Source of the DNA: a virus
DNA length: 52,757 bases
Strand: one strand, 5' to 3'
IMG/VR virus record: IMGVR_UViG_3300013014_000040
Coordinates: 1 to 52,757 of that record
Part shown: positions 1-52,757 of the stretch, one piece after another
Layout: every line of letters begins with the position of its first letter
How positions within the stretch are numbered: position 1 is the first letter of the stretch
Made by a program: the position numbers and the translations under genes
The notes under the pieces: model-generated
Told to the model about the DNA's origin: nothing
Databases searched by the model: none
What the model saw: only the letters and a program-made list of their open reading frames with translations

Positions 1-117
1 ACCATGGATCTTTTGTTCTGCAGTCAGCGAATGTTCCAATTGAATTGATCGTTGTGTGTTAAGGCATTGCTCCCATAACACTTCTTTCATTACAACAGAT
101 AGATTTATTCTAGCCAT
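1..117 (-). CDS. Hypothetical protein, partial at window edge
   Basis: The first 39 codons of a minus-strand gene that runs off the left edge; it begins MARINLSVVMKEVLWEQ. Its ATG overlaps the stop codon of the gene upstream (TAATG), which indicates translational coupling. Too little is visible to recognise a family. Confidence 0.6.
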   Translation of the reverse strand, partial: MARINLSVVMKEVLWEQCLNTQRSIQLEHSLTAEQKIHG

Positions 118-392
118 TACTTTCTCTTTTTAATTTCTTCACGAATGATATTACGAATTAAACGACGAACTTCATCAATTTGCAACTCCGTATCTTTATC
201 TAAGTCGGCAATTGCTCTTTGCAATTGACTTTCCAAATCGCGCTTTTCAGATGTCATCTTCTTTAACTGGTCTAAAAGCTTTTGTTTGTCTTTACCGGCG
301 GCAGCTTGCCATTTTTTTGCTACATCTTGCATTTCAGATGAATGCTTTTCTAATTTCTCAGCTGCCTTAGTTACTTTCCTAGGAGTTGCCAT
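117..392 (-). CDS. Small charged coiled-coil protein, unknown function
   Basis: About 91 residues, very rich in Lys, Glu and Asp with heptad-like spacing, so probably one long helix or coiled coil. The ATG at 392 is preferred over an in-frame GTG six bases upstream because AAAGGTG sits just before it. The C-terminus (IRNIIREEIKKRK) resembles the IIREE stretch that opens several proteins at 43.5-45.4 kb, but here it is at the other end of the protein. It overlaps the gene upstream by 14 bases and is coupled to the partial gene downstream. Function unknown. Confidence 0.6.
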   Translation of the reverse strand: MATPRKVTKAAEKLEKHSSEMQDVAKKWQAAAGKDKQKLLDQLKKMTSEKRDLESQLQRAIADLDKDTELQIDEVRRLIRNIIREEIKKRK

Positions 393-996
393 TTTCACCT
401 TTAAGGTTTGTTATTATAGTTTTTTTCAATTCTTGATAATCACTATCAAATTTTTCAAAGAATGCGCTTTGATCCCATTCTTCTAATCCACCATCCGCAT
501 TTTGTGTAAACTGTACTTTAAGTGAGTTACGCAAAATTTCAACTTCTTTATCTGTATCAGCTAGCCATGCTTCTGCATTAGCTAACATAAACTTACGTGA
601 ATATTCTTCCCATGCCTCTCGGCCTTTTAACCGAATAGCTGTCTCTTCCTTAAGGACACAATCAAAACATTTTTTATGCTTGAAATACATTTTAAAGTTT
701 AAAGCCTTTTCGTCATCACGCATCTTCTTTTTGCAGCAAGGACATTCTTTAGGAACAGACATTATATCACGTACTTGTTTAAGAATACTGTTTAATGGCG
801 TCCTAGTACGAAATCCGTTCTTCTGTTCTATTTTATATTCTACACCTGCAGGATCTTTCTCAATCCATATATCTCCTACAGCACGTTTGCTTGTAGTTCC
901 TTCTCCAGTGTAACCAAAAGACTTTCTAGTTTGAGTACTATGTGTACCTGCTAGTAATTCTTTATTTGCTTTAACATTTTGTAACTTATTGCTCAT
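379..996 (-). CDS. Zinc-ribbon-like hypothetical protein
   Basis: A 205-residue protein. A central CPCC followed about 25 residues later by CFDC looks like a Cys4 zinc site, flanked by Lys-rich sequence. The N-terminal third carries many Thr, Ser and Gly; the C-terminal half looks helical. It starts two bases after the stop of the gene at 999-1553, so it belongs to the same transcript. A nucleic-acid or scaffold role is possible but nothing shows which. Confidence 0.65.
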   Translation of the reverse strand: MSNKLQNVKANKELLAGTHSTQTRKSFGYTGEGTTSKRAVGDIWIEKDPAGVEYKIEQKNGFRTRTPLNSILKQVRDIMSVPKECPCCKKKMRDDEKALNFKMYFKHKKCFDCVLKEETAIRLKGREAWEEYSRKFMLANAEAWLADTDKEVEILRNSLKVQFTQNADGGLEEWDQSAFFEKFDSDYQELKKTIITNLKGENGNS

Positions 997-998
997 AC

Positions 999-1553
999 TT
1001 ATTGTAACTGTGATTTAATTTTCATTTTAAGCATACGCTTAGCACTATCATCCAATGGTAGTCTTGATAGCATATCTATAACAAATGCTACTTGCTGTGT
1101 CGCTGGCTTGTTTTCGATAGCTTTAACTAGCATCTGATAAGCTTGAGTCTTTTCAACTTTTTCTGCTTTGCTGGCTAATGCACTGCCTGCCGCTGGCTTA
1201 TCTGATGCCGTATCAGAGCTTAATTCTAATTCATTAAGCTTGCCTTCTTTCATGTTAGAATCAGCTTTAAGACCACGTGCTACTTGACCACGTAATGCTG
1301 TTAGTTCATCAGCAGTGATACCAAATGTTTTCATTAGTGTAGTTAGTAATCCTACCTTTTGCATTCTAGGTAGTTTTGCAAGACGTTCAACGTCCATACC
1401 GCCTAATGCTTTATCGAGCATTGAACGTCCACCGCCTAAACTAGCACGTACCTGCGATCCTACATTTTTAATAAATGAGTTAGTAGTCGACTCGGCTAGT
1501 ATATTACGTACATGTTTACGTATTTCATTACGTAGTTCTTTTTCTGTTGCCAT
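999..1553 (-). CDS. Candidate capsid-targeted protein with (L/I)xE leader, unknown function
   Basis: 184 residues. The N-terminus MATEKELRNEIRKHVRNILAE|STTNSF is a short amphipathic leader ending in ILAE before Ser. In T4, gp21 protease cuts after (L/I)xE, and such leaders target internal proteins to the prohead. The remainder is Ala/Lys/Leu-rich and probably helical, with no recognised catalytic motif. An ATATTTAT motif and an AAAAAGGAAA ribosome site lie just upstream (1553-1575). Packaging in the head is an inference from the leader alone. Confidence 0.65.
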   Translation of the reverse strand: MATEKELRNEIRKHVRNILAESTTNSFIKNVGSQVRASLGGGRSMLDKALGGMDVERLAKLPRMQKVGLLTTLMKTFGITADELTALRGQVARGLKADSNMKEGKLNELELSSDTASDKPAAGSALASKAEKVEKTQAYQMLVKAIENKPATQQVAFVIDMLSRLPLDDSAKRMLKMKIKSQLQ

Positions 1554-1567
1554 ATATTTCCTTTTTA

Positions 1568-1575
1568 ATAAATAT
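1568..1575 (-). promoter_or_regulatory. ATATTTAT upstream motif
   Basis: Minus-strand ATATTTAT about 15 bases before the ATG at 1553, followed by AAAAAGGAAA. One of 12 such sites in this window; possible late promoter or AU-rich ribosome-entry element. Confidence 0.4.
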
Positions 1576-3249
1576 CTATCTAAACTGAGATTCTAGTCCT
1601 TTAACAATAAATCGGCCGGTTATTTTAAACGGCTCGCCGTATATTTTAGGGTCTCTAATCACAATACCTTCATGTCCGCTAACTGGTCCTAAGGGTGAGC
1701 TTAAAGCTTCTAATACTGCATTACCCAATTCCATTGTAGCTAAATAAATAACAAAACCGTTAATTACTTTTTCTACATCTTTAGGATCGGCTAACATTTT
1801 AGCAGCATCTTCGCCTTGCGATAAAGCTAGCAATACTTGTTTTGATTGAGCCCCAATTGTCTTACCGTCAGCTAACTTAACCGTACTTTCTTTTTCATTA
1901 GTAGCTCCTGCTAACCATTGACTTAACGTCTTTGATATTTTTTTACCGTTAACGGTGATAGAATATTTTTTAGCTAGCTCCCCTGCAAAGTCTGGTTCTT
2001 TATCTAAGGTAGTCGGAACAGATCCTAGTACTTCGAACCCATATTCATTTGCAGTCGGGGTTAAATTGTTCAATAGATCTTGCATTGACTTCTTATTATA
2101 AGTTACCTCTTTAGTAGCACGACGCTTAGGTGTTACTTGTTCAATTTCTAATAATCCATGTATTGCTAAGAAGTTTTTATTATATGATAATACATTAGTA
2201 GAACCAGCTACATACTCAATATTGAATAAGATATTAGGGTTGTCCCATAGACCTAATGATTTAAGTTGAATGGTTATATCTGGTATAGCATCATTAAAGA
2301 TGTCTAATACTTTACCACCTGTTACTATCATGCCATGACCAGCACCGAACCGCGCTTCTAAGTCTGCCTTTGTTACGCCTTTAACATCTAAAGGTTTATT
2401 TGATCCACGGTCCATTACAAACTGGCGTCTGCCGGCAACGTTAATTAATCGTATAGAGGCATTTACTCCGTCAATCTTAACTGATGCAGGGCCTTTCTTA
2501 AGATACTCTGCTGCTCGCGCAAATACTTTAACTAGATCTTTTCCATTTTTTACTGAAGGAATATCAAACGGATGTGCCATATGGCCACCTGCGCCTCCCT
2601 CCACTATCAAATCTTTCAATTTCATTTTACTTTCCGTTAAGTTTTTTTTTATCATAGTATATGTAGCAGGATCATACCAACCCATTATTTTCTTAAATGT
2701 ATCGGGGCTACTAGTCTTTAAAGCATTTCTTAATGATGTACCCGACATTTCACCGAAGCCGGGAATATTTAATGATACATGGGGGGCTACAATTAAGTAT
2801 CCATGCTTATCATATCCTTGAAGATTATTTTTATTGCTTGCATACGGTTGAAAGTAAGAAGGATCTCCGCTCTTTTTAGGCTTCATAGAAAATCTAGGAT
2901 CATCATCCATATCTTTTTGACCTACCATGAATACTACTACTGTAGTAGCGGGGTCAAATCGACTTAATAGTTCCGTAGGAGTATAAGGTAGTTTAGTGTT
3001 TACTACATTTTTTATACCATACTTTGAAATAATAGTTTTCTTATCGGCAAAAGAAAATGGAGATCTGCCTTTTTCGGTTTTATCGCCGGTGGCTATAAAA
3101 GTATTTTCAGCTCCAAATTGATTTTGTAACCAGGTAAATGCTTTTGCATGATGATTACCAAACGGCTGAAAACGTCCAGGATAAACTGCTATAATACGTT
3201 TACCGGTATCTTCTGTTATAACTGATGCTAGCCAACTGCCTAAATTCAT
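1576..3249 (-). CDS. NMN-adenylyltransferase-like domain fused to a DNA/RNA ligase-like domain
   Basis: 557 residues in two enzymatic parts. Residues 20-205 look like a nucleotidyl (NadM/cytidylyl-type) transferase: GRFQPFGNHH at 25-34 replaces the usual GRFQPFHxGH, and GEMSGTSLR at 166-174 matches the ISGTxIR signature. Residues 218-557 are a covalent nucleotidyltransferase of the ligase superfamily: KIDG at 258-261 (predicted AMP-accepting Lys258), FNIEYV, EGIVIR at 527-532 and FKITG at 541-545. The N-terminus ends in VITE13|D, and the junction reads MKLKDLIVE217|GG; both fit the (L/I)xE rule of T4-type prohead proteases. Met209 also has a ribosome-site-like CGGAAAG before it, so the ligase part may be made separately. 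Likely roles are nucleic-acid repair or NAD metabolism; the substrate is unknown. Confidence 0.8.
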   Translation of the reverse strand: MNLGSWLASVITEDTGKRIIAVYPGRFQPFGNHHAKAFTWLQNQFGAENTFIATGDKTEKGRSPFSFADKKTIISKYGIKNVVNTKLPYTPTELLSRFDPATTVVVFMVGQKDMDDDPRFSMKPKKSGDPSYFQPYASNKNNLQGYDKHGYLIVAPHVSLNIPGFGEMSGTSLRNALKTSSPDTFKKIMGWYDPATYTMIKKNLTESKMKLKDLIVEGGAGGHMAHPFDIPSVKNGKDLVKVFARAAEYLKKGPASVKIDGVNASIRLINVAGRRQFVMDRGSNKPLDVKGVTKADLEARFGAGHGMIVTGGKVLDIFNDAIPDITIQLKSLGLWDNPNILFNIEYVAGSTNVLSYNKNFLAIHGLLEIEQVTPKRRATKEVTYNKKSMQDLLNNLTPTANEYGFEVLGSVPTTLDKEPDFAGELAKKYSITVNGKKISKTLSQWLAGATNEKESTVKLADGKTIGAQSKQVLLALSQGEDAAKMLADPKDVEKVINGFVIYLATMELGNAVLEALSSPLGPVSGHEGIVIRDPKIYGEPFKITGRFIVKGLESQFR

Positions 3250-3265
3250 ATCATATTCCTTTTGA

Positions 3266-3273
3266 ATAAATAT
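3266..3273 (-). promoter_or_regulatory. ATATTTAT upstream motif
   Basis: Minus-strand CATATTTATT followed by CAAAAGGAA, about 15 bases before the ATG at 3249 of the nucleotidyltransferase-ligase gene. Confidence 0.4.
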
Positions 3274-3283
3274 GTTTATTGTG

Positions 3284-3502
3284 TTATAATCCGATCGCTG
3301 TTATAAATTCTTCAATTGTAGCATACATTACATTGTTTATAGAAACGTTAGTACAATCAAATACTAGTACCCCATCTATAAATTCTATGTAAGTTTGAGT
3401 TTCACTTATAATTGAATAGCCGTTAGGAAATTGTTCATATGCAAAGAAACGATCTTGTTCTCTTAAAATTATACCATCGGTAATTGTTGTTACATTTATC
3501 AT
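3284..3502 (-). CDS. Hypothetical protein following tail-fibre gene
   Basis: 72 residues, overlapping the stop of the tail-fibre gene upstream by four bases (ATGA), so co-translated with it. The sequence is rich in beta-forming Ile, Val, Thr and Tyr with no membrane segment. The coupling suggests a fibre accessory or chaperone, but no known family is recognised. Confidence 0.6.
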   Translation of the reverse strand: MINVTTITDGIILREQDRFFAYEQFPNGYSIISETQTYIEFIDGVLVFDCTNVSINNVMYATIEEFITAIGL

Positions 3503-5430
3503 ACGCGTTCTAAATAATACATTGTTGAGTAACCAGAGTCACCTGTGTTAGTGTGTTGTATACCAAATATCATGTACTGGTCTACGGCCCAGTTTATTGT
3601 TGAAGCTGCTCTACCTGTTGCTACATCATCTGTTGCTAATGAAGTACCTACACCCACATGCTCTGTATTAATACCTGTTGCTGCTAGTATATAAAAGTCT
3701 CGTTTCATCTGCATAGAGGTTGTATTACCAGTTAGAATACCTAAAGTAGTAGCAGTTGATATATCGTTTGTAGTATTAATGTATATTCCAGTTGTAGTAT
3801 TACCGCCGGTAGCTAACTTTCTAACACGATATCTTACTCTAAGAATATCACCAGTAGTAAATGTGTTAGATGGAATTAGGAATGAAGTTGTTGCTGTTAA
3901 TGAAGTGGAACCAGTACCAACCATAGACCCAGTACCAAAACTTCTGTATGTAGATAATCTACCAGTAAGTAAGGATGCTGTCGCTGCATATGATGCTGTT
4001 CCGGTTAATGGGCCTACAAAACCGGATGGCGAGTAGGTTCTACTATCAGAACTTGAAACATATAAGTTATTATTTCCATAAATGTATCTACCAGTTGTTG
4101 TATTATAACTAGATATTACTTCACCTGCATTTGACCAATATATTCCACCATCACCTGTATTTGCTTCTATATAAATATGATCAGAAACGCCGACAGTTGA
4201 AGCTGGGTCATATACATTAATTTGTGAGGTTTGTATATTAACGCCACTTGCAGTCGCAAATAAGTTAATATCTCCAGTAGATGCTCTAACATTATGTGAT
4301 GGGCCAACTAGTTGTGTAGTACTATTTGATACAAGCAATGAACCTGTTACTGTTAAGTTACTTGTGAATCGGCCTGATCCACTTACATCTAATTGTGTTA
4401 TTGGAGTACTAGTTCCAATCCCAACATTACCACTACTTGAAACAAACATTCTTACAGAACCACTAGTTTCAAATGCTAATGATTGATTATCATTAGTACC
4501 TAATAAAGCAGTAGTGCCAAAACTATTTCCATTTTGTACAAACGCATTTGTACTTGCAGTATTGATGAATGATGCTGTTAGTGCATTTGTAGCCCAACTT
4601 GCAGTACCAAATAATGATCCTGTAAATGAACCACTAAATGAACCTGTGTTTGATAAAAATTGATCTACACGATTTGCTGTTACTATTAAAGAAGGAATAC
4701 CTGGCACTACTCCAAATGCTGGTTCAGCGTGTAAACGTACATTTGCATCTGGTGAGTACCACATTAGTTGAAAATAATCACCTGCAGCCGCATTTACAAA
4801 GAAATTCCATGCTGCAACATAATGAGCTCCATTTCCTTGGAGTTGTACTGATGTTGCAGTATCTGTTAAACTTGTTCCATTTTTTCTAATCCATATCCAT
4901 ATCTCATCAGTTCCACTATCTGTTTTATCTACTTGAGCAGAAAATTGTATATTATATACACCGGCATTTTCTACTTTAATATATGTGTTAAAAGGATTTG
5001 TAGAACCGGAAACAGATACGCCATTTGTAATGTCTGTTGTATTAAGAGACATTGAACGAGCAGTACCAGCAACATTAGTTTGAGTTGTTGTGTCATAAAA
5101 AGATCCATAGGATCCTGTCGCTGTATTAAATCCTCCTCCTCCACCTCCTGTTGAACTAATTGTAACTTGTCCAACTCCTGTAGTTGGTGATATGGATATG
5201 TTTGCTCCTGCTAGTAATTGAGTTACTCCGCCATTAGTTGCGTATGAGGCTGTTAAAGCGTATGATGCACTTATAGATGATCCAGAGCTTGTAAATTCTT
5301 TTACAATATTTCCAGATCCGCTGCCGTAAAATAGCCGGCCGTCTTTAGTATTAATGGCTAATTCGCCTTGTTGTAATGAAGTAGGTGTAACTCCTACGCC
5401 GGTACTATTTTTTATTATTATTGTAGCCAT
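3499..5430 (-). CDS. Tail fibre-like structural protein
   Basis: 643 residues. The N-terminus, with PTSLQQGELAINTKDGRLFYG, is of the kind seen at the start of many phage fibre proteins. A poly-Gly linker follows near residue 98, then a jellyroll-like stretch at about 100-255 ending near NRVDQFLSNTG. After that come Ser/Gly/Thr repeats (GSFSGSFTGSLFGTASWATN) and a GNVGIGTSTP segment typical of trimeric beta-structured shafts. The C-terminal 120 residues form a compact domain that may be the receptor-binding head. Its partner upstream is another long fibre gene. Host-receptor specificity is inferred from position and composition. Confidence 0.75.
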   Translation of the reverse strand: MATIIIKNSTGVGVTPTSLQQGELAINTKDGRLFYGSGSGNIVKEFTSSGSSISASYALTASYATNGGVTQLLAGANISISPTTGVGQVTISSTGGGGGGFNTATGSYGSFYDTTTQTNVAGTARSMSLNTTDITNGVSVSGSTNPFNTYIKVENAGVYNIQFSAQVDKTDSGTDEIWIWIRKNGTSLTDTATSVQLQGNGAHYVAAWNFFVNAAAGDYFQLMWYSPDANVRLHAEPAFGVVPGIPSLIVTANRVDQFLSNTGSFSGSFTGSLFGTASWATNALTASFINTASTNAFVQNGNSFGTTALLGTNDNQSLAFETSGSVRMFVSSSGNVGIGTSTPITQLDVSGSGRFTSNLTVTGSLLVSNSTTQLVGPSHNVRASTGDINLFATASGVNIQTSQINVYDPASTVGVSDHIYIEANTGDGGIYWSNAGEVISSYNTTTGRYIYGNNNLYVSSSDSRTYSPSGFVGPLTGTASYAATASLLTGRLSTYRSFGTGSMVGTGSTSLTATTSFLIPSNTFTTGDILRVRYRVRKLATGGNTTTGIYINTTNDISTATTLGILTGNTTSMQMKRDFYILAATGINTEHVGVGTSLATDDVATGRAASTINWAVDQYMIFGIQHTNTGDSGYSTMYYLERV

Positions 5431-5435
5431 TTTAT

Positions 5436-5443
5436 ATAAATAT
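5436..5443 (-). promoter_or_regulatory. ATATTTAT upstream motif
   Basis: Sits in the 18-base gap before the tail-fibre gene, only about six bases from its ATG, closer than most other copies. If it were a promoter element the message would be essentially leaderless. Confidence 0.3.
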
Positions 5444-5448
5444 TAACA

Positions 5449-8235
5449 TTAGAATGTACCGCCGTCTATATACGAAGCTGTTGCAACTGATAGCGACGAT
5501 AAATCTATAGCATCGAATGTCCCGTCACCTTTATATAATAATAAGGCTATATTTGCAAATACGGACGGGGCGGGTGTTGATACATAGAACGAACCAGTAT
5601 TAATTGCGCCGCCGCCGAATGCGGATGACGCAGTATAAAATAATTGTCCAGTACTATTAGTAACTAGTACTCTATCAGCTCCAGCAAAAGTATTTAATCC
5701 TTGAAAAAATATTGATCCAGATAATTTACTTTGTGTAGCACCTTTAAATGTACGTAAATCAAAACCGGGTGAAACTATTCTAAATTCGTCGTCCGCAGAA
5801 CTAACACGTATATATGATGATGTGTTAGCCATAGCCGAGAAGCCAGAACCGCCGTCAACGAATTCGTTTGTTACGGTACGTAATACAGATCCGGAATAAA
5901 ACAAAAATCCGGCAGTACTTCCACTTCCAGCGGCCGCCGCATTGATTCCATTATACCCTACAGTACGTATAAATCCGGAGCTAACGCCTGCTAACTCTAT
6001 ACCGGTATTAGTTTGATTACTTAGAAATACAGATCCAGTAATTAAGTTATTCGTGCCGTCAATATATGTATTATCGCCGTCGAACACGGCGCCGAATGCA
6101 ATACTCTCTAAATCAGCTTTATTGCTACGATAATCAAAATATTGAAATTTAAATGTTAATGGAGTGTTTAAGTGTTCTGATGGTATACGCTTGTTTAGTC
6201 GTACAAAATTTGGAGAATATCCAGTTTCTTTATCTGCTAATAATTGAACATCTGCTATAATAAACGACCCATTACGTGATACAAATTTTAAATCTACAGT
6301 AGCATTGTCTAGAGCTTTAAATCTAAATTGCACATTGGAATATGCGGAAGGTGTATGTTTAACTTGATAGGTTCCTATTCGTATACCTAAAGCATTGTTA
6401 TCGCCGAACACTCCAGTTAATGTTGCATTAATATTTGGTACTGGAATTATTTCACCTGCTTGAGAATATTGAAACTCTTCTTGTACTTCGATTTGCGAGC
6501 CAGATATATATACATCTACTCTAGCATTTGGTATATTTGCATCTGCAGATGAATAATTATCAATTGTCAAATCATTTGCTATACGAAATTTAACAATATA
6601 CTCTGTGTTTTTAGTAATAGCTGGACGGTACTGTTGTTTAATGTTAAACACTCCAGCGTCACCTATTCCCGCTATATATTGATTACCGGGTAGCCAATTG
6701 GCTAATAATCTAGCACCGCCTATTATTGTATCATTATCATATGTAATTGTAAACGGAGTCGTAACAGTGCCTATACCACTTGTTTCCCAATACTGATTAA
6801 TTTCTGCTAAATTATCAAAGCGTCCATAGTTTTCATAATACGAGCCGACAACAACATTAGTTTCCAATGTATTACTGTCAACTAATAAATCAGTTTGTTC
6901 TAGAATAGTATCACCGATGTCTATAAAGTCTCCAAAGAAGCCGCTAGGCTTATATAATGTTTTAACTTTGTATACATCGCCTGTAGCTGGCTCGATATCT
7001 GATAAAATAATATCAGCAAAGCTAGCAGAGTTTTGTGTTAGTATAGTACTAGTAGGTTGTATAAAACTAGCAGTAAAGTTTGATGAAGCTTGAATAGCAT
7101 TAACATCATATAATGAATATCCGCCACCGCCGCCGGTTCCTCCTCCGATTGCCACTGTCTGTGTTTTACGTAACGTTATATTAAACGGCCCAAACGTATT
7201 ATCATCAGCATTTTTAAATCCTGCAAATTGAGAGACTAATGCCTGTGTTGAATTTATGACATTAACAATAGCAAATTTAATTGAACCACTTAATTGGCTA
7301 GGGGATGTAGAATAATTTGCATTAGTTTCATTGACCTGAGAATCAGGATATATTAAACTAGCTTTACCCCGTGTTAATGCCTGTATATTAATATTTGGAT
7401 TATTAATAACAATTACACCGCCTTCCATTGACTGAGATAATGGTAAACCTGTAGTTGTTAGTAATGAATATCCATTTAACGTATTCAGTGGCGGCGATAA
7501 TGTAGTTGTGCCGCTAGTTAATGCTAATGTATTTTGAGGAACAGATAAATCGTAAAACTGATTTCCAAATGATGGTGTGCCGGCCGATTGTGCTCCTTGT
7601 GGTACAGTAGTATCCGGTCCGGTTGGCCCACCAAACGCCCCATTTAATATTTGATTGGATACTGGAGTAACAGTTACCGTAGCTCCACTCGCTGACATTT
7701 GAGTGAACACATTATATACGTTTGACGGCTGCAAATAGGCTTGTACAGTTTCCGTTACAGTTACATTTGGGTAGTTAGTGTATATAATTTCTACATCGTT
7801 ACGGTCGTTGGGGGCAATTGTTAATGCACGACTCCATAACACATTAGGAGTATTTCGGGTCGTTACGTCCCATGGTATAGTTTGATTAGTAGCTGGATTA
7901 ACACCTGCTCGGCCTGCAATATAAACTGTACAATCGCCTGGTGAGGTATCTTCGTAGATATAAACGGCAACAACACGTGTACCTTCCTTTTCAATATACT
8001 GCAATGGTTCGTAGTATATCGGATTACCATTGTAATCTAATATCTCAATAAAAATTTCGCTGTTAGTAACTAACTTAGAAGCATTAGCTCTTAACTTAAT
8101 TAAGTTTTTACCAGCTTTAAATTTATCCGGAAACTCAATAATATTAAAGAAATCACGTGATATAGCATCGGTATCATATACGGTATAGCTATAATCTTTT
8201 AATCCTACGTACGAGACTTTTTTACGTAACGGCAT
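5449..8235 (-). CDS. Large tail/fibre structural protein
   Basis: 928 residues, Asn/Thr/Ser-rich and predicted mostly beta. It opens MPLRKKVSYVGLKDYSY and carries a Gly-rich linker (GGGTGGGGG) near residue 365. A segment at about 480-690 reads like a carbohydrate-binding-module fold. The last 200 residues contain fibre-like repeats ending in TASYIDGGTF, a short motif shared by fibre proteins that abut a following fibre segment. No enzyme motif is visible. It lies directly upstream of the 643-residue fibre and downstream of the Mre11-Rad50 fusion, so it is probably a proximal fibre or baseplate-attached spike. Confidence 0.65.
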   Translation of the reverse strand: MPLRKKVSYVGLKDYSYTVYDTDAISRDFFNIIEFPDKFKAGKNLIKLRANASKLVTNSEIFIEILDYNGNPIYYEPLQYIEKEGTRVVAVYIYEDTSPGDCTVYIAGRAGVNPATNQTIPWDVTTRNTPNVLWSRALTIAPNDRNDVEIIYTNYPNVTVTETVQAYLQPSNVYNVFTQMSASGATVTVTPVSNQILNGAFGGPTGPDTTVPQGAQSAGTPSFGNQFYDLSVPQNTLALTSGTTTLSPPLNTLNGYSLLTTTGLPLSQSMEGGVIVINNPNINIQALTRGKASLIYPDSQVNETNANYSTSPSQLSGSIKFAIVNVINSTQALVSQFAGFKNADDNTFGPFNITLRKTQTVAIGGGTGGGGGYSLYDVNAIQASSNFTASFIQPTSTILTQNSASFADIILSDIEPATGDVYKVKTLYKPSGFFGDFIDIGDTILEQTDLLVDSNTLETNVVVGSYYENYGRFDNLAEINQYWETSGIGTVTTPFTITYDNDTIIGGARLLANWLPGNQYIAGIGDAGVFNIKQQYRPAITKNTEYIVKFRIANDLTIDNYSSADANIPNARVDVYISGSQIEVQEEFQYSQAGEIIPVPNINATLTGVFGDNNALGIRIGTYQVKHTPSAYSNVQFRFKALDNATVDLKFVSRNGSFIIADVQLLADKETGYSPNFVRLNKRIPSEHLNTPLTFKFQYFDYRSNKADLESIAFGAVFDGDNTYIDGTNNLITGSVFLSNQTNTGIELAGVSSGFIRTVGYNGINAAAAGSGSTAGFLFYSGSVLRTVTNEFVDGGSGFSAMANTSSYIRVSSADDEFRIVSPGFDLRTFKGATQSKLSGSIFFQGLNTFAGADRVLVTNSTGQLFYTASSAFGGGAINTGSFYVSTPAPSVFANIALLLYKGDGTFDAIDLSSLSVATASYIDGGTF

Positions 8236-8254
8236 TCATCATTCCTAATTTCAT

Positions 8255-8262
8255 ATAAATAT
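8255..8262 (-). promoter_or_regulatory. ATATTTAT upstream motif
   Basis: GATATTTATA followed by TGAAATTAGGAATGATGA before the ATG at 8235. It touches the stop region of the gene upstream. Confidence 0.4.
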
Positions 8263-11200
8263 CAGGAATAACTTATTTTAGAGTATCCATACTCCTTTTT
8301 GATTTCAATAAGCTTGTCTACAATATCTCGCATAGCATCGATATGTGATATACACATAATGAATCCAAACTGGGACTTAAGATAATCAAACAATGCGAAC
8401 ATGCTATTTAAATTATCAGAATCTAATACGCCAAATCCTTCGTCTATTGCTAAGAAGTTTGGTCTTGGTAAACTTGATATTTTAATTAATGATGTACGAA
8501 TTGCCAATGAAGCAATAAACTTTTCCATACCAGAACTTAATTCTAACGGCCAAAAGTTATCTTGGTCATAAACAATGTAACCGTTAATATTCTTTCCGTC
8601 AGTTTCTAACAATATAGAAAAGTCCACAATTTGCGCTAGTATATTATTTATCTCAGCTTCAATTTGCGGTAATGCTTTTGTAATCAATCGATACGGTACG
8701 CCGTCTCTTTTAACCGATAACAAATAATATTCATAGCCTTTATACTGTATTTCTAAATCATGTAATCTTGTAATAGCTTTTTCTGCATCATGTTTAGCTT
8801 GTTCAGCCATTAATATCTTTCCAGATATCTGTAAAATATTCGCTTCTAATGATTTTATTTCGTTTGTTAACCCAGCAATCTCTTGTTGATGCTCTAAAAT
8901 TTCTTCGTTCTTTTCTTCGTTAAATTTAAGGTCATCAATATGTTGTAATGAGTCATTTAAGAATCGATTCAATTCTTGCAAATCTGCATTAACGTTTTGA
9001 ATTGCTGATTTTAGTTTTTGATCTTTTAATTGTAATTCAGATTGCTTTAAAATATATTTCCCTTCTAATGCCTTTAATTCATGTATCGTTACGTAAGCTT
9101 TATTAATGCTATACATATCACACTTCGGCCAAATCGCAGCAATCTCTGCTTGTAATGTCATATATTCTTTTTGTAACTCAGGCAATCGTTCACTAGCTTT
9201 TTTAGTATCTTGTAACCATGGATTAGCCATGCAATATTTACAATTTGGATCCCATTGATGTTTTTCCAATTTTGAAACCATTTTTTCGGCATGTACAATA
9301 TCCATATCCAATAACTTTTCTCTCGATGTCAATTCGCGATGTGTATCAATATTGTTTAGAATCGCTTGTTTTTCAGCATCTAACAAATCTAAGTCATATA
9401 TACTTAGTGTATGAGCCGTACTATCAATATTGATAATTACAGTATCGAGTTGGGCTGTTATGTCATCTACCTGCGCTAATAAACTATCTAATTCAATTTG
9501 TTTTTTATCAACTTTAACACGTATATTATCTGGCTTTTCAATGCCAGTGCCAATAGTCTTTAGTTCTTTGGTCATGCTAATAACTATCTCAGTCAGATCA
9601 TCTTTCATAGATTCTAACTCAGACTTTTGTTTAGTAATATTTGCTAACGACTTAGATAAATTCGTTATGGATTGTCCAGCTTCCGCTAATGATGTACTAT
9701 GATCTATACGTTTATATTCTCTAATTAAAGCAGCTGTCTCACGAATTTCTTCATTTGCTATCTGATACTGTTGTTCAAATACGTCTATATCTAAAAACTG
9801 AGTAAGTAGTTCTTTACGTTCACGTTGTGACATATCAATAAACCCAGTGTTATTACTTTGCAAAGATAAAGCCGTTAACACAAAGTCTTCATATGAACCT
9901 AAATACTGACGAATTATTTTATTTGTAGTATCACGCTGGTCTCCATTTAATAACACTTCTTCGCCGTTTTCATCAATAACCCAAAAGTTAACATCAACTT
10001 TAACATGGCCCTTATTATTCTTTTTACCAGTACGTTGTATAAAATAATCTTTACCGTCTAATTCAAATTGAAACTTACAATCAAAATTACTACGTTTATT
10101 ATTTAATACATGTATCGCTTTTGTAGTACGACTACATCTATCAAAGCAGCAAAATGCCAATGCATCTAATAATGTAGATTTTCCAGATGCATTCGGAGCA
10201 AATAAGCCATATGACCCGTTCAATGTAGAAAAATCAACGACATTATCATTACCATAACTAAACATATTACTAAACTCAAACATCTTAGGAGTCCATAATG
10301 CATTTCTAGTTATTTCTGATTCAGGTAACTTACCGTGCACAGTACGATTAATATGTCTAACACAATCCAATAGTTCTTCATCTAAAGCATATTCATCATT
10401 TAAGTAATCTGTAATAGCGGTGTTTTGCCATTCCACATCACGAATATCACCAAAGTTAACTTTTTGCTTTGAATCATAATTGCTTAAAGCATTTACTTTA
10501 TGAATTGCAATCTCCTGCACTTTATATTGTTTACGTAATTCTGATACTATAGTTTTTAATACAGATGTTTCAGTATCTTTAACCTTTAATCTTAATTTTG
10601 GCTTCTTAGGTACATCATTTGACGGGTTAAGTATAACACCATTATCAATTTCAAATGTATAATAACCATGGTCATTAACAAGCTCAATAAACTCGGAAGT
10701 ACTAGTCGCCAAGTCCCATACTAATATTCCATGGTGCAAAGCTTCGCCATGGTTTTGTTGAATTAAACTACCCGGATATGCAATTGTTTTCTTGCTATCT
10801 AAGAATTGTAACTTATGAATATCTCCTAGCAATACTAGATCATGGCCTTCAAATAATTCATTTGTAACATGTGTATTACTTAAGGTCATTCCAATATCAG
10901 TTTGAGCTAAATTTACAGCTCCGTGGTGTAAAGCAATCTTATATTTTCCATCAAAATCTTTAGCTTTTATGTATTCAGATGGCTTATTAAAGATAGACAT
11001 AACGTTAAAGTGTACATCAGATATACAATATATCCCGTTGTCTTTAAGGTAATGTAATTGAGGGTGGTTAAGGGCCTTAACAATAGGGGAAATGGCGTCT
11101 AACCGAGTCGCGTTATTAAGGTTACAATCATGATTTCCGCAAATTATTATAGTAGGTGCAATATCCGCTAAATTCTGAAAAAAATCTGATACTACATGTA

Positions 11201-11408
11201 CTAGTTCTGGTGACATATCTGTTTTAGCGTGGACAATATCTCCAGCCACATAGATTAAACTGTCTTTTGTTTTTGTCTTTTTAATGTAAGTATATAACTT
11301 TTTAAATACTTGCTGGTATTCATCGTGTCGTTTAACATTCCTAACATGTACATCTGCAATGTGATAAATTTTATCAATATGCTCTAACCCAATATCTATA
11401 GTAAACAT
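8262..11408 (-). CDS. Mre11-Rad50 (T4 gp47-gp46 type) single-chain fusion
   Basis: 1048 residues combining both halves of the SbcCD/Mre11-Rad50 recombination nuclease. Residues 1-340 form the metallophosphoesterase: DVH (19-21), GDIVH (56-60), GNHD (91-94), HHG (161-163) and GDIH (195-198). Residues 375-1048 are the SMC-like ATPase: Walker A APNASGKST (404-412), a long coiled coil with a zinc hook CKYC at 723-726, an ELSSGMEK signature (956-963) and Walker B FLAIDE (985-990). T4 uses two proteins, gp47 (about 340 residues) and gp46 (about 560), to resect DNA ends for recombination-dependent replication. Here one open frame spans both with no stop. It overlaps the primase stop by 13 bases, so the two are co-expressed. 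Confidence 0.92.
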   Translation of the reverse strand: MFTIDIGLEHIDKIYHIADVHVRNVKRHDEYQQVFKKLYTYIKKTKTKDSLIYVAGDIVHAKTDMSPELVHVVSDFFQNLADIAPTIIICGNHDCNLNNATRLDAISPIVKALNHPQLHYLKDNGIYCISDVHFNVMSIFNKPSEYIKAKDFDGKYKIALHHGAVNLAQTDIGMTLSNTHVTNELFEGHDLVLLGDIHKLQFLDSKKTIAYPGSLIQQNHGEALHHGILVWDLATSTSEFIELVNDHGYYTFEIDNGVILNPSNDVPKKPKLRLKVKDTETSVLKTIVSELRKQYKVQEIAIHKVNALSNYDSKQKVNFGDIRDVEWQNTAITDYLNDEYALDEELLDCVRHINRTVHGKLPESEITRNALWTPKMFEFSNMFSYGNDNVVDFSTLNGSYGLFAPNASGKSTLLDALAFCCFDRCSRTTKAIHVLNNKRSNFDCKFQFELDGKDYFIQRTGKKNNKGHVKVDVNFWVIDENGEEVLLNGDQRDTTNKIIRQYLGSYEDFVLTALSLQSNNTGFIDMSQRERKELLTQFLDIDVFEQQYQIANEEIRETAALIREYKRIDHSTSLAEAGQSITNLSKSLANITKQKSELESMKDDLTEIVISMTKELKTIGTGIEKPDNIRVKVDKKQIELDSLLAQVDDITAQLDTVIINIDSTAHTLSIYDLDLLDAEKQAILNNIDTHRELTSREKLLDMDIVHAEKMVSKLEKHQWDPNCKYCMANPWLQDTKKASERLPELQKEYMTLQAEIAAIWPKCDMYSINKAYVTIHELKALEGKYILKQSELQLKDQKLKSAIQNVNADLQELNRFLNDSLQHIDDLKFNEEKNEEILEHQQEIAGLTNEIKSLEANILQISGKILMAEQAKHDAEKAITRLHDLEIQYKGYEYYLLSVKRDGVPYRLITKALPQIEAEINNILAQIVDFSILLETDGKNINGYIVYDQDNFWPLELSSGMEKFIASLAIRTSLIKISSLPRPNFLAIDEGFGVLDSDNLNSMFALFDYLKSQFGFIMCISHIDAMRDIVDKLIEIKKEYGYSKISYS

Positions 11409-12322
11409 AGTATTTTCTCTTCTATTAATTTATTTGCAGTTAACTGCGGCGTCAAGTCTAATAATTCTTTTATCTTTAAGAATCCTAATTTACTAGGATC
11501 TTTATCTGTTAAGTCTACAAAGTATACATTAACTCCGTTACTTATAAAATACTCAGCAGCTTCTAATGCTTGCTTACGAGCATCTAAATCTAAACATATG
11601 TAAATGTCCGTCACTCCCTTTTCAACAATACGTTTCTTTAAAGTATTTGAGATAGTCTTACCAAACAATGGAATAACGTTACGTTTGATTGCAATTGCAT
11701 CAAATGCTCCTTCTACTAATATAATAGGCATAGTCCAGTTTATATGTAATTCAAATCCAACTATATCTTTTGATACTTTAGGATTCTTATGTTTATACAT
11801 ATCTGACTCGTAATAAGCTCTAGCTACAAAGTAGTTTAAACTCCCATTAGCATCGTAACTAGGAATTATAATTTTTTTAGCGTATTGGCCTTTCCTACAG
11901 TACCCCATTCTATACTTAAGAATATCTTTAATAGTGATACCTCGATTCTTAAGATAATAAATAGCATTTCTATACTCCGGAGATGTCGTATCCAATACCC
12001 ATAATGGACGATATTCTTCTGGCAATGTAACAACCGGAGTATCTGTTGTAGTCTTAGTAGGTTTATATTCTGTCTCATCTACTAGTTTAAGTAATTGAGC
12101 AATCTTATCGCGTTGAACATTAAGTTTACGAAACAAGACACTTAACTTTCTACCAGATGCATTACAAACCCAGCAATGCCAGTATTGTGTTACAAGATTA
12201 ACTTCTAGCTTCTTCTTTTGAGTATGACAGAATGGACAACAATAAGCTATGTTATCGTTGGAATTCGTTTTGCCTTTACCTAAGACAGAATCTAATAAAG
12301 TGATTAAAGAGTACTTACTCAT
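11396..12322 (-). CDS. DnaG-type DNA primase (T4 gp61-like role)
   Basis: 308 residues. The N-terminal zinc-binding domain has CPFC at 29-32 and CWVC at 50-53, with a preceding His49, as in CHC2-type primases. The Toprim core follows: VEGAFDA carries the catalytic Glu, and ICLDLDARKQA the DxD pair. The middle domain has the KNRGIT...YRMGYC stretch seen in phage primases. It would lay RNA primers for lagging-strand synthesis with a helicase that is not in this window. It is shorter than bacterial DnaG (about 600 residues), as phage versions usually are. Its 3' end overlaps the Mre11-Rad50 gene. Confidence 0.9.
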   Translation of the reverse strand: MSKYSLITLLDSVLGKGKTNSNDNIAYCCPFCHTQKKKLEVNLVTQYWHCWVCNASGRKLSVLFRKLNVQRDKIAQLLKLVDETEYKPTKTTTDTPVVTLPEEYRPLWVLDTTSPEYRNAIYYLKNRGITIKDILKYRMGYCRKGQYAKKIIIPSYDANGSLNYFVARAYYESDMYKHKNPKVSKDIVGFELHINWTMPIILVEGAFDAIAIKRNVIPLFGKTISNTLKKRIVEKGVTDIYICLDLDARKQALEAAEYFISNGVNVYFVDLTDKDPSKLGFLKIKELLDLTPQLTANKLIEEKILCLL

Positions 12323-12416
12323 TATAATATTATAACATTATATGATTAGCAACGTTATTATATAACATTGTTTCATTCATTAACTTTCATAAAAATTTAT
12401 TAATATGAATTTATAT

Positions 12417-12442
12417 AAAAAATCTCATAAGATCAAGAGATT
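12417..12442 (-). terminator. Candidate rho-independent terminator after endonuclease gene
   Basis: On the minus strand AATCTC and GAGATT form a 6-bp stem around a 10-base loop, followed by TTTTTTA. The stem begins in the last codons of the endonuclease gene and covers its stop. The short stem makes this moderate. Confidence 0.45.
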
Positions 12443-12840
12443 AGCCAACTTTCCGGAATCTTTTTTTCTGCCCACTGAATTCCATGCTTATCACAAAAGT
12501 CTGCATATGATGTTTTTGAACCTTTACGAATCTTGGTTTTTGGGCTTTGAAAGAGGATGCGTACATCGAGCTCCGGGTGTTGTTCTTTAACTAATAAGTG
12601 CTTTTTACGGTCTTCTGTAGTCCAACGACCCTTTGTTTCTATTAGTATTCCATTCGGTAACGTGAAATCAACTGTATATTTTGACTGGCGTTCCGGTACT
12701 GTATACTTGATAACAGTCTGTTCGTACTTAGGATCTATATTTAATTCTTCTAACTGTTCAGATATCTTATGTTCGAAACCTGAGCGATAACCGTATTTGA
12801 TAGCGTTCGACCGTATCTTAGACTTTACATTCCATGCCAT
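12433..12840 (-). CDS. T7-type endonuclease I (Holliday-junction resolvase)
   Basis: 135 residues that align along their length with T7 gp3. The catalytic set is present with T7 spacing: Glu23, Asp58 (VDFTLPNG), Glu68 and Lys70 (IETKGRW) correspond to T7 Glu20, Asp55, Glu65 and Lys67. RKKHLLVKEQHPELDVRILF and KGSKTSYADFCDKHGI also match the family closely. The enzyme cuts branched DNA made during recombination and before packaging. T4 itself uses an unrelated enzyme (gp49, endonuclease VII), so a T7-type resolvase in a T4-like genome is a replacement. It stands between the primase and a tail gene. Confidence 0.95.
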   Translation of the reverse strand: MAWNVKSKIRSNAIKYGYRSGFEHKISEQLEELNIDPKYEQTVIKYTVPERQSKYTVDFTLPNGILIETKGRWTTEDRKKHLLVKEQHPELDVRILFQSPKTKIRKGSKTSYADFCDKHGIQWAEKKIPESWLIS

Positions 12841-12856
12841 AACTTATTCCTTTTAT

Positions 12857-12864
12857 ATAAATAT
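12857..12864 (-). promoter_or_regulatory. ATATTTAT upstream motif
   Basis: CATATTTATA then TAAAAGGAATAAGTT before the ATG at 12840 of the endonuclease gene; good ribosome site AAAAGGAA. Confidence 0.4.
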
Positions 12865-12869
12865 GATGA

Positions 12870-14711
12870 TTAGTAATCCCAACGAAGAATTATATTTGTC
12901 GGTATATCATCACGTTTTTGTATTGCTTGACCCAATTTTCCTACGGCTAACAACTGGCCTTTATTATTGTACAATCCAATTGTAGTGATATATGGATATA
13001 TACTGCCTGATATAAATCCTGTTAAACGATACTCACCTGGCTCGTTATATCGTTCAGCTCCTCGACCCGGTCCTGCTGTATTACAATTATTATCTTGCCC
13101 ACTACCCATTCTAAATGTAGCAGTAGGGTTAGTACTTACATTCATAACATCTGCTGGTACACGTACCATTACTTCATTTTCATAAACGGTACGTTGGCCT
13201 CTATATGTTAAATTCCAATCTCCGATAAAGAATCCAGATCCGGAATTATATTTTGGTAATGGCGATGTTATAACTACTTGTTCATTTCTATAAAATACAT
13301 TTCCGGCTACATTAGTTTGATATAGTGAGCCAGATAAATAATGTCTATTAGCTAATGACTGTATAGCAGTATCATTTAACGAATAATCATAAAAACGTAA
13401 CTCAGCTAAATTGCCTTTATACCCAAATCGATATGTAGTATCAACAGCTCCTATTATAATATCAGCCATATTCACTGTTGTTTCTGATGGTATAAAGTTT
13501 ACAGCTTCTGATACACCGTTTCGGTATATTGTGATATTATCTCCGTTATATACAATAGCATAATGTTGCCATATGGATGCAGACACTCCGGCATATAACT
13601 CGGTTGTTGTATTGCCATCACTAGCAATAAATTTTAATGACGGACGATCACCGGTCGCTACAGTGTAACTAGCAGATACATAACTACTAGATACATAAAA
13701 GTTATTTAATACAGTACCTAAGCTTATTTCAAAAGGTGTTTTATAACCAACCCATGGCTCTGTTAAATGATTTGGACGATTAATAACTGTATCAGCATAT
13801 CCTATCACTGTACCGGTATTATTACCATTAGGTATAGGCTGCAATTGTCTAGTTACTGAACCTTTTGATAGAATAACACTTGGAGCTGTTGTACTATTTA
13901 ATGAAGCCGAATCTGGATTAATCCAGAATGATATAGACCATCGGTCACAATGATTAAACCTATTATAAATTTCGTTATTAGCTAATCGTATATAACTAGA
14001 CCCGTTAAAGTATCCAGATAATCCAGAATCATGTACATTAGATGTACCATTGATTAAAGTAACCCCCGGCCGAATTTCTACATTACATACAATACTATCA
14101 ACGGTTGTATTTTGACGTTGAAATGTAATATTACCTGCGTCAATTAATCCAAAATTATTATTGAACTTACGGTACGTGTCATTAAATGTATAATACATAC
14201 GTAAATAACTAGCAGATGCAAATGAGCTAGTTAGTATAAGCGAATCACGTAAGCTACCATATGAATCATCGCGTAATGTAATCTGTTGTCCACTAACAGA
14301 ACTAGATACAGTAACACTCCCTGGCTTTATTCGTTCGCCGGCATCTAAATATGGAATGGCTATTGTGGAAGCCGAATAAAATAAAAATTTATAGTTTTTA
14401 TCAATATTTGTTAACTCACTACTTCTAGCCCAATCATATGGGTATCGATAAAATCGATGATCTAAGCTACGCCATTCAATATTTTGATCTGACTGATCTG
14501 TATTAAGTAAAAATCTAGATGACGGGTCATTTGTACTGATGAAACCTGTATTATGTACTGCCGATCGAATATAATAACCAGAACTAGTATTAGCTAAGTT
14601 ACAACTTGATCCTGTTATATTTGTAACAGTATACTGTTTGTATACTTTAAAAGGTCGTACATGTACGTCATTAAATCGTACCGGTCTAAATACAGATGGT
14701 GTAGCTGACAT
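12870..14711 (-). CDS. Tail structural protein with LamG/concanavalin-like domain
   Basis: 613 residues. A LamG-type lectin fold lies at about 215-455: SGYFNGSSYIRL, WSISFWINPDS, WQHYAIVYNGDNITIYRNG and GNLAELRFYDYSL are the strands usually conserved in such domains. The last 45 residues (PYITTIGLYNNKGQLLAVGKL) match the C-terminus of the neighbour at 14721-16076, so the two proteins share a terminal module. Such domains commonly bind glycans or act as virion decoration. It begins nine bases after its neighbour's stop, within the tail operon. Confidence 0.75.
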   Translation of the reverse strand: MSATPSVFRPVRFNDVHVRPFKVYKQYTVTNITGSSCNLANTSSGYYIRSAVHNTGFISTNDPSSRFLLNTDQSDQNIEWRSLDHRFYRYPYDWARSSELTNIDKNYKFLFYSASTIAIPYLDAGERIKPGSVTVSSSVSGQQITLRDDSYGSLRDSLILTSSFASASYLRMYYTFNDTYRKFNNNFGLIDAGNITFQRQNTTVDSIVCNVEIRPGVTLINGTSNVHDSGLSGYFNGSSYIRLANNEIYNRFNHCDRWSISFWINPDSASLNSTTAPSVILSKGSVTRQLQPIPNGNNTGTVIGYADTVINRPNHLTEPWVGYKTPFEISLGTVLNNFYVSSSYVSASYTVATGDRPSLKFIASDGNTTTELYAGVSASIWQHYAIVYNGDNITIYRNGVSEAVNFIPSETTVNMADIIIGAVDTTYRFGYKGNLAELRFYDYSLNDTAIQSLANRHYLSGSLYQTNVAGNVFYRNEQVVITSPLPKYNSGSGFFIGDWNLTYRGQRTVYENEVMVRVPADVMNVSTNPTATFRMGSGQDNNCNTAGPGRGAERYNEPGEYRLTGFISGSIYPYITTIGLYNNKGQLLAVGKLGQAIQKRDDIPTNIILRWDY

Positions 14712-14720
14712 ATCATTTTA

Positions 14721-16076
14721 TTAAAAATCTAATTTTACTTTGATAAGAGCTTCGCGAGTAAATGATTTCAATATTGGCTTACTAAGTTTAGCTACTGCTA
14801 ACAATTCTTTATTGGTATTATAAAGGCCTACTGTTGTAATATATACTTGAGGATCTTGGAAGAAAGTTGCATATTTTAAATCTCCATATGAACCTGTTGT
14901 AAATGAAGGATTATTTGTGTAATTATACTCAGCATTTTTTACACGTACAAAGTAATACGTAGATTTTACTTGTTCAGATGATCTGGCTTGAATTCCGTAA
15001 TTAAAGGTTGTAGTACTAGAAATAGCACCTGAGCCTGATAATGAAGTATACATCTTCATGGCATTATCACCTTGCACTTGAGATCCGGTAGTTGTATTAA
15101 ACGAAGCTGAAAGATTTAATCGATCTCCATCTAATACTACAACTCCATAGTCAGGGTAAAATAAACCAAAGTATTGTGGTGCTGATGGATTAAATAATGT
15201 AGCTCCACCATCAATAGTACCAGATACAATATTGTACACTCTTCCAGCTTCACCTATAGTACCTAAAGTAGTTGATGAATCATCAATCAATCGTAATACT
15301 GCATTTGCGCTGTTAACTCTTACATTTGATCCGGTATGTACATTATTTGCATATAACGACCCAGATAAGTAAGCTAAATTGATTTCTAAGTTTCCTGGGT
15401 CAATTTTTTCTCTCCAACGAGCTCTATTAAAATTCAATACATAAATATTATCAGTATCACGTCCGTTAATAGTAAATTTATAATCGGTAGGATTTAGTAA
15501 TGTTTGAGCCCATTGCGCATAAATTGCTCGAGATGGAGTATCATTATTAAGGTTACCTGTTAAATCAACTGAACCAGATCCAGCATAATTACCGTATGCA
15601 ATAGAAAATTGCGGTTCGGTGCCAGGACCACCACAATTGCAATCTCCAGTATATATCTCACGATAATATGTATTCTGTATTGAAGTTTCTAATGAACTTG
15701 TATAAAATGATAACATACTTCCGGAGTTACATGAAAATAATCCCTTTGTAACAGTATCGACATTGTTAGGTAAAATGTCGTCTACGGAATTAAATGTTGT
15801 ATAAATACGTCCGCCGCGAGGTGGTCTCATACTAGGACCAACAATTATACCATTAGGGCCACTATTAGCATTCTGTACGGTATTACCGAAACTATCTGTT
15901 TGCATGCCATCTCTTACCGGACCGCTATTTCCAGCTCCACCTGACGTAGTCGATCCAGGACTACCTGCTGCTAACCAGTTTAAATACGCATTCTGTGTAG
16001 CTGCTGCGTTATTTAAATTTACTCCCAAATTTGTTGCCCAAGTTAAAAAAGCCTGGGGATACTGTTGTGCTGCCAT
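14721..16076 (-). CDS. Tail/baseplate structural protein sharing C-terminal module with neighbour
   Basis: 451 residues. A Gly/Ser-rich segment at 50-85 separates a short helical N-terminus from a beta-rich body. The C-terminus (YITTVGLYNTNKELLAVAKL, then PILKS) closely parallels that of the 613-residue protein downstream, suggesting duplication of a trimerisation or attachment domain. No enzyme motif is seen. Its place after the giant wedge proteins suggests a baseplate-periphery role like T4 gp8-gp10, without sequence proof. Confidence 0.65.
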   Translation of the reverse strand: MAAQQYPQAFLTWATNLGVNLNNAAATQNAYLNWLAAGSPGSTTSGGAGNSGPVRDGMQTDSFGNTVQNANSGPNGIIVGPSMRPPRGGRIYTTFNSVDDILPNNVDTVTKGLFSCNSGSMLSFYTSSLETSIQNTYYREIYTGDCNCGGPGTEPQFSIAYGNYAGSGSVDLTGNLNNDTPSRAIYAQWAQTLLNPTDYKFTINGRDTDNIYVLNFNRARWREKIDPGNLEINLAYLSGSLYANNVHTGSNVRVNSANAVLRLIDDSSTTLGTIGEAGRVYNIVSGTIDGGATLFNPSAPQYFGLFYPDYGVVVLDGDRLNLSASFNTTTGSQVQGDNAMKMYTSLSGSGAISSTTTFNYGIQARSSEQVKSTYYFVRVKNAEYNYTNNPSFTTGSYGDLKYATFFQDPQVYITTVGLYNTNKELLAVAKLSKPILKSFTREALIKVKLDF

Positions 16077-16111
16077 ATTATTCTATTTTATTATTTTATC
16101 TTATTATTTTA

Positions 16112-16780
16112 TTATCCACTAATACCTTGACCAGGTGTAGTCGCTACTTGTAATTGAAGCACTGTAACATTAATTGTTACACGTCCGCCGGTCTCATTAC
16201 CGATAATTAATATAGTTGCTTGCTTATTTTGTGTTATTTGAGGAGCTCCAGTAAACTGGAATGTCTGTCCTGTAACTGTAACACTTTGTGCTGATTCATT
16301 GTCGCCAATAAATTGCGGAACTGATGCACCTGTTTGCAACGGAGCATTATTTACAGCATATATAGTACCAGCATCCGAATCAGATAATATCGCTGTATAT
16401 CCATATTGAGAATTACCACCAGCAAAATTAACGGTTTGTGGTTGAATAGTAAATGATTGACCTGAATCAAGTGTAATATCTGTTTGAGCAACGGCTACTA
16501 CCGGTATTCTTACAGTACCACGTGGTAACGTTACTAATTTATATTTCAACATTAATGTCTCATCTGGTAAAGCTTCGATGATAGGCATATTTTCTATTGC
16601 AGCGCCGTAATATGCAGTACCTAGCGGATGTTCTGTATTGTATAACCCGTAGTCAATTTCATCATCAGCTAAAGCGAATTGAGTAATTACAAATTCGTTT
16701 TGACCACGTGCCAATAACTCTCTCCCTTTTTTAGTAAGGATAGCATCTACTGTTATTGTACTATTATCTAAATATCCCAT
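16112..16780 (-). CDS. Baseplate/tail structural protein, about 220 residues
   Basis: 222 residues starting MGYLDNSTITVDAILTKKGR, a start style common to structural proteins in T4-like marine phages (LTKKGRELLARG). The rest is beta-rich with a Gly/Thr-rich C-terminus. It is flanked by giant wedge and tail genes. An exact T4 counterpart is not recognised. Confidence 0.6.
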   Translation of the reverse strand: MGYLDNSTITVDAILTKKGRELLARGQNEFVITQFALADDEIDYGLYNTEHPLGTAYYGAAIENMPIIEALPDETLMLKYKLVTLPRGTVRIPVVAVAQTDITLDSGQSFTIQPQTVNFAGGNSQYGYTAILSDSDAGTIYAVNNAPLQTGASVPQFIGDNESAQSVTVTGQTFQFTGAPQITQNKQATILIIGNETGGRVTINVTVLQLQVATTPGQGISG

Positions 16781-16798
16781 AAAATTCCTTATTTTTTA

Positions 16799-16806
16799 AT
16801 AAATAT
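16799..16806 (-). promoter_or_regulatory. ATATTTAT upstream motif
   Basis: CATATTTATT then AAAAAATAAGGAATTTT before the ATG at 16780; in the 40-base gap after the 1480-residue gene. Confidence 0.4.
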
Positions 16807-16820
16807 GCATGTCATTAAAA

Positions 16821-19800
16821 TTACCGAACAATTAAATTTCCAGGCTGTCTACTACCACCACCTCGACTAGGAGTAGTTGTTGAAGGCGTTCCAGAATATA
16901 TTAGTTGATTTGGATTTGTTATGTAAACTTCAACAACTGGCATATAGCCAATTGGTAAATTTGTCGGCCTATTGATACCTGGGGCACTTATACGACATCC
17001 ATCGTAGTATAAATTATTTACGTTAGTAAAAAAATCGTCATGGTAGCATGCGCGAGCTACACTTTCACTATAATACATTCCTGCTGATTGGCTAACCGCA
17101 TGATCCCAATTCCTACGCATAGGATCTCCATATGTACTACTTCCAGAATAATGATATATAGGTTCTTGGTAAACATAACTCGTACGACAACGATCTATTA
17201 TTGTTTCTAAACCATAATGGCATACTTCATTAACAATACGTGTTATATTTAAATCTTGTATTGTCGGCTGCGACCCTCCAAGAGTATTATTAGTGAGAGT
17301 AGTAACTAGAGCTACATTATTTGTATTAGGTGGTATTGATACATGGTCATGTAAAATACTATAATTAGCACTAGTACCAGATATAAATAAATTACTAACA
17401 TTCTCACTAATCGTAGCTTTTAATGGCATGTCATCGGACCATACTATAATCTTTGTTCTTACCGCGTAACTACCGCTTGCATATAATATAGTACTCAATC
17501 TAAAGTTAAAAATAAAATCATAATCAACTAAGTACTCTGTATTGACATTGAATAGCGAATATAATTCATCGGACTGTTGCCCAATAGACATAGGGCCAGT
17601 TGTAGTAATATATGTACTACCCGTATCATCGGCAAGTACACTCAGCCCAACACCGGACCATCCATCTGCAGACCCCAAAGAAGCGGTATATACTGATTGT
17701 AATAAAGCAGTATCCCGCGGTCTTTCATCTACGGGCGGAGTAAATATAGTACAATAATTGGATCCTGATGGTACCATTGCAAAAGTAGCAACAGCCTCTG
17801 TAATATATGCAGAGTCGGTTAACGTAGCTCCGGATAATACCGTACCAGTATATTCATCGACAAATTCAGAATTGTTTAACGTAGCAGAACCTGACACTAT
17901 ACCAGTATAATCTAAAAACGTGTCACCACTTGTAACCGGACTAGTAGTAGGTAATACTATGTTTAATGTATCATCCTCTACCGTAATACCTTTATAAATC
18001 GGCATTTTAACACGCTCTAACGCATGTGGTTCAACTAGTAATCCGTATACATAATCAGCACGTTCAGGTAACAATTGCTTAATTTGATTGAACAACGAAA
18101 AGTCGAATTGACTAAAAATACGTATATATGCATTAACATCATTACGATCAGAAAACTTTTTCCAATATTGTTTTGAAAATTTAACTAAATCGGGATATGT
18201 ATATTCAAACTCATCACTAGGATCGCCTATAAAATCGTCTATTTCAACTCGTCCAATATGATTGAATATATCTTTATTCAATTGGTCGGCCATACTATAA
18301 AACATTCCCAACTTATTATCATCTACTGGGTATAAATCATATCTAGAACGTTCGCCTGATGTAATGGGAGATAATCTACGAACTAACTCATTATCATCTA
18401 ATCGAATCTTTTGTGAATAAAAATTATTACCACCTAACGAAGTACCAGGTATATAATAAGTTTCTTCGACTGCTTCATAATTACCACGTTGAAGATTTAA
18501 AGGAATTTTAAATCCTTGCAAGCTCGCAGTCGTTTCAAACGGCATTGACGTAGATCCAAAGTTTGTCAATCTACGATACGGCTGACTACTAGATATAGTA
18601 CTATTAACACTGCTCAAATCATAAGCTTTAGTATCAGATCCAAACGTAAACTGTCGTATCAATGTATCAAAACTACTCGATGGCGATAACCCTGACGCAT
18701 AACTAGTAGGATTAATTGTATGATCATAAAATGCCGAGTCAGATAAAATTTCTAACCAAGATCTATATTCTTGTAAATTACCATTAAACATGGTAGGTAC
18801 ACCATTTAAACCTAAAGATGCAGTTAAATATCCATTTATACCTAATGCGTCTGTATCACTTAACGAACCGGAACTACCACCAATATTAAGTATATATAAC
18901 GGAGTTGGACTACACCAAAATTGATAATGACTGCCAGTACTAGGAGTTGCTGACGCAGATACTGCATGCACTACTTTAGCATTAATAAAATCAGACTTTT
19001 TCTGTACACGTATATCGTATACAGTATCAGTATTTGGTACGGCATTATAATGTAACGCTGATGTTTTAAACTGCAATCGCAAATTCCACCAATCATTATC
19101 ATAAATAGGCGCCCAATCAGTAGTAGCTTTCAATGGAGTTACTATAGAAGCACTACCTTGCGCCATTATAAAATGCACGCGTCCATAATTACCGGATCCG
19201 GAATATGAAGCTGTATGTTCCAAAGCTACATGCCATACATTTGATCCATTTGCTGTATTTGTAACAGCATAGCCTAAATCATGATAAAGTGGATCAACAT
19301 ACTCAGTTGTTGTATTTTCTTTAGTATATGACATTAACAACATGGATTGTGCCACGCTAGGCTTAAAGCGTATCTCATGTGTCATGATAGGAATAATTCC
19401 TCTGCTAATACCCCATTCAGTATTACTAGATGTAACATGATGCATATGTGCAGAAACTTGGCTTTCACCAGTTAAACGAAGAGCATATGCAAAACGATCT
19501 TCAATTAAAGAAGGGGCATCATTGTCCGCTAGCGGACCGCCATATTCTCGTATAGAAAGTAAAGTCTGCGGAATACCATAAGTATTCATTAAAGCTTTAA
19601 CACTACGTGACGTGCCCTTAGTTTTTAATAAGTACGGTAAATTATTTACAATTCGACGCCATACTTCTGTAGTAATATCTTCGTTTGATTTACTAAATAA
19701 ACTACCGGTACTCTGATATGAACCAGAAGTATCAGTACCTAATTTATATTTCCATAACGCAGTAGCTTGATTTCCATTTGCTAACTTCCATCCTAAACTT

Positions 19801-21263
19801 TCAGCGATAGTATATAAAACCTCACGGCTCTTACCCAACTTAGGATTTTCTTCAGGTTTATATGTATCTGTTAATGCAGTAATATATGAATATAGAATAT
19901 CAAAGTGATGGCCTATCATATTAACGAACAATTCATATTCACTATTATTAGCATCATTACGAATGTGTTCTGGTACTGTTTTTACTAAAGCATTATTATT
20001 TTCTATGTCATAATATGAAGCTGTTGCACTAAATCCGTCATACCAATTAACTGCTATCGGCTCCGATGTTGAATATAAATGATATGATCCTGAATGTAAA
20101 TATTTTGGCCATGGTGTTAATGCATATCCATCTGCCCCAATATAACTTCCAGATGTACCATGTGTAGTCAAACTAGCAGTAGACTCGGTATATAACCAAC
20201 GTTCAAAGCCATCAAAACTACCAATTACATTATTTTTAAGATTAGTTGTTATTGATATATTATTTTGAAGTGCATTATTATCACTACCGATTGCTGAATC
20301 TAATGTTGTTAATTGCGCATCATAGTGTTCAATTAATTCTAATTTATATTTAAAATTTGCTAAACGTTCATAGGCTGAAGAATAAAACACAAAATTATCA
20401 AATGCAGAATAATCAACGTTTAATTGAATTCCGGATAACGACCCAGAAAAATATCTATCAATAATTTGTTGTGATGTAGATAAATTAGTACCTAATAAAT
20501 CATTCCATGTTTTAAAATCGGTTTCCGTAACTGTATTGTATTCGTCTGCAAATTCAAAATTAGGGCCGCGTAATAAATTTACTACATTGTCTTCGGGTGT
20601 AATTGTAACATTAACATTGTCAGTATACGAATCAGCTAATTCTTCAACTATCCATAACGTATCTGTTAAATTAATATCTGCAGGTAATGGTTGGTATAAA
20701 CGAAATGCAATTGTATCTGGCTCTAATACGTTTGATAAAGAATAATCACGTTGATTAATAATCTTAACAATATTATTCTTTCCAAAATTGACAGCTAAAT
20801 CACGATCGAATGCAGATTCTACAGTTGATAGATAATTTGCTACTGCATTACCATATAACGCTATCCGATCAGGTGCCAATGGAACTAAACGTACAACTAT
20901 CTCTCTTCTATCAGGCGATATTTCTTTAACCTGTATAAGTTGATTGAGTTCATCGCCTAATAAATTACGATGTATATTTGAAACTACTTCATAATATCCA
21001 TGCTGTATATCGACAGAGTTAAAAAACTCGCCATAATTTATGGCTATAGTATTACCAGTTAACTGAAATGCAGATGTACTGCCTCCCGTTATATAACGTC
21101 CCCCACCCGAATATAAATGTAATTCAACTGTAGGCCTTTCATCAGGATAGATAATCTGTGTACCTAATTGCATTTGTGCAATATCATCTTGTGTCCAGGA
21201 TATTGCTCTTACCGCACCCTTCGTTGATAATATGTAATCTTTATTCGAAAATCTTTCTAACAT
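16821..21263 (-). CDS. Giant baseplate wedge protein (gp7/P2 gpI-like region plus lectin-like domain)
   Basis: 1480 residues, the largest gene here. Residues about 450-590 hold a region like the P2 gpI tail-protein domain: helical LGKSREVLYTIAESLGWKL, then NLPYLLKTKGTSRSVKALMN, where a short helix-turn precedes the catch phrase LLKTKGT. In contractile tails this domain pairs with the gp6/gpJ protein, which is encoded four genes upstream. Residues about 600-880 look like a concanavalin/LamG fold inserted behind it. The remaining beta-rich part ends Pro/Gly/Arg-rich. The gp7-like role is an inference from domain order and operon position; T4 gp7 is about 1030 residues. Confidence 0.6.
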   Translation of the reverse strand: MLERFSNKDYILSTKGAVRAISWTQDDIAQMQLGTQIIYPDERPTVELHLYSGGGRYITGGSTSAFQLTGNTIAINYGEFFNSVDIQHGYYEVVSNIHRNLLGDELNQLIQVKEISPDRREIVVRLVPLAPDRIALYGNAVANYLSTVESAFDRDLAVNFGKNNIVKIINQRDYSLSNVLEPDTIAFRLYQPLPADINLTDTLWIVEELADSYTDNVNVTITPEDNVVNLLRGPNFEFADEYNTVTETDFKTWNDLLGTNLSTSQQIIDRYFSGSLSGIQLNVDYSAFDNFVFYSSAYERLANFKYKLELIEHYDAQLTTLDSAIGSDNNALQNNISITTNLKNNVIGSFDGFERWLYTESTASLTTHGTSGSYIGADGYALTPWPKYLHSGSYHLYSTSEPIAVNWYDGFSATASYYDIENNNALVKTVPEHIRNDANNSEYELFVNMIGHHFDILYSYITALTDTYKPEENPKLGKSREVLYTIAESLGWKLANGNQATALWKYKLGTDTSGSYQSTGSLFSKSNEDITTEVWRRIVNNLPYLLKTKGTSRSVKALMNTYGIPQTLLSIREYGGPLADNDAPSLIEDRFAYALRLTGESQVSAHMHHVTSSNTEWGISRGIIPIMTHEIRFKPSVAQSMLLMSYTKENTTTEYVDPLYHDLGYAVTNTANGSNVWHVALEHTASYSGSGNYGRVHFIMAQGSASIVTPLKATTDWAPIYDNDWWNLRLQFKTSALHYNAVPNTDTVYDIRVQKKSDFINAKVVHAVSASATPSTGSHYQFWCSPTPLYILNIGGSSGSLSDTDALGINGYLTASLGLNGVPTMFNGNLQEYRSWLEILSDSAFYDHTINPTSYASGLSPSSSFDTLIRQFTFGSDTKAYDLSSVNSTISSSQPYRRLTNFGSTSMPFETTASLQGFKIPLNLQRGNYEAVEETYYIPGTSLGGNNFYSQKIRLDDNELVRRLSPITSGERSRYDLYPVDDNKLGMFYSMADQLNKDIFNHIGRVEIDDFIGDPSDEFEYTYPDLVKFSKQYWKKFSDRNDVNAYIRIFSQFDFSLFNQIKQLLPERADYVYGLLVEPHALERVKMPIYKGITVEDDTLNIVLPTTSPVTSGDTFLDYTGIVSGSATLNNSEFVDEYTGTVLSGATLTDSAYITEAVATFAMVPSGSNYCTIFTPPVDERPRDTALLQSVYTASLGSADGWSGVGLSVLADDTGSTYITTTGPMSIGQQSDELYSLFNVNTEYLVDYDFIFNFRLSTILYASGSYAVRTKIIVWSDDMPLKATISENVSNLFISGTSANYSILHDHVSIPPNTNNVALVTTLTNNTLGGSQPTIQDLNITRIVNEVCHYGLETIIDRCRTSYVYQEPIYHYSGSSTYGDPMRRNWDHAVSQSAGMYYSESVARACYHDDFFTNVNNLYYDGCRISAPGINRPTNLPIGYMPVVEVYITNPNQLIYSGTPSTTTPSRGGGSRQPGNLIVR

Positions 21264-21268
21264 GTTAA

Positions 21269-23866
21269 TTAAGGTATATAGTTATCAAACGTTTTTCCTG
21301 GTAAGTATTTATTTACAATAACACGTGCTGAATTTGGCCATTGTATTCCGCGACTATTATTTGCTAATACTTCGTTATATACTTTTTGTCGTACATATTC
21401 TATCGCTGTATAATATTTTTGCATTTGTTGTTTTGCATATGTATCAACAACTTCTTTGGCGGATGTAATTGCTGGTATCGCTGTACTATTATAACTATCT
21501 ATCACCTGCTGTATTGACATTAAATCTGTCAATATTGCATTAAATTCCCCGATACCTTCTGCAGTTGCTATACGGTCATCTAAATTATTTAATATATTTT
21601 TAATATCAGTGGCCGCTGATCTTAAAGTTACAATTAACTGATCAGCTACTATTGAATTCGCATATAAATGATTTACAACTGGTCCGGTTTGGTTTAGTAT
21701 CATAGCATCTGTATATCTGTCGTTCATTAATGAACTCATACGATCGCCTGGAGCAGGGCTTATAAATTTATTACGTGGCAATTCATATTCATCTCCCTGT
21801 GCTTCGCCCATAATAATTTGCAATCCTTGCCATAACACTGCCGCACCTGCTACAACTAACAATCCAACGCTAGATACAGTTGCAGTAGTCACGGCCGCGG
21901 TTGATACTAGTGGTATAGCCACACCTGAAACTACAACAGTGGCTGTCGCTGCTGTCGGCGCGGCAATTAATGCCGCAACACCTCCTACACTAGCAAATAA
22001 TCCGGCGACGGTAGTAGCCGCAGATGCAGCCCATTCGCCCGCATCTGAATCTTTAAGGTTTCGTAATCTATCTAGCTCAATAGTACGACCCCATTCGGAA
22101 ATATATACAATTTTATTTTCTTCTGATCTACTAAACTTCCAAAATATTGCATTGTTCTTTTCTAACAATTTTAAGAAGCTTGTACGATCATCTAATACTT
22201 TTAAATTATCGTTTCGTTTACGTTTAACAAATTTCCATTTATCGACGGCGTTTAATACTTTGTATATATCACCTCCCGGGCCTAATGCTGCAGCAGTATA
22301 CGCTGTTATATTATTCGGTACCGAATTAAGTATAGTTTCAATCGATGTAAAGTTTGTAGCTACTTGTAGCCAAATTTGATTGATTTGAGATGTAATAGCA
22401 TCAATTTGATATTGATCAACTAACTGCTGTTGTAATATTAAAATACGTGATAATGGATAATATGCTACACTACCGCGTGGTTCATACGGCTGTAATTCAT
22501 TCACCTCGAACATTTTACCGCCATTACTCCAGTAGTTTATATACTCTAAATAATCAGCTGGACTAACATCATCTACGTCGACGATATGCGGAAAGTCGTT
22601 CCATACCGGGGCAAATACATAACTTAAATCTGTTATAACAGTTATGCCGCCGGCGTTAACTAATAAATTTATTAATCCATTTTCGCCGTCTAGGATATCA
22701 CCTGCAGGTACATCAGCACTAGTTTTTAATTCCGACAAATTATACCCGTTCTGAACCGCATATAATTGTACTGTTACTGGATCAGTTACCTGTTTCCAAT
22801 ATCCATGTACCATTATACGTAATCTACGTGATATATCATCTAATGGATTATCTATATCACCAATTACATATGCATCATTATTATTATACGGAACAGGCCA
22901 GTTGTAAATAATCATTTTACCTTCGTACTGTACACGCAGTTTTTCTTTATATGTCTGTAACTGAAACGCCGTATCAAAATACATGTCATTCGGATCTTCT
23001 ATAGTAAACAGATCCGGATTATTTTCGTTTGTACCTGTATATCCTTCTGGCTTTATATAATCACCCGGATCTCGTTTAAACGGCCCACCTGGCCTATAAC
23101 CACTTTTATATCGTATAAAAGTTGACCATTCGGTACTACGATCTAATTTCGTACGAAAATTAAATTCTTCTAAACTATCAGCTGATGCTTGCGCTGTCTG
23201 GTCTCCTAGAAATGAGCCATCTAGACGCATATCATAATCGTTCATTTCACGTACGGACGCTTCTTTAATATCACTATACGTTTTACCGTTTTCAACTAAC
23301 AGTACTTCTAATGTTTTGTAATTAGGTATTGGATATGCGCGATTGTTTTGAATAAAATACACACAGAACGTTGAACTTACAACTGTATCAGGATCTTCTC
23401 CGTTTGCTAATCGTCTATTTATACGTGTTGGCCCGTATTGTATATACGCATCATGTAAATCAACTGGTAGATTTATTTCATATGGAACTAGGAAGTCTCC
23501 GGTAATGCCTGGTAAATTTAAATTGTTTCCTAGATCTGGGCCGAAATAACTCCATTCCTCGTCTAGAACATCATCTAAAACATCTTCATTGACATTTGGG
23601 TATGATTTTTCTAACATGTAATTTGCATACGCATCAGCACGTTGCACATCAACTGTCAATACATTTGATCCATCACGTGGTATGGCGTTAACAACATCTG
23701 ATGTACCTGTAGGACTAATCCAAAATGGACGTCCGAATGCATCATATTGCACTTGTGATACTTGATCATAAGTATATACGCCAGTTGCTGGCGGGTAGTG
23801 TTCGTAGGTATTACGTCGTCTTGTAAACCTATTATTAACTGTATTATTGTCTTGGGCTGTTGGCAT
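21269..23866 (-). CDS. Virion structural protein with Ala/Val-rich hydrophobic segment
   Basis: 865 residues, Tyr/Asn/Asp-rich. Residues about 615-690 form a long run of small hydrophobic residues (VAGLFASVGGVAALIAA followed by further Ala/Val/Thr stretches) that could make two membrane-crossing hairpins. That is unusual for a baseplate protein and suggests a component that meets the host membrane or a tape-measure-like segment. It overlaps the 382-residue gene upstream by one base and sits between wedge proteins. No known family identified. Confidence 0.6.
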   Translation of the reverse strand: MPTAQDNNTVNNRFTRRRNTYEHYPPATGVYTYDQVSQVQYDAFGRPFWISPTGTSDVVNAIPRDGSNVLTVDVQRADAYANYMLEKSYPNVNEDVLDDVLDEEWSYFGPDLGNNLNLPGITGDFLVPYEINLPVDLHDAYIQYGPTRINRRLANGEDPDTVVSSTFCVYFIQNNRAYPIPNYKTLEVLLVENGKTYSDIKEASVREMNDYDMRLDGSFLGDQTAQASADSLEEFNFRTKLDRSTEWSTFIRYKSGYRPGGPFKRDPGDYIKPEGYTGTNENNPDLFTIEDPNDMYFDTAFQLQTYKEKLRVQYEGKMIIYNWPVPYNNNDAYVIGDIDNPLDDISRRLRIMVHGYWKQVTDPVTVQLYAVQNGYNLSELKTSADVPAGDILDGENGLINLLVNAGGITVITDLSYVFAPVWNDFPHIVDVDDVSPADYLEYINYWSNGGKMFEVNELQPYEPRGSVAYYPLSRILILQQQLVDQYQIDAITSQINQIWLQVATNFTSIETILNSVPNNITAYTAAALGPGGDIYKVLNAVDKWKFVKRKRNDNLKVLDDRTSFLKLLEKNNAIFWKFSRSEENKIVYISEWGRTIELDRLRNLKDSDAGEWAASAATTVAGLFASVGGVAALIAAPTAATATVVVSGVAIPLVSTAAVTTATVSSVGLLVVAGAAVLWQGLQIIMGEAQGDEYELPRNKFISPAPGDRMSSLMNDRYTDAMILNQTGPVVNHLYANSIVADQLIVTLRSAATDIKNILNNLDDRIATAEGIGEFNAILTDLMSIQQVIDSYNSTAIPAITSAKEVVDTYAKQQMQKYYTAIEYVRQKVYNEVLANNSRGIQWPNSARVIVNKYLPGKTFDNYIP

Positions 23867-25014
23867 TATCTAATAACCTTAAAATAATATCCATTATCAT
23901 GTATTTGTACATTATTAACGTCGTGTATCGACTTTATAACTATTTTATAATATCGTTCTGGCATAAATGTGCTCAATCGTAATCTAAAGTAATTACCATT
24001 AGTATCACATGATATCTGTGTTGCAGTAGTATCAAACGGTATAATCGTTTCTTCTGTTATAGAATCTTTAACGGAATAGTAACTTCCTGACGGCAATCTA
24101 TAATTAGTTAAATAATGAGACTCAGTATTACTATAATTCTTTAATGGGTATTCTGGACGTGCACCTATTCGTAATGTAACAATATCTGTTTCTTTATAAG
24201 CTTCGCGTAGATTTTTTATATATGGTACATACAATTCGCTACTAGATACTTCTGTTACAGACCCAGTACCGGATAGATTAACATCATTCCATGCAATCTC
24301 TAATTTAGGTACATAAATTGTATTAGTTTCCCTAGAAAAGAACTTTAATGAACCTAGTATTTCGCCGGAAATTTCATCACTATAAGGTCTTTTAAGAACA
24401 AATCCGTAGTTAGGTGTATCATTGTCTATCCAATGTTTAACTATGTCGGTAACGTTCATTCTAATATCAGGTGACTGGAAATTAAATGACTGGCTAGCCT
24501 CATATGAAGAACCAGTGAACCATGTACCTCCACCCATTCTGTTAGTAATACCAAATTCATTTGCACTGGCAGCTGAAGCGGTATTCCATGTAGTAAGTAA
24601 ATCAGCTGACGTACGGTAATACCATGACACTCCGTTTGTTATTGGCGGGATGTCATTATAATTACCATTGCCATTACTCCAAGATTCAGATACTGGATAA
24701 GCTTTTAATGTATATGCAGTAAGTAAATCAGTAGCATCCGATGCCCTAAGACTTAAATATACAGATGATGAGCCAATGCCGGTACCAATCGGCGGAATCT
24801 CGCGGCTTGATATAGCTGATGATAATAATGATATCTGTCCACTAAAATCTAATAATATACGGCTATTAAATGTATTAGCATAAAAATTACCATCACTAGA
24901 TCTAGAACCGCTTGCTATCTTAGTTAATTCTAAAATAGAATCTATACCAGTATTCCGATCCGTAAATTGTTCGTATATTGTAGCATCTCTATCTACATAA
25001 TAAAATTGATACAT
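23866..25014 (-). CDS. Structural protein with DNRLRE-like beta domain
   Basis: 382 residues. The N-terminal half (about 5-245) begins YVDRDATIYEQF and contains SRILLDFSG, TLKAYPVSESWSNGNG and VTDIVKHWID, a pattern much like the DNRLRE fold found in surface proteins. The C-terminal part (about 270-382) is a separate beta domain ending HDNGYYFKVIR. It follows gp6 directly, so it is probably a baseplate or tail-tip component. Confidence 0.6.
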   Translation of the reverse strand: MYQFYYVDRDATIYEQFTDRNTGIDSILELTKIASGSRSSDGNFYANTFNSRILLDFSGQISLLSSAISSREIPPIGTGIGSSSVYLSLRASDATDLLTAYTLKAYPVSESWSNGNGNYNDIPPITNGVSWYYRTSADLLTTWNTASAASANEFGITNRMGGGTWFTGSSYEASQSFNFQSPDIRMNVTDIVKHWIDNDTPNYGFVLKRPYSDEISGEILGSLKFFSRETNTIYVPKLEIAWNDVNLSGTGSVTEVSSSELYVPYIKNLREAYKETDIVTLRIGARPEYPLKNYSNTESHYLTNYRLPSGSYYSVKDSITEETIIPFDTTATQISCDTNGNYFRLRLSTFMPERYYKIVIKSIHDVNNVQIHDNGYYFKVIR

Positions 25015-25025
25015 AGTACACTTCC

Positions 25026-26900
25026 TTAAGGTCTAATTACTCTACCCTTAATATCATTATCAGGATATTTAATTTCAAAAATACATGGATCTAAACTAGG
25101 ATATAATATTCCGTTTCTAGTAGCTAACTCAATGTTATAAACATTTCCAGAATAGCCACTATGGGTATCATATAAATTAGTAAATTCTAATTTAGGAATA
25201 CTTTGAACGCCGTCTAATCTATCTAATTCACTTACGATGTTTGATATGTTAATTGACCCGTTAATTTGCATACGGTCATTATCGAATAAAGTTTTGAGTT
25301 TATTAATACATTGTAATAATACTTCATTACTATTAAAATTAGGCCTAGGAATAACTTCAAACTCAATACCTAAATTAACAATATACGCAGTTTTTAAATT
25401 AATGCCGTCAGTCAATATACGATAATTAGATAGGTATGTACGTAAATTTTCTAGCAATGCTGTATTACCTGGTACAAGATTTTTATTGTTATCATATGAC
25501 AATACATATACATTTAATGCCAATGGATTTGGAATAGTTTCTCGCGGATATGTAATATCATATGCATTAACTTGCGAGTCAGCTACAACATACGCTTTGG
25601 CAACTGATCCATATTTAGCTGGCATTGAATAGCAACGTACAATATAATCTTCTCTTGTTATAGCTCTATTTTGTGCTGCAAATGACGCCATGGCATTTTG
25701 ACGAATACTTTCTTGTTCATCACGAGCCTTACCACCGACTGCTGGCAACGCATTGTTTACAGCCACCGATGATTTTACAAACGTTAAATCAACGTCATTG
25801 ATTTCCGTTACATATTCTACAGCATCTACTACTGTTAATACATTTGAAGATATATTATCATTGATGCCGCCACCTACACTATACCGTACGGTTAATGTTG
25901 TATTGTATGGAACTAGACCGTACGTACTAGTATATAAAAAGTTACTAGGATCAATATTTGAGTTAGTAGTACGTTCTAAATACTCTAATCCTAAACCTAC
26001 GTTTTTTGGATTAGGAATAATTTCTTCATCTGCATCCGAACTAATACCTGATCCAAATTGAATTTCAGTACGATAATCACCTCGTACACGTGTTACAAAT
26101 CTACGTGGTGTTTTACGTAGTTTTAAAATATACGGTACGGTACTTCTATACACGGCCATATCTGGGTCATTATATGGAATGTTCGCAATATCTTCAAACA
26201 CCGTATCCTGTGCTAGATAATCTGTTTGATACCAAGTATTTCCTTCAGCATCAACTACATCGATAATATCTAATACATTAGTTTCTGGTAATGATATTTT
26301 ATCATATGCCTTAGGCTCACTAAACGTAAAATCAGTTGTTATAACTTCGCCACTAACAGCACTAACGTATTTTTTTAAAAGGTAAAATAAAACGTTACCG
26401 TTATTGTCTAACTCATATACGGATATCTCTGTAGGATTATCTGCCGTATTAGCACTAAAATCAACAGGTTCTACTGTACGAAATTTAGTAGTACCCGTCG
26501 TGGTACTTAACTGCATCCCAGCTTTAATGGATAATGCATATCTATAATCAGGTTGTGCATTAACACCGCTACCTATAGATGGTACTAACTGATATACTTC
26601 AACAGTTACTGTCGCTGGCGAATTTAACTTTGGCTTATACCCAAATAATTGCGATAGTATTAAAACATTAGCATCTTCATGTGCAGTTTTAAGTAACGAC
26701 TCCCTAAACGACTGATCCGTATAATATGACAATACATCACCTACATACGATGCCATTTCAATAAACATCATACCAGGAGACGATTCATTAAAATCACTAT
26801 ATGTATTAGGAAAATATTGGCGTGTAAAATTTATAAGATTTTGTCTAAATTGTGCAAAATCTTTATTTAAATACTTTACATCCTTTTTAACTAATTCCAT
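25026..26900 (-). CDS. 6: Baseplate wedge protein gp6-like (P2 gpJ family)
   Basis: 624 residues, near the 660 of T4 gp6. The N-terminus (YLNKDFAQFRQNLINF...ESSPGMMFIEMASYVGDVLSYY) is the conserved start of gp6-type wedge proteins. The centre has QNAMASFAAQNRAITREDY, a hallmark of the gpJ/gp6 baseplate_J fold, and the C-terminus has the SNIVSELDRLDGVQSIP helix. gp6 forms the ring that closes the hexagonal baseplate. Its start overlaps the stop of the gp25-like gene, the neighbour expected in contractile-tail operons. Confidence 0.93.
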   Translation of the reverse strand: MELVKKDVKYLNKDFAQFRQNLINFTRQYFPNTYSDFNESSPGMMFIEMASYVGDVLSYYTDQSFRESLLKTAHEDANVLILSQLFGYKPKLNSPATVTVEVYQLVPSIGSGVNAQPDYRYALSIKAGMQLSTTTGTTKFRTVEPVDFSANTADNPTEISVYELDNNGNVLFYLLKKYVSAVSGEVITTDFTFSEPKAYDKISLPETNVLDIIDVVDAEGNTWYQTDYLAQDTVFEDIANIPYNDPDMAVYRSTVPYILKLRKTPRRFVTRVRGDYRTEIQFGSGISSDADEEIIPNPKNVGLGLEYLERTTNSNIDPSNFLYTSTYGLVPYNTTLTVRYSVGGGINDNISSNVLTVVDAVEYVTEINDVDLTFVKSSVAVNNALPAVGGKARDEQESIRQNAMASFAAQNRAITREDYIVRCYSMPAKYGSVAKAYVVADSQVNAYDITYPRETIPNPLALNVYVLSYDNNKNLVPGNTALLENLRTYLSNYRILTDGINLKTAYIVNLGIEFEVIPRPNFNSNEVLLQCINKLKTLFDNDRMQINGSINISNIVSELDRLDGVQSIPKLEFTNLYDTHSGYSGNVYNIELATRNGILYPSLDPCIFEIKYPDNDIKGRVIRP

Positions 26901-27439
26901 TAAAAGCTCCCAACTTGAGTTAATACTAACGGTGTAATATCATTATTATTTATAGGAATAACTTGTATAGTATTCTCAGACAACAGTACATTGATAACAC
27001 GTTCTGCCGGAAAATTAGTGACTCTATATATAATCTTTACTGAAAATATATGGCGGTCGACGTTACGGCTAATATCTAAATCTACTAGTTCAATATACGG
27101 TACCCAACGCGCTATAGCACTACGTAATGAATCATCTACAGCGCCAACAAGATCTTCAGTGTTCTGTTCAAATAATGTATGGCGTAATGTAGTTCCAAAT
27201 TCTGGTTGCATATATCGTTCACCTACTTCAGTCATAACTAAATTAATTAAATTACTAGTCGACTGTTCTTCTGTAGTTTTTGACATATTAAATAACGTAC
27301 CGCCATTAGATGCGACCGAATTATATACTGATGTACTAGTTTGTCCTGCGGCTGCACGGTTAAACGGTAGTTTAATACCGATAGTACGATCTGGAAATAA
27401 ATTGATCGGCTGATATCTATATATTGGTCTATTAGACAT
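26900..27439 (-). CDS. 25: Baseplate wedge protein gp25-like
   Basis: 179 residues; T4 gp25 has 132, and the extra residues are at the N-terminus. EVGERYMQPEFGTTLRHTLF followed by a helical DSLRSAIARWVPYIELVDLD is the gp25/GPW core, including the conserved Glu-Phe-Gly. gp25 starts sheath polymerisation and locks the wedge through gp6. Overlaps by one base at both ends with its neighbours, giving tight coupling with gp6. Confidence 0.92.
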   Translation of the reverse strand: MSNRPIYRYQPINLFPDRTIGIKLPFNRAAAGQTSTSVYNSVASNGGTLFNMSKTTEEQSTSNLINLVMTEVGERYMQPEFGTTLRHTLFEQNTEDLVGAVDDSLRSAIARWVPYIELVDLDISRNVDRHIFSVKIIYRVTNFPAERVINVLLSENTIQVIPINNNDITPLVLTQVGSF

Positions 27440-27909
27440 TAACGCATACCTTTCTTCTTATCAATCGCTTTCATTAACGCCGAATAATCTTTTGTCATGG
27501 CATTAACAACATTCGCTACATTTTCATTTCGTACGTTTACCGGAGCTCCGTTTATATCTTGCAAAGGAGCTACAGCTGGAGTAGCAAACGACATATCAGG
27601 TCCAGCTGATCTCATTCCGCCGAACGCTTGTGCCATTTCACTTTTAAAGTCCATTGTAGCCCATTCATCTTGAATCAATGGCGAGGCCGCTGTCTCATTT
27701 AATAAGTCGTTTAACATAGGATCTTTAACAAATGTTTTCGGCTTACTAGGTTTAACTGCTTGTTCTGACATTCGAATGCCATGGTCAATAATTTGTTTAG
27801 GTGCAACACGTTGTTCATTTAATACACGTTTCATTTCCGTACGAACTGCTGTCTGTACTTCTTCGCGAATGAGTTTACGTAAAGCATTAAAAAATGATTT
27901 TGTTTCCAT
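27439..27909 (-). CDS. Small protein with IREEV-type leader next to baseplate genes
   Basis: 156 residues. The N-terminus METKSFFNALRKLIREEVQ...MKRVLNE|Q resembles, in a longer form, the leader found on proteins at 37.6-45.4 kb, and ends in VLNE before Gln, a possible prohead-protease site. The rest is Ala/Met-rich without known motifs. It could be a head-targeted protein or a baseplate assembly factor; position favours baseplate, leader favours head. Confidence 0.55.
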   Translation of the reverse strand: METKSFFNALRKLIREEVQTAVRTEMKRVLNEQRVAPKQIIDHGIRMSEQAVKPSKPKTFVKDPMLNDLLNETAASPLIQDEWATMDFKSEMAQAFGGMRSAGPDMSFATPAVAPLQDINGAPVNVRNENVANVVNAMTKDYSALMKAIDKKKGMR

Positions 27910-27927
27910 AATAATTTCTATTTTTAT

Positions 27928-27935
27928 ATAAATAT
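27928..27935 (-). promoter_or_regulatory. ATATTTAT upstream motif
   Basis: CATATTTATA then TAAAAATAGAAATTATT before the ATG at 27909; sits in a 27-base gap. Confidence 0.4.
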
Positions 27936-27936
27936 G

Positions 27937-29013
27937 TTACTGCTTTAAAGTTGCAAGTATAGCAGTGATATTAGCCAATTCAGAAGTAATATTAGTTAAA
28001 TTACCGATGGCAGATGTAGCTACAGGAGAAAGAATTACAGCGCCAGGAATTCCAAGTGCAATATCAGCAGTTGCACTAGCAGCTAATGCAGTTGTTAATG
28101 TAGTGACTTGTACTGTTAAACTTGTCAATTGAGTTTGTATACTTTCAATCTGAGTAAAAAACTTATCCATATCCACTGCCCATTTCGGCGTAGCAATGTT
28201 AACAGTACTTTTACTAACTAAAGTGATATCATCTTTACGTGAATTTAAAAATATACGATCAGATGATATAATAGCTTGAGCGTTAGAATATGTTCCAGGT
28301 TTTACCCCAGTGCCTATTCGTGTTTGCGCGGGAGTTATTGAAATATTCTGGTCTGTTGTTAAGTATAATAAACTTTTATCAGTGTCCGGTTTTTCAATAT
28401 TATAATATTCACTACTATCAGATAAACCAGCAGTAAACATTAGTATAGGATTGTTAGTTTTACTTCCTTTCCATGGTGGATTACTTACAAAATAATTTGA
28501 ATTACCTTTTGTAATGTTAGATGAAAATCTAATAGCACTGCCATATCTGGAACTTATAAGTTTATCGCCTTCATATGGTTGAAGTGGTCGTATATCTTGT
28601 TCGGTATGTGATAGATATTCCGGCGTTACCTTCGGGCCGTTAGAAGCTATACCTATTGTATTATAATTACTAGCGCCAGCAGTTACTTGCGTAAATGCAT
28701 TAAAAAACGGTATACTATTAGTATTAACAGTGTTATGAAAATTAATTATCTTAGTATAAAATAACTTAACACTGTATAATGAACTCATATCATTTACATA
28801 GATTGTAACTAGTTCGCCTTTTAACGGCGTAACGATATCTGTTAGATCTAATGGCATAGCGTAAACATCAACCGGCGCGCGTGACGCTACTTGGCTGCGA
28901 ATCCGTATTTTAATTGTACCTTGCGGATATTCCGTACCAGTAACTTTATCAGTAAATGGAGCGTAGCTAAATGTGGTATCAATAACTTCAGCTAACGATA
29001 ATACAGATGCCAT
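27937..29013 (-). CDS. Baseplate hub/spike gp5-like OB and beta-helix protein (no lysozyme domain)
   Basis: 358 residues. The first 110 look like an OB-fold (GTIKIRIRSQ, PLKGELVTIYVN). Residues about 140-275 follow the pattern of cyanophage gp5-type hubs: YEGDKLISSRYGSAIRFSS, NNPILMFTAG, LLYLTTDQNISI. A short helical C-terminus follows. T4 gp5 also carries a lysozyme domain, which is absent here, so peptidoglycan cutting would need another protein. The order (this gene, small gene, gp25, gp6) fits a baseplate operon. Confidence 0.6.
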   Translation of the reverse strand: MASVLSLAEVIDTTFSYAPFTDKVTGTEYPQGTIKIRIRSQVASRAPVDVYAMPLDLTDIVTPLKGELVTIYVNDMSSLYSVKLFYTKIINFHNTVNTNSIPFFNAFTQVTAGASNYNTIGIASNGPKVTPEYLSHTEQDIRPLQPYEGDKLISSRYGSAIRFSSNITKGNSNYFVSNPPWKGSKTNNPILMFTAGLSDSSEYYNIEKPDTDKSLLYLTTDQNISITPAQTRIGTGVKPGTYSNAQAIISSDRIFLNSRKDDITLVSKSTVNIATPKWAVDMDKFFTQIESIQTQLTSLTVQVTTLTTALAASATADIALGIPGAVILSPVATSAIGNLTNITSELANITAILATLKQ

Positions 29014-29387
29014 TACTTATCCTTTATCACAGAATCAGCAGCTTTAATAGCCTTTACCTCGCTTTCAGCTTCTTGAATTAATTGCTTGCGTTCTTCATCC
29101 GAAAGACCAAATTCATTGCCATCATCTTCGCCTTTACTGCTAGCGGAAACTAAACGTTGTACAATTGAAGCTAATTTAACTAAAGCGTCGTCGTTCTTTA
29201 CAGACACTTCTAAGTACTCTGCAATCAATGGTACAATAACTGTAGCATCACCTGCATTCTTTACTAACGGTTGTAGTTCTTGTATTAACGTATCAATTTG
29301 TCGTGACTTCTTTTTAGAATTGTGATAGACATCACGCATCAGATCGGAAAACGATGTTCCTTTAAATAGTTCGTAGTCTGCACTCAT
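29013..29387 (-). CDS. Hypothetical acidic helical protein
   Basis: 124 residues, Glu/Asp/Lys-rich and predicted helical throughout, with no membrane or cysteine features. Its stop overlaps the start of the gp5-like gene by one base. It is the first gene after the gp55-like sigma, with an ATATTTAT motif before it, so it may open the baseplate transcript. Function unknown. Confidence 0.6.
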   Translation of the reverse strand: MSADYELFKGTSFSDLMRDVYHNSKKKSRQIDTLIQELQPLVKNAGDATVIVPLIAEYLEVSVKNDDALVKLASIVQRLVSASSKGEDDGNEFGLSDEERKQLIQEAESEVKAIKAADSVIKDK

Positions 29388-29402
29388 ATAAACCCTTTAA
29401 AT

Positions 29403-29410
29403 ATAAATAT
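29403..29410 (-). promoter_or_regulatory. ATATTTAT upstream motif at head of baseplate operon
   Basis: TATATTTATA then TTTAAAGGGTTTAT before the ATG at 29387. It sits between the sigma-factor gene and the baseplate genes, a natural place for a late promoter. Confidence 0.45.
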
Positions 29411-29415
29411 AAGGG

Positions 29416-30186
29416 CTATAGTTTATTGTCGTTAAAACGTCCGGTCTTTTGATAGACCGAAAACATTTTAACAAAATCATTACGCATGACAGTCAATACT
29501 TTTGTAATATTCTGAGTCTTAAGACCCGTACGTTCACGTACTAAAATATATAAAGCCTTTTTATTAAAGTCTTCGATATTTTCACGTATACGAAATAACT
29601 CAAGGACAGTGTCCGCAACAATTAAATCTTTACGTGTACTAAAGATAGCAGTTGCATTCTTATCATACCAATCCGCCCATAAGTCTACAAAGTCTTTCAG
29701 GGATTCTTGATAGGAGGAAATACTTACTTCTGACATTAAATCGCGAGATTCATCAATTAATGATGTATCTACTTTTCGTTTAAATTTAGCATAGTTAGTA
29801 TTATTTTGTATGATTAAATAGTTTTTAGCTACAATACTAAAATAACTAAATGCTTTACCTTTACCTTCGGTAAATTTATGTATCTTCTCATTAAGAAAAG
29901 CTACCACTTCACATTTAATATCTTCGTATGGAATATCAAAATATGAAAATTTAAAGGTATGATATATGTTTTCAACTAACTTATTAAATGGATAATCTAT
30001 ATATTCACGATAAATTTTATTACGTAAATATTGATCTGTTTCCTTATTATAAGCTACAATAGCTCGTTCCGTTGTAATTGTAAAGTATTGTTTATCACTA
30101 ACCTTTCTACCTCGTTTACTTACAACAACAGCTGCAGCATCTGCTTCGGCTTGTATCTGTTGATAAAATTCTTCTACTGGCGTCAT
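29416..30186 (-). CDS. 55: gp55-like late-transcription sigma factor
   Basis: 256 residues, compared with 185 for T4 gp55. The central part (LRNKIYREYIDYPFNKLVEN, then GKGKAFSYFSIVAKNYLI) is the minimal sigma region-2-like core that melts promoters in gp55 relatives. The C-terminus lacks a clear region 4, as in T4, where gp33 and the gp45 clamp supply activation. It would direct host RNA polymerase to late promoters. It lies just upstream of the baseplate operon and overlaps the membrane-anchor gene before it by four bases. Confidence 0.75.
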   Translation of the reverse strand: MTPVEEFYQQIQAEADAAAVVVSKRGRKVSDKQYFTITTERAIVAYNKETDQYLRNKIYREYIDYPFNKLVENIYHTFKFSYFDIPYEDIKCEVVAFLNEKIHKFTEGKGKAFSYFSIVAKNYLIIQNNTNYAKFKRKVDTSLIDESRDLMSEVSISSYQESLKDFVDLWADWYDKNATAIFSTRKDLIVADTVLELFRIRENIEDFNKKALYILVRERTGLKTQNITKVLTVMRNDFVKMFSVYQKTGRFNDNKL

Positions 30187-30470
30187 TCAAAATCTCCATT
30201 CAATTGACCAACAATATCTTTAAGTTCTTTAAAGACATATCCAGTCTCATCATCAGATTCAAATGAACCTAAACGATCGATATTTTTCATTCGTGAATAA
30301 GCTTCACCGGTTTTAGATTTCAAGTTATTATAAAATGTATAGTAATCTAAATTAGATTGCTCTAAGTCAGTTACATATTCTTCTAACGCCTCTGCCTTAC
30401 GCAATAAATTAAATATAACAAACACACATCCAATAAGTAGTGCCGATAAACATATAATTGTAATTAACAT
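30183..30470 (-). CDS. Small single-pass membrane protein
   Basis: 95 residues from the ATG at 30470, chosen because AAGGA lies eight bases before it; an upstream in-frame ATG at 30512 falls inside the HD gene. Residues 1-20 (MLITIICLSALLIGCVFVIF) are a membrane segment. The rest is an acidic helical tail that faces the cytoplasm or periplasm. Located between the sigma and HD genes; role unknown. Confidence 0.65.
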   Translation of the reverse strand: MLITIICLSALLIGCVFVIFNLLRKAEALEEYVTDLEQSNLDYYTFYNNLKSKTGEAYSRMKNIDRLGSFESDDETGYVFKELKDIVGQLNGDFE

Positions 30471-30471
30471 A

Positions 30472-31224
30472 TTAGTCCTTAAATAAGTCGTTAAATAATT
30501 TTGATGCATCAATTGCCGACAGATCTGATTTTGTAGTCGCCTTTGGTTTTGATGCTATCGGCTTTGCAATTGCGGCTGAACCATTAGCCCAACGTTCGTA
30601 TTCAATACGTGCTGCCATATGGTCTGCATGATGTAAAATTAAAGCTAAGTTATTTCTCATCTTAGCATCGGCACTTCTAGCAATGTAATAAGGTTTATTA
30701 GCGTCATCATAAAGACCATCATGTATACGAATACCTAAATATTCATTCCATGACACTTGTATTCCGAAGTGTTGCAAGTTCCATAAACTTAAATCCGGTA
30801 CCATGGTAAATGGATTAGTTGGATTATGTTTATACATCTTACCTTGATTCTTTCTATGCCACTCCGAGTCATTAGGAATATAAATCTCACCACCGGGAGT
30901 AGGAAATCCTGCTTTACCTAAATCATGGTGCATAGCAGCAAACATTAATTCTTCCTTAGTAAAGCCGTCAATGCTAGCACCAGACGCTTCCCAACTGTCT
31001 AATAACGTTACCGCACAATCCATAACACGAAGTACATGATCTACATATCCACCTTCGAAGGCATTATGAAAATGATCGATACTTGATGCAGGCATCATAA
31101 TCATTCTATCTTCAAATGTATCGTACATTTTATTTAGAGCATCCTTACGTGTAGGGAAATACTCATTTACACGCTTACGATATTCAATCCAATTGTCGTG
31201 TATCTTTTCTGCTGTTAAACTCAT
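30472..31224 (-). CDS. HD-domain metal-dependent phosphohydrolase
   Basis: 250 residues. HD-superfamily residues are visible: VDHVLRV with His63, and MHHDLGKAG with His99/His100-Asp101, followed by a later ILHHADHMA that can supply the distal His/Asp. Such enzymes hydrolyse phosphate esters of nucleotides or nucleic acids. The substrate is not evident. It starts five bases after the ClpP stop, so the two are co-transcribed. Confidence 0.8.
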   Translation of the reverse strand: MSLTAEKIHDNWIEYRKRVNEYFPTRKDALNKMYDTFEDRMIMMPASSIDHFHNAFEGGYVDHVLRVMDCAVTLLDSWEASGASIDGFTKEELMFAAMHHDLGKAGFPTPGGEIYIPNDSEWHRKNQGKMYKHNPTNPFTMVPDLSLWNLQHFGIQVSWNEYLGIRIHDGLYDDANKPYYIARSADAKMRNNLALILHHADHMAARIEYERWANGSAAIAKPIASKPKATTKSDLSAIDASKLFNDLFKD

Positions 31225-31228
31225 AGTA

Positions 31229-31846
31229 TTAAATTATTTCGTCAATTATTCCAAATTCTAATAACTGATTTGCTGTTAGAAACAAATCTGTTTTCTGTTG
31301 CTGTCTCCACCATTCAGCTGGTTTCTTAGTACGTTTTGCTAAAACATCGCAAACATCATCTTCAATTAATTTTAGATTGTTAATGTAAGCTGTCATGTCA
31401 CTCATCTTAACTCCATCCAAGTAACTACTTGATTCATGGAACATTACACATGAACGTTTACTAACCATTCTAGTACCGGTACCACATGCTAATATTACAG
31501 CAGCTGCTGAAAATGCTCTGCCACGGCAAATTGTATTTACTTTAATATCTAAAGTTTCAATATAATCGATAATACCTAACATATCATATACATCACCTCC
31601 ATTAGAGTTGATAATTAAATTGATAGGATCTGTATTACCTTCTTCTCTATTATTTAAGATAGCACGTATCTTAATCATTAAGTCAACTAAAGTAGTTCCA
31701 GTAACATCATCATTAAGATAAATTACTGAATCATTAAAGTCAATTAATGTTGTTAATTGTTCTGTAACCTCTGTATAAAGGCTTGTAGTCTCTTTATCAT
31801 CCTTGATAACCGACTTTTTCGTATTGTTTTCTTCGTATATACTCAT
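31229..31846 (-). CDS. clpP: ClpP-family serine protease
   Basis: 205 residues, the usual ClpP length. Catalytic Ser113 lies in GRAFSAAAVI and His137 in CVMFHESS; the glycine-rich INSNGGDVYDM (80-89) forms the oxyanion strand. The Asp is expected in the IEDDVCDVLAKRT helix. In phages such proteins may serve in head maturation or protein turnover; T4 uses the unrelated gp21 fold for prohead cleavage. No ClpX partner is in the window. A promoter-like site lies just before its ATG. Confidence 0.88.
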   Translation of the reverse strand: MSIYEENNTKKSVIKDDKETTSLYTEVTEQLTTLIDFNDSVIYLNDDVTGTTLVDLMIKIRAILNNREEGNTDPINLIINSNGGDVYDMLGIIDYIETLDIKVNTICRGRAFSAAAVILACGTGTRMVSKRSCVMFHESSSYLDGVKMSDMTAYINNLKLIEDDVCDVLAKRTKKPAEWWRQQQKTDLFLTANQLLEFGIIDEII

Positions 31847-31854
31847 AACTGTTC

Positions 31855-31886
31855 TTAATATAAGGTAGTTTTATTGATTTACCTAA
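31855..31886 (-). promoter_or_regulatory. Candidate host-type promoter (TTAGG-N18-TTATATTAA)
   Basis: Minus strand TTAGG, exactly 18 bases, TTATATTAA, ending eight bases before the ClpP ATG. TTAGG directly follows the stop codon of the gene upstream. The same spacing occurs at three other sites here. Confidence 0.55.
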
Positions 31887-32399
31887 TTATTTGTTAACTT
31901 TGTTCAATTGACGTTCTAACTTCTTCATCTTCGATTGATGGCCTTTAATCTCCGTTTTCTTTCCAGATTTAAGTATCTGTCCACGTAAAAAGACTATTTG
32001 ACCTAAAATTTGTTCTTTAAGATCAGCCTTTTCCTGTTTAGTTAACTTCTTTTTACCCTCAGTTGGCTCTATCTTAGTAACAGCCCTAGTTCCTTTAAGT
32101 TTAGGTTGTTCTATACCCTTAAGGAATACATTGCCATCGGCATCAACAAACTCAACCATGAACTGCCATCCACGTGGACGCCCTTTAGATACATATCCAT
32201 TACGTATCTCAGGTGCGCCTGCTATCTTAGCAGTACATGACGTACACAATACCGCGGTAGTTATTTCTCCCACTTCAGACCATTGATTACAAATATTGCC
32301 TTTCCAATACTTGCCATCTGAAATACTATTTCGGCAAATCATATATCGTTTGCCATTGCGTTGTTTAGTCTCAAAAAGAGTTTTTATTTTTTCTGCCAT
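31887..32399 (-). CDS. Hypothetical Lys-rich protein with cysteine pairs
   Basis: 170 residues. Cys19 (MICRNS), Cys37 (GNICNQW), then CTSC at about 53-56 may bind zinc. The C-terminal half is strongly basic (KKKLTKQEKADLKEQ) and helical, fitting nucleic-acid binding. It precedes the ClpP promoter-like site. No family recognised. Confidence 0.6.
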   Translation of the reverse strand: MAEKIKTLFETKQRNGKRYMICRNSISDGKYWKGNICNQWSEVGEITTAVLCTSCTAKIAGAPEIRNGYVSKGRPRGWQFMVEFVDADGNVFLKGIEQPKLKGTRAVTKIEPTEGKKKLTKQEKADLKEQILGQIVFLRGQILKSGKKTEIKGHQSKMKKLERQLNKVNK

Positions 32400-32415
32400 A
32401 AATTTATTTGTTTAA

Positions 32416-33480
32416 TTACGCCCAATATGCTCTAGCACGTGGCGGCGGCTTAGCCGGTGTATTAACGGGGACTTCTGGTTTATCTTCTACAGGTTTATCT
32501 TCGTAGATATCTTCCGGTTCAATCTCTTCTTCCTCTACAATATCTTCTTCTACAACAACATCTTCTTCTACAACAACATCTTCTTCTACAACAACATCTT
32601 CGATATCTACATGTTCATATGCTCCATCCGGGCCTATTTGAAAATCATCTGATATATACGGTATGCTTTCGTTATGATCTTTTTGTTTTTTTTCAAATGC
32701 CATGTTTGCTGCTACTACTAATGCAATTGCCAATGGGTCGAATACAAATATAATAAGTAACAAGAACCAGTTGATAACTGTATCCATACTCTTACCGGTT
32801 AGATTACTTAAGTACTTTAAAGGGCCTAATTCTCCGGCTAATTGTGCATTTGATTCTATATCTAATATACGCATATCTAATGCCGTTAGGCTATCACTAA
32901 CACCGGTTAATTTTATATCTAAAAGATCCTTACTAGCCATTGCATTTGTCAATTGAGTTTCAAATGTTTTACGGTTAGCCTCATTAGCTCTAGTAACTAA
33001 TTGACCGGTATTTCTATCAACTGTTTGGGTCGTACTTCCATTGGCTAACGCTGTACGTAGCTGTGATATATCATTATCTAAACGTTGTTTCTCTGTTGCA
33101 TATTCTACTTTTGATTGCTCAAATCTAGTACGTTTAGTTTTAATAGTTTCAATTTGCTTTTCAACTACACCGGACTTATTAGCAGTATCTTGATATGCAC
33201 TAGACAAATAACCGTATATACCACCACTAGTAATAAGCATTAATATAGTTATAGCCCCTACCAAATATACCCGTAACACTTTGTTTATTGTTTCCCAGTA
33301 CTGATATAATAAAGATGCAATAACTAATTTAGCAAATTCTAAACTACTTGCCATTACGATAACTTGTGTACTAGCTCCAGCAAACAATTTACTCAATCCA
33401 TAGACTGAATAAAACGCTGCTGATGCTGATACTGCAAATGCACTAAGTGCAATTATATACGGAAATATTTTTGATCTCAT
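32416..33480 (-). CDS. Multi-pass membrane protein with coiled coil and acidic repeat tail
   Basis: 354 residues. Three membrane segments fall at about 8-27, 35-55 and 68-92. A soluble coiled coil (about 100-215) follows, then a fourth segment at 232-258 (WFLLLIIFVFDPLAIALVV). The C-terminal tail carries VVVEED repeats and ends Pro-rich. The layout suggests an inner-membrane anchor whose acidic tail faces the cytoplasm. Similar proteins occur in marine T4-like phages, but I know of no assigned role. Confidence 0.7.
   Translation of the reverse strand: MRSKIFPYIIALSAFAVSASAAFYSVYGLSKLFAGASTQVIVMASSLEFAKLVIASLLYQYWETINKVLRVYLVGAITILMLITSGGIYGYLSSAYQDTANKSGVVEKQIETIKTKRTRFEQSKVEYATEKQRLDNDISQLRTALANGSTTQTVDRNTGQLVTRANEANRKTFETQLTNAMASKDLLDIKLTGVSDSLTALDMRILDIESNAQLAGELGPLKYLSNLTGKSMDTVINWFLLLIIFVFDPLAIALVVAANMAFEKKQKDHNESIPYISDDFQIGPDGAYEHVDIEDVVVEEDVVVEEDVVVEEDIVEEEEIEPEDIYEDKPVEDKPEVPVNTPAKPPPRARAYWA
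32536..32601 (-). repeat. 18-bp in-frame tandem repeat
   Basis: About three and a half near-identical copies of an 18-bp unit (plus strand ACAACATCTTCTTCTACA) encoding VVVEED repeats in the membrane protein. In-frame copy-number change by slippage would be expected. Confidence 0.8.
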
Positions 33481-33650
33481 TAGCTAATTTCTATACGATC
33501 CATTGCAAATCTAATTCGGCTGCGAATTTCGTTTAAGCGTCTAATAGCTTCATTGGTATCGACAGATTTCCTTTCAGCTAAATCAATTAAAATCATGGCC
33601 ATATTATCAGCCTCATCTAATCTACGTAATACATTGTCTTTGTCTTTCAT
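33480..33650 (-). CDS. Small helical protein, unknown function
   Basis: 56 residues starting MKDKDNVLRRLDEADNMAMI, a single charged amphipathic helix pair. Its stop and the next ATG overlap (TAATG), and its ATG overlaps the UV-endonuclease stop by four bases, so it is translationally coupled on both sides. Function unknown; it may assist one of its neighbours. Confidence 0.6.
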   Translation of the reverse strand: MKDKDNVLRRLDEADNMAMILIDLAERKSVDTNEAIRRLNEIRSRIRFAMDRIEIS

Positions 33651-34699
33651 ATTAAAACCTTTTGTTGATTATTATAATTATAAATATTTCTCCACTTTAA
33701 AAGTGCTAATTCTTTGGCTTTTGCTTCGATCATAATATCGACCTCATAGCCATATGTATTGATAGGATGAATAATATAATCGGCATGTGCCGTTATTTTA
33801 ATCTTATCAAAGTCTTTTTTATATTGGGCAAATGTCGGCCAAGTAAGTAATTCGGTCAATGGAATATTATGTTGGGCACTAACCTGTTCTAACATCAATT
33901 GATACTCCGTACGGCGTGATTCGCTATAATGGCAACATTGTATAATACCTGTCGGCCATGTACTACGAGCCATTTCAAATGCTTCTTGTTCGGATAAACT
34001 ACCTGGATGTAAACTATGATGAAAATAGTCAAAGGTAATAGGAATACCAATATTCTGATGAATGAACGAGTATAGCATAGATACACTATACATACTAGGC
34101 TTGTCATCATTTTCAAGTACTAAACGTGCCTTGCAACGATCCGACAATCGTTCCCAATTTTTCATCCAAGTATAAGCAGTACCCTCAGGGTCACCATAAA
34201 CGCCACCGACATGAATGTTAATTTTATTTTCATATGAAGGAGCAAAACCCATCATATCAAACATCTCAGAATGTCGTTCTAAGCTAGTAATGCTCTTGTT
34301 AACTACATCTTCGCGAGAACCGCCTAAGATATGGAACGGCCCTGGATGTGTAGTAAGTCTATGACCATGTGCCCTAGCAAACTCGCCGCATTCGAAAAGT
34401 ATTCTACTAATCTCATCATAGCCTGGTAATGTATGTAATTCATAATGATCAGCCCATGGTATCAATTCAGACCCTATACGAAATAAACGAATGTTATTCT
34501 CTTCGTTCCACTTAAGGATATGCAAAAGATCTTTTGCATTAAGAATAGCAATATCGCTAAGTTTCTTAAGGTCGTTATTAGGAAACCATGACTCTTTGCG
34601 TACCCCACGCCCGGTAAGGATACGACCACCTAACTTGTTAGGACGGGCTGCCAATGTATTATTGATACATGCATACCCTAAACGTACTTTTTTATTCAT
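33647..34699 (-). CDS. uvsE: UV-damage endonuclease (UvsE/UVDE)
   Basis: 350 residues, near the 300-350 typical of the family. RLGYACINNTL at the N-terminus, FRIGSELIPWAD, LTTHPGPF (metal His), NIHVGGVYGDPEG, LVLENDDK (metal Glu) and ITFDYFHHSLHPG (Asp/His) are the expected TIM-barrel metal-site motifs in order. It nicks DNA 5' to UV photoproducts, giving repair independent of the host UvrABC. The -7-like element of a promoter-like site ends only four bases before the ATG. Confidence 0.93.
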   Translation of the reverse strand: MNKKVRLGYACINNTLAARPNKLGGRILTGRGVRKESWFPNNDLKKLSDIAILNAKDLLHILKWNEENNIRLFRIGSELIPWADHYELHTLPGYDEISRILFECGEFARAHGHRLTTHPGPFHILGGSREDVVNKSITSLERHSEMFDMMGFAPSYENKINIHVGGVYGDPEGTAYTWMKNWERLSDRCKARLVLENDDKPSMYSVSMLYSFIHQNIGIPITFDYFHHSLHPGSLSEQEAFEMARSTWPTGIIQCCHYSESRRTEYQLMLEQVSAQHNIPLTELLTWPTFAQYKKDFDKIKITAHADYIIHPINTYGYEVDIMIEAKAKELALLKWRNIYNYNNQQKVLI

Positions 34700-34703
34700 G
34701 TCT

Positions 34704-34735
34704 TAAAGATAAGGACATTGATTCACATTTCCTAA
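34704..34735 (-). promoter_or_regulatory. Candidate host-type promoter (TTAGG-N18-TTATCTTTA)
   Basis: TTAGG, 18 bases, TTATCTTTA, ending four bases before the UvsE ATG. It occupies nearly the whole intergenic gap. The last 16 bases match the site at 50079-50110 (AATGTCCTTATCTTTA). Confidence 0.6.
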
Positions 34736-34951
34736 TTATTCTTCAGAAATGTTTTCTTCTTCGGTAATTTCAGTAAATTCAATATCTGTAACAGAATCGC
34801 AAAAATAAAATCTACCATCCTTGCGAAGTAATGTATCACATCGATACAGTTCTTTAAGTAGATTTAAATCAGATCCATCCTTCAACGTAGACTCTTTAAT
34901 AGTTCGTTTTAAGACCAGCATACGACCCTGGAATTCTATTATTTGATTCAT
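34736..34951 (-). CDS. Small acidic hypothetical protein
   Basis: 71 residues, acidic at the C-terminus (EITEEENISEE), with a beta-like middle and two cysteines. It is followed immediately by the UvsE promoter-like site. No recognisable family. Confidence 0.55.
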   Translation of the reverse strand: MNQIIEFQGRMLVLKRTIKESTLKDGSDLNLLKELYRCDTLLRKDGRFYFCDSVTDIEFTEITEEENISEE

Positions 34952-34995
34952 TGTAAACTAGTTATAATCGTTCTTATATAAAGGAATTTGGGGCG

Positions 34996-35406
34996 TTAAT
35001 TCTCGCATAATGGTTGATTAACTCCCAATATACGGTATGCTTTAAAGTATTTATAGAAATCGAAATCTGACTTCTTGATATACGGTACCGTTGCTAATAT
35101 GGTACCATCATGGTTCATTTTCTTAATGAAATGTCGTATTACACGTATACTATCAGAATTAAATGTAATTATATCGTCATAGTTAGAAATACATAGACGA
35201 TACGGTCCTACCATTAGATCTTGTATCTTAACTTGTACTATACGAGCATGTTCTAGACGTGTATGAAGCTGTTCTATTTGTTTACTATTAGCAGCTTCCT
35301 TACCTACAGTTAGAATATCATATAAATACTCAATCTTATCAGTAGGATCTAATCCTATAAATAAATCAAAGTCATCTTCGGATATTTTAATGTTTTGTAG
35401 AGCCAT
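34996..35406 (-). CDS. Hypothetical protein
   Basis: 136 residues with mixed alpha/beta character and no membrane segment. Its start overlaps the stop of the gene at 35387 by 20 bases, indicating coupling. Not recognised. Confidence 0.6.
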   Translation of the reverse strand: MALQNIKISEDDFDLFIGLDPTDKIEYLYDILTVGKEAANSKQIEQLHTRLEHARIVQVKIQDLMVGPYRLCISNYDDIITFNSDSIRVIRHFIKKMNHDGTILATVPYIKKSDFDFYKYFKAYRILGVNQPLCEN

Positions 35407-35563
35407 GTTCTTTAAAGATTTGAAATGCTACATATGCCCAATCATGATCGGTATTTAATTTCTGTGTACTTAAATACTCTTTCAATCGTAATAAACGACT
35501 TTCAGAATCGGAGTCACGAAGAATTACATTGACTATATTCTGTTGTTTCTTTGTAAGTATCAT
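35387..35563 (-). CDS. Small hypothetical protein
   Basis: 58 residues from the ATG at 35563, chosen because GGGAG lies five bases before it; an in-frame ATG at 35575 lacks such a site. The sequence is charged and helical (MILTKKQQNIVNVILRDSD). It overlaps the next gene. No family recognised. Confidence 0.55.
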   Translation of the reverse strand: MILTKKQQNIVNVILRDSDSESRLLRLKEYLSTQKLNTDHDWAYVAFQIFKEHGSTKH

Positions 35564-35580
35564 CGTGACTCCCATTTTGA

Positions 35581-35588
35581 ATAAATAT
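35581..35588 (-). promoter_or_regulatory. ATATTTAT upstream motif
   Basis: CATATTTATT then CAAAATGGGAGTCACG before the ATG at 35563. Confidence 0.35.
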
Positions 35589-35596
35589 GATTTTGA

Positions 35597-35866
35597 TTAG
35601 AGTTTACCCATCAATCCGAAACGATATCGTTTCAAAATAACTTCTCGGGCAGACTTACATGTTTGCTCAATATGCTCAAGTTCATCCATAGTGACACCAT
35701 ACTCATGGTTACCAATACAAAATTTACCTACTACAGGCATACTTGGGTTATTTGCAAATACCTGTGCTGATACTCGATCATCTGAGTCAAAATCGATTGA
35801 CCCGTAAAACTGTCCAAACTTTTTCACTTTCTTTTGATCCATTGCGAATCGACTGTTAACGCTCAT
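35597..35866 (-). CDS. Hypothetical protein
   Basis: 89 residues, with a central GKFCIGNHEYGVTMDELEHI stretch and a basic C-terminus. Soluble, with no cofactor motif visible. It sits between the methyltransferase and small unknown genes. Confidence 0.55.
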   Translation of the reverse strand: MSVNSRFAMDQKKVKKFGQFYGSIDFDSDDRVSAQVFANNPSMPVVGKFCIGNHEYGVTMDELEHIEQTCKSAREVILKRYRFGLMGKL

Positions 35867-35877
35867 AAATTTAATTT

Positions 35878-36693
35878 TTAAGATTTATATATAACTAACG
35901 TAAATGCTGAATCGCCCATACTATGATCGACTAAACATGCATTATACTTCTTTTGGTACTTATTTAAAAGTTCACCCGGATTATAACGAATAATACCATC
36001 CTGGTGGTCATGGTGATCAGATGTCAATACTATTGCAATTCCAATATTAGCATGTTCTAACATAATGTTTATAGTATCATCTAATATTTCCTCATTAGAT
36101 TTTTTCATATCTAAATCATAACGCAATGTTAATGCCATTATATTGATACACCAGTCTTTAACGATATCATGTGGAGCAGACCAATTCATTTCACGAATGT
36201 CAACGTTATCACCATACACTTGCTTACCTGCTTCAATTAACGGATAATTAGAATCTATACCAACATAATCAATTGACTTTCCAGTTTCGCTTGCTACAAA
36301 GATTTTAAAATCTCCGCGGCCGCATCCGTAATCTAAAACGCTAGACCCGCCGGTGTACATTAATATCGATCGGTATAACATTACTTGATATGCAGTGTCT
36401 GGATATCCTATAGCTTCAGGCGAATATAATAGGAATTCGTTAGTAGGAAGACTTTCTAAAATTGCATTACGTAATTCATCGGCATCAACCGTATCAATGT
36501 CTATTTCTGTCAATGTCTCAGCTACTATCGGCGTTGGAGTTTCACTATAGAATTCTTCTGTCGGGTCAATAACTTCTTCAAGGATTTCAGTATCTTCTTC
36601 TTTAATAGATACTTGGTTATTCGCCCATTCTACTTGTTCTTGCCACTCTTTACTGTTTTTATCTTTAAAGATATTTTTTAGTTTACTTAGCAT
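35878..36693 (-). CDS. SAM-dependent methyltransferase
   Basis: 271 residues. After a charged N-terminal region (1-75), residues 118-127 (VLDYGCGRGD) form the class-I SAM-binding motif I, and YVGIDSNYPLIEAG the acidic end of strand 2 that holds the ribose. The C-terminus has a beta-hairpin (CLVDHSMGDSAFTLVIY) usual for this fold. No DPPY or PC motif is visible, so it is not clearly a DNA base methylase; a protein, RNA or small molecule substrate is equally possible. Confidence 0.8.
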   Translation of the reverse strand: MLSKLKNIFKDKNSKEWQEQVEWANNQVSIKEEDTEILEEVIDPTEEFYSETPTPIVAETLTEIDIDTVDADELRNAILESLPTNEFLLYSPEAIGYPDTAYQVMLYRSILMYTGGSSVLDYGCGRGDFKIFVASETGKSIDYVGIDSNYPLIEAGKQVYGDNVDIREMNWSAPHDIVKDWCINIMALTLRYDLDMKKSNEEILDDTINIMLEHANIGIAIVLTSDHHDHQDGIIRYNPGELLNKYQKKYNACLVDHSMGDSAFTLVIYKS

Positions 36694-36964
36694 AATTACT
36701 ACGATTTTTACGGTTTAAAATTCTTTGTACACGAGCCTCGACGTCACGATTATCTACTCGCAATGGATGTGTTCTATTAAAGTTTTGAGTAGTTCTACAT
36801 GCAATTGCAGCATACTCCCAAGCCTTCTCCGGATCATCTGTCACGGGCATCAGATACTCTTCTGATAACATCGTGTCCCCATTAACGATAAAACACTCAT
36901 CCATTTCATACTCGAGTCGAGCATTAGGGTACTTCTTGAGTACTTGTTTTTGAAATTTTGTCAT
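36683..36964 (-). CDS. Hypothetical basic protein
   Basis: 93 residues with a mixed charged start (MTKFQKQVLKKYPNARLEYE) and an Arg/Asn-rich C-terminus. It overlaps the methyltransferase start by 11 bases and so may work with it. No recognised domain. Confidence 0.55.
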   Translation of the reverse strand: MTKFQKQVLKKYPNARLEYEMDECFIVNGDTMLSEEYLMPVTDDPEKAWEYAAIACRTTQNFNRTHPLRVDNRDVEARVQRILNRKNRSNYAK

Positions 36965-36965
36965 A

Positions 36966-37391
36966 TTAATAAGATCTTGGACCTACCACTGGGAAGGTTA
37001 AATCATTATTTTTATCGAAATGCTTGATGTCTTCAAGTATCATATCGGGACTAAAATTTGCAATTGTATGACCTATACTACGATCGACACGCATATTGTT
37101 ACTTCCGCCATTTTGTTGCCATACGGCTGTTAATGCAGAATCAATACACGGATTTGATTTTTCTTTATCTACCGGAACTAGAATGAATCCGGAGCCTTTT
37201 TCTGAACGAAGATCATATCCAACTCTTTTCCCTTTATGGGTTCTGATATTAGTGATCATTCCTATTTGATTTACACCTTCGAATCGAAATACTACATTCT
37301 CTCCTACGGCATATCTTTTCAATGGCCCATTTTCTTTGGCCAATCTTTGCTTCTCTGTTAAATGCGTAACTTTTACTTCAATGTTCTCCAT
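36966..37391 (-). CDS. Hypothetical protein with SH3-like beta region
   Basis: 141 residues. Residues about 25-70 (YAVGENVVFRFEGVNQIGMI...KGKRVGYDLRSE) read like a small beta-barrel binding domain. No catalytic motif is visible. It is one base from its downstream neighbour and two from the upstream one. Confidence 0.55.
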   Translation of the reverse strand: MENIEVKVTHLTEKQRLAKENGPLKRYAVGENVVFRFEGVNQIGMITNIRTHKGKRVGYDLRSEKGSGFILVPVDKEKSNPCIDSALTAVWQQNGGSNNMRVDRSIGHTIANFSPDMILEDIKHFDKNNDLTFPVVGPRSY

Positions 37392-37393
37392 TC

Positions 37394-37603
37394 TTAAGAA
37401 TTTTGTGATTCAATAACTTTACAAATTTTACTAGTTCCAATTGACTTAACCTCGAACTCAATGCCCGACGATTTAAAGTCTTTGTTAATTAACTCTTCCG
37501 CATGCGTAACGGATACAGCGTCAATTAGATAGGTTTCAGACACCCATTTCACTCCCTTAGGAGTATCGGTAGCAATTGCTACTCTTGATACATAATAACT
37601 CAT
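37394..37603 (-). CDS. Small hypothetical protein, first gene after a promoter-like site
   Basis: 69 residues with an alternating beta/alpha pattern (YYVSRVAIATDTPKGVKWV). The promoter-like site at 37626-37657 would give it a leader of about 15-20 bases. Function unknown. Confidence 0.55.
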   Translation of the reverse strand: MSYYVSRVAIATDTPKGVKWVSETYLIDAVSVTHAEELINKDFKSSGIEFEVKSIGTSKICKVIESQNS

Positions 37604-37625
37604 AACTTATTTTTTTAATTAGATT

Positions 37626-37657
37626 TAAATATAATAACTATTTTTCACTATTCCTAA
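37626..37657 (-). promoter_or_regulatory. Candidate host-type promoter (TTAGG-N18-TTATATTTA)
   Basis: CCTTAGG, 18 bases, TTATATTTA, in the 71-base gap upstream of the run of genes ending with the UvsE/ClpP region. Confidence 0.55.
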
Positions 37658-37674
37658 GGAAAAGTTAAAAAAGT

Positions 37675-38070
37675 TTATTTTTGTTTTGGTATCGGAGTTG
37701 TTCGGCGACCTCCTTTGGTTCTCATCTCCTCTAACTCATCAGCTACATCTAGTTCAGCTAAAATGAAACGAGTCAATACTCCCTTCTCTCCAATTAAAGA
37801 TGCTAATGTCTTATATTGATTATATGGAACATCACTACCAGCAGCATCTTTTGCTGTCTTAGCCATTGTAGATAATCTAGCGGTAATTTCATTACGAAGT
37901 TGTGAACGTAATAAAACTCCATACCCTGTAATATGTACTTCAGGATCGACTGGATCGAAACTCTTTGGATCTGTTAATGAACCGTAACGTCCTGCGCCTT
38001 CGGCTAATACATCACGTACTTCTGATTCAATTAACTTAAACAATTTATTTTTAAAATCTTTCCCTTCCAT
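37675..38070 (-). CDS. Candidate capsid-targeted protein with (L/I)xE leader
   Basis: 131 residues. The leader MEGKDFKNKLFKLIESEVRDVLAE|GAG ends in VLAE before Gly, matching the T4 prohead-protease rule and resembling the leaders at 43.5-45.4 kb. The mature part is helical with several Ala/Leu repeats and a basic tail (GGRRTTPIPKQK). No enzyme motif. Packaging is inferred from the leader. Confidence 0.6.
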   Translation of the reverse strand: MEGKDFKNKLFKLIESEVRDVLAEGAGRYGSLTDPKSFDPVDPEVHITGYGVLLRSQLRNEITARLSTMAKTAKDAAGSDVPYNQYKTLASLIGEKGVLTRFILAELDVADELEEMRTKGGRRTTPIPKQK

Positions 38071-38093
38071 ATTTTTCCTTTAAAATTAATATA

Positions 38094-38119
38094 AGACCCA
38101 TAACTTATGCTATGGGTCT
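38094..38119 (-). terminator. Perfect 9-bp hairpin between genes
   Basis: AGACCCATA and TATGGGTCT enclose an eight-base loop. No strong U-run follows on the minus strand (TATATTAATTTT), so it may be a weak terminator or an mRNA stabiliser after the histone-like gene. Confidence 0.5.
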
Positions 38120-38131
38120 ATATTAGTATAT

Positions 38132-38317
38132 TTACGATCTTTTTGATTCAGTTACCGATTCTTTACGGTATTCAGTAACAAGCTTCTTAAGATCTCCAAT
38201 TGATTTACGTGCTCTAGTAGCAGCTGATTTGTTTCCTTTTTCAGCAAACTTTGCATGGTTCTCTTCAAACTCAGTCCAAAGGTTTTTCAATTCTGTAAAT
38301 AGTTCTTCTGTTGTCAT
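38132..38317 (-). CDS. Hc1-like (Bacteroidota-type) histone H1 protein
   Basis: 61 residues. ELKNLWTEFEENHAKFAEKG followed by NKSAATRARKSIGDLKKLV and a Lys/Arg-rich end match the short histone H1-like Hc1 proteins common in Bacteroidota, where KGNKAAxTRxRK is the hallmark. These small basic proteins bind and compact DNA. A phage copy could condense host or phage DNA. It is good evidence for the host group, though not proof. Confidence 0.7.
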   Translation of the reverse strand: MTTEELFTELKNLWTEFEENHAKFAEKGNKSAATRARKSIGDLKKLVTEYRKESVTESKRS

Positions 38318-38338
38318 AACATTCCTTTATTTTGGTTA

Positions 38339-38560
38339 TTAATATTCATCGTCGTCTATAAGGAAATCTTCCTCATGGCGAATATGAAATTCTTTTTGAA
38401 ATTCAATTTCTAACATATCTTCATCAGACATATCATCGGCTTGGAATATAAGATCTCCGTCTAAATATACCTCACCAATTAGTGTTTCATCATCAATGAA
38501 AAATTCCAATTCTTCACCGATAAAATTATCACCTGTCATTATGTTCTCTAATGTAATCAT
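38339..38560 (-). CDS. Very acidic small protein
   Basis: 73 residues with a strong excess of Asp and Glu and almost no Lys (net charge about -22), ending DFLIDDDEY. Such acidic phage proteins sometimes mimic DNA and block host DNA-binding proteins; nothing here proves it. It lies immediately upstream of the histone-like gene. Confidence 0.6.
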   Translation of the reverse strand: MITLENIMTGDNFIGEELEFFIDDETLIGEVYLDGDLIFQADDMSDEDMLEIEFQKEFHIRHEEDFLIDDDEY

Positions 38561-38565
38561 CTTAT

Positions 38566-38573
38566 ATAAATAT
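38566..38573 (-). promoter_or_regulatory. ATATTTAT upstream motif
   Basis: GATATTTATA only a few bases before the ATG at 38560; closer than most copies. Confidence 0.3.
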
Positions 38574-38579
38574 CCTATG

Positions 38580-38747
38580 TTAGTCTTTCATTAGTTTATC
38601 AAAGGCATATTCCCATTGCTCTAACACATCTTTGTATTTGTGTTTTTCTTGCCATTTCATACGCTCTAATTGAGCCTGGAACTTATCCTCTAATTCATAT
38701 TCTGCAACTACAGAATGGATATGATAAAAACGGTCTTCTCTGTTCAT
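38580..38747 (-). CDS. Small hypothetical protein
   Basis: 55 residues, MNREDRFYHIHSVVAEYELE..., charged and helical with aromatic residues. The reading frame ends just before the ATATTTAT site of the next gene. AAAGAGGT precedes its ATG, a fair ribosome site. Confidence 0.5.
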   Translation of the reverse strand: MNREDRFYHIHSVVAEYELEDKFQAQLERMKWQEKHKYKDVLEQWEYAFDKLMKD

Positions 38748-38773
38748 ATAATACCTCTTTAAAATATATATGA

Positions 38774-39094
38774 CTAAGCTTTGTTTATCATGGCTCTTTG
38801 AACAATTAGGTCTCTTTTCCTGGCAAAATCTTGGTAAGAATGGGAGTCGTAGTTAGCCTCTAAAAGCCGTATATTTTGTATTTTGAAGCCCCTATAACCG
38901 AGGTTTAAACGCTCCTTTAAACTTTGTATACATCGGCTACTCTTCGGGTTTTCGAAGTCGCAATGAAAGGCATATTCTATCCAATCTTCAGCATGTGAAT
39001 TTACCAGAAAAACACGGTATTTATGGCAATATGGAAACAGGTCATTTCTTAATGTTTCCGCGGATAAATTGCTTTTGTTCTTTGATTTTGGCAT
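38774..39094 (-). CDS. Hypothetical protein
   Basis: 106 residues with a Lys/Ser-rich start (MPKSKNKSNLSAETLRNDL) and an Arg-rich C-terminus. It overlaps the gene upstream by 53 bases, a long overlap that makes the exact start uncertain. No domain recognised. Confidence 0.5.
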   Translation of the reverse strand: MPKSKNKSNLSAETLRNDLFPYCHKYRVFLVNSHAEDWIEYAFHCDFENPKSSRCIQSLKERLNLGYRGFKIQNIRLLEANYDSHSYQDFARKRDLIVQRAMINKA

Positions 39095-39359
39095 CTAATT
39101 CTGATTTATTAATTTCTTCAGATTTCGTCGGTTTTTCCGGTGAAATTGGCGTAATTACACCTCCATCTATTCTTGCAACAATCCACCATGGCGCTTTCTT
39201 ATGTGCATCTTTTTGCCATGCACAATTTGGTATTATAGTTCCATCGGTTTTACGGAGATCATAGTGTGAGTCAGGCCGTATTGCTATGACCTGACTCTCA
39301 TATTTTGCACCAAGAAATTGTACTACAACACGATCGTTTATCTTTAACTTCTTTGACAT
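39042..39359 (-). CDS. Small protein with beta-barrel (SH3/KOW-like) N-terminus
   Basis: 105 residues. LKINDRVVVQFLGAKYESQVIAI resembles the turn of a small SH3/KOW-type fold; the rest is a charged linker (KPTKSEEINKSELDAK). Possibly nucleic-acid binding; the family is not recognised. Confidence 0.55.
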   Translation of the reverse strand: MSKKLKINDRVVVQFLGAKYESQVIAIRPDSHYDLRKTDGTIIPNCAWQKDAHKKAPWWIVARIDGGVITPISPEKPTKSEEINKSELDAKIKEQKQFIRGNIKK

Positions 39360-39374
39360 ATACTTATTTTTAAG

Positions 39375-39391
39375 ATACTTAATTTAAGTAT
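39375..39391 (-). other. AT-rich palindrome
   Basis: ATACTTAA and TTAAGTAT around a single base, in the gap between the basic small gene and the KOW-like gene. Could be a weak terminator; no U-run follows. Confidence 0.3.
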
Positions 39392-39426
39392 AAAATTTCA
39401 AATAAACAAATCTTTTTTCAGAAAAG

Positions 39427-39567
39427 TTATCCTTGACCTACATTTAGTTTTTTATAGTTCTTAGCACGTTTGTTCTTGCTTTGTTTTGTCTTTGCATGAA
39501 CACCTGGACGACGTTTTTTCGGTGGTTTACGGTATATGCCCGTGTCTTTTACCTTTGCCTTTGCCAT
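39427..39567 (-). CDS. Very basic small protein
   Basis: 46 residues, about 18 Lys/Arg, reading MAKAKVKDTGIYRKPPKKRR and ending QSKNKRAKNYKKLNVGQG. Proteins of this shape recur in T4-like cyanophages and marine phages; function not established, probably nucleic-acid or ribosome associated. The ATG lies ten bases after the stop of the enzyme gene upstream. Confidence 0.65.
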   Translation of the reverse strand: MAKAKVKDTGIYRKPPKKRRPGVHAKTKQSKNKRAKNYKKLNVGQG

Positions 39568-39577
39568 TATAGTATCC

Positions 39578-40174
39578 TTACTTTATATCAGACGAGCTAA
39601 TTAAAGTATAAGTAAAGTTGTTACCATGAATGTCTTTTGCTTTACGGCAAATTTTCATGAAAGCTTCAAAATCTGCAGACTTCTTGAATACTTGGCATCC
39701 TTCGCTCCAGTTCTCAACATATGTTGAATCTGCGCCAGCTTTATGAATGTTAATTCCAAATACACCTTCCTGTATTTTTTTCTCATCATACACTAAATCC
39801 TTGTTAGCATCGCGCCAAACCTTAACTGGCTTGTTCTGTCCTAATGCTTCATATTTTCCTTGGTGAAGACGGATAATATGCGAGCTGCGATACTGGCCTT
39901 CTACAAGACGAGCAACACCTGCTGCATTATGATATTCTTTAACTCCCTTCTTCCCTGGGTCGGTTGTAGCTGCCCAAGAATGGAATTTCCAAACACCGTT
40001 TTCTTTGTAAGAAATTGTCAATGCATCATCAAACACATTCGTAACAGTTTGACCAGTACTGGCATTTCTAATTCCTATGATATTGACATCATAGCCTTTG
40101 TTGCTAGCATCTTCAAACCAAACATATCCTTTGGCTTTAACGGCTGCTTCAACTTGTTCTCTGGTAAAATTCAT
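39578..40174 (-). CDS. YkuD-like/cell-wall enzyme, candidate endolysin
   Basis: 198 residues. FGINIHKAG with His144, then ENWSEGCQVF with Ser157 and Cys160, gives the H...SxGC arrangement of L,D-transpeptidase/YkuD-like folds. No signal peptide or membrane segment, so release would need a holin. It could cut or cross-link peptidoglycan. The spacing between His and Cys (16 residues) fits the family; the overall match is not close, so the exact activity is open. Confidence 0.6.
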   Translation of the reverse strand: MNFTREQVEAAVKAKGYVWFEDASNKGYDVNIIGIRNASTGQTVTNVFDDALTISYKENGVWKFHSWAATTDPGKKGVKEYHNAAGVARLVEGQYRSSHIIRLHQGKYEALGQNKPVKVWRDANKDLVYDEKKIQEGVFGINIHKAGADSTYVENWSEGCQVFKKSADFEAFMKICRKAKDIHGNNFTYTLISSSDIK

Positions 40175-40185
40175 AACACTCCTTT

Positions 40186-41337
40186 TTATTTATATTGTTT
40201 ACCTGTCGTCGCATTTATCAGTGTCAAATTGACATTTTTATCTTGTAAACGATTCTGAACAGCATCCAGGTTTGCTAGGCTGTCGTCCATGAATTTTATA
40301 TTAGTGTAACCTCTGTTTATTTGTTTCTCAATCCAATCAGCCTTCTTCTCAGGATCACTGCTTCCAGTACCAACTACATAAGTATTAATGCCGTATGAAT
40401 CACGTAAATGTTTCATGATAGGAAAGGCAATTCTACGCGCTGTTAGTATTGTTGTCTTAATAGACGGATTGGCTAATGACTTTTTAATTTGTTGAATATT
40501 CCTCATTATAGGAAGTGACTTCTTAATGATTTTATCGAAGTTAGAAAAGTCATATTTTTCGCCTGGCTTTAACTTATGTGTAGCAAATGCATGGCTATCT
40601 AATTCATATGTACTTCCATCCGGACGTTGAACGACTACAGACGATTGTGTCTTAACTAGTGTATCATCGAAATCATACACATGTAATGTTTTACCCTGCA
40701 CTTCATTAAGTCCTTTTACCTTCTGGTATCCAGATCCGTACGGAGATGATTTACCGGTATCAGTATATGTATCCGGGTCTAGATTTTCACGTTTCTTCTT
40801 GTTACCCCAGTTTGCAGCGCCTACCTTACGACATGCACTCAAAGCCAGAGAGCCGTACGCTGATGGCCATACATCATATCTAGCTTTTACTTTATGATAA
40901 CAAGCATCCTTTTCACCCTTAGCTTCAGTTTTAACATTGATAGCCTTTTTACCTGGCTTACCTTTACCGGAATACTTATCACGTTTTCTACGAACTGCGG
41001 ATTCTTTTTCTTTATCGGACATTGCAGATGCCTTTGATGCTGGTACACATTTTGGATACGCACGTTTACCGCCCGATCTAGAACCTGAATCTGCAGATGC
41101 ACCGCATGCGGGATGACCGCCACCTGGTTTAGTACGTGATATATCTACCCAACGTTGCTTAACCCATTTACGTAAATCTTCTTGTAATGGATCTGTTAAT
41201 ATACCTTCATGCATACGTAGAGCCGTTAAGTATTTTTTTAACGCAGTTTCATTGCCATCAGTGCAGCCGACTTTCTTTCCACTGTCCTTCTTATACACGC
41301 AATACTTATTATCTACTTTTCTATAGGTATATGGCAT
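40186..41337 (-). CDS. HAD-family phosphatase fused to a Cys/Lys-rich phage domain
   Basis: 383 residues. Residues 1-185 form a basic, Cys-containing region with HPACGASADSGSRSGGKRAY then PKCVPASKASAMS, a pattern found in many T4-like phage virion proteins. Residues 205-383 form a HAD hydrolase: YDFDDTLV (Asp212, Asp214), ILTARR (motif II Thr), a Lys near 333 and KFMDDSLANLD (motif IV). Polynucleotide-kinase phosphatases have this type of HAD domain, but no kinase part is seen. It may process 3'-phosphates, which would fit the ligase encoded at 1576-3249; that link is an inference. Confidence 0.75.
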   Translation of the reverse strand: MPYTYRKVDNKYCVYKKDSGKKVGCTDGNETALKKYLTALRMHEGILTDPLQEDLRKWVKQRWVDISRTKPGGGHPACGASADSGSRSGGKRAYPKCVPASKASAMSDKEKESAVRRKRDKYSGKGKPGKKAINVKTEAKGEKDACYHKVKARYDVWPSAYGSLALSACRKVGAANWGNKKKRENLDPDTYTDTGKSSPYGSGYQKVKGLNEVQGKTLHVYDFDDTLVKTQSSVVVQRPDGSTYELDSHAFATHKLKPGEKYDFSNFDKIIKKSLPIMRNIQQIKKSLANPSIKTTILTARRIAFPIMKHLRDSYGINTYVVGTGSSDPEKKADWIEKQINRGYTNIKFMDDSLANLDAVQNRLQDKNVNLTLINATTGKQYK

Positions 41338-41339
41338 AA

Positions 41340-42101
41340 TTAAAATTTTATTTTATCAAATATGTTTTTACGGTTAAGTACGAACGTATCCAGCTTCGTT
41401 TCAACCTTCATATCAATTGGCAGTTTCGCTAAATTCTTTTTTATAAATGCTTGATATAATCTACCACGGCGACTATCAAGGCTAGAAGTAGGGGTATCTG
41501 AGTTTACATTAGTATCAGATTTAGGTGCTATATATATTGTCTGAACTACACACGTGTATTCATCATCATTAATTGATATAACTAGTCCTTCTACACGATC
41601 TATATAATCTTTTATACATTCTATAACTGTAGACATTACACGATATTGTTCATTGAGATTAGTTTCCGGTTCTTCATGTGCAACATCTGTTGATATTGTA
41701 AATGATACATTAGTTCTTACTAATAGTACACCAGCTTCCGATTTACTTTTAGGCATATATGTATGGTCATGACCAGCGTTATCTAGTTGTGTTGCAAGAT
41801 TAATAATATAAAAGGCTTTTGGATTAACTTCTGATTGTGCTATATACTCAACCTTAATCCAACCAGTTTCTTTAATATTATGACGTCCCATTATATTTTG
41901 TGCGGAAAGTTTAATCTTTCTAACAGGGTCGGAAGCAGATCTCCACTTCAACGGCTTAGCAGTGCTTTCACCTACTTCGTTAATAGCTTCTTCGTCAATA
42001 GGAACACAGTTAGGTACTTGTCTATCGCCTTTCTTTTTCATACCGACCTGCTTATAGCCTTTCCAGCATTCTTCAGTCAATATGTTTTTAAGCTTAAGCA
42101 T
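41340..42101 (-). CDS. Candidate capsid-targeted protein with CWKGYK motif
   Basis: 253 residues. The leader MLKLKNILTE|E ends in ILTE, a possible prohead-protease site. Right behind it ECWKGYKQVGMKKKGDRQ then VPNCVP is a Cys/Lys-rich motif also seen near the ends of T4-like phage structural proteins. The main body is mixed alpha/beta with a HDHTYMPKSKSEAGVLLVRT stretch. No known enzyme motif is seen. Confidence 0.6.
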   Translation of the reverse strand: MLKLKNILTEECWKGYKQVGMKKKGDRQVPNCVPIDEEAINEVGESTAKPLKWRSASDPVRKIKLSAQNIMGRHNIKETGWIKVEYIAQSEVNPKAFYIINLATQLDNAGHDHTYMPKSKSEAGVLLVRTNVSFTISTDVAHEEPETNLNEQYRVMSTVIECIKDYIDRVEGLVISINDDEYTCVVQTIYIAPKSDTNVNSDTPTSSLDSRRGRLYQAFIKKNLAKLPIDMKVETKLDTFVLNRKNIFDKIKF

Positions 42102-42148
42102 TTGGTTCCATCTTTACATCTGTTTTAGTGAGAGCCGATTAAGTTTTA

Positions 42149-43225
42149 TCATTGTATTAACTCGTATTTAATACCGTCACCTTTTGGTTCTGCAAATACA
42201 GTTGCATTTTCAAACAACATGAGCATTTTTTTAGCTTTTTTTAAATCTGTTTTTTCATAAGCATCAATACTCATATTTCTATCCTTGAATATGTCAATCA
42301 ATTCATCAAAGCTAACAGTATCAAGAATATCTAGAAAAGTTGATCGTTCAGTTTGATTTATTTCAATTCCAGCATCCGTATACTCATCTATCGGGGCATC
42401 AAGCTTATGACTGACTGATACAATACCCAATGTACCGGTACGTGCACTTAATCCTGCTGTAAGCTTAGCTATTTGTTTTATACCCGCGGGTATATTGCCA
42501 CTGAATGCAACAAACGATCCTAGCGTACCACCTATGAAATTTTTGTCATTTACATCTTCACCATTTAATGGGATAACTACTGTTTGCGCTTCGCTTTGCG
42601 TGCTGCCACCATAAAATCCTATCGTGCCACCAAAGAATGAAGCAACTTTAGGTATATGTTTCGACCACATAGCTTGACTACCTTGATATAGTATAGTGTC
42701 ACTTTCTAACACGCCGTATTTATATAAAAGAGTATCATATAAAAACGCACCAAAGCCGGCGCCTTTATATTCTTTGGCTATATTACTCCAATGAACTACT
42801 TGACCTTCCACGCCATATATGCGTTGCATACTATACTCACCTGTACTAGGAGTTGTTTCAATACGGCCTACATATACTGTTTCTGCAGGTCGTGATAAAT
42901 CAAATAGGTTATGCCAGAATCTATCATCAACTTTATTGCGTATAATATAATAGCTACCTTGACTGTCAAATGCATTGTCCTTGATAAAACCTCGCAGTCT
43001 ACCATCTAACGGGTTATTTTTAACCTCTGGTTTTGCTAACCAATATTCAGACCGGTTCCAAAACATCGATGTTGAATCTTTACCGTATAAGCGTTTAACT
43101 AAAGAATCAAATTTAGGATTCTCTGCTACAAAGTCATCCATTAGTTCAGCTGATGTGCTGTCATTTCCAGCGTCTCCTGACATTAGACTAATTTCCTTAA
43201 CGATATCTTTAAGCTTCATTGACAT
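42149..43225 (-). CDS. GNAT-like acetyltransferase domain protein with leader
   Basis: 358 residues. The N-terminus (M)SMKLKDIVKE|I parallels the MKLKNLLKE|A leaders, although Val replaces Leu/Ile at the third position. Residues about 135-195 (VVHWSNIAKEYKGAGFGAFL, then ILYQGSQAMWSKHI) have the acetyl-CoA-binding look of GNAT proteins. The C-terminal 120 residues have an unrelated helical part. If packaged, it could modify a host protein on entry; the target is unknown. Confidence 0.6.
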   Translation of the reverse strand: MSMKLKDIVKEISLMSGDAGNDSTSAELMDDFVAENPKFDSLVKRLYGKDSTSMFWNRSEYWLAKPEVKNNPLDGRLRGFIKDNAFDSQGSYYIIRNKVDDRFWHNLFDLSRPAETVYVGRIETTPSTGEYSMQRIYGVEGQVVHWSNIAKEYKGAGFGAFLYDTLLYKYGVLESDTILYQGSQAMWSKHIPKVASFFGGTIGFYGGSTQSEAQTVVIPLNGEDVNDKNFIGGTLGSFVAFSGNIPAGIKQIAKLTAGLSARTGTLGIVSVSHKLDAPIDEYTDAGIEINQTERSTFLDILDTVSFDELIDIFKDRNMSIDAYEKTDLKKAKKMLMLFENATVFAEPKGDGIKYELIQ

Positions 43226-43226
43226 A

Positions 43227-43466
43227 TTACTTTTTTCTACCTAATGTAAACCCACCTGCAAATTTATCTAAACTAGTAGCACCTAATGCAACAATTACAA
43301 TCATCTCAACTGATGATATTAAATTTTCATCAGGCTTAATAGAGCAACGGCACGCTGTAGCTACCATAGTACCACATAGAAACAACATTCCAATCATAGC
43401 AATAATACGCTTGGTAGATTGTTGTCCTTCTTTATCTGCAAACAATTGTTTAAAAAAATCTTTCAT
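43227..43466 (-). CDS. Two-pass membrane protein, holin candidate
   Basis: 79 residues with membrane segments at about 20-40 (IIAMIGMLFLCGTMVATACR) and 50-69 (VEMIVIVALGATSLDKFAG), with charged ends. Small size, two segments and a charged C-terminus (TLGRKK) fit class II holins. It starts a promoter-like leader and ends one base from the GNAT-like gene. The YkuD-like enzyme lies 3 kb downstream. Confidence 0.6.
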   Translation of the reverse strand: MKDFFKQLFADKEGQQSTKRIIAMIGMLFLCGTMVATACRCSIKPDENLISSVEMIVIVALGATSLDKFAGGFTLGRKK

Positions 43467-43480
43467 ACATATCCTTTAGA

Positions 43481-43488
43481 ATAAATAT
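43481..43488 (-). promoter_or_regulatory. ATATTTAT upstream motif
   Basis: GATATTTATT then CTAAAGGATATGT before the ATG at 43466; directly after a terminator, so it is well placed to restart transcription. Confidence 0.5.
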
Positions 43489-43497
43489 CTAGCTAGT

Positions 43498-43543
43498 AAA
43501 AAAGCCACCCGGTTGGATGGCCTTAATATATAGTCTGGGTGGC
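43498..43543 (-). terminator. Rho-independent terminator
   Basis: GCCACCC and GGGTGGC form a 7-bp GC-rich stem with a 26-base loop, followed on the minus strand by TTTTTT. It ends the unit containing the leader-bearing small genes. The strongest terminator seen here. Confidence 0.75.
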
Positions 43544-43570
43544 GTGTGTTTTTATAAGCGATTCAATTGT

Positions 43571-43822
43571 TTAATCAGCAGCATATTCATCATTTGCTTC
43601 TTGTTTCGCAGCATCAATAATATCAATAATGCAATATGCTAATCTATCCGCGGATTTATTGTCTAAGTTTACACCTATCGACTGTAACTCCTTTTCTAAT
43701 GCGGCTACGGCAGCTTTAACTTCTCCTTCTAGTCTAGGAGTAATGGCATTTAAAATAGCTCCTTCATGAAGGGCTTTACTAACCTCTTCACGGATAATTT
43801 GTTTTAGTTGTTTTGAATTCAT
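43571..43822 (-). CDS. Candidate capsid-targeted protein with MNSKQL leader
   Basis: 83 residues from the ATG at 43822, chosen because AAGGAC lies just before it and because its leader MNSKQLKQIIREEVSKALHE|G matches those of two other genes here. The site ALHE|GA fits the (L/I)xE rule. The mature part is acidic and helical (AAVAALEKELQSIGVNLDNK). Function unknown. Confidence 0.65.
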   Translation of the reverse strand: MNSKQLKQIIREEVSKALHEGAILNAITPRLEGEVKAAVAALEKELQSIGVNLDNKSADRLAYCIIDIIDAAKQEANDEYAAD

Positions 43823-43832
43823 TTTATTGTCC

Positions 43833-43883
43833 TTATATATGTATTTTTTCACGGATAATTTGTTTTAGTCGACTTGAGTTCAT
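43833..43883 (-). pseudogene. Truncated copy of the leader (16-codon remnant)
   Basis: Reads MNSSRLKQIIREKIHI then stop. The 34 bases at 43850-43883 differ from the leader of the neighbouring gene (43789-43822) at about four positions. No protease site follows, so this is either a decayed gene start or a tiny peptide. The gene upstream stops just before its ATG. Confidence 0.55.
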
Positions 43884-43886
43884 AAT

Positions 43887-44429
43887 TTATTTACCAATTC
43901 TAGGTTTAATATCAGAGGGGAGAGGTCCTGTCGATGTAATTTTAATATCATCATTCTTAAGAAATACTTTTTTAAGTAAATGTCGTTGTTTTGAATCTAA
44001 ATTATGTTTACGCGAAAAAAATTCTACATCAGTCGAAGTTGGGTTATCAACTGTCGAGCTTTTAAATCTTTTAATAAGTTGTTTATCGCTAGATGATAGA
44101 TAAGGTACAGTCACTGTATCTTTAATAAGCGATACTACAGCGCTTAAAGGACCTGTCATGGTAACTTCATCTTCCATGTTTCCAGCAGCTAACTCTTTAG
44201 CATCTCTACGTCCCGCTTTTTTGTAGATTTGTGTTAAGATATCTTCAACCTCATTACGTGCATTTTCATCTTTTGGGTTTGATATACGTACGTCCATCGC
44301 TACTTTTAATTTGTTTATAAGAATACTACTGATAGTAACACTCTTACCGTCAATACTGATGGTTTCAGCTTCTTTCAATACGTTCCAAATCTCTTCACGT
44401 ATAATTTGTTGTAGTTGTTTTGAATTCAT
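43887..44429 (-). CDS. Candidate capsid-targeted protein with MNSKQL leader
   Basis: 180 residues from the ATG at 44429, chosen because its leader MNSKQLQQIIREEIWNVLKE|A agrees with the other family members; the frame extends further upstream without an equally good start. The mature part includes SISIDGKSVTISSILINKLK and ends basic. No enzyme motif recognised. Confidence 0.65.
   Translation of the reverse strand: MNSKQLQQIIREEIWNVLKEAETISIDGKSVTISSILINKLKVAMDVRISNPKDENARNEVEDILTQIYKKAGRRDAKELAAGNMEDEVTMTGPLSAVVSLIKDTVTVPYLSSSDKQLIKRFKSSTVDNPTSTDVEFFSRKHNLDSKQRHLLKKVFLKNDDIKITSTGPLPSDIKPRIGK
44368..44429 (-). repeat. Leader repeat, copy 2 (62 bp)
   Basis: Matches 45324-45385 at 59 of 62 positions; both encode MNSKQLQQIIREE...VLKEA. 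Homology is confined to the leader, with unrelated sequence beyond. Confidence 0.8.
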
Positions 44430-44439
44430 TTCATTATCT

Positions 44440-44649
44440 TTACAATTCATGATAACCAGCATTAGCCTGGTTGATGTAAACTTCTGCTTGAGAAATATGG
44501 CCTTGTATCCAAGCCGGAAGATTCTTTTCCGTCTTACCAACCTTTTGTGAAAGTTCTACAGCTGAACGTGCAATTACCAACAATTGTTGTTGAACCATTT
44601 TAACTTCATGGTCTTCGTCTGCTTCTTTGAGTAAGTTTTTTAGTTTCAT
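44440..44649 (-). CDS. Candidate capsid-targeted small protein with MKLKNLLKE leader
   Basis: 69 residues. MKLKNLLKE|ADEDHEVK has the candidate site LKE|A after only nine residues. The mature part is one helix of mixed charge with an Ala/Gly/Tyr end. It overlaps the next gene of the same leader type by four bases. Function unknown. Confidence 0.6.
   Translation of the reverse strand: MKLKNLLKEADEDHEVKMVQQQLLVIARSAVELSQKVGKTEKNLPAWIQGHISQAEVYINQANAGYHEL
44621..44649 (-). repeat. Short leader repeat, first copy (29 bp)
   Basis: Differs from 44851-44879 at a single base and encodes the same MKLKNLLKEA start in two adjacent genes. Confidence 0.75.
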
Positions 44650-44879
44650 TTGCGTAAATCTATTTGTTTTAGCCGAGCTTGTATTTGAACTAACTCACGT
44701 TTTGATAGTATCAACCATTTTCTAATATCTTTATGTTCAATAAGTCTAGCTGCGTCATCAATAGATTGCATTAACTCATCAACTGATGAAACAACATTTA
44801 CTAACGCTTGATGTTGTTTTGGTTCTAAGTAAGTTGTTAACTGACCAGAAGCTTCTTTAAGTAAGTTTTTTAGTTTCAT
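44646..44879 (-). CDS. Candidate capsid-targeted small protein with MKLKNLLKE leader
   Basis: 77 residues with the leader MKLKNLLKE|ASGQL, then an alpha-helical body (VVSSVDELMQSIDDAARLIE) and a basic end. Stop and start overlap with neighbours at both ends. The mature parts of this protein and the adjacent 69-residue one do not look alike, although their leaders are nearly identical. Confidence 0.6.
   Translation of the reverse strand: MKLKNLLKEASGQLTTYLEPKQHQALVNVVSSVDELMQSIDDAARLIEHKDIRKWLILSKRELVQIQARLKQIDLRK
44851..44879 (-). repeat. Short leader repeat, second copy (29 bp)
   Basis: Partner of 44621-44649; one mismatch in 29 bases. Confidence 0.75.
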
Positions 44880-44881
44880 AA

Positions 44882-45385
44882 TTATACTTTAAACTTTTTA
44901 ACGACATCTGCTAACTTGTTATAATGCTTAGCAACGAAAGCAGGATCTATTTCATAGACAGAATACCCAAAACTCGATAAAGCTTCGTTAACATCCGTTA
45001 GAGCTTTTGCAAGCTTTTTATCTTTAAGCATTTCAGCGCTATCATCATCACTACATATAGCAAAAAGTGTATCTGTGTTATCGGATAAAAGATCTAAAAC
45101 CTTTTTGAAGTCTGCGTTGTCACCTGTTTTATAAAATTTAGAGAAGTCCAATAAGAATTTTGCAAGATACTCAATACCTTTAAACTTTTTAAAGCCTGAT
45201 ATAGTTTCGCCTTCATAGTCTTCATAGTCATCATCCAATACAGAAGCTGTTAGTGGAGTTGTTACTAGTTTAAGTATCTGGTCAAATTTGTTAAAGTCTA
45301 AATCTTTTAACGGCGTTGACGATGCTTCTTTCAATACGTTACTAACCTCTTCACGTATAATTTGTTGTAGTTGTTTTGAATTCAT
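44882..45385 (-). CDS. Candidate capsid-targeted protein with MNSKQL leader
   Basis: 167 residues. MNSKQLQQIIREEVSNVLKE|ASSTP is the clearest form of the long leader. The mature part is acidic and helical, with aromatic residues and several Asp/Leu runs. It is the first gene of the leader-bearing group as transcribed, just after an ATATTTAT motif. Function unknown. Confidence 0.65.
   Translation of the reverse strand: MNSKQLQQIIREEVSNVLKEASSTPLKDLDFNKFDQILKLVTTPLTASVLDDDYEDYEGETISGFKKFKGIEYLAKFLLDFSKFYKTGDNADFKKVLDLLSDNTDTLFAICSDDDSAEMLKDKKLAKALTDVNEALSSFGYSVYEIDPAFVAKHYNKLADVVKKFKV
45324..45385 (-). repeat. Leader repeat, copy 1 (62 bp)
   Basis: 59/62 identical to 44368-44429; a third, more diverged copy lies at 43761-43822. 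Confidence 0.8.
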
Positions 45386-45415
45386 TTATATAGTCCTTAT
45401 ATAATAATAACAATA

Positions 45416-45423
45416 ATAAATAT
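45416..45423 (-). promoter_or_regulatory. ATATTTAT upstream motif
   Basis: AATATTTATT about 30 bases before the ATG at 45385, farther than other copies; a second ribosome site TATAAGGAC lies closer. Confidence 0.35.
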
Positions 45424-45429
45424 TATACA

Positions 45430-45690
45430 CTACCAATAACCACCAGGACATGATTCATTAGGCGACATGCATTTTGCTGTTACCGGACAATTACATCCCG
45501 AGAATACCGTACGGTCTTTTGCCCAAGCCTTAATACGGCTGCTACACGTATTACCGTCTCGTACTGGACATTGTAAACATATGGTAAGTCTAGCATCAGC
45601 TAATTGCCGTGTTTCCGAATCTAATGTACCTCGTTTAGATAACCATAGATTCCACCACCCTTCGGCAATATTACGCGGATTGATTTTCAT
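45430..45690 (-). CDS. Cys-rich zinc-binding small protein
   Basis: 86 residues with eight cysteines: CLQCPVRDGNTC, then CNCPVTAKC, then a last Cys in SCPGGYW. The spacing suggests two zinc sites. The N-terminus has a WWNLWLSKRG stretch. Similar short Cys-rich proteins occur in many phages; function unknown. It overlaps the gene upstream by 20 bases. Confidence 0.65.
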   Translation of the reverse strand: MKINPRNIAEGWWNLWLSKRGTLDSETRQLADARLTICLQCPVRDGNTCSSRIKAWAKDRTVFSGCNCPVTAKCMSPNESCPGGYW

Positions 45691-45889
45691 CAGCGACTTC
45701 TACCGGTGCTTCAGATATATTAGCCAGCTTCTCCTTGAACTCTCTCACAGCCATGATAGCCGTATTACCATGCATGACCTGTTCAAGTGATACCAGTTGT
45801 TTAAGATTTGCAGTAAACCAACGTCCAAATTGTTTGGCTTCCATGCTATTGCGTTGCTCGATGAGCACTCCCATTAATGATTGTTTCAT
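45671..45889 (-). CDS. Small hypothetical protein
   Basis: 72 residues, helical, with a basic, hydrophobic centre (WFTANLKQLVSLEQVMHGNT) and an acidic tail. Overlaps the Cys-rich gene. Not recognised. Confidence 0.55.
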   Translation of the reverse strand: MKQSLMGVLIEQRNSMEAKQFGRWFTANLKQLVSLEQVMHGNTAIMAVREFKEKLANISEAPVEVADENQSA

Positions 45890-45932
45890 AATTTATTTTA
45901 TTTGTTTTTGTTGCGGGTTAAATTATAGTATA

Positions 45933-45984
45933 GTCCTCGACACACCCGTCACTGCGTTCGGGTCTCGGACTGGCTCCGCCGGCC
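45933..45984 (-). ncRNA. GC-rich structured element downstream of a small membrane gene
   Basis: Unlike its AT-rich surroundings. On the minus strand GTCC-GA-GAC pairs with GTC-GA-GGAC around an internal tandem G-A step, and CCCG pairs with CGGG inside. Tandem G-A pairs are stable in RNA on this strand but not on the other. It could be an mRNA element, terminator or small RNA; no known family recognised. Confidence 0.35.
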
Positions 45985-46152
45985 CTATATGCCATTTAAT
46001 ACAGCAATCAAGCTATCAAAGAATGCATAGGCACACCAACCGACCATAGCCCAGCCAAAGGCCGACCAACCAGGATTGCCAGCTCGGGTATGGCGTCGTG
46101 CTATTTGAGCATTAAATACTCCCAATACCAAAAATACTACTAACATAATCAT
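45985..46152 (-). CDS. Small two-segment membrane protein
   Basis: 55 residues (MIMLVVFLVLGVFNAQIARR...). The first 14 residues are hydrophobic, and a second segment near 35-50 (MVGWCAYAFFDSLIAVL) is likely membrane-crossing; Trp-rich. Function unknown. One of several tiny membrane proteins in this block. Confidence 0.55.
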   Translation of the reverse strand: MIMLVVFLVLGVFNAQIARRHTRAGNPGWSAFGWAMVGWCAYAFFDSLIAVLNGI

Positions 46153-46204
46153 AAGCGTTTTCTTTTTAAATGTTTATACAATATACCGAAAAAATCTTGT
46201 ATCG

Positions 46205-46528
46205 TCAAAACTTTGTTCCATTTGCACTGCGACATAAATCTAACACCAGCATTGTTTCATGAACCTCAACCTTAACAGGATCGGCAAACCCAATTAGCAC
46301 ATATTCATGTGTCAAGCCATATCCTCGATTTACGCTCGCACACCACGTGCCCAAGCGCTTCTTACCGGTCTCCGAATTTAGTATCCATACATCGCCATCA
46401 TGACGACCCAGACGTGCAAATTGTGCTCTACCAGCGGCAGTCTCTGCAAGACATACGATCAGCGTATTGCTAGCTGGCATCCATTCCCATTGGGGGCTCG
46501 GCCAAGCATTAAGTGTTACGGTTTCCAT
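46205..46528 (-). CDS. Member 5 of the Trp-rich paralogous family
   Basis: 107 residues from METVTLNAWPSPQWEW; the start at 46528 is preferred over 46564 because the other members begin about 10-20 residues before the WxW motif. It keeps WEW, the NSETGKK segment equivalent to HNPATG, and beta-like strands, but is the most diverged member. Function unknown. Confidence 0.55.
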   Translation of the reverse strand: METVTLNAWPSPQWEWMPASNTLIVCLAETAAGRAQFARLGRHDGDVWILNSETGKKRLGTWCASVNRGYGLTHEYVLIGFADPVKVEVHETMLVLDLCRSANGTKF

Positions 46529-46838
46529 GTTTATGATAATTTGCGCGTAGGATGTCATAGTCATCCCATACAGTTAATTTAACGACACGCCCTTTGGGGT
46601 TATTTGTACAAGGTACCCGGGCCATGAAAGCTACATAATGATTCAGCCATTGGGAGTATTTGTTAAAGCGAGCATGGTTACCGGTTGCTGGGTTATGGAC
46701 GCGTACGGTATGCGCATGCCAGGTATCACCTAGATCTGATACTATAGGAAACAATTCCCATCGGGTAATGTGAATGGTATCAGTTCTGGTTTCCCATATA
46801 AAGGTACCTGGATCTAATCTATAGCTTAACGTGGTCAT
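46509..46838 (-). CDS. Member 4 of the Trp-rich paralogous family
   Basis: 109 residues. LDPGTFIWETRTDTIHITRW and TVRVHNPATGNHARF are nearly the same as in the neighbour at 46819. A final VVKLTVWDDYD corresponds to LQVWDN there. Predicted all-beta and soluble. No catalytic residues identified. Confidence 0.65.
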   Translation of the reverse strand: MTTLSYRLDPGTFIWETRTDTIHITRWELFPIVSDLGDTWHAHTVRVHNPATGNHARFNKYSQWLNHYVAFMARVPCTNNPKGRVVKLTVWDDYDILRANYHKHGNRNT

Positions 46839-47220
46839 CGGCCCATTTTTTAGGTGTTATTAAATTAGGTGTATCAGGATGTATATAGCGCGCTCTGTAT
46901 TGAGCCCACCCTGTAGCATTATCCCATACTTGCAAGGTATATGCTTCATCCATAGTCTTAAAGGTTGCCATGGTGAGTCTTCCATCGGCGCCTACTACGC
47001 TGTGGTCATAATGAAATATCATCTTGCCATTAGTTACGCGATTGTGAAGGCATATGGCTTCACCATGACGTGCCATGCCATCTAGATTCATCGCTGTATT
47101 ATCCTGCAGGTCCAACAACGCATAACGAATGATGTGGATAACACCTATATCCGGGAACCATGCCCACACATGTGAGCCCGGATCAAGTATTCCTACGTGT
47201 CCTACTACTCCGCGCGTCAT
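46819..47220 (-). CDS. Member 3 of the Trp-rich paralogous family
   Basis: 133 residues, the longest member. LDPGSHVWAWFPDIGVIHII and AICLHNRVTNGKMIFHY follow the family pattern. Starts within an ATGA overlap with the previous gene. Function unknown. Confidence 0.65.
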   Translation of the reverse strand: MTRGVVGHVGILDPGSHVWAWFPDIGVIHIIRYALLDLQDNTAMNLDGMARHGEAICLHNRVTNGKMIFHYDHSVVGADGRLTMATFKTMDEAYTLQVWDNATGWAQYRARYIHPDTPNLITPKKWADDHVKL

Positions 47221-47528
47221 ATGTCACCTCCTTTTATGCGTTCTTCCCATTCTGATGGTACCCATACCATCATGGTTAAGGTTGGGTCTTCTTCGCTGCG
47301 AAAAAGCTTGCAATAGCATGTCATACCCCAATTGGCATCATGGTAATGCTGAAATATCTTGGTGACGCCTGTAGCTGGATTATGTACCCGTAATGCTGGA
47401 ATATCCTCGCCCATGTGCTGTGGTGCTCCTGCACCGTACAACATCCAGGCATTGACATGGAAATGGTATTCAGCAGCATTCCAACGCCAATACTTGTTAA
47501 ACTGTTCACTTAGAAAAACTGTCATCAT
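47217..47528 (-). CDS. Member 2 of the Trp-rich paralogous family
   Basis: 103 residues from the ATG at 47528, chosen because AAAGGAG precedes it and the start overlaps the upstream stop as ATGA. YWRWNAAEYHFHVNAW, then ALRVHNPATGVTKIFQHY and MMVWVPSEWE are the family landmarks. Function unknown. Confidence 0.65.
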   Translation of the reverse strand: MMTVFLSEQFNKYWRWNAAEYHFHVNAWMLYGAGAPQHMGEDIPALRVHNPATGVTKIFQHYHDANWGMTCYCKLFRSEEDPTLTMMVWVPSEWEERIKGGDI

Positions 47529-47854
47529 ATGCTTATGCTCCTTTGTTTTTTTAGATTCTGAAGTAGCTCCCTGTTCTTCCAAATAACCATTGGTATGTTA
47601 AGGATACCCTTTTCCAGGTCCTCGGCCGCATACTTCATGCTATAGGTTCCGCGCCAGGTTTGCCGAAATACAATGGAGCCCTTAGTTTCTTCATTAATGG
47701 CTCGGATGGGGGTAGTCAGGTTATCCCAATGATAGGTACCGTGATCTCCGAATAAGAGCTCTAAGCATATATGTAATTCATCTGTAACCCATACCCAATC
47801 CTTATCACGATTGAAGCTCGATAGGTATGCGCGCAATAAACGTTCTTCTGTCAT
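47525..47854 (-). CDS. Member 1 of the Trp-rich paralogous family
   Basis: 109 residues. DWVWVTDELHICLELLFG, RAINEETKGSIVFRQTW and IPMVIWKNRELLQ fit the shared layout, although the HNPATG motif is changed to NEETKG. First gene of the array as transcribed; hairpins and a short direct repeat lie upstream. Confidence 0.6.
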   Translation of the reverse strand: MTEERLLRAYLSSFNRDKDWVWVTDELHICLELLFGDHGTYHWDNLTTPIRAINEETKGSIVFRQTWRGTYSMKYAAEDLEKGILNIPMVIWKNRELLQNLKKQRSISI

Positions 47855-47891
47855 TGTTTGCTAGTTTTGATTCTTGTTCATTTATATATAG

Positions 47892-47922
47892 ACCCTCTTG
47901 GGAGGGTTGGGCTTTAGCCCAA
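47892..47922 (-). terminator. Pair of adjacent hairpins before the paralogous array
   Basis: ACCCTC/GAGGGT with a TTGG loop and TTGGGCT/AGCCCAA with a two-base loop share one base. No clear U-run on the minus strand. Could attenuate or insulate the array from the peptidase gene upstream. Confidence 0.4.
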
Positions 47923-48040
47923 ATCCTTTCAGACCGGCGGCTATAGCAAAAAAAAATATGTTCACGATAAAAATGGGTTAAGCACCCACCAAAGCACCGG
48001 TATTCCTGGGTATGTTAAGGATAACCGGTATATCCCCCTA
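47923..48040. other. Non-coding gap, rest of the 47855-48106 stretch
   Basis: No open frame with a start was found. A 15-base match to GGTATGTTAAGGATA at 47592-47606 occurs at 48008-48022. On the minus strand a stretch reads VILNIP, as in the array's first member (GILNIP), so this may be a decayed family member. Confidence 0.4.
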
Positions 48041-48120
48041 TATATGGGGCTTTTAGGGCTATATAGGGCATTATGGGCGGTTATAGGTGGTTATGGGTGG
48101 GTATGGCTAGGTATGTTCGG
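48041..48120. repeat. Degenerate 10-bp tandem repeat tract
   Basis: Eight consecutive 10-base units on a fixed frame, best copies TTATGGGCGG, TTATAGGTGG and TTATGGGTGG, decaying outwards. The tract runs across the stop codon of the metallopeptidase gene (48107). G-rich on the plus strand, C-rich in the transcript. Confidence 0.6.
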
Positions 48121-48547
48121 TTGGCATTGGTATACACCGGTTAGGGTGTGCTTTCAGGTAATCCTTTAAAACATCTCGCCAATACCTTTCCATTGCCCTT
48201 GCTGCTACCTCTAAGGGGTTACGCTGATATCCAAAGCGGGTATCGGTGCGCGCATATAACCGCTTGATAGGCTGTCGGCTATGCGTATACTCATGCAGGA
48301 TGGTCTTAAGGTATTCCTGGATATGGCTAGCCTGCTTCGTGTTAATATATATAAGGTTCTCATCTTCATCATAGTAGCCGAGGGTAAATGCATCTGGGCT
48401 CCATGTTCTGGGTCTTATATGTTTAACATCAATTGCATACTCATGAACGCGCTTACCGAAGTATGTATTGCACCAGGCTAGCGTATAGTTCTTTAAATGC
48501 TTTAGTTGGCTAGCTTTAAGATCTGCTATCTGCGTATCGCCGTTCAT
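48107..48547 (-). CDS. HExxH zinc metallopeptidase-like protein
   Basis: 146 residues. TILHEYTHSRQ supplies the HExxH zinc motif, and NPLEVAARAMERYW an Glu about 26 residues later that could be the third ligand. LGYYDEDENLIYINTKQ is a beta-hairpin of the kind preceding such motifs in minimal metallopeptidases (SprT/ImmA style). No signal peptide, so it probably acts in the cytoplasm. Sits among unknown small genes; its ATG overlaps the stop of the gene upstream. Confidence 0.75.
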   Translation of the reverse strand: MNGDTQIADLKASQLKHLKNYTLAWCNTYFGKRVHEYAIDVKHIRPRTWSPDAFTLGYYDEDENLIYINTKQASHIQEYLKTILHEYTHSRQPIKRLYARTDTRFGYQRNPLEVAARAMERYWRDVLKDYLKAHPNRCIPMPTEHT

Positions 48548-48642
48548 ATTATCAGATTCAATAGCGCCAACGTTCCTACTAGTCCTAATATCCAGGCCAA
48601 CATCTCTACGGCCATCTTCTTGCTTATTATATACTTACTCAT
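48544..48642 (-). CDS. Tiny membrane protein
   Basis: 32 residues (MSKYIISKKMAVEMLAWILG...), mostly one membrane helix with a basic N-terminus. Overlaps genes on both sides through ATGA junctions, which supports real translation. Confidence 0.5.
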   Translation of the reverse strand: MSKYIISKKMAVEMLAWILGLVGTLALLNLII

Positions 48643-48776
48643 TTCTTTATGTTATGTGCAGCTCCTGCTATTAATTCTTTCATTGCTTCCGTACCTAACC
48701 AGCATAGACCTACTAGGCATGCTATAAACGCTAACGGTACCATCGCGCGTAGTAAAAAGGGGGTGTCTCTATTCAT
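48639..48776 (-). CDS. Small membrane protein
   Basis: 45 residues (MNRDTPFLLRAMVPLAFIAC...), one membrane helix at 9-28 and an amphipathic end. Overlaps the next gene as ATGA. Confidence 0.5.
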   Translation of the reverse strand: MNRDTPFLLRAMVPLAFIACLVGLCWLGTEAMKELIAGAAHNIKK

Positions 48777-48789
48777 ATTAAACATTGTA

Positions 48790-49122
48790 TTACTTATTTG
48801 CTGGTGTTACTCGGTACATAAAGCTTGGCTTAAGGCCCATTCTACGGCTGAAATGCGCTACTACGGTATAACCAAATAGCTCTTTTAACTTAGGAGCCAT
48901 GCCGTTAATTAACTTATAGGCATCATAAGCCTTACCATAATCATTTAGGTTCAGCTCATAGTACTTATAGCGCCATGCATTACGACGGGTACCGCGGCCT
49001 TGCATACCTACATACCAATGATACTCTTCGCTTATCTTGCGTTTGGTCCGGATCGATCCTATTTCTTTCTTAACAACGGCCCGTATATAAGCCGCAACTT
49101 CCTGGGTGGTTTTCTTTGTCAT
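48790..49122 (-). CDS. Basic hypothetical protein
   Basis: 110 residues, Lys/Arg/Tyr-rich (WYVGMQGRGTRRNAWRYKYY), no membrane segment. The middle is charged helix and the end basic. No family recognised. Confidence 0.6.
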   Translation of the reverse strand: MTKKTTQEVAAYIRAVVKKEIGSIRTKRKISEEYHWYVGMQGRGTRRNAWRYKYYELNLNDYGKAYDAYKLINGMAPKLKELFGYTVVAHFSRRMGLKPSFMYRVTPANK

Positions 49123-49141
49123 ATGACTTATTTTTTATATA

Positions 49142-49300
49142 TTAGTATCTAGATACCTTACTACGTAATGACCTCTTAGCCAGAACCTTGTCTCGGCCTC
49201 TTTGTTGGGCTTCGGTTTCTGATAGACGCTCTACGGTCAAAGCAAAATCATAGGCCATTCTAAATAAGACGCGCTCAGCGCCGGTGTACTCTGTACTCAT
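49142..49300 (-). CDS. Small hypothetical protein
   Basis: 52 residues (MSTEYTGAERVLFRMAYDFA...), charged and helical with an Arg-rich end. No distinctive feature. Confidence 0.5.
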   Translation of the reverse strand: MSTEYTGAERVLFRMAYDFALTVERLSETEAQQRGRDKVLAKRSLRSKVSRY

Positions 49301-49319
49301 ATATACTAGTTGTTTGTAA

Positions 49320-49730
49320 TTACTTGTTCATTACATAGGCCTTATCTGCCCACGTCTTGCTATTAACGGCCTTATATTGCGCCATACTATACAGGCCTGT
49401 ATTGCTAAGGTCCTGGTTGATATCTCCAATCACCATATCCTTTAACAAGACATCCATAGCCCAAACCTTCTTACCCATTCTAGCATATACCGTTAAGGCC
49501 GACTCTGTTAAAGGGCTAATGAAAGCAATACTTGCAATAGCTTTGGCCTTATATCCGCGGAAGGCTTGGATCGGTGAATCACATTGGACTTCCGATGATA
49601 CCATGAACCCAGCCTTACACTTGGTAATCACTCGATAGGTACCTTTACCAAAGAAGCCTTCTGCTCCAGATGCGGTCATCACATTCAATTCCTTACGGGG
49701 AACTACAACTAAATCTTTAATCATTCTCAT
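49320..49730 (-). CDS. Hypothetical protein
   Basis: 136 residues from an ATG reading MRMIKDLVVVPRKELNVM. The frame extends 18 codons further to 49784, but that start looks less typical, so the N-terminus is uncertain. Mixed alpha/beta with a GAEGFFGKGTYRV stretch. Not recognised. Confidence 0.55.
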   Translation of the reverse strand: MRMIKDLVVVPRKELNVMTASGAEGFFGKGTYRVITKCKAGFMVSSEVQCDSPIQAFRGYKAKAIASIAFISPLTESALTVYARMGKKVWAMDVLLKDMVIGDINQDLSNTGLYSMAQYKAVNSKTWADKAYVMNK

Positions 49731-49807
49731 TTCTATAGGGGTTAAAATTATAAACATCGGACGCTCAATACCTACGCTGCACAATTGCAGGGGCTACTAA
49801 GAACGGA

Positions 49808-50059
49808 TTAGGCCGTTACCTTAGCCGTTAACGGCACCCACTTTCCATCCACAATCTTATGGGGAATACCATCTCTCATGATATACTTGGGATAAGTCGG
49901 GGTCAAATTCTGAACCAAACCATTGTTACGGTTGAACTTTTGTGGACGTCCTGGGCGAACCTTTTCCGTCAAAGCCTTAAGCTCCTTAGCAGCCTGGATG
50001 GGCGATAAAAGGTCAACAATCTTTTTACTAGGGCTAAAATTCATTCTCTTGTTCTTCAT
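49808..50059 (-). CDS. Small basic hypothetical protein
   Basis: 83 residues, Pro/Lys-rich with VRPGRPQKFNRNNGLVQNLT in the middle. AAAAAGGA and a TATAAATA sequence precede its start, and a TTAGG-type promoter-like site lies 20-50 bases upstream. Function unknown. Confidence 0.55.
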   Translation of the reverse strand: MKNKRMNFSPSKKIVDLLSPIQAAKELKALTEKVRPGRPQKFNRNNGLVQNLTPTYPKYIMRDGIPHKIVDGKWVPLTAKVTA

Positions 50060-50067
50060 ATCCTTTT

Positions 50068-50075
50068 TATTTATA
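50068..50075 (-). promoter_or_regulatory. TATAAATA (T4-late-like) sequence
   Basis: Minus-strand TATAAATA, the T4 late consensus, eight bases before the AAGGA ribosome site of the gene at 50059. A chance match is possible in AT-rich DNA. Confidence 0.3.
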
Positions 50076-50078
50076 TAA

Positions 50079-50110
50079 TAAAGATAAGGACATTATTCCC
50101 AAAAACCTAA
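50079..50110 (-). promoter_or_regulatory. Candidate host-type promoter (TTAGG-N18-TTATCTTTA)
   Basis: CCTTAGG, 18 bases, TTATCTTTA. The ribosome site and ATG of the 83-residue gene follow with a natural leader of about 15 bases. Its end matches the UvsE site. Confidence 0.6.
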
Positions 50111-50494
50111 GGAAATGTTGAAAATGTTTGCTAAATGTTGCCTTGTAACCTATTGATACACAATGACTTATAACCACTTGATAATCAATATGTTAGGATC
50201 GATCCAGGGAGACGAAGTCTTTATATAAAAAATTTTTTTCTTCGAGAAAAAGTTGTTACACTTCCAACCACATTCCCCAATATACCATAACCGATGCATG
50301 ATTGGAGCGTCTTCATCTTCATTAAGGGAAAACTATTAAGGCGTACACCTTATTAGAACACGTTAATTGTAGGATCTGGATACGATTATATCTTGTTCTA
50401 GGGATCCTTTGGGCGCCTTTTAACGTTCTCTTATACGGTCTTTATTCGGTCGGCCTAGGGAGCACTTCTGAACGAAGCAATCCTAGCTTAAAGA
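50111..50494. other. Non-coding stretch
   Basis: No plausible start-to-stop frame was found. It holds an A/T run (AAAAAATTTTTTT near 50229-50241) flanked by CGAAG and CTTCG, which could form a long hairpin. No tRNA fold was recognised. Could be an origin, a regulatory region or a decayed gene. Confidence 0.4.
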
Positions 50495-50536
50495 AGCAAG
50501 GACCAGAGAAAAAACCACTAAACCCTGATCCTTGCT
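50495..50536 (-). terminator. 8-bp hairpin after small membrane gene
   Basis: AGCAAGGA and TCCTTGCT with a 26-base loop that contains TTTTTT on the minus strand. Follows the stop of the 45-residue membrane gene by about 22 bases; moderate as a terminator. Confidence 0.45.
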
Positions 50537-50558
50537 GTATTGCATATTGTTCTATATG

Positions 50559-50696
50559 CTATAACTCTTTCTTTATTATCTTTCGTATCTTATCTACTAG
50601 TACTACTATGGCTATTAGTATAGCAATTACTGCGCTGGTATAAAGAGTTACCCATGATATTGCTATCTTCTGGATTAGCATGCTTATCATACTCAT
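50559..50696 (-). CDS. Small membrane protein
   Basis: 45 residues (MSMISMLIQKIAISWVTLYT...), with a single membrane segment rich in Ile, Ala and Val and a basic Lys/Arg-rich end. Its size and charge resemble small phage membrane proteins. No good ribosome site. Confidence 0.5.
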   Translation of the reverse strand: MSMISMLIQKIAISWVTLYTSAVIAILIAIVVLVDKIRKIIKKEL

Positions 50697-50727
50697 CTTT
50701 ATTCTTATTAGGGAGGCCGTAACTTCG

Positions 50728-51117
50728 TTACAGCGCTACCGTTAGGATCTCTCGGATCACAATTTCATCTGCCGGATAATCTCCCTTAAGGAGCTTGGCT
50801 ACCGTGTAGTCAATGCTAACTCCCGATTTCTTTTGGATCCAAAACTCTTCAAGGAATTCTGATGAGGTAATGTCACCGATTGCATTTCGTGTTACTCGGA
50901 ACACTGCTACTTTTACTTGCTGATTCTTATTCATTTGATTTATTTGATTACTATTATTACTATTAGTTAAGGTTGAACCTCTGTGGATATGTACATCCGT
51001 AAGGAAGTTGGCCACCGGTATAGTGGCATTCGGTTGGAAGCTAAAACTACCATCGGTAGTGATGACCCGCTGGTCCAATAACACACACCCTTCTGAATTC
51101 ATTGTTACTGTATTCAT
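50728..51117 (-). CDS. Hypothetical protein
   Basis: 129 residues from the ATG at 51117. Twelve extra in-frame codons upstream overlap the preceding small gene, so this start is preferred. Two beta-rich parts are joined by an Asn/Ser/Gln linker (NSNNSNQINQMNKNQQ). The repeat-free end reads KGDYPADEIVIREIL. Unknown. Confidence 0.55.
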   Translation of the reverse strand: MNTVTMNSEGCVLLDQRVITTDGSFSFQPNATIPVANFLTDVHIHRGSTLTNSNNSNQINQMNKNQQVKVAVFRVTRNAIGDITSSEFLEEFWIQKKSGVSIDYTVAKLLKGDYPADEIVIREILTVAL

Positions 51118-51118
51118 A

Positions 51119-51214
51119 TTACTTCTTTTGTTTGTGGTCTCGATCAAATACAATTAAGCCAATGACTAGCAATGACCATATCATGAAAAGACCCGTTTCT
51201 ATTACGCCGTGCAT
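51119..51214 (-). CDS. Tiny membrane protein
   Basis: 31 residues, one membrane helix (GLFMIWSLLVIGLIVF) and a DRDHKQKK tail. Start overlaps the stop of the gene upstream (TAATG). Confidence 0.5.
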   Translation of the reverse strand: MHGVIETGLFMIWSLLVIGLIVFDRDHKQKK

Positions 51215-51963
51215 TATTTCTTATATGCTTCTGCTCCTTCGCGGATCAATTCTTTAACATAAGCTGCATATCGCATACTCCGTACGATCCCTATACTGAT
51301 CATTATGAAATAGGCTAAGCCTAATGCCCCAAATAGGATCGCCCAATACCCATTACCGATTCGGGCTTCTAAACATGTAATGAGCCATAACAAGAATGCC
51401 TTCTCATAAGCAAGGATACCGGATCCGAAGGCTTTGATTCTATCCCAAAAGGTAGTCTTGCGAGCACCAATAGCTGCATTCATGCTTTCTAACTTCTCTA
51501 ATAAGGCATCCCAATCAACTCCCGAATCACCATCCGCACATGCATCCGTACATCCACAATCTGAATAGCCGCAGGTGGCATTATCCTTTTCCGCATACTT
51601 GGCTTTAACCATTTCACTGCTAATGCGCATTGCATTCTCAATTGACTCTCGGGTCTTGATATGATCAACCTTTTGACCGTTAACCGTAGTAACAATCTTT
51701 GATTCCGTGTCACCTGAAGCTTGAAACTTTGGAAGACCTAATTGGTCATTCTCCGGATGGCCATATGCACGCTTGCCGCGCGGCTTTCTTGGCTTGGCCG
51801 TAGGCGTATCTGAAGCCGCAGGCGAAGATAAAGACGAGCCTTGCTCGGCTTTAACCACATCATCGTTAGCCACAACGGCCTTTGGTTTGCGTTTCTTATA
51901 ATAACGTTTCTTCTTTCCTTCGCCGGCACTCATCGTCGGCTTCTTTTCATTTTGATTTTCCAT
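51214..51963 (-). CDS. Membrane-anchored protein with basic N-terminus and Cys cluster
   Basis: 249 residues. A basic, Pro/Ser/Ala-rich disordered start (to about 70) leads to CGYSDCGCTDAC (about 132-143), a candidate metal or disulfide cluster. Two membrane segments (FLLWLITCLEAR and WAILFGALGLAYFIMISIGI) follow near residues 190-230. The basic start suggests contact with nucleic acid or acidic lipids. No known family. Confidence 0.65.
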   Translation of the reverse strand: MENQNEKKPTMSAGEGKKKRYYKKRKPKAVVANDDVVKAEQGSSLSSPAASDTPTAKPRKPRGKRAYGHPENDQLGLPKFQASGDTESKIVTTVNGQKVDHIKTRESIENAMRISSEMVKAKYAEKDNATCGYSDCGCTDACADGDSGVDWDALLEKLESMNAAIGARKTTFWDRIKAFGSGILAYEKAFLLWLITCLEARIGNGYWAILFGALGLAYFIMISIGIVRSMRYAAYVKELIREGAEAYKK

Positions 51964-51986
51964 AACTGGTTCTTTATTGTTTAGGT

Positions 51987-52232
51987 TTATACGTTTTCAT
52001 TTTCTGGGAATCGGCCTGGCTTGATAAGCTCCTTGGCACATGCTCGAACGGCTAACCATTCTTCGTATGTTAATGCCAGGCTTCTTTTTTCTTTACCTAC
52101 TTTGATTTCGATATCGATTCCTTGACCGTTACTCCATTCGGTAACTTCAGCAGTGCCTTTAGGCAAATCATAATTGCTCATGAACACTGCATAGACACTT
52201 GGCCTAGTAGTTGTTTTAGCTCTAATTTCCAT
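51987..52232 (-). CDS. Small hypothetical protein
   Basis: 81 residues from the ATG at 52232 (MEIRAKTTTRPSVYAVFMSN), chosen over an in-frame start at 52268 because AAAGAAAG lies just before it. Beta-rich. Overlaps the next gene by 11 bases. Unknown. Confidence 0.55.
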   Translation of the reverse strand: MEIRAKTTTRPSVYAVFMSNYDLPKGTAEVTEWSNGQGIDIEIKVGKEKRSLALTYEEWLAVRACAKELIKPGRFPENENV

Positions 52233-52452
52233 TCTTTCTTTTCTTATTAGGGTTAGTTGATACATCAAAACTCAAGGTATACATTTCCTGCTCCATCTTC
52301 GGACCGGATGTATACTTTTGGATCTTGTATTTATTTCTTATCTCTCCTAACTTGCTATCTACTTGATTAGCCTTTATACCGTGAAAGGATAAGGTTGTTA
52401 CCTGACGATTAAGAATGGTAACTGGTTCAATGTGTACTGATAAACGATACAT
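52222..52452 (-). CDS. Small hypothetical protein
   Basis: 76 residues with a beta-like core (LSVHIEPVTILNRQVTTLSF) and a Lys/Asn-rich end. No known domain. Confidence 0.55.
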   Translation of the reverse strand: MYRLSVHIEPVTILNRQVTTLSFHGIKANQVDSKLGEIRNKYKIQKYTSGPKMEQEMYTLSFDVSTNPNKKRKNGN

Positions 52453-52464
52453 AACTTTTATTTT

Positions 52465-52683
52465 TTATTGTTGGTTGTTATTTCTTGATATTCCTATTCC
52501 AATATTACTCATGACCAATAACGCCCATACGGCAATGGATGACCAGAAGTTAAATTGTATATTGGATCCTAATGCATTCAATGACCATATGATAACATAT
52601 GGTATGCCCATTGCTACTAGCACTGTTAATACTATTGCTAATGTCATTGCACCCGGTTCGGTTGGATCTATATTTACTTTCAT
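52465..52683 (-). CDS. Two-pass membrane protein
   Basis: 72 residues with hydrophobic stretches at about 9-30 (GAMTLAIVLTVLVAMGIPYV) and 45-62 (FWSSIAVWALLVMSNIGI). Start overlaps the stop of the partial gene upstream. Unknown role. Confidence 0.6.
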   Translation of the reverse strand: MKVNIDPTEPGAMTLAIVLTVLVAMGIPYVIIWSLNALGSNIQFNFWSSIAVWALLVMSNIGIGISRNNNQQ

Positions 52684-52757
52684 TTCTTTTTACCTTTAAG
52701 GATACGATATATACCGTAACCATTTAATAATATTATTGTTCCACTCAAAGCTAAATG
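52680..52757 (-). CDS. C-terminal fragment of a membrane protein, cut by window edge
   Basis: 25 codons and a TGA stop are visible (HLALSGTIILLNGYGIYRIL, then a Lys tail). The hydrophobic stretch looks like a membrane segment. The start lies beyond the right edge; its stop overlaps the next ATG. Confidence 0.5.
   Translation of the reverse strand, partial: HLALSGTIILLNGYGIYRILKGKKK

Follow-up and report, generated by a model that had tools for sequence, protein, structure and literature searches.

A viral fragment of 52,757 bases, the whole of which was analysed and is called the window here, carries a gene at 1576–3249 that joins an adenylyltransferase-like half to a ligase-like half. The arrangement raises the question of whether the product works as one two-domain enzyme or is a precursor that is taken apart. 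In phage T4, the prohead protease gp21 cuts after L/I-x-E, and internal proteins reach the core of the prohead by means of leaders of 10–19 residues (PMC9026906). The junction between the two halves of the window protein ends in this same published gp21 motif. We consider it likely that this gene of a T4-type phage makes a polyprotein that is packed into the head as the precursor of two internal enzymes and is cut by the prohead protease of the phage; that the protein is cut, packaged and injected, and that both halves are active enzymes, is what we infer from the comparisons below.

The fusion gene and its setting

The gene is an open frame of 557 amino acids on the minus strand, preceded by an AAAGGA ribosome site; the plus strand is riddled with stop codons. 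It was compared with 55 relatives, and further relatives, fetched later, served as a test. The original prediction of a genuine fusion gene at this position is thus borne out, with minus as the coding strand, and the motifs that it listed are all present in the protein: GRFQPF (25–30), KIDG (258–261), EGIVIR (527–532), the candidate sites VITE13↓D and LIVE217↓G (arrows mark predicted cuts) and MKLKDLIVE from Met209. T4-type baseplate genes lie within the window. No gp21 or gp23 of this phage is found on the 52.8-kb fragment, because the fragment stops before the head genes. Elsewhere in the window, consecutive tryptophan-rich open reading frames of 109–133 amino acids (46205–47854) resemble tandem paralogues, and genes that read as a UV-damage endonuclease (UvdE)-like protein (33647–34699) and a ClpP-like protease (31229–31846) are present.

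Two enzyme-like modules

The first module spans residues 16–206 (2632–3204, minus strand) and is supported by structural alignment and profile matches. Its model aligns equally well with PPAT, NadD and NadM (VIA-align Z ~11, over about 146–161 residues), with NadM as the top Foldseek match, and profile searches return phrog_395 (E 7e-4) and, below the cut-off, CTP_transf_like (E 0.011). The nucleotide-binding motif GRFQPF (3160–3177, minus strand), of which GRFQP is invariant in alignment A2, is followed by GNHH at the canonical HxGH place. HxGH reads GxHH in the fusion clade and is canonical in the split-gene relatives L047 and L049. Of the predicted 'NadM-like adenylyltransferase', therefore, the adenylyltransferase fold stands and 'NadM' is too narrow a name, and the module is not called an NMNAT since the fusion clade departs from HxGH.

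The second module, residues 218–557 (1579–2598, minus strand), has a predicted mature start of GGAGGHMAHPF and was modelled with a pLDDT of 90. Its best structural match is T4 RNA ligase 1 (Rnl1), at a modest Z of 8.6 (3.9 Å over 175 residues), after which the matches are almost only RNA and DNA ligases; the Foldseek match of the ligase model has an E of 2.4e-3. Nucleotidyltransferase motifs I, III, IV and V are present as K258-D260-G261, E345, E527-G528 and K542. The first of these is the KIDG with the nucleophile lysine (2467–2478, minus strand), the fourth is EGIVIR (1654–1671, minus strand) and the fifth, KITG at 542, comes after it. K258, D260, G261 and E345 are invariant in the alignment of relatives, and EGIVIR, E527 and K542 are nearly so. 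By its model, the second half has an Rnl1-like fold, and ligation activity is predicted. Structure prediction thus yields an adenylyltransferase fold and an Rnl1-like ligase fold, as expected for the two halves; the proposed 'ATP/NAD-grasping ligase' is upheld as to the ligase fold, and there is no hint that it uses NAD.

The likeness to T4 Rnl1 lies in the covalent nucleotidyltransferase fold and the motif order K-x-D-G ... E ... EG-V-R ... K. In contrast, sequence similarity between the two was not detected, and T4 Rnl1 is a separate gene and not part of a head precursor. Pfam RNA_ligase matches the ligase half below the cut-off (E 0.016); profile comparisons with T4 Rnl1, Rnl2 and DUF6267 gave no significant link, and the ligase profile, run against the sequences of the PDB, returned only HPr-like chance matches. 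A search of cellular genomes for the ligase gave four matches only, short or weak. One relative has an in-frame stop within the ligase module (L025:9162–9164); either this copy is broken or the stop is an error of sequencing.

Relatives with additional modules

In other relatives, the ligase is joined to further modules, each time with L/I-x-E directly before the ligase. The additions comprise Fe/Mn superoxide dismutase with a plastocyanin-like/cupredoxin module (L162), DUF192 (L161, L165 and L169), SET (L176) and HAD (L045). Effector-type domains in one polypeptide thus number two in the window protein and about four in the longest relatives. In giant precursors (L162:1250–5065, L161, L169 and L176), the ligase is preceded by an adenylyltransferase-like module together with Fe/Mn superoxide dismutase, plastocyanin-like, DUF192 or SET modules.

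These observations bear on what the cargo is for. The precursor might be packed and cut, with a cargo that serves head assembly or DNA organization and does not act enzymatically in the host. T4 IPIII affects head morphogenesis (PMC9026906), and the GxHH reading in the fusion clade would suit such a role; the conservation of the ligase residues described above and the superoxide dismutase and cupredoxin modules added in relatives argue against it, and we regard this function as unlikely.

Candidate cut sites

The window protein carries a short leader ending in L/I-x-E twice, once at its N terminus and once internally. The N-terminal leader MNLGSWLASVITE (residues 1–13; 3211–3249, minus strand), with a predicted cut at E13↓D, is kept in the window's clade. 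The internal copy forms the spacer SKMKLKDLIVE (207–217; 2599–2631, minus strand), which is of the stand-alone type, with a predicted cut at E217↓G. A second candidate cut, NLTE206↓S, precedes it (E206, 2632–2634, minus strand). The site motif L/I-x-E is short, and in its strict form, L/I-x-E↓[GASD], it occurs in the 557-residue protein only at E13, E206 and E217, all in segments predicted to be disordered or linkers. In the full-length model, only residues 1–14, residues 208–222 and the last four residues fall under a pLDDT of 50; E13 and E217 lie inside the first two of these stretches, and E206 sits just ahead of the second, in a block with a pLDDT of 63. The two cut sites proposed originally, E13 and E217, hold up on these grounds, the latter also being kept in relatives.

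The N-terminal leader is absent from the L016–L050 clade, so that the first module there has only the internal leader. Across eight long relatives, sites number 27 in 3,536 residues outside recognised domains versus 6 in 5,262 inside them, a 6.7-fold enrichment (p=2e-6) that partly restates the junction logo because junction sites are included in the count.

The junction is conserved where the linker varies

Among the 55 relatives, the two halves are joined by linkers of differing length and content, and some relatives have inserted modules. In a first set of 20 divergent junctions, the residue before GG is E in 18, C in one and the start Met in one, and P3 is L or I in 18. A test set of 41 further junctions, whose linkers share less than 60% identity with the first set and with each other, gave E in 39/41, C in 2/41 and L/I at P3 in 40/41; these junctions are not fully independent because the sequences are related by descent. 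P2 and almost all upstream positions vary freely. Counted as distinct sequences, 82 fused ligases include 81 with E, and 52 stand-alone ligases comprise 46 with E, 5 with the start Met and 1 with C. Such a fusion also occurs in the Microcystis phage Mel-JY01, a culturable relative, where the freed ligase would begin GGLGGHM.

The stand-alone ligases of relatives begin with T4-like leaders, such as MKSFKQFIINE↓GG, MISFKQFLLE↓GG and MKTFKNYILNE↓GG, and L047 and L049 encode the two halves in separate genes, each of which has its own leader. Cysteine replaces E just before GG in three lineages (L018–L021; L138, L258, L265 and L266; and L193), which read LLVC, LLLC or LLTC. Of these, L193 has gp21 on its contig all the same. 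In the L053 family, the protein lacks a leader and opens with M-GG; Met removal would presumably yield the same GG start. A link between the lack of gp21 and the lack of a leader in this family was considered and rejected, since the leader is missing in G039, where both gp21 and gp23 are present.

Similar leaders open other proteins of the window

The original prediction had likened MKLKDLIVE to leaders of stand-alone proteins, and the match is found in the window itself, where two small proteins (44440–44649 and 44646–44879, minus strand) begin MKLKNLLKE↓A. Of all 14,756 9-mers that lie inside proteins of the window, MKLKDLIVE is the single one to score this well against MKLKNLLKE. A second type of leader, MNSKQL(K/Q)QIIREE...E↓, begins three further window proteins, with unrelated sequence beyond it: MNSKQLQQIIREEVSNVLKE↓A of the protein at 44882–45385 (minus strand) is common to those at 43571–43852 and 43887–44540. 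Leaders were also assigned to the protein at 37675–38070 (MEGKDFKNKLFKLIESEVRDVLAE↓G) and to the downstream neighbour of the fusion gene at 999–1553 (MATEKELRNEIRKHVRNILAE↓S), both on the minus strand. At 40186–41337 (minus strand), LNE precedes a part resembling HAD/polynucleotide 3′-phosphatases (phrog_415, a weak match at E 0.0047). Counted across the window as a whole, such leaders are not significantly enriched (5 observed versus 2.7 expected); in the relatives G001, G004 and G007, the count is above that of shuffles.

The HAD/phosphatase-like part at 40186–41337 comes after cysteine-containing repeats (phrog_727) and is like the module inside the precursor of L045. A further, short module, CWxGYKQxGxKKKGxxxVPNCVP, recurs in leader-bearing proteins and precursors (41340–42101, L038, L039, L041 and L050), and its PHROG families also match S-SZBM1_139, a protein reported in virions.

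These data can be set against a plain two-domain cytoplasmic enzyme, in which L-x-x-E-G-G would belong to the structure where the ligase fold begins and would never be cut. Such an enzyme would account for the C-terminal place of the ligase in most fusions and for the conservation of GG, which might be part of the fold. It would not lead one to expect junction residues that are predicted to be disordered, P2 and nearly all upstream positions that are free to vary, M directly before GG in the L053 family, or an L/I-x-E ending that also closes the leaders of unrelated window proteins. We therefore hold an uncut enzyme to be improbable.

That translation also begins at Met209 or Met224, giving two overlapping products, is very improbable and was rejected. 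A complete leader does begin at Met209, a strong SD-like stretch lies ahead of Met224, and the annotation of T4 gp21 includes an internal start. Yet the ribosome-like site once proposed ahead of Met209 is weak, at −3.5 kcal/mol, a strength reached by 21% of random positions; Met209 is confined to the window and its closest relatives; and the stretch before Met224 is what its glycine codons give anyway (observed mean −9.9 versus −9.6 expected from synonymous codons, 33 sequences). Of the two alternatives offered originally, a polyprotein or overlapping products, the polyprotein is thus retained; this reading is well supported by comparison, through the conserved junction, the leaders of split-gene relatives and the gp21 of relatives described next.

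Many relatives encode a gp21-type protease and head genes

A gp21-type protease is encoded in 12/17 and 12/20 of the relatives' contigs, including most of the longer ones; contigs that miss it are mostly short fragments, the exception being the 122.7-kb contig G005. Of the relatives' records, 10/18 include gp23, and gp23 of relatives carries QLVTE↓A where T4 gp23 has FLTE↓A. In G007, the fusion gene is followed on one strand by terminase, portal, gp21, a gp22-like protein (assigned by position and reading) and gp23, the last three lying 10–15 kb downstream of the fusion gene and gp21 ~10 kb away.

Known head cargo and virion proteins

The arrangement resembles the T4 internal proteins IPI–III and Alt in the short leader ending in L/I-x-E, in the location in a late gene region and in the presence of gp21 and gp23 in relatives, whose leaders resemble T4 capsid targeting sequences. 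It differs in that T4 cargo is one protein per gene, whereas here each precursor holds at least two enzyme modules, set apart by leader-like spacers. Polyvalent proteins of phages and conjugative elements (PMC5512222) likewise combine several unrelated enzyme domains in one polypeptide that is thought to be head-packed, but that paper attributes their release to peptidase domains within the polypeptide. In the 557-residue precursor, no peptidase was detected, and the sites fit the phage's own prohead protease.

Analogues in particles come from the T4-like cyanophages S-CREM2, S-SCSM1 and S-SZBM1, in whose virion preparations mass spectrometry is reported to have detected NMNAT-like/cytidylyltransferase proteins (PMC10665884, PMC9602691, PMC9146016), although the S-CREM2 authors noted that such proteins might be contaminants. 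The genes of these proteins start with MKNFSSFLTE↓A, MKSFLQFLKE↓A and MRFRQFIIE↓A, respectively; a leader of this kind is absent from the NMNAT of S-CBWM1, a phage that is not of the T4 type. These virion proteins share with the window protein a HIGH-type nucleotidyltransferase and a capsid-type leader, but belong to another nucleotidyltransferase subfamily. Head delivery is supported by this analogy, through the leaders of the three cyanophage proteins. In S-SZBM1, a DUF6267 protein with a KWDG motif is the neighbour, and the two are adjacent or fused in several cyanophages.

DUF6267 (464 phage records, mostly of cyanophages), as at L109:21478–22671 (S-SZBM1_141) and L111:1492–3267 (S-PM2d138), has KWDG and EGFV motifs and adjoins or is fused to a cytidylyltransferase. 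It is possibly a second ligase-like family; its comparison with the ligase of the fusion gene gave a non-significant hhalign E of 0.12.

A model for the precursor and its meaning

Because the tags resemble the head's own packing-and-cutting signals, both enzymes are probably packed in the head, separated there and then injected. In the proposed sequence of events, the N-terminal leader and the internal leader-like spacer would act as T4-type capsid targeting sequences that bring the precursor into the prohead core, where a gp21-type protease would cut after L/I-x-E at E13, E217 and probably E206. Cutting would separate the adenylyltransferase-like enzyme from the ligase-like enzyme, the latter with GGAGGHM at its N terminus, and both would enter the host along with the DNA. 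Their likely use would be immediate counter-defence or repair, such as RNA sealing or restoring NAD or a related nucleotide. Early repair and counter-defence have been argued for phage NAD and RNA-repair systems generally (PMC9503650, PMC7824862), and the predicted functions of both modules are compatible with them.

More broadly, and with somewhat less confidence, we favour the view that a widespread class of T4-type phages makes its head cargo as polyproteins of up to about four enzyme modules (counting adenylyltransferase, 3′-phosphatase-like, superoxide dismutase, cupredoxin, DUF192, SET and ligase), separated by spacers of the capsid-targeting type and freed within the prohead by the phage's own maturation protease. 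A search of the open-access literature found no paper describing such cargo polyproteins cut by a head protease. If this view is correct, a T4-type head protease would play the part of the polyprotein proteases of eukaryotic RNA viruses, turning one product into several delivered enzymes in a fixed ratio. The cut sites would then offer a simple way to spot injected phage effectors from sequence alone, and RNA sealing and the repair of nucleotide cofactors would be placed at the first moments of infection.

What the first reader, a model, noticed from the sequence alone, without database searches (positions are those of the whole stretch)
37675..45385. Set of candidate capsid-delivered proteins sharing T4-type (L/I)xE leaders
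At least eight proteins here and at 1-3.2 kb begin with short basic/amphipathic leaders that end in (L/I)xE followed by Ala, Gly, Ser or Glu: LLKE|A (twice), VLKE|A (twice), ALHE|G, VLAE|G, ILTE|E, ILAE|S. T4 gp21 cuts after (L/I)xE to release internal head proteins such as IPI-IPIII. The proteins otherwise look unrelated, so the leader behaves like an exchangeable delivery tag. Cargo includes a GNAT-like enzyme. The prohead protease gene itself is not in this window.
Basis: partly seen in the sequence, partly recalled or inferred. Interest (0 to 1): 0.88.

Follow-up and report, generated by a model that had tools for sequence, protein, structure and literature searches.

The report
Phage capsid-delivery tags and cargo polyprotein
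A T4-like environmental phage carries a set of unrelated proteins that share short removable start-tags like those T4 uses to load proteins into its head for injection, and in one gene the same tag sits between two enzymes as a probable cutting point; the tags are a known kind of device, their use as a joint inside a two-enzyme protein looks new.

Summary
The leaders are real. Eight genes in 37,675-45,385 and one at 999-1,553 begin with leaders ending in (L/I/V)xE. The bare (L/I)xE motif is common and weak evidence; the whole leaders are not. They fall into a short class (MKLKNLLKE|A) and a long class (MNSKQLQQIIREEVxxVLKE|A). Several are copied almost letter for letter as DNA onto genes with no detectable homology, exactly as in T4 ipII/ipIII. 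Relatives carry the same leaders on other cargo, beside an S77 prohead protease, and their capsid protein keeps a (L/I)xE site at the T4 gp23 cut position. Best reading: T4-type capsid-targeting propeptides (new members of a known kind). The GNAT assignment of one cargo could not be confirmed. In 19 of 21 non-redundant relatives the otherwise unconserved linker ends in (L/I/V)xE|GG; standalone copies carry a T4-like N-terminal leader instead; another lineage starts directly at GG. This points to a capsid-cargo polyprotein cut by the prohead protease. I found no virion proteomics for these phages, so packaging, cleavage and injection are inferred.

The parts
44882..45385 (-). Leader gene, long class: MNSKQLQQIIREEVSNVLKE|A (leader 45326-45385), cargo of unknown function
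   Evidence: no relative found; promoter-like ATATTTAT 38 nt upstream
44646..44879 (-). Leader gene, short class: MKLKNLLKE|A (leader 44853-44879), unknown cargo
   Evidence: 28/30 nt identical to next leader, cargo unrelated
44440..44649 (-). Leader gene, short class: MKLKNLLKE|A (leader 44623-44649); cargo is a DHExxMA...LPxWVQxHI domain that elsewhere has other leaders or sits inside larger proteins
43887..44429 (-). Leader gene, long class: MNSKQLQQIIREEIWNVLKE|A (leader 44370-44429); start corrected to 44429
   Evidence: first 60 nt identical to the 45385 leader except in two codons
43571..43822 (-). Leader gene, long class: MNSKQLKQIIREEVSKALHE|G (leader 43763-43822); start corrected to 43822
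42149..43225 (-).
41340..42101 (-). Leader gene, short class: MLKLKNILTE|E (leader 42072-42101) directly before a CWKGYKQVGMKKKG module; weak DUF6934 match at the C-terminus
37675..38070 (-). Leader gene, long class: MEGKDFKNKLFKLIESEVRDVLAE|G (leader 37999-38070); unknown cargo, at a position that holds other leader genes in relatives
38132..38317 (-). Conserved small basic gene (KSAATRARKS) that directly precedes leader genes in the window, G005 and G008
1576..3249 (-). Two-enzyme protein: N-terminal MNLGSWLASVITE|D (3211-3249), NadM/NadD-like adenylyltransferase domain, internal leader/junction MKLKDLIVE|GG (2599-2625), ligase-like domain (1576-2598)
2599..2625 (-). Internal leader and predicted prohead-protease site between the two enzyme domains
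   Evidence: 19 of 21 non-redundant relatives have E at P1, 21 of 21 [LIV] at P3; AF2 pLDDT below 50 at residues 207-222
999..1553 (-). Leader gene, long class: MATEKELRNEIRKHVRNILAE|S (leader 1491-1553); family conserved beside the two-enzyme gene, leader ending in a [LI]xE-type site in the relatives seen
27439..27909 (-). Baseplate-operon gene with a long-class-like start METKSFFNALRKLIREEVQTAVRTEMKRVLNE|Q (27814-27909); E conserved across relatives; capsid role uncertain

Best explanation
These leaders are T4-type capsid-targeting propeptides. During head assembly the N-terminal 9-24 residues bind the prohead core; the S77 (gp21-type) prohead protease then cuts after (L/I/V)xE, freeing the cargo inside the head, from where it would enter the host with the DNA. 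The leader-coding DNA is copied from gene to gene as a unit, so new cargo is recruited easily. In the two-enzyme protein the same element also serves inside the chain: the protease would split an adenylyltransferase from a ligase-like domain in the prohead. Shown: the leaders, their DNA copying, their conservation and context, the conserved site at the domain junction. Inferred: packaging, cleavage, injection, and what the cargo does.
For: Leader DNA 28/30 nt or more identical between genes without cargo homology in the window and 30/30 in relative G005; T4 ipII/ipIII give 30/30 with a chance-level remainder. S77 protease in relatives; in G035 the gene directly after the protease begins MKLKNLLKEA, in G008 it begins MSKDNKIKLKALLNEA, and the putative scaffold gene before the capsid gene begins M[KQ]DLLKEA. 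Major capsid proteins of four relatives keep [LI][IV][ST]E|[AS] at residue 64, against T4 E65. Cargo is diverse: PF18760 ADP-ribosyltransferase 2.8e-14, DUF6934 1.2e-8. Leader genes follow the same marker gene in three genomes with different cargo. Junction site: P1 Glu in 19/21, p 1e-19; standalone ligase-like genes begin MISFKQFVLE|GG or MITFKQFLLE|GG and the unfused adenylyltransferase MKFDQLVNE|I; L176/L177 start at M-GG, so LxE is not part of the fold; AF2 shows a low-confidence linker there. A second module (CWxGY) has LxE within 8 residues upstream in 7 of 8 cases. T4 literature: 10-residue CTS, gp21 cuts L/I-x-E (PMC9026906).
Against: No proteomics found for this phage or its relatives. 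The window lacks protease, capsid and scaffold genes, so their state in this genome is inferred from relatives. The leader patterns were defined after inspection. One leader is followed by Ile (42149-43225) and others by Asp or Gln, less usual P1' residues. Long-class starts also occur in a baseplate-operon gene, so that class may not be capsid-specific. Two junctions have Cys instead of Glu (G008, L142).
Confidence: 0.78

Rival explanations
1. The leaders are generic amphipathic N-terminal helices (oligomerisation or docking elements, including to the tail) whose Glu endings arise from composition, not from protease recognition.
For: Bare (L/I)xE is frequent; long-class starts also occur in a baseplate-operon family.
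Against: Leader DNA copied intact onto unrelated genes; Glu fixed at P1 where the surrounding linker varies freely; same motif in the capsid protein at the T4 cut position; prohead-operon genes carry the short leader.
Confidence: 0.12
2. The (L/I)xE before GG in the two-enzyme protein is a structural part of the ligase-like domain, and the protein works as one uncut chain.
For: The motif is directly adjacent to a strictly conserved GG; fusion is common among relatives.
Against: L176/L177 begin the domain at M-GG without the motif; L170/L172 replace it by an N-terminal leader; AF2 places it in a segment with pLDDT below 50; two relatives have Cys in place of Glu.
Confidence: 0.15
3. Similar leaders reflect ordinary gene duplication with fast cargo divergence, not exchange of leader DNA.
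For: Two adjacent G007 genes share leader and homologous cargo.
Against: In the window and G005 pairs cargo shows no detectable homology while the leader DNA is 28-30/30 identical, synonymous sites included.
Confidence: 0.15

Closest known systems
T4 capsid-targeting sequences of internal proteins IPI, IPII, IPIII and Alt
   Same: Short N-terminal propeptide ending in (L/I)xE, near-identical leader DNA on unrelated mature parts (ipII/ipIII 30/30 nt), ART among cargo of relatives
   Different: Different sequence classes (MKLKxLLxE, and a longer ~20-residue amphipathic class), more tagged genes in tandem cassettes, and use inside a two-enzyme chain; packaging not demonstrated
T4 gp21 (peptidase S77) prohead maturation
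   Same: Relatives encode S77 beside scaffold and gp23-like capsid genes; capsid protein keeps a (L/I)xE site at residue 64
   Different: Protease lies outside this contig; cleavage not measured
Polyvalent proteins of phages (Iyer et al. 2017, PMC5512222)
   Same: Several enzyme domains fused in one putatively injected chain
   Different: Those are proposed to be released by embedded peptidases; here no peptidase domain was found and the junction matches the prohead protease motif
SPN3US-type processed head proteins (PMC10052503)
   Same: Internal head proteins matured by a prohead protease, cleavage after Glu
   Different: Mostly single N-terminal propeptides, most of them long (111-254 residues)

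Membership tests
T4-type capsid-targeting sequence | Short N-terminal leader (about 10-20 residues) ending in (L/I)xE | tested here: met
   short class matches fully, the 42149 leader ends IVKE|I
T4-type capsid-targeting sequence | Same leader on unrelated mature proteins | tested here: met
   T4 control
T4-type capsid-targeting sequence | Phage encodes an S77 prohead protease and a capsid protein cut at (L/I)xE | tested here: inconclusive
   Absent from this fragment; met in relatives
T4-type capsid-targeting sequence | Leader alone directs protein into the head and is removed | not testable with these tools
   Needs virion proteomics or reporter fusion
Phage polyvalent proteins | Multiple effector domains in one injected chain, with embedded peptidase where processed | tested here: not met
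   Two domains present, no peptidase domain detected; injection not tested
NMN/NaMN adenylyltransferase (HIGH superfamily), N-terminal domain of 1576-3249 | Nucleotidylyltransferase fold and signature | tested here: met
   Foldseek NadM 2qjo 6.6e-4, several NadD; phrog_395 cytidyltransferase 7e-4; invariant GRFQPxGxHH
ATP-dependent RNA/DNA ligase-like nucleotidyltransferase, C-terminal domain | KxDG motif and ligase fold | tested here: inconclusive
   K258, D260, G261, E345, E527, G528, K542 invariant; T4 Rnl1 2c5u only 0.012; no credible PDB sequence match
GNAT acetyltransferase (42149-43225) | Family or fold match | tested here: inconclusive
   No Pfam, PDB or phage match; AF2 pLDDT 34

The most novel reading that the evidence does not exclude
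In a large group of uncultured T4-like phages one short leader-plus-cut-site unit works both as a movable capsid-loading tag and as an internal joint, so that the prohead protease splits multi-enzyme cargo polyproteins (adenylyltransferase plus ligase-like enzyme) inside the head before injection, much as retroviral proteases process packaged polyproteins.
Probability: 0.55. Interest if true: 0.75.

Novelty: new variant of a known kind. Interest (0 to 1): 0.62.

Why it matters
It gives a sequence rule for spotting head-packaged, probably injected proteins in uncultured T4-like phages, most of which are now hypothetical, and it suggests a way that phages build and deliver sets of enzymes: copy a 30-60 nt leader onto a new gene, or place the cut site between two enzymes. 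It makes the question of which proteins enter the host first directly testable by N-terminomics on cultured relatives (Flavobacterium phage immuto, Microcystis phage Mel-JY01), and it offers new natural tags for loading proteins into T4-like heads.

Tried and rejected
Bare (L/I)xE as evidence: rejected as too common. GNAT identity of 42149-43225: no support by Pfam, PDB or phage tblastn, and the single-sequence AF2 model is unusable. Relatives of cargo 42149 and 44882: none in viral contigs. A degenerate DNA scan for the long leader: no hit. T4 late promoter TATAAATA: only 6 on the coding strand; ATATTTAT fits better. Sequence profile of the ligase-like domain against PDB: nothing credible. 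Literature on virion proteomics of immuto or Mel-JY01: none found in the held library. The crAss001 and SPBc2 records served as negative controls only. Sequence-only kinase-like and 2H-phosphoesterase-like impressions of two cargos in relatives (G007 59884-60462, G008 57420-58508) were not confirmed and are not used.
Full report
WHAT WAS CHECKED. The window is a 52,757-base virus record, a fragment of a T4-like contractile-tailed phage with nearly all genes on the minus strand. Its baseplate wedge protein is 50% identical to that of Microcystis phage Mel-JY01 and 42% to Flavobacterium phage immuto, and it matched at least 599 stretches in viral contigs. Two starts were corrected to ATG 44429 and ATG 43822.

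CHANCE. The bare motif is weak evidence: [LI]xE[AGSE] near the start occurs in 13 of 70 window ORFs against 4.1 expected, and in three of six genomes it is not significantly commoner at starts than after internal Met. Whole leaders are different. Two patterns, short (M..KLKxLLxE) and long (..IIREExxxVLxE), occur at 24 and 10 of 1102 starts against 4 and 0 of 2455 internal Met. Both patterns were written after looking at these genomes. In loci found through the two-enzyme protein the enrichment is smaller (p 0.005 and 0.003), and most internal matches there turned out to be the junction inside that protein. Two control phages gave 0/49 and 1/56.

LEADER DNA IS COPIED. The leaders at 45385 and 44429 share their first 60 nt except for two codons; the two MKLKNLLKEA leaders differ at one synonymous base within the nine leader codons. 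The proteins behind them show no similarity: BLASTP between 44646 and 44440 finds only the shared first 10 residues. Relative G005 has a pair identical over 30/30 nt with no cargo match. T4 gives the same picture: ipII and ipIII leaders are 30/30 identical, the following 60 nt 19/60.

CONTEXT IN RELATIVES. Peptidase S77 was found in G008 (3.7e-32), and in three of the contigs fetched because of an exact MKLK[ND]LLKEA match. In G035 the gene starting at the protease stop codon begins MKLKNLLKEAS; in G008 the gene after the protease begins MSKDNKIKLKALLNEAF; the putative scaffold proteins (by position before the capsid gene) begin MKDLLKEAIADAKA or MQDLLKEAIADAKA. The gp23-like capsid proteins of four relatives align with an invariant Glu at residue 64 inside [LI][IV][ST]E|[AS], next to T4's cut at 65. 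That predicts the protease specificity of the clade.

CARGO AND POSITION. Leader cargo in relatives includes an ADP-ribosyltransferase domain (PF18760, 2.8e-14) and a DUF6934 protein (1.2e-8). Leader genes stand in tandem cassettes (G008 76.5-80.6 kb, G007 51-63 kb, L115). A small conserved basic gene (38132-38317; 46-52% identical in relatives) is directly followed by leader genes in the window, G005 and G008, and the window's cargo there has no relative in the loci held. This is a conserved place with changing tagged content. The same cargo can carry different leaders: the domain of 44440-44649 recurs behind another start in L114 and inside larger proteins elsewhere.

THE TWO-ENZYME PROTEIN. 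ORF 1576-3249 has 55 relatives in viral contigs. Its first half folds like NadM/NadD adenylyltransferases (2qjo, 6.6e-4); its second half has an invariant KxDG motif and other ligase-type invariant residues and weak fold matches to T4 RNA ligase 1 and a DNA ligase (about 0.012). The linker between them varies in length and sequence, but in 19 of 21 non-redundant cases it ends in Glu directly before GG (background 7.7%, p 1e-19), and in 21 of 21 residue P3 is L, I or V. The two exceptions have Cys. In L170 and L172 the halves are separate genes: the ligase-like one begins MISFKQFVLE|GG or MITFKQFLLE|GG, close in form to T4's MKTYQEFIAE|A, and the L170 adenylyltransferase begins MKFDQLVNE|I. In L176 and L177 the ligase-like half starts at M-GG with no leader, so the LxE is not needed for the fold. 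In the window the junction is itself a complete short leader, MKLKDLIVE. AlphaFold2 puts residues 207-222 below pLDDT 50 between two better-defined parts. A second small module (CWxGYKQVGMKKKG) behaves alike: it follows N-terminal leaders in the window (41340-42101) and in L111 and L112, and sits inside the two-enzyme protein of others, with LxE within 8 residues upstream in 7 of 8 cases (p 2e-6).

MECHANISM. Proposed steps: the leader binds the prohead core; the S77 protease cuts after (L/I/V)xE; cargo stays in the head and is injected; at internal junctions the same protease separates enzymes. The first two steps are established for T4 (IPIII CTS, gp21; PMC9026906). Here all steps are inferred from sequence. 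A promoter-like ATATTTAT on the coding strand (15 copies, none on the other strand, 12 within 60 nt upstream of a start, p 2e-11) precedes structural genes as well as the two-enzyme gene, the 999-1553 gene and the first gene of the 44.4-45.4 kb cassette, which fits shared late expression.

KNOWN AND NEW. CTS-tagged internal proteins are known in T4, and a review of T4 head assembly suggests that the CTS lets T4-like phages load various proteins (PMC9026906). ARTs encoded near head genes are predicted to be packaged (PMC9503650). So the tags are new members of a known kind. Polyvalent proteins are known, with embedded peptidases (PMC5512222). A cargo polyprotein with a prohead-protease site between two enzymes was not found in the papers searched; that search covers open-access papers only. 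The long-class motif also occurs in a baseplate-operon gene (27439-27909) whose Glu is conserved across the 22 relatives aligned; it may be another head protein or may show that this class is not capsid-specific.

Noticed in passing
window minus strand, e.g. 45423, 43488, 29410, 27935, 16806, 12864, 8262, 5443, 3273, 1575: ATATTTAT occurs 15 times on the coding strand and never on the other, 12 within 60 nt upstream of starts: a likely late promoter element, unlike T4's TATAAATA.
   Followed up: partly
window 27439-27909: Baseplate-operon gene conserved in relatives with a long-class-like start ending in (L/I)xE; P1' is N, T, S, Q or R. Possibly a further prohead-protease substrate.
   Followed up: partly
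L090 3229-5682 (G008) and L142 153-1892: The only two non-redundant junctions with Cys instead of Glu (LLLC|GG, LLVC|GG) in the two-enzyme protein.
   Followed up: no
window 40186-41337: 383-aa protein with a CYHKVKxRYDVWPSAYGS module (phrog_727) and a HAD/polynucleotide-kinase-like part; possible junctions VKTE|A and GLNE|V suggest another multi-part cargo protein.
   Followed up: partly
window 8262-11408: 1048-aa ORF matches the SbcC-like subunit over residues 374-1047; the N-terminus (HIADVHVRN...YVAGDIVH) looks like the SbcD-type nuclease, so T4 gp47 and gp46 equivalents may be fused here.
   Followed up: no
L096 2884-3462 (G007 59884-60462): Leader protein with a kinase-like sequence (LGSGDFGEAY...DIRPENMGYD) by eye; no Pfam support.
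   Followed up: partly
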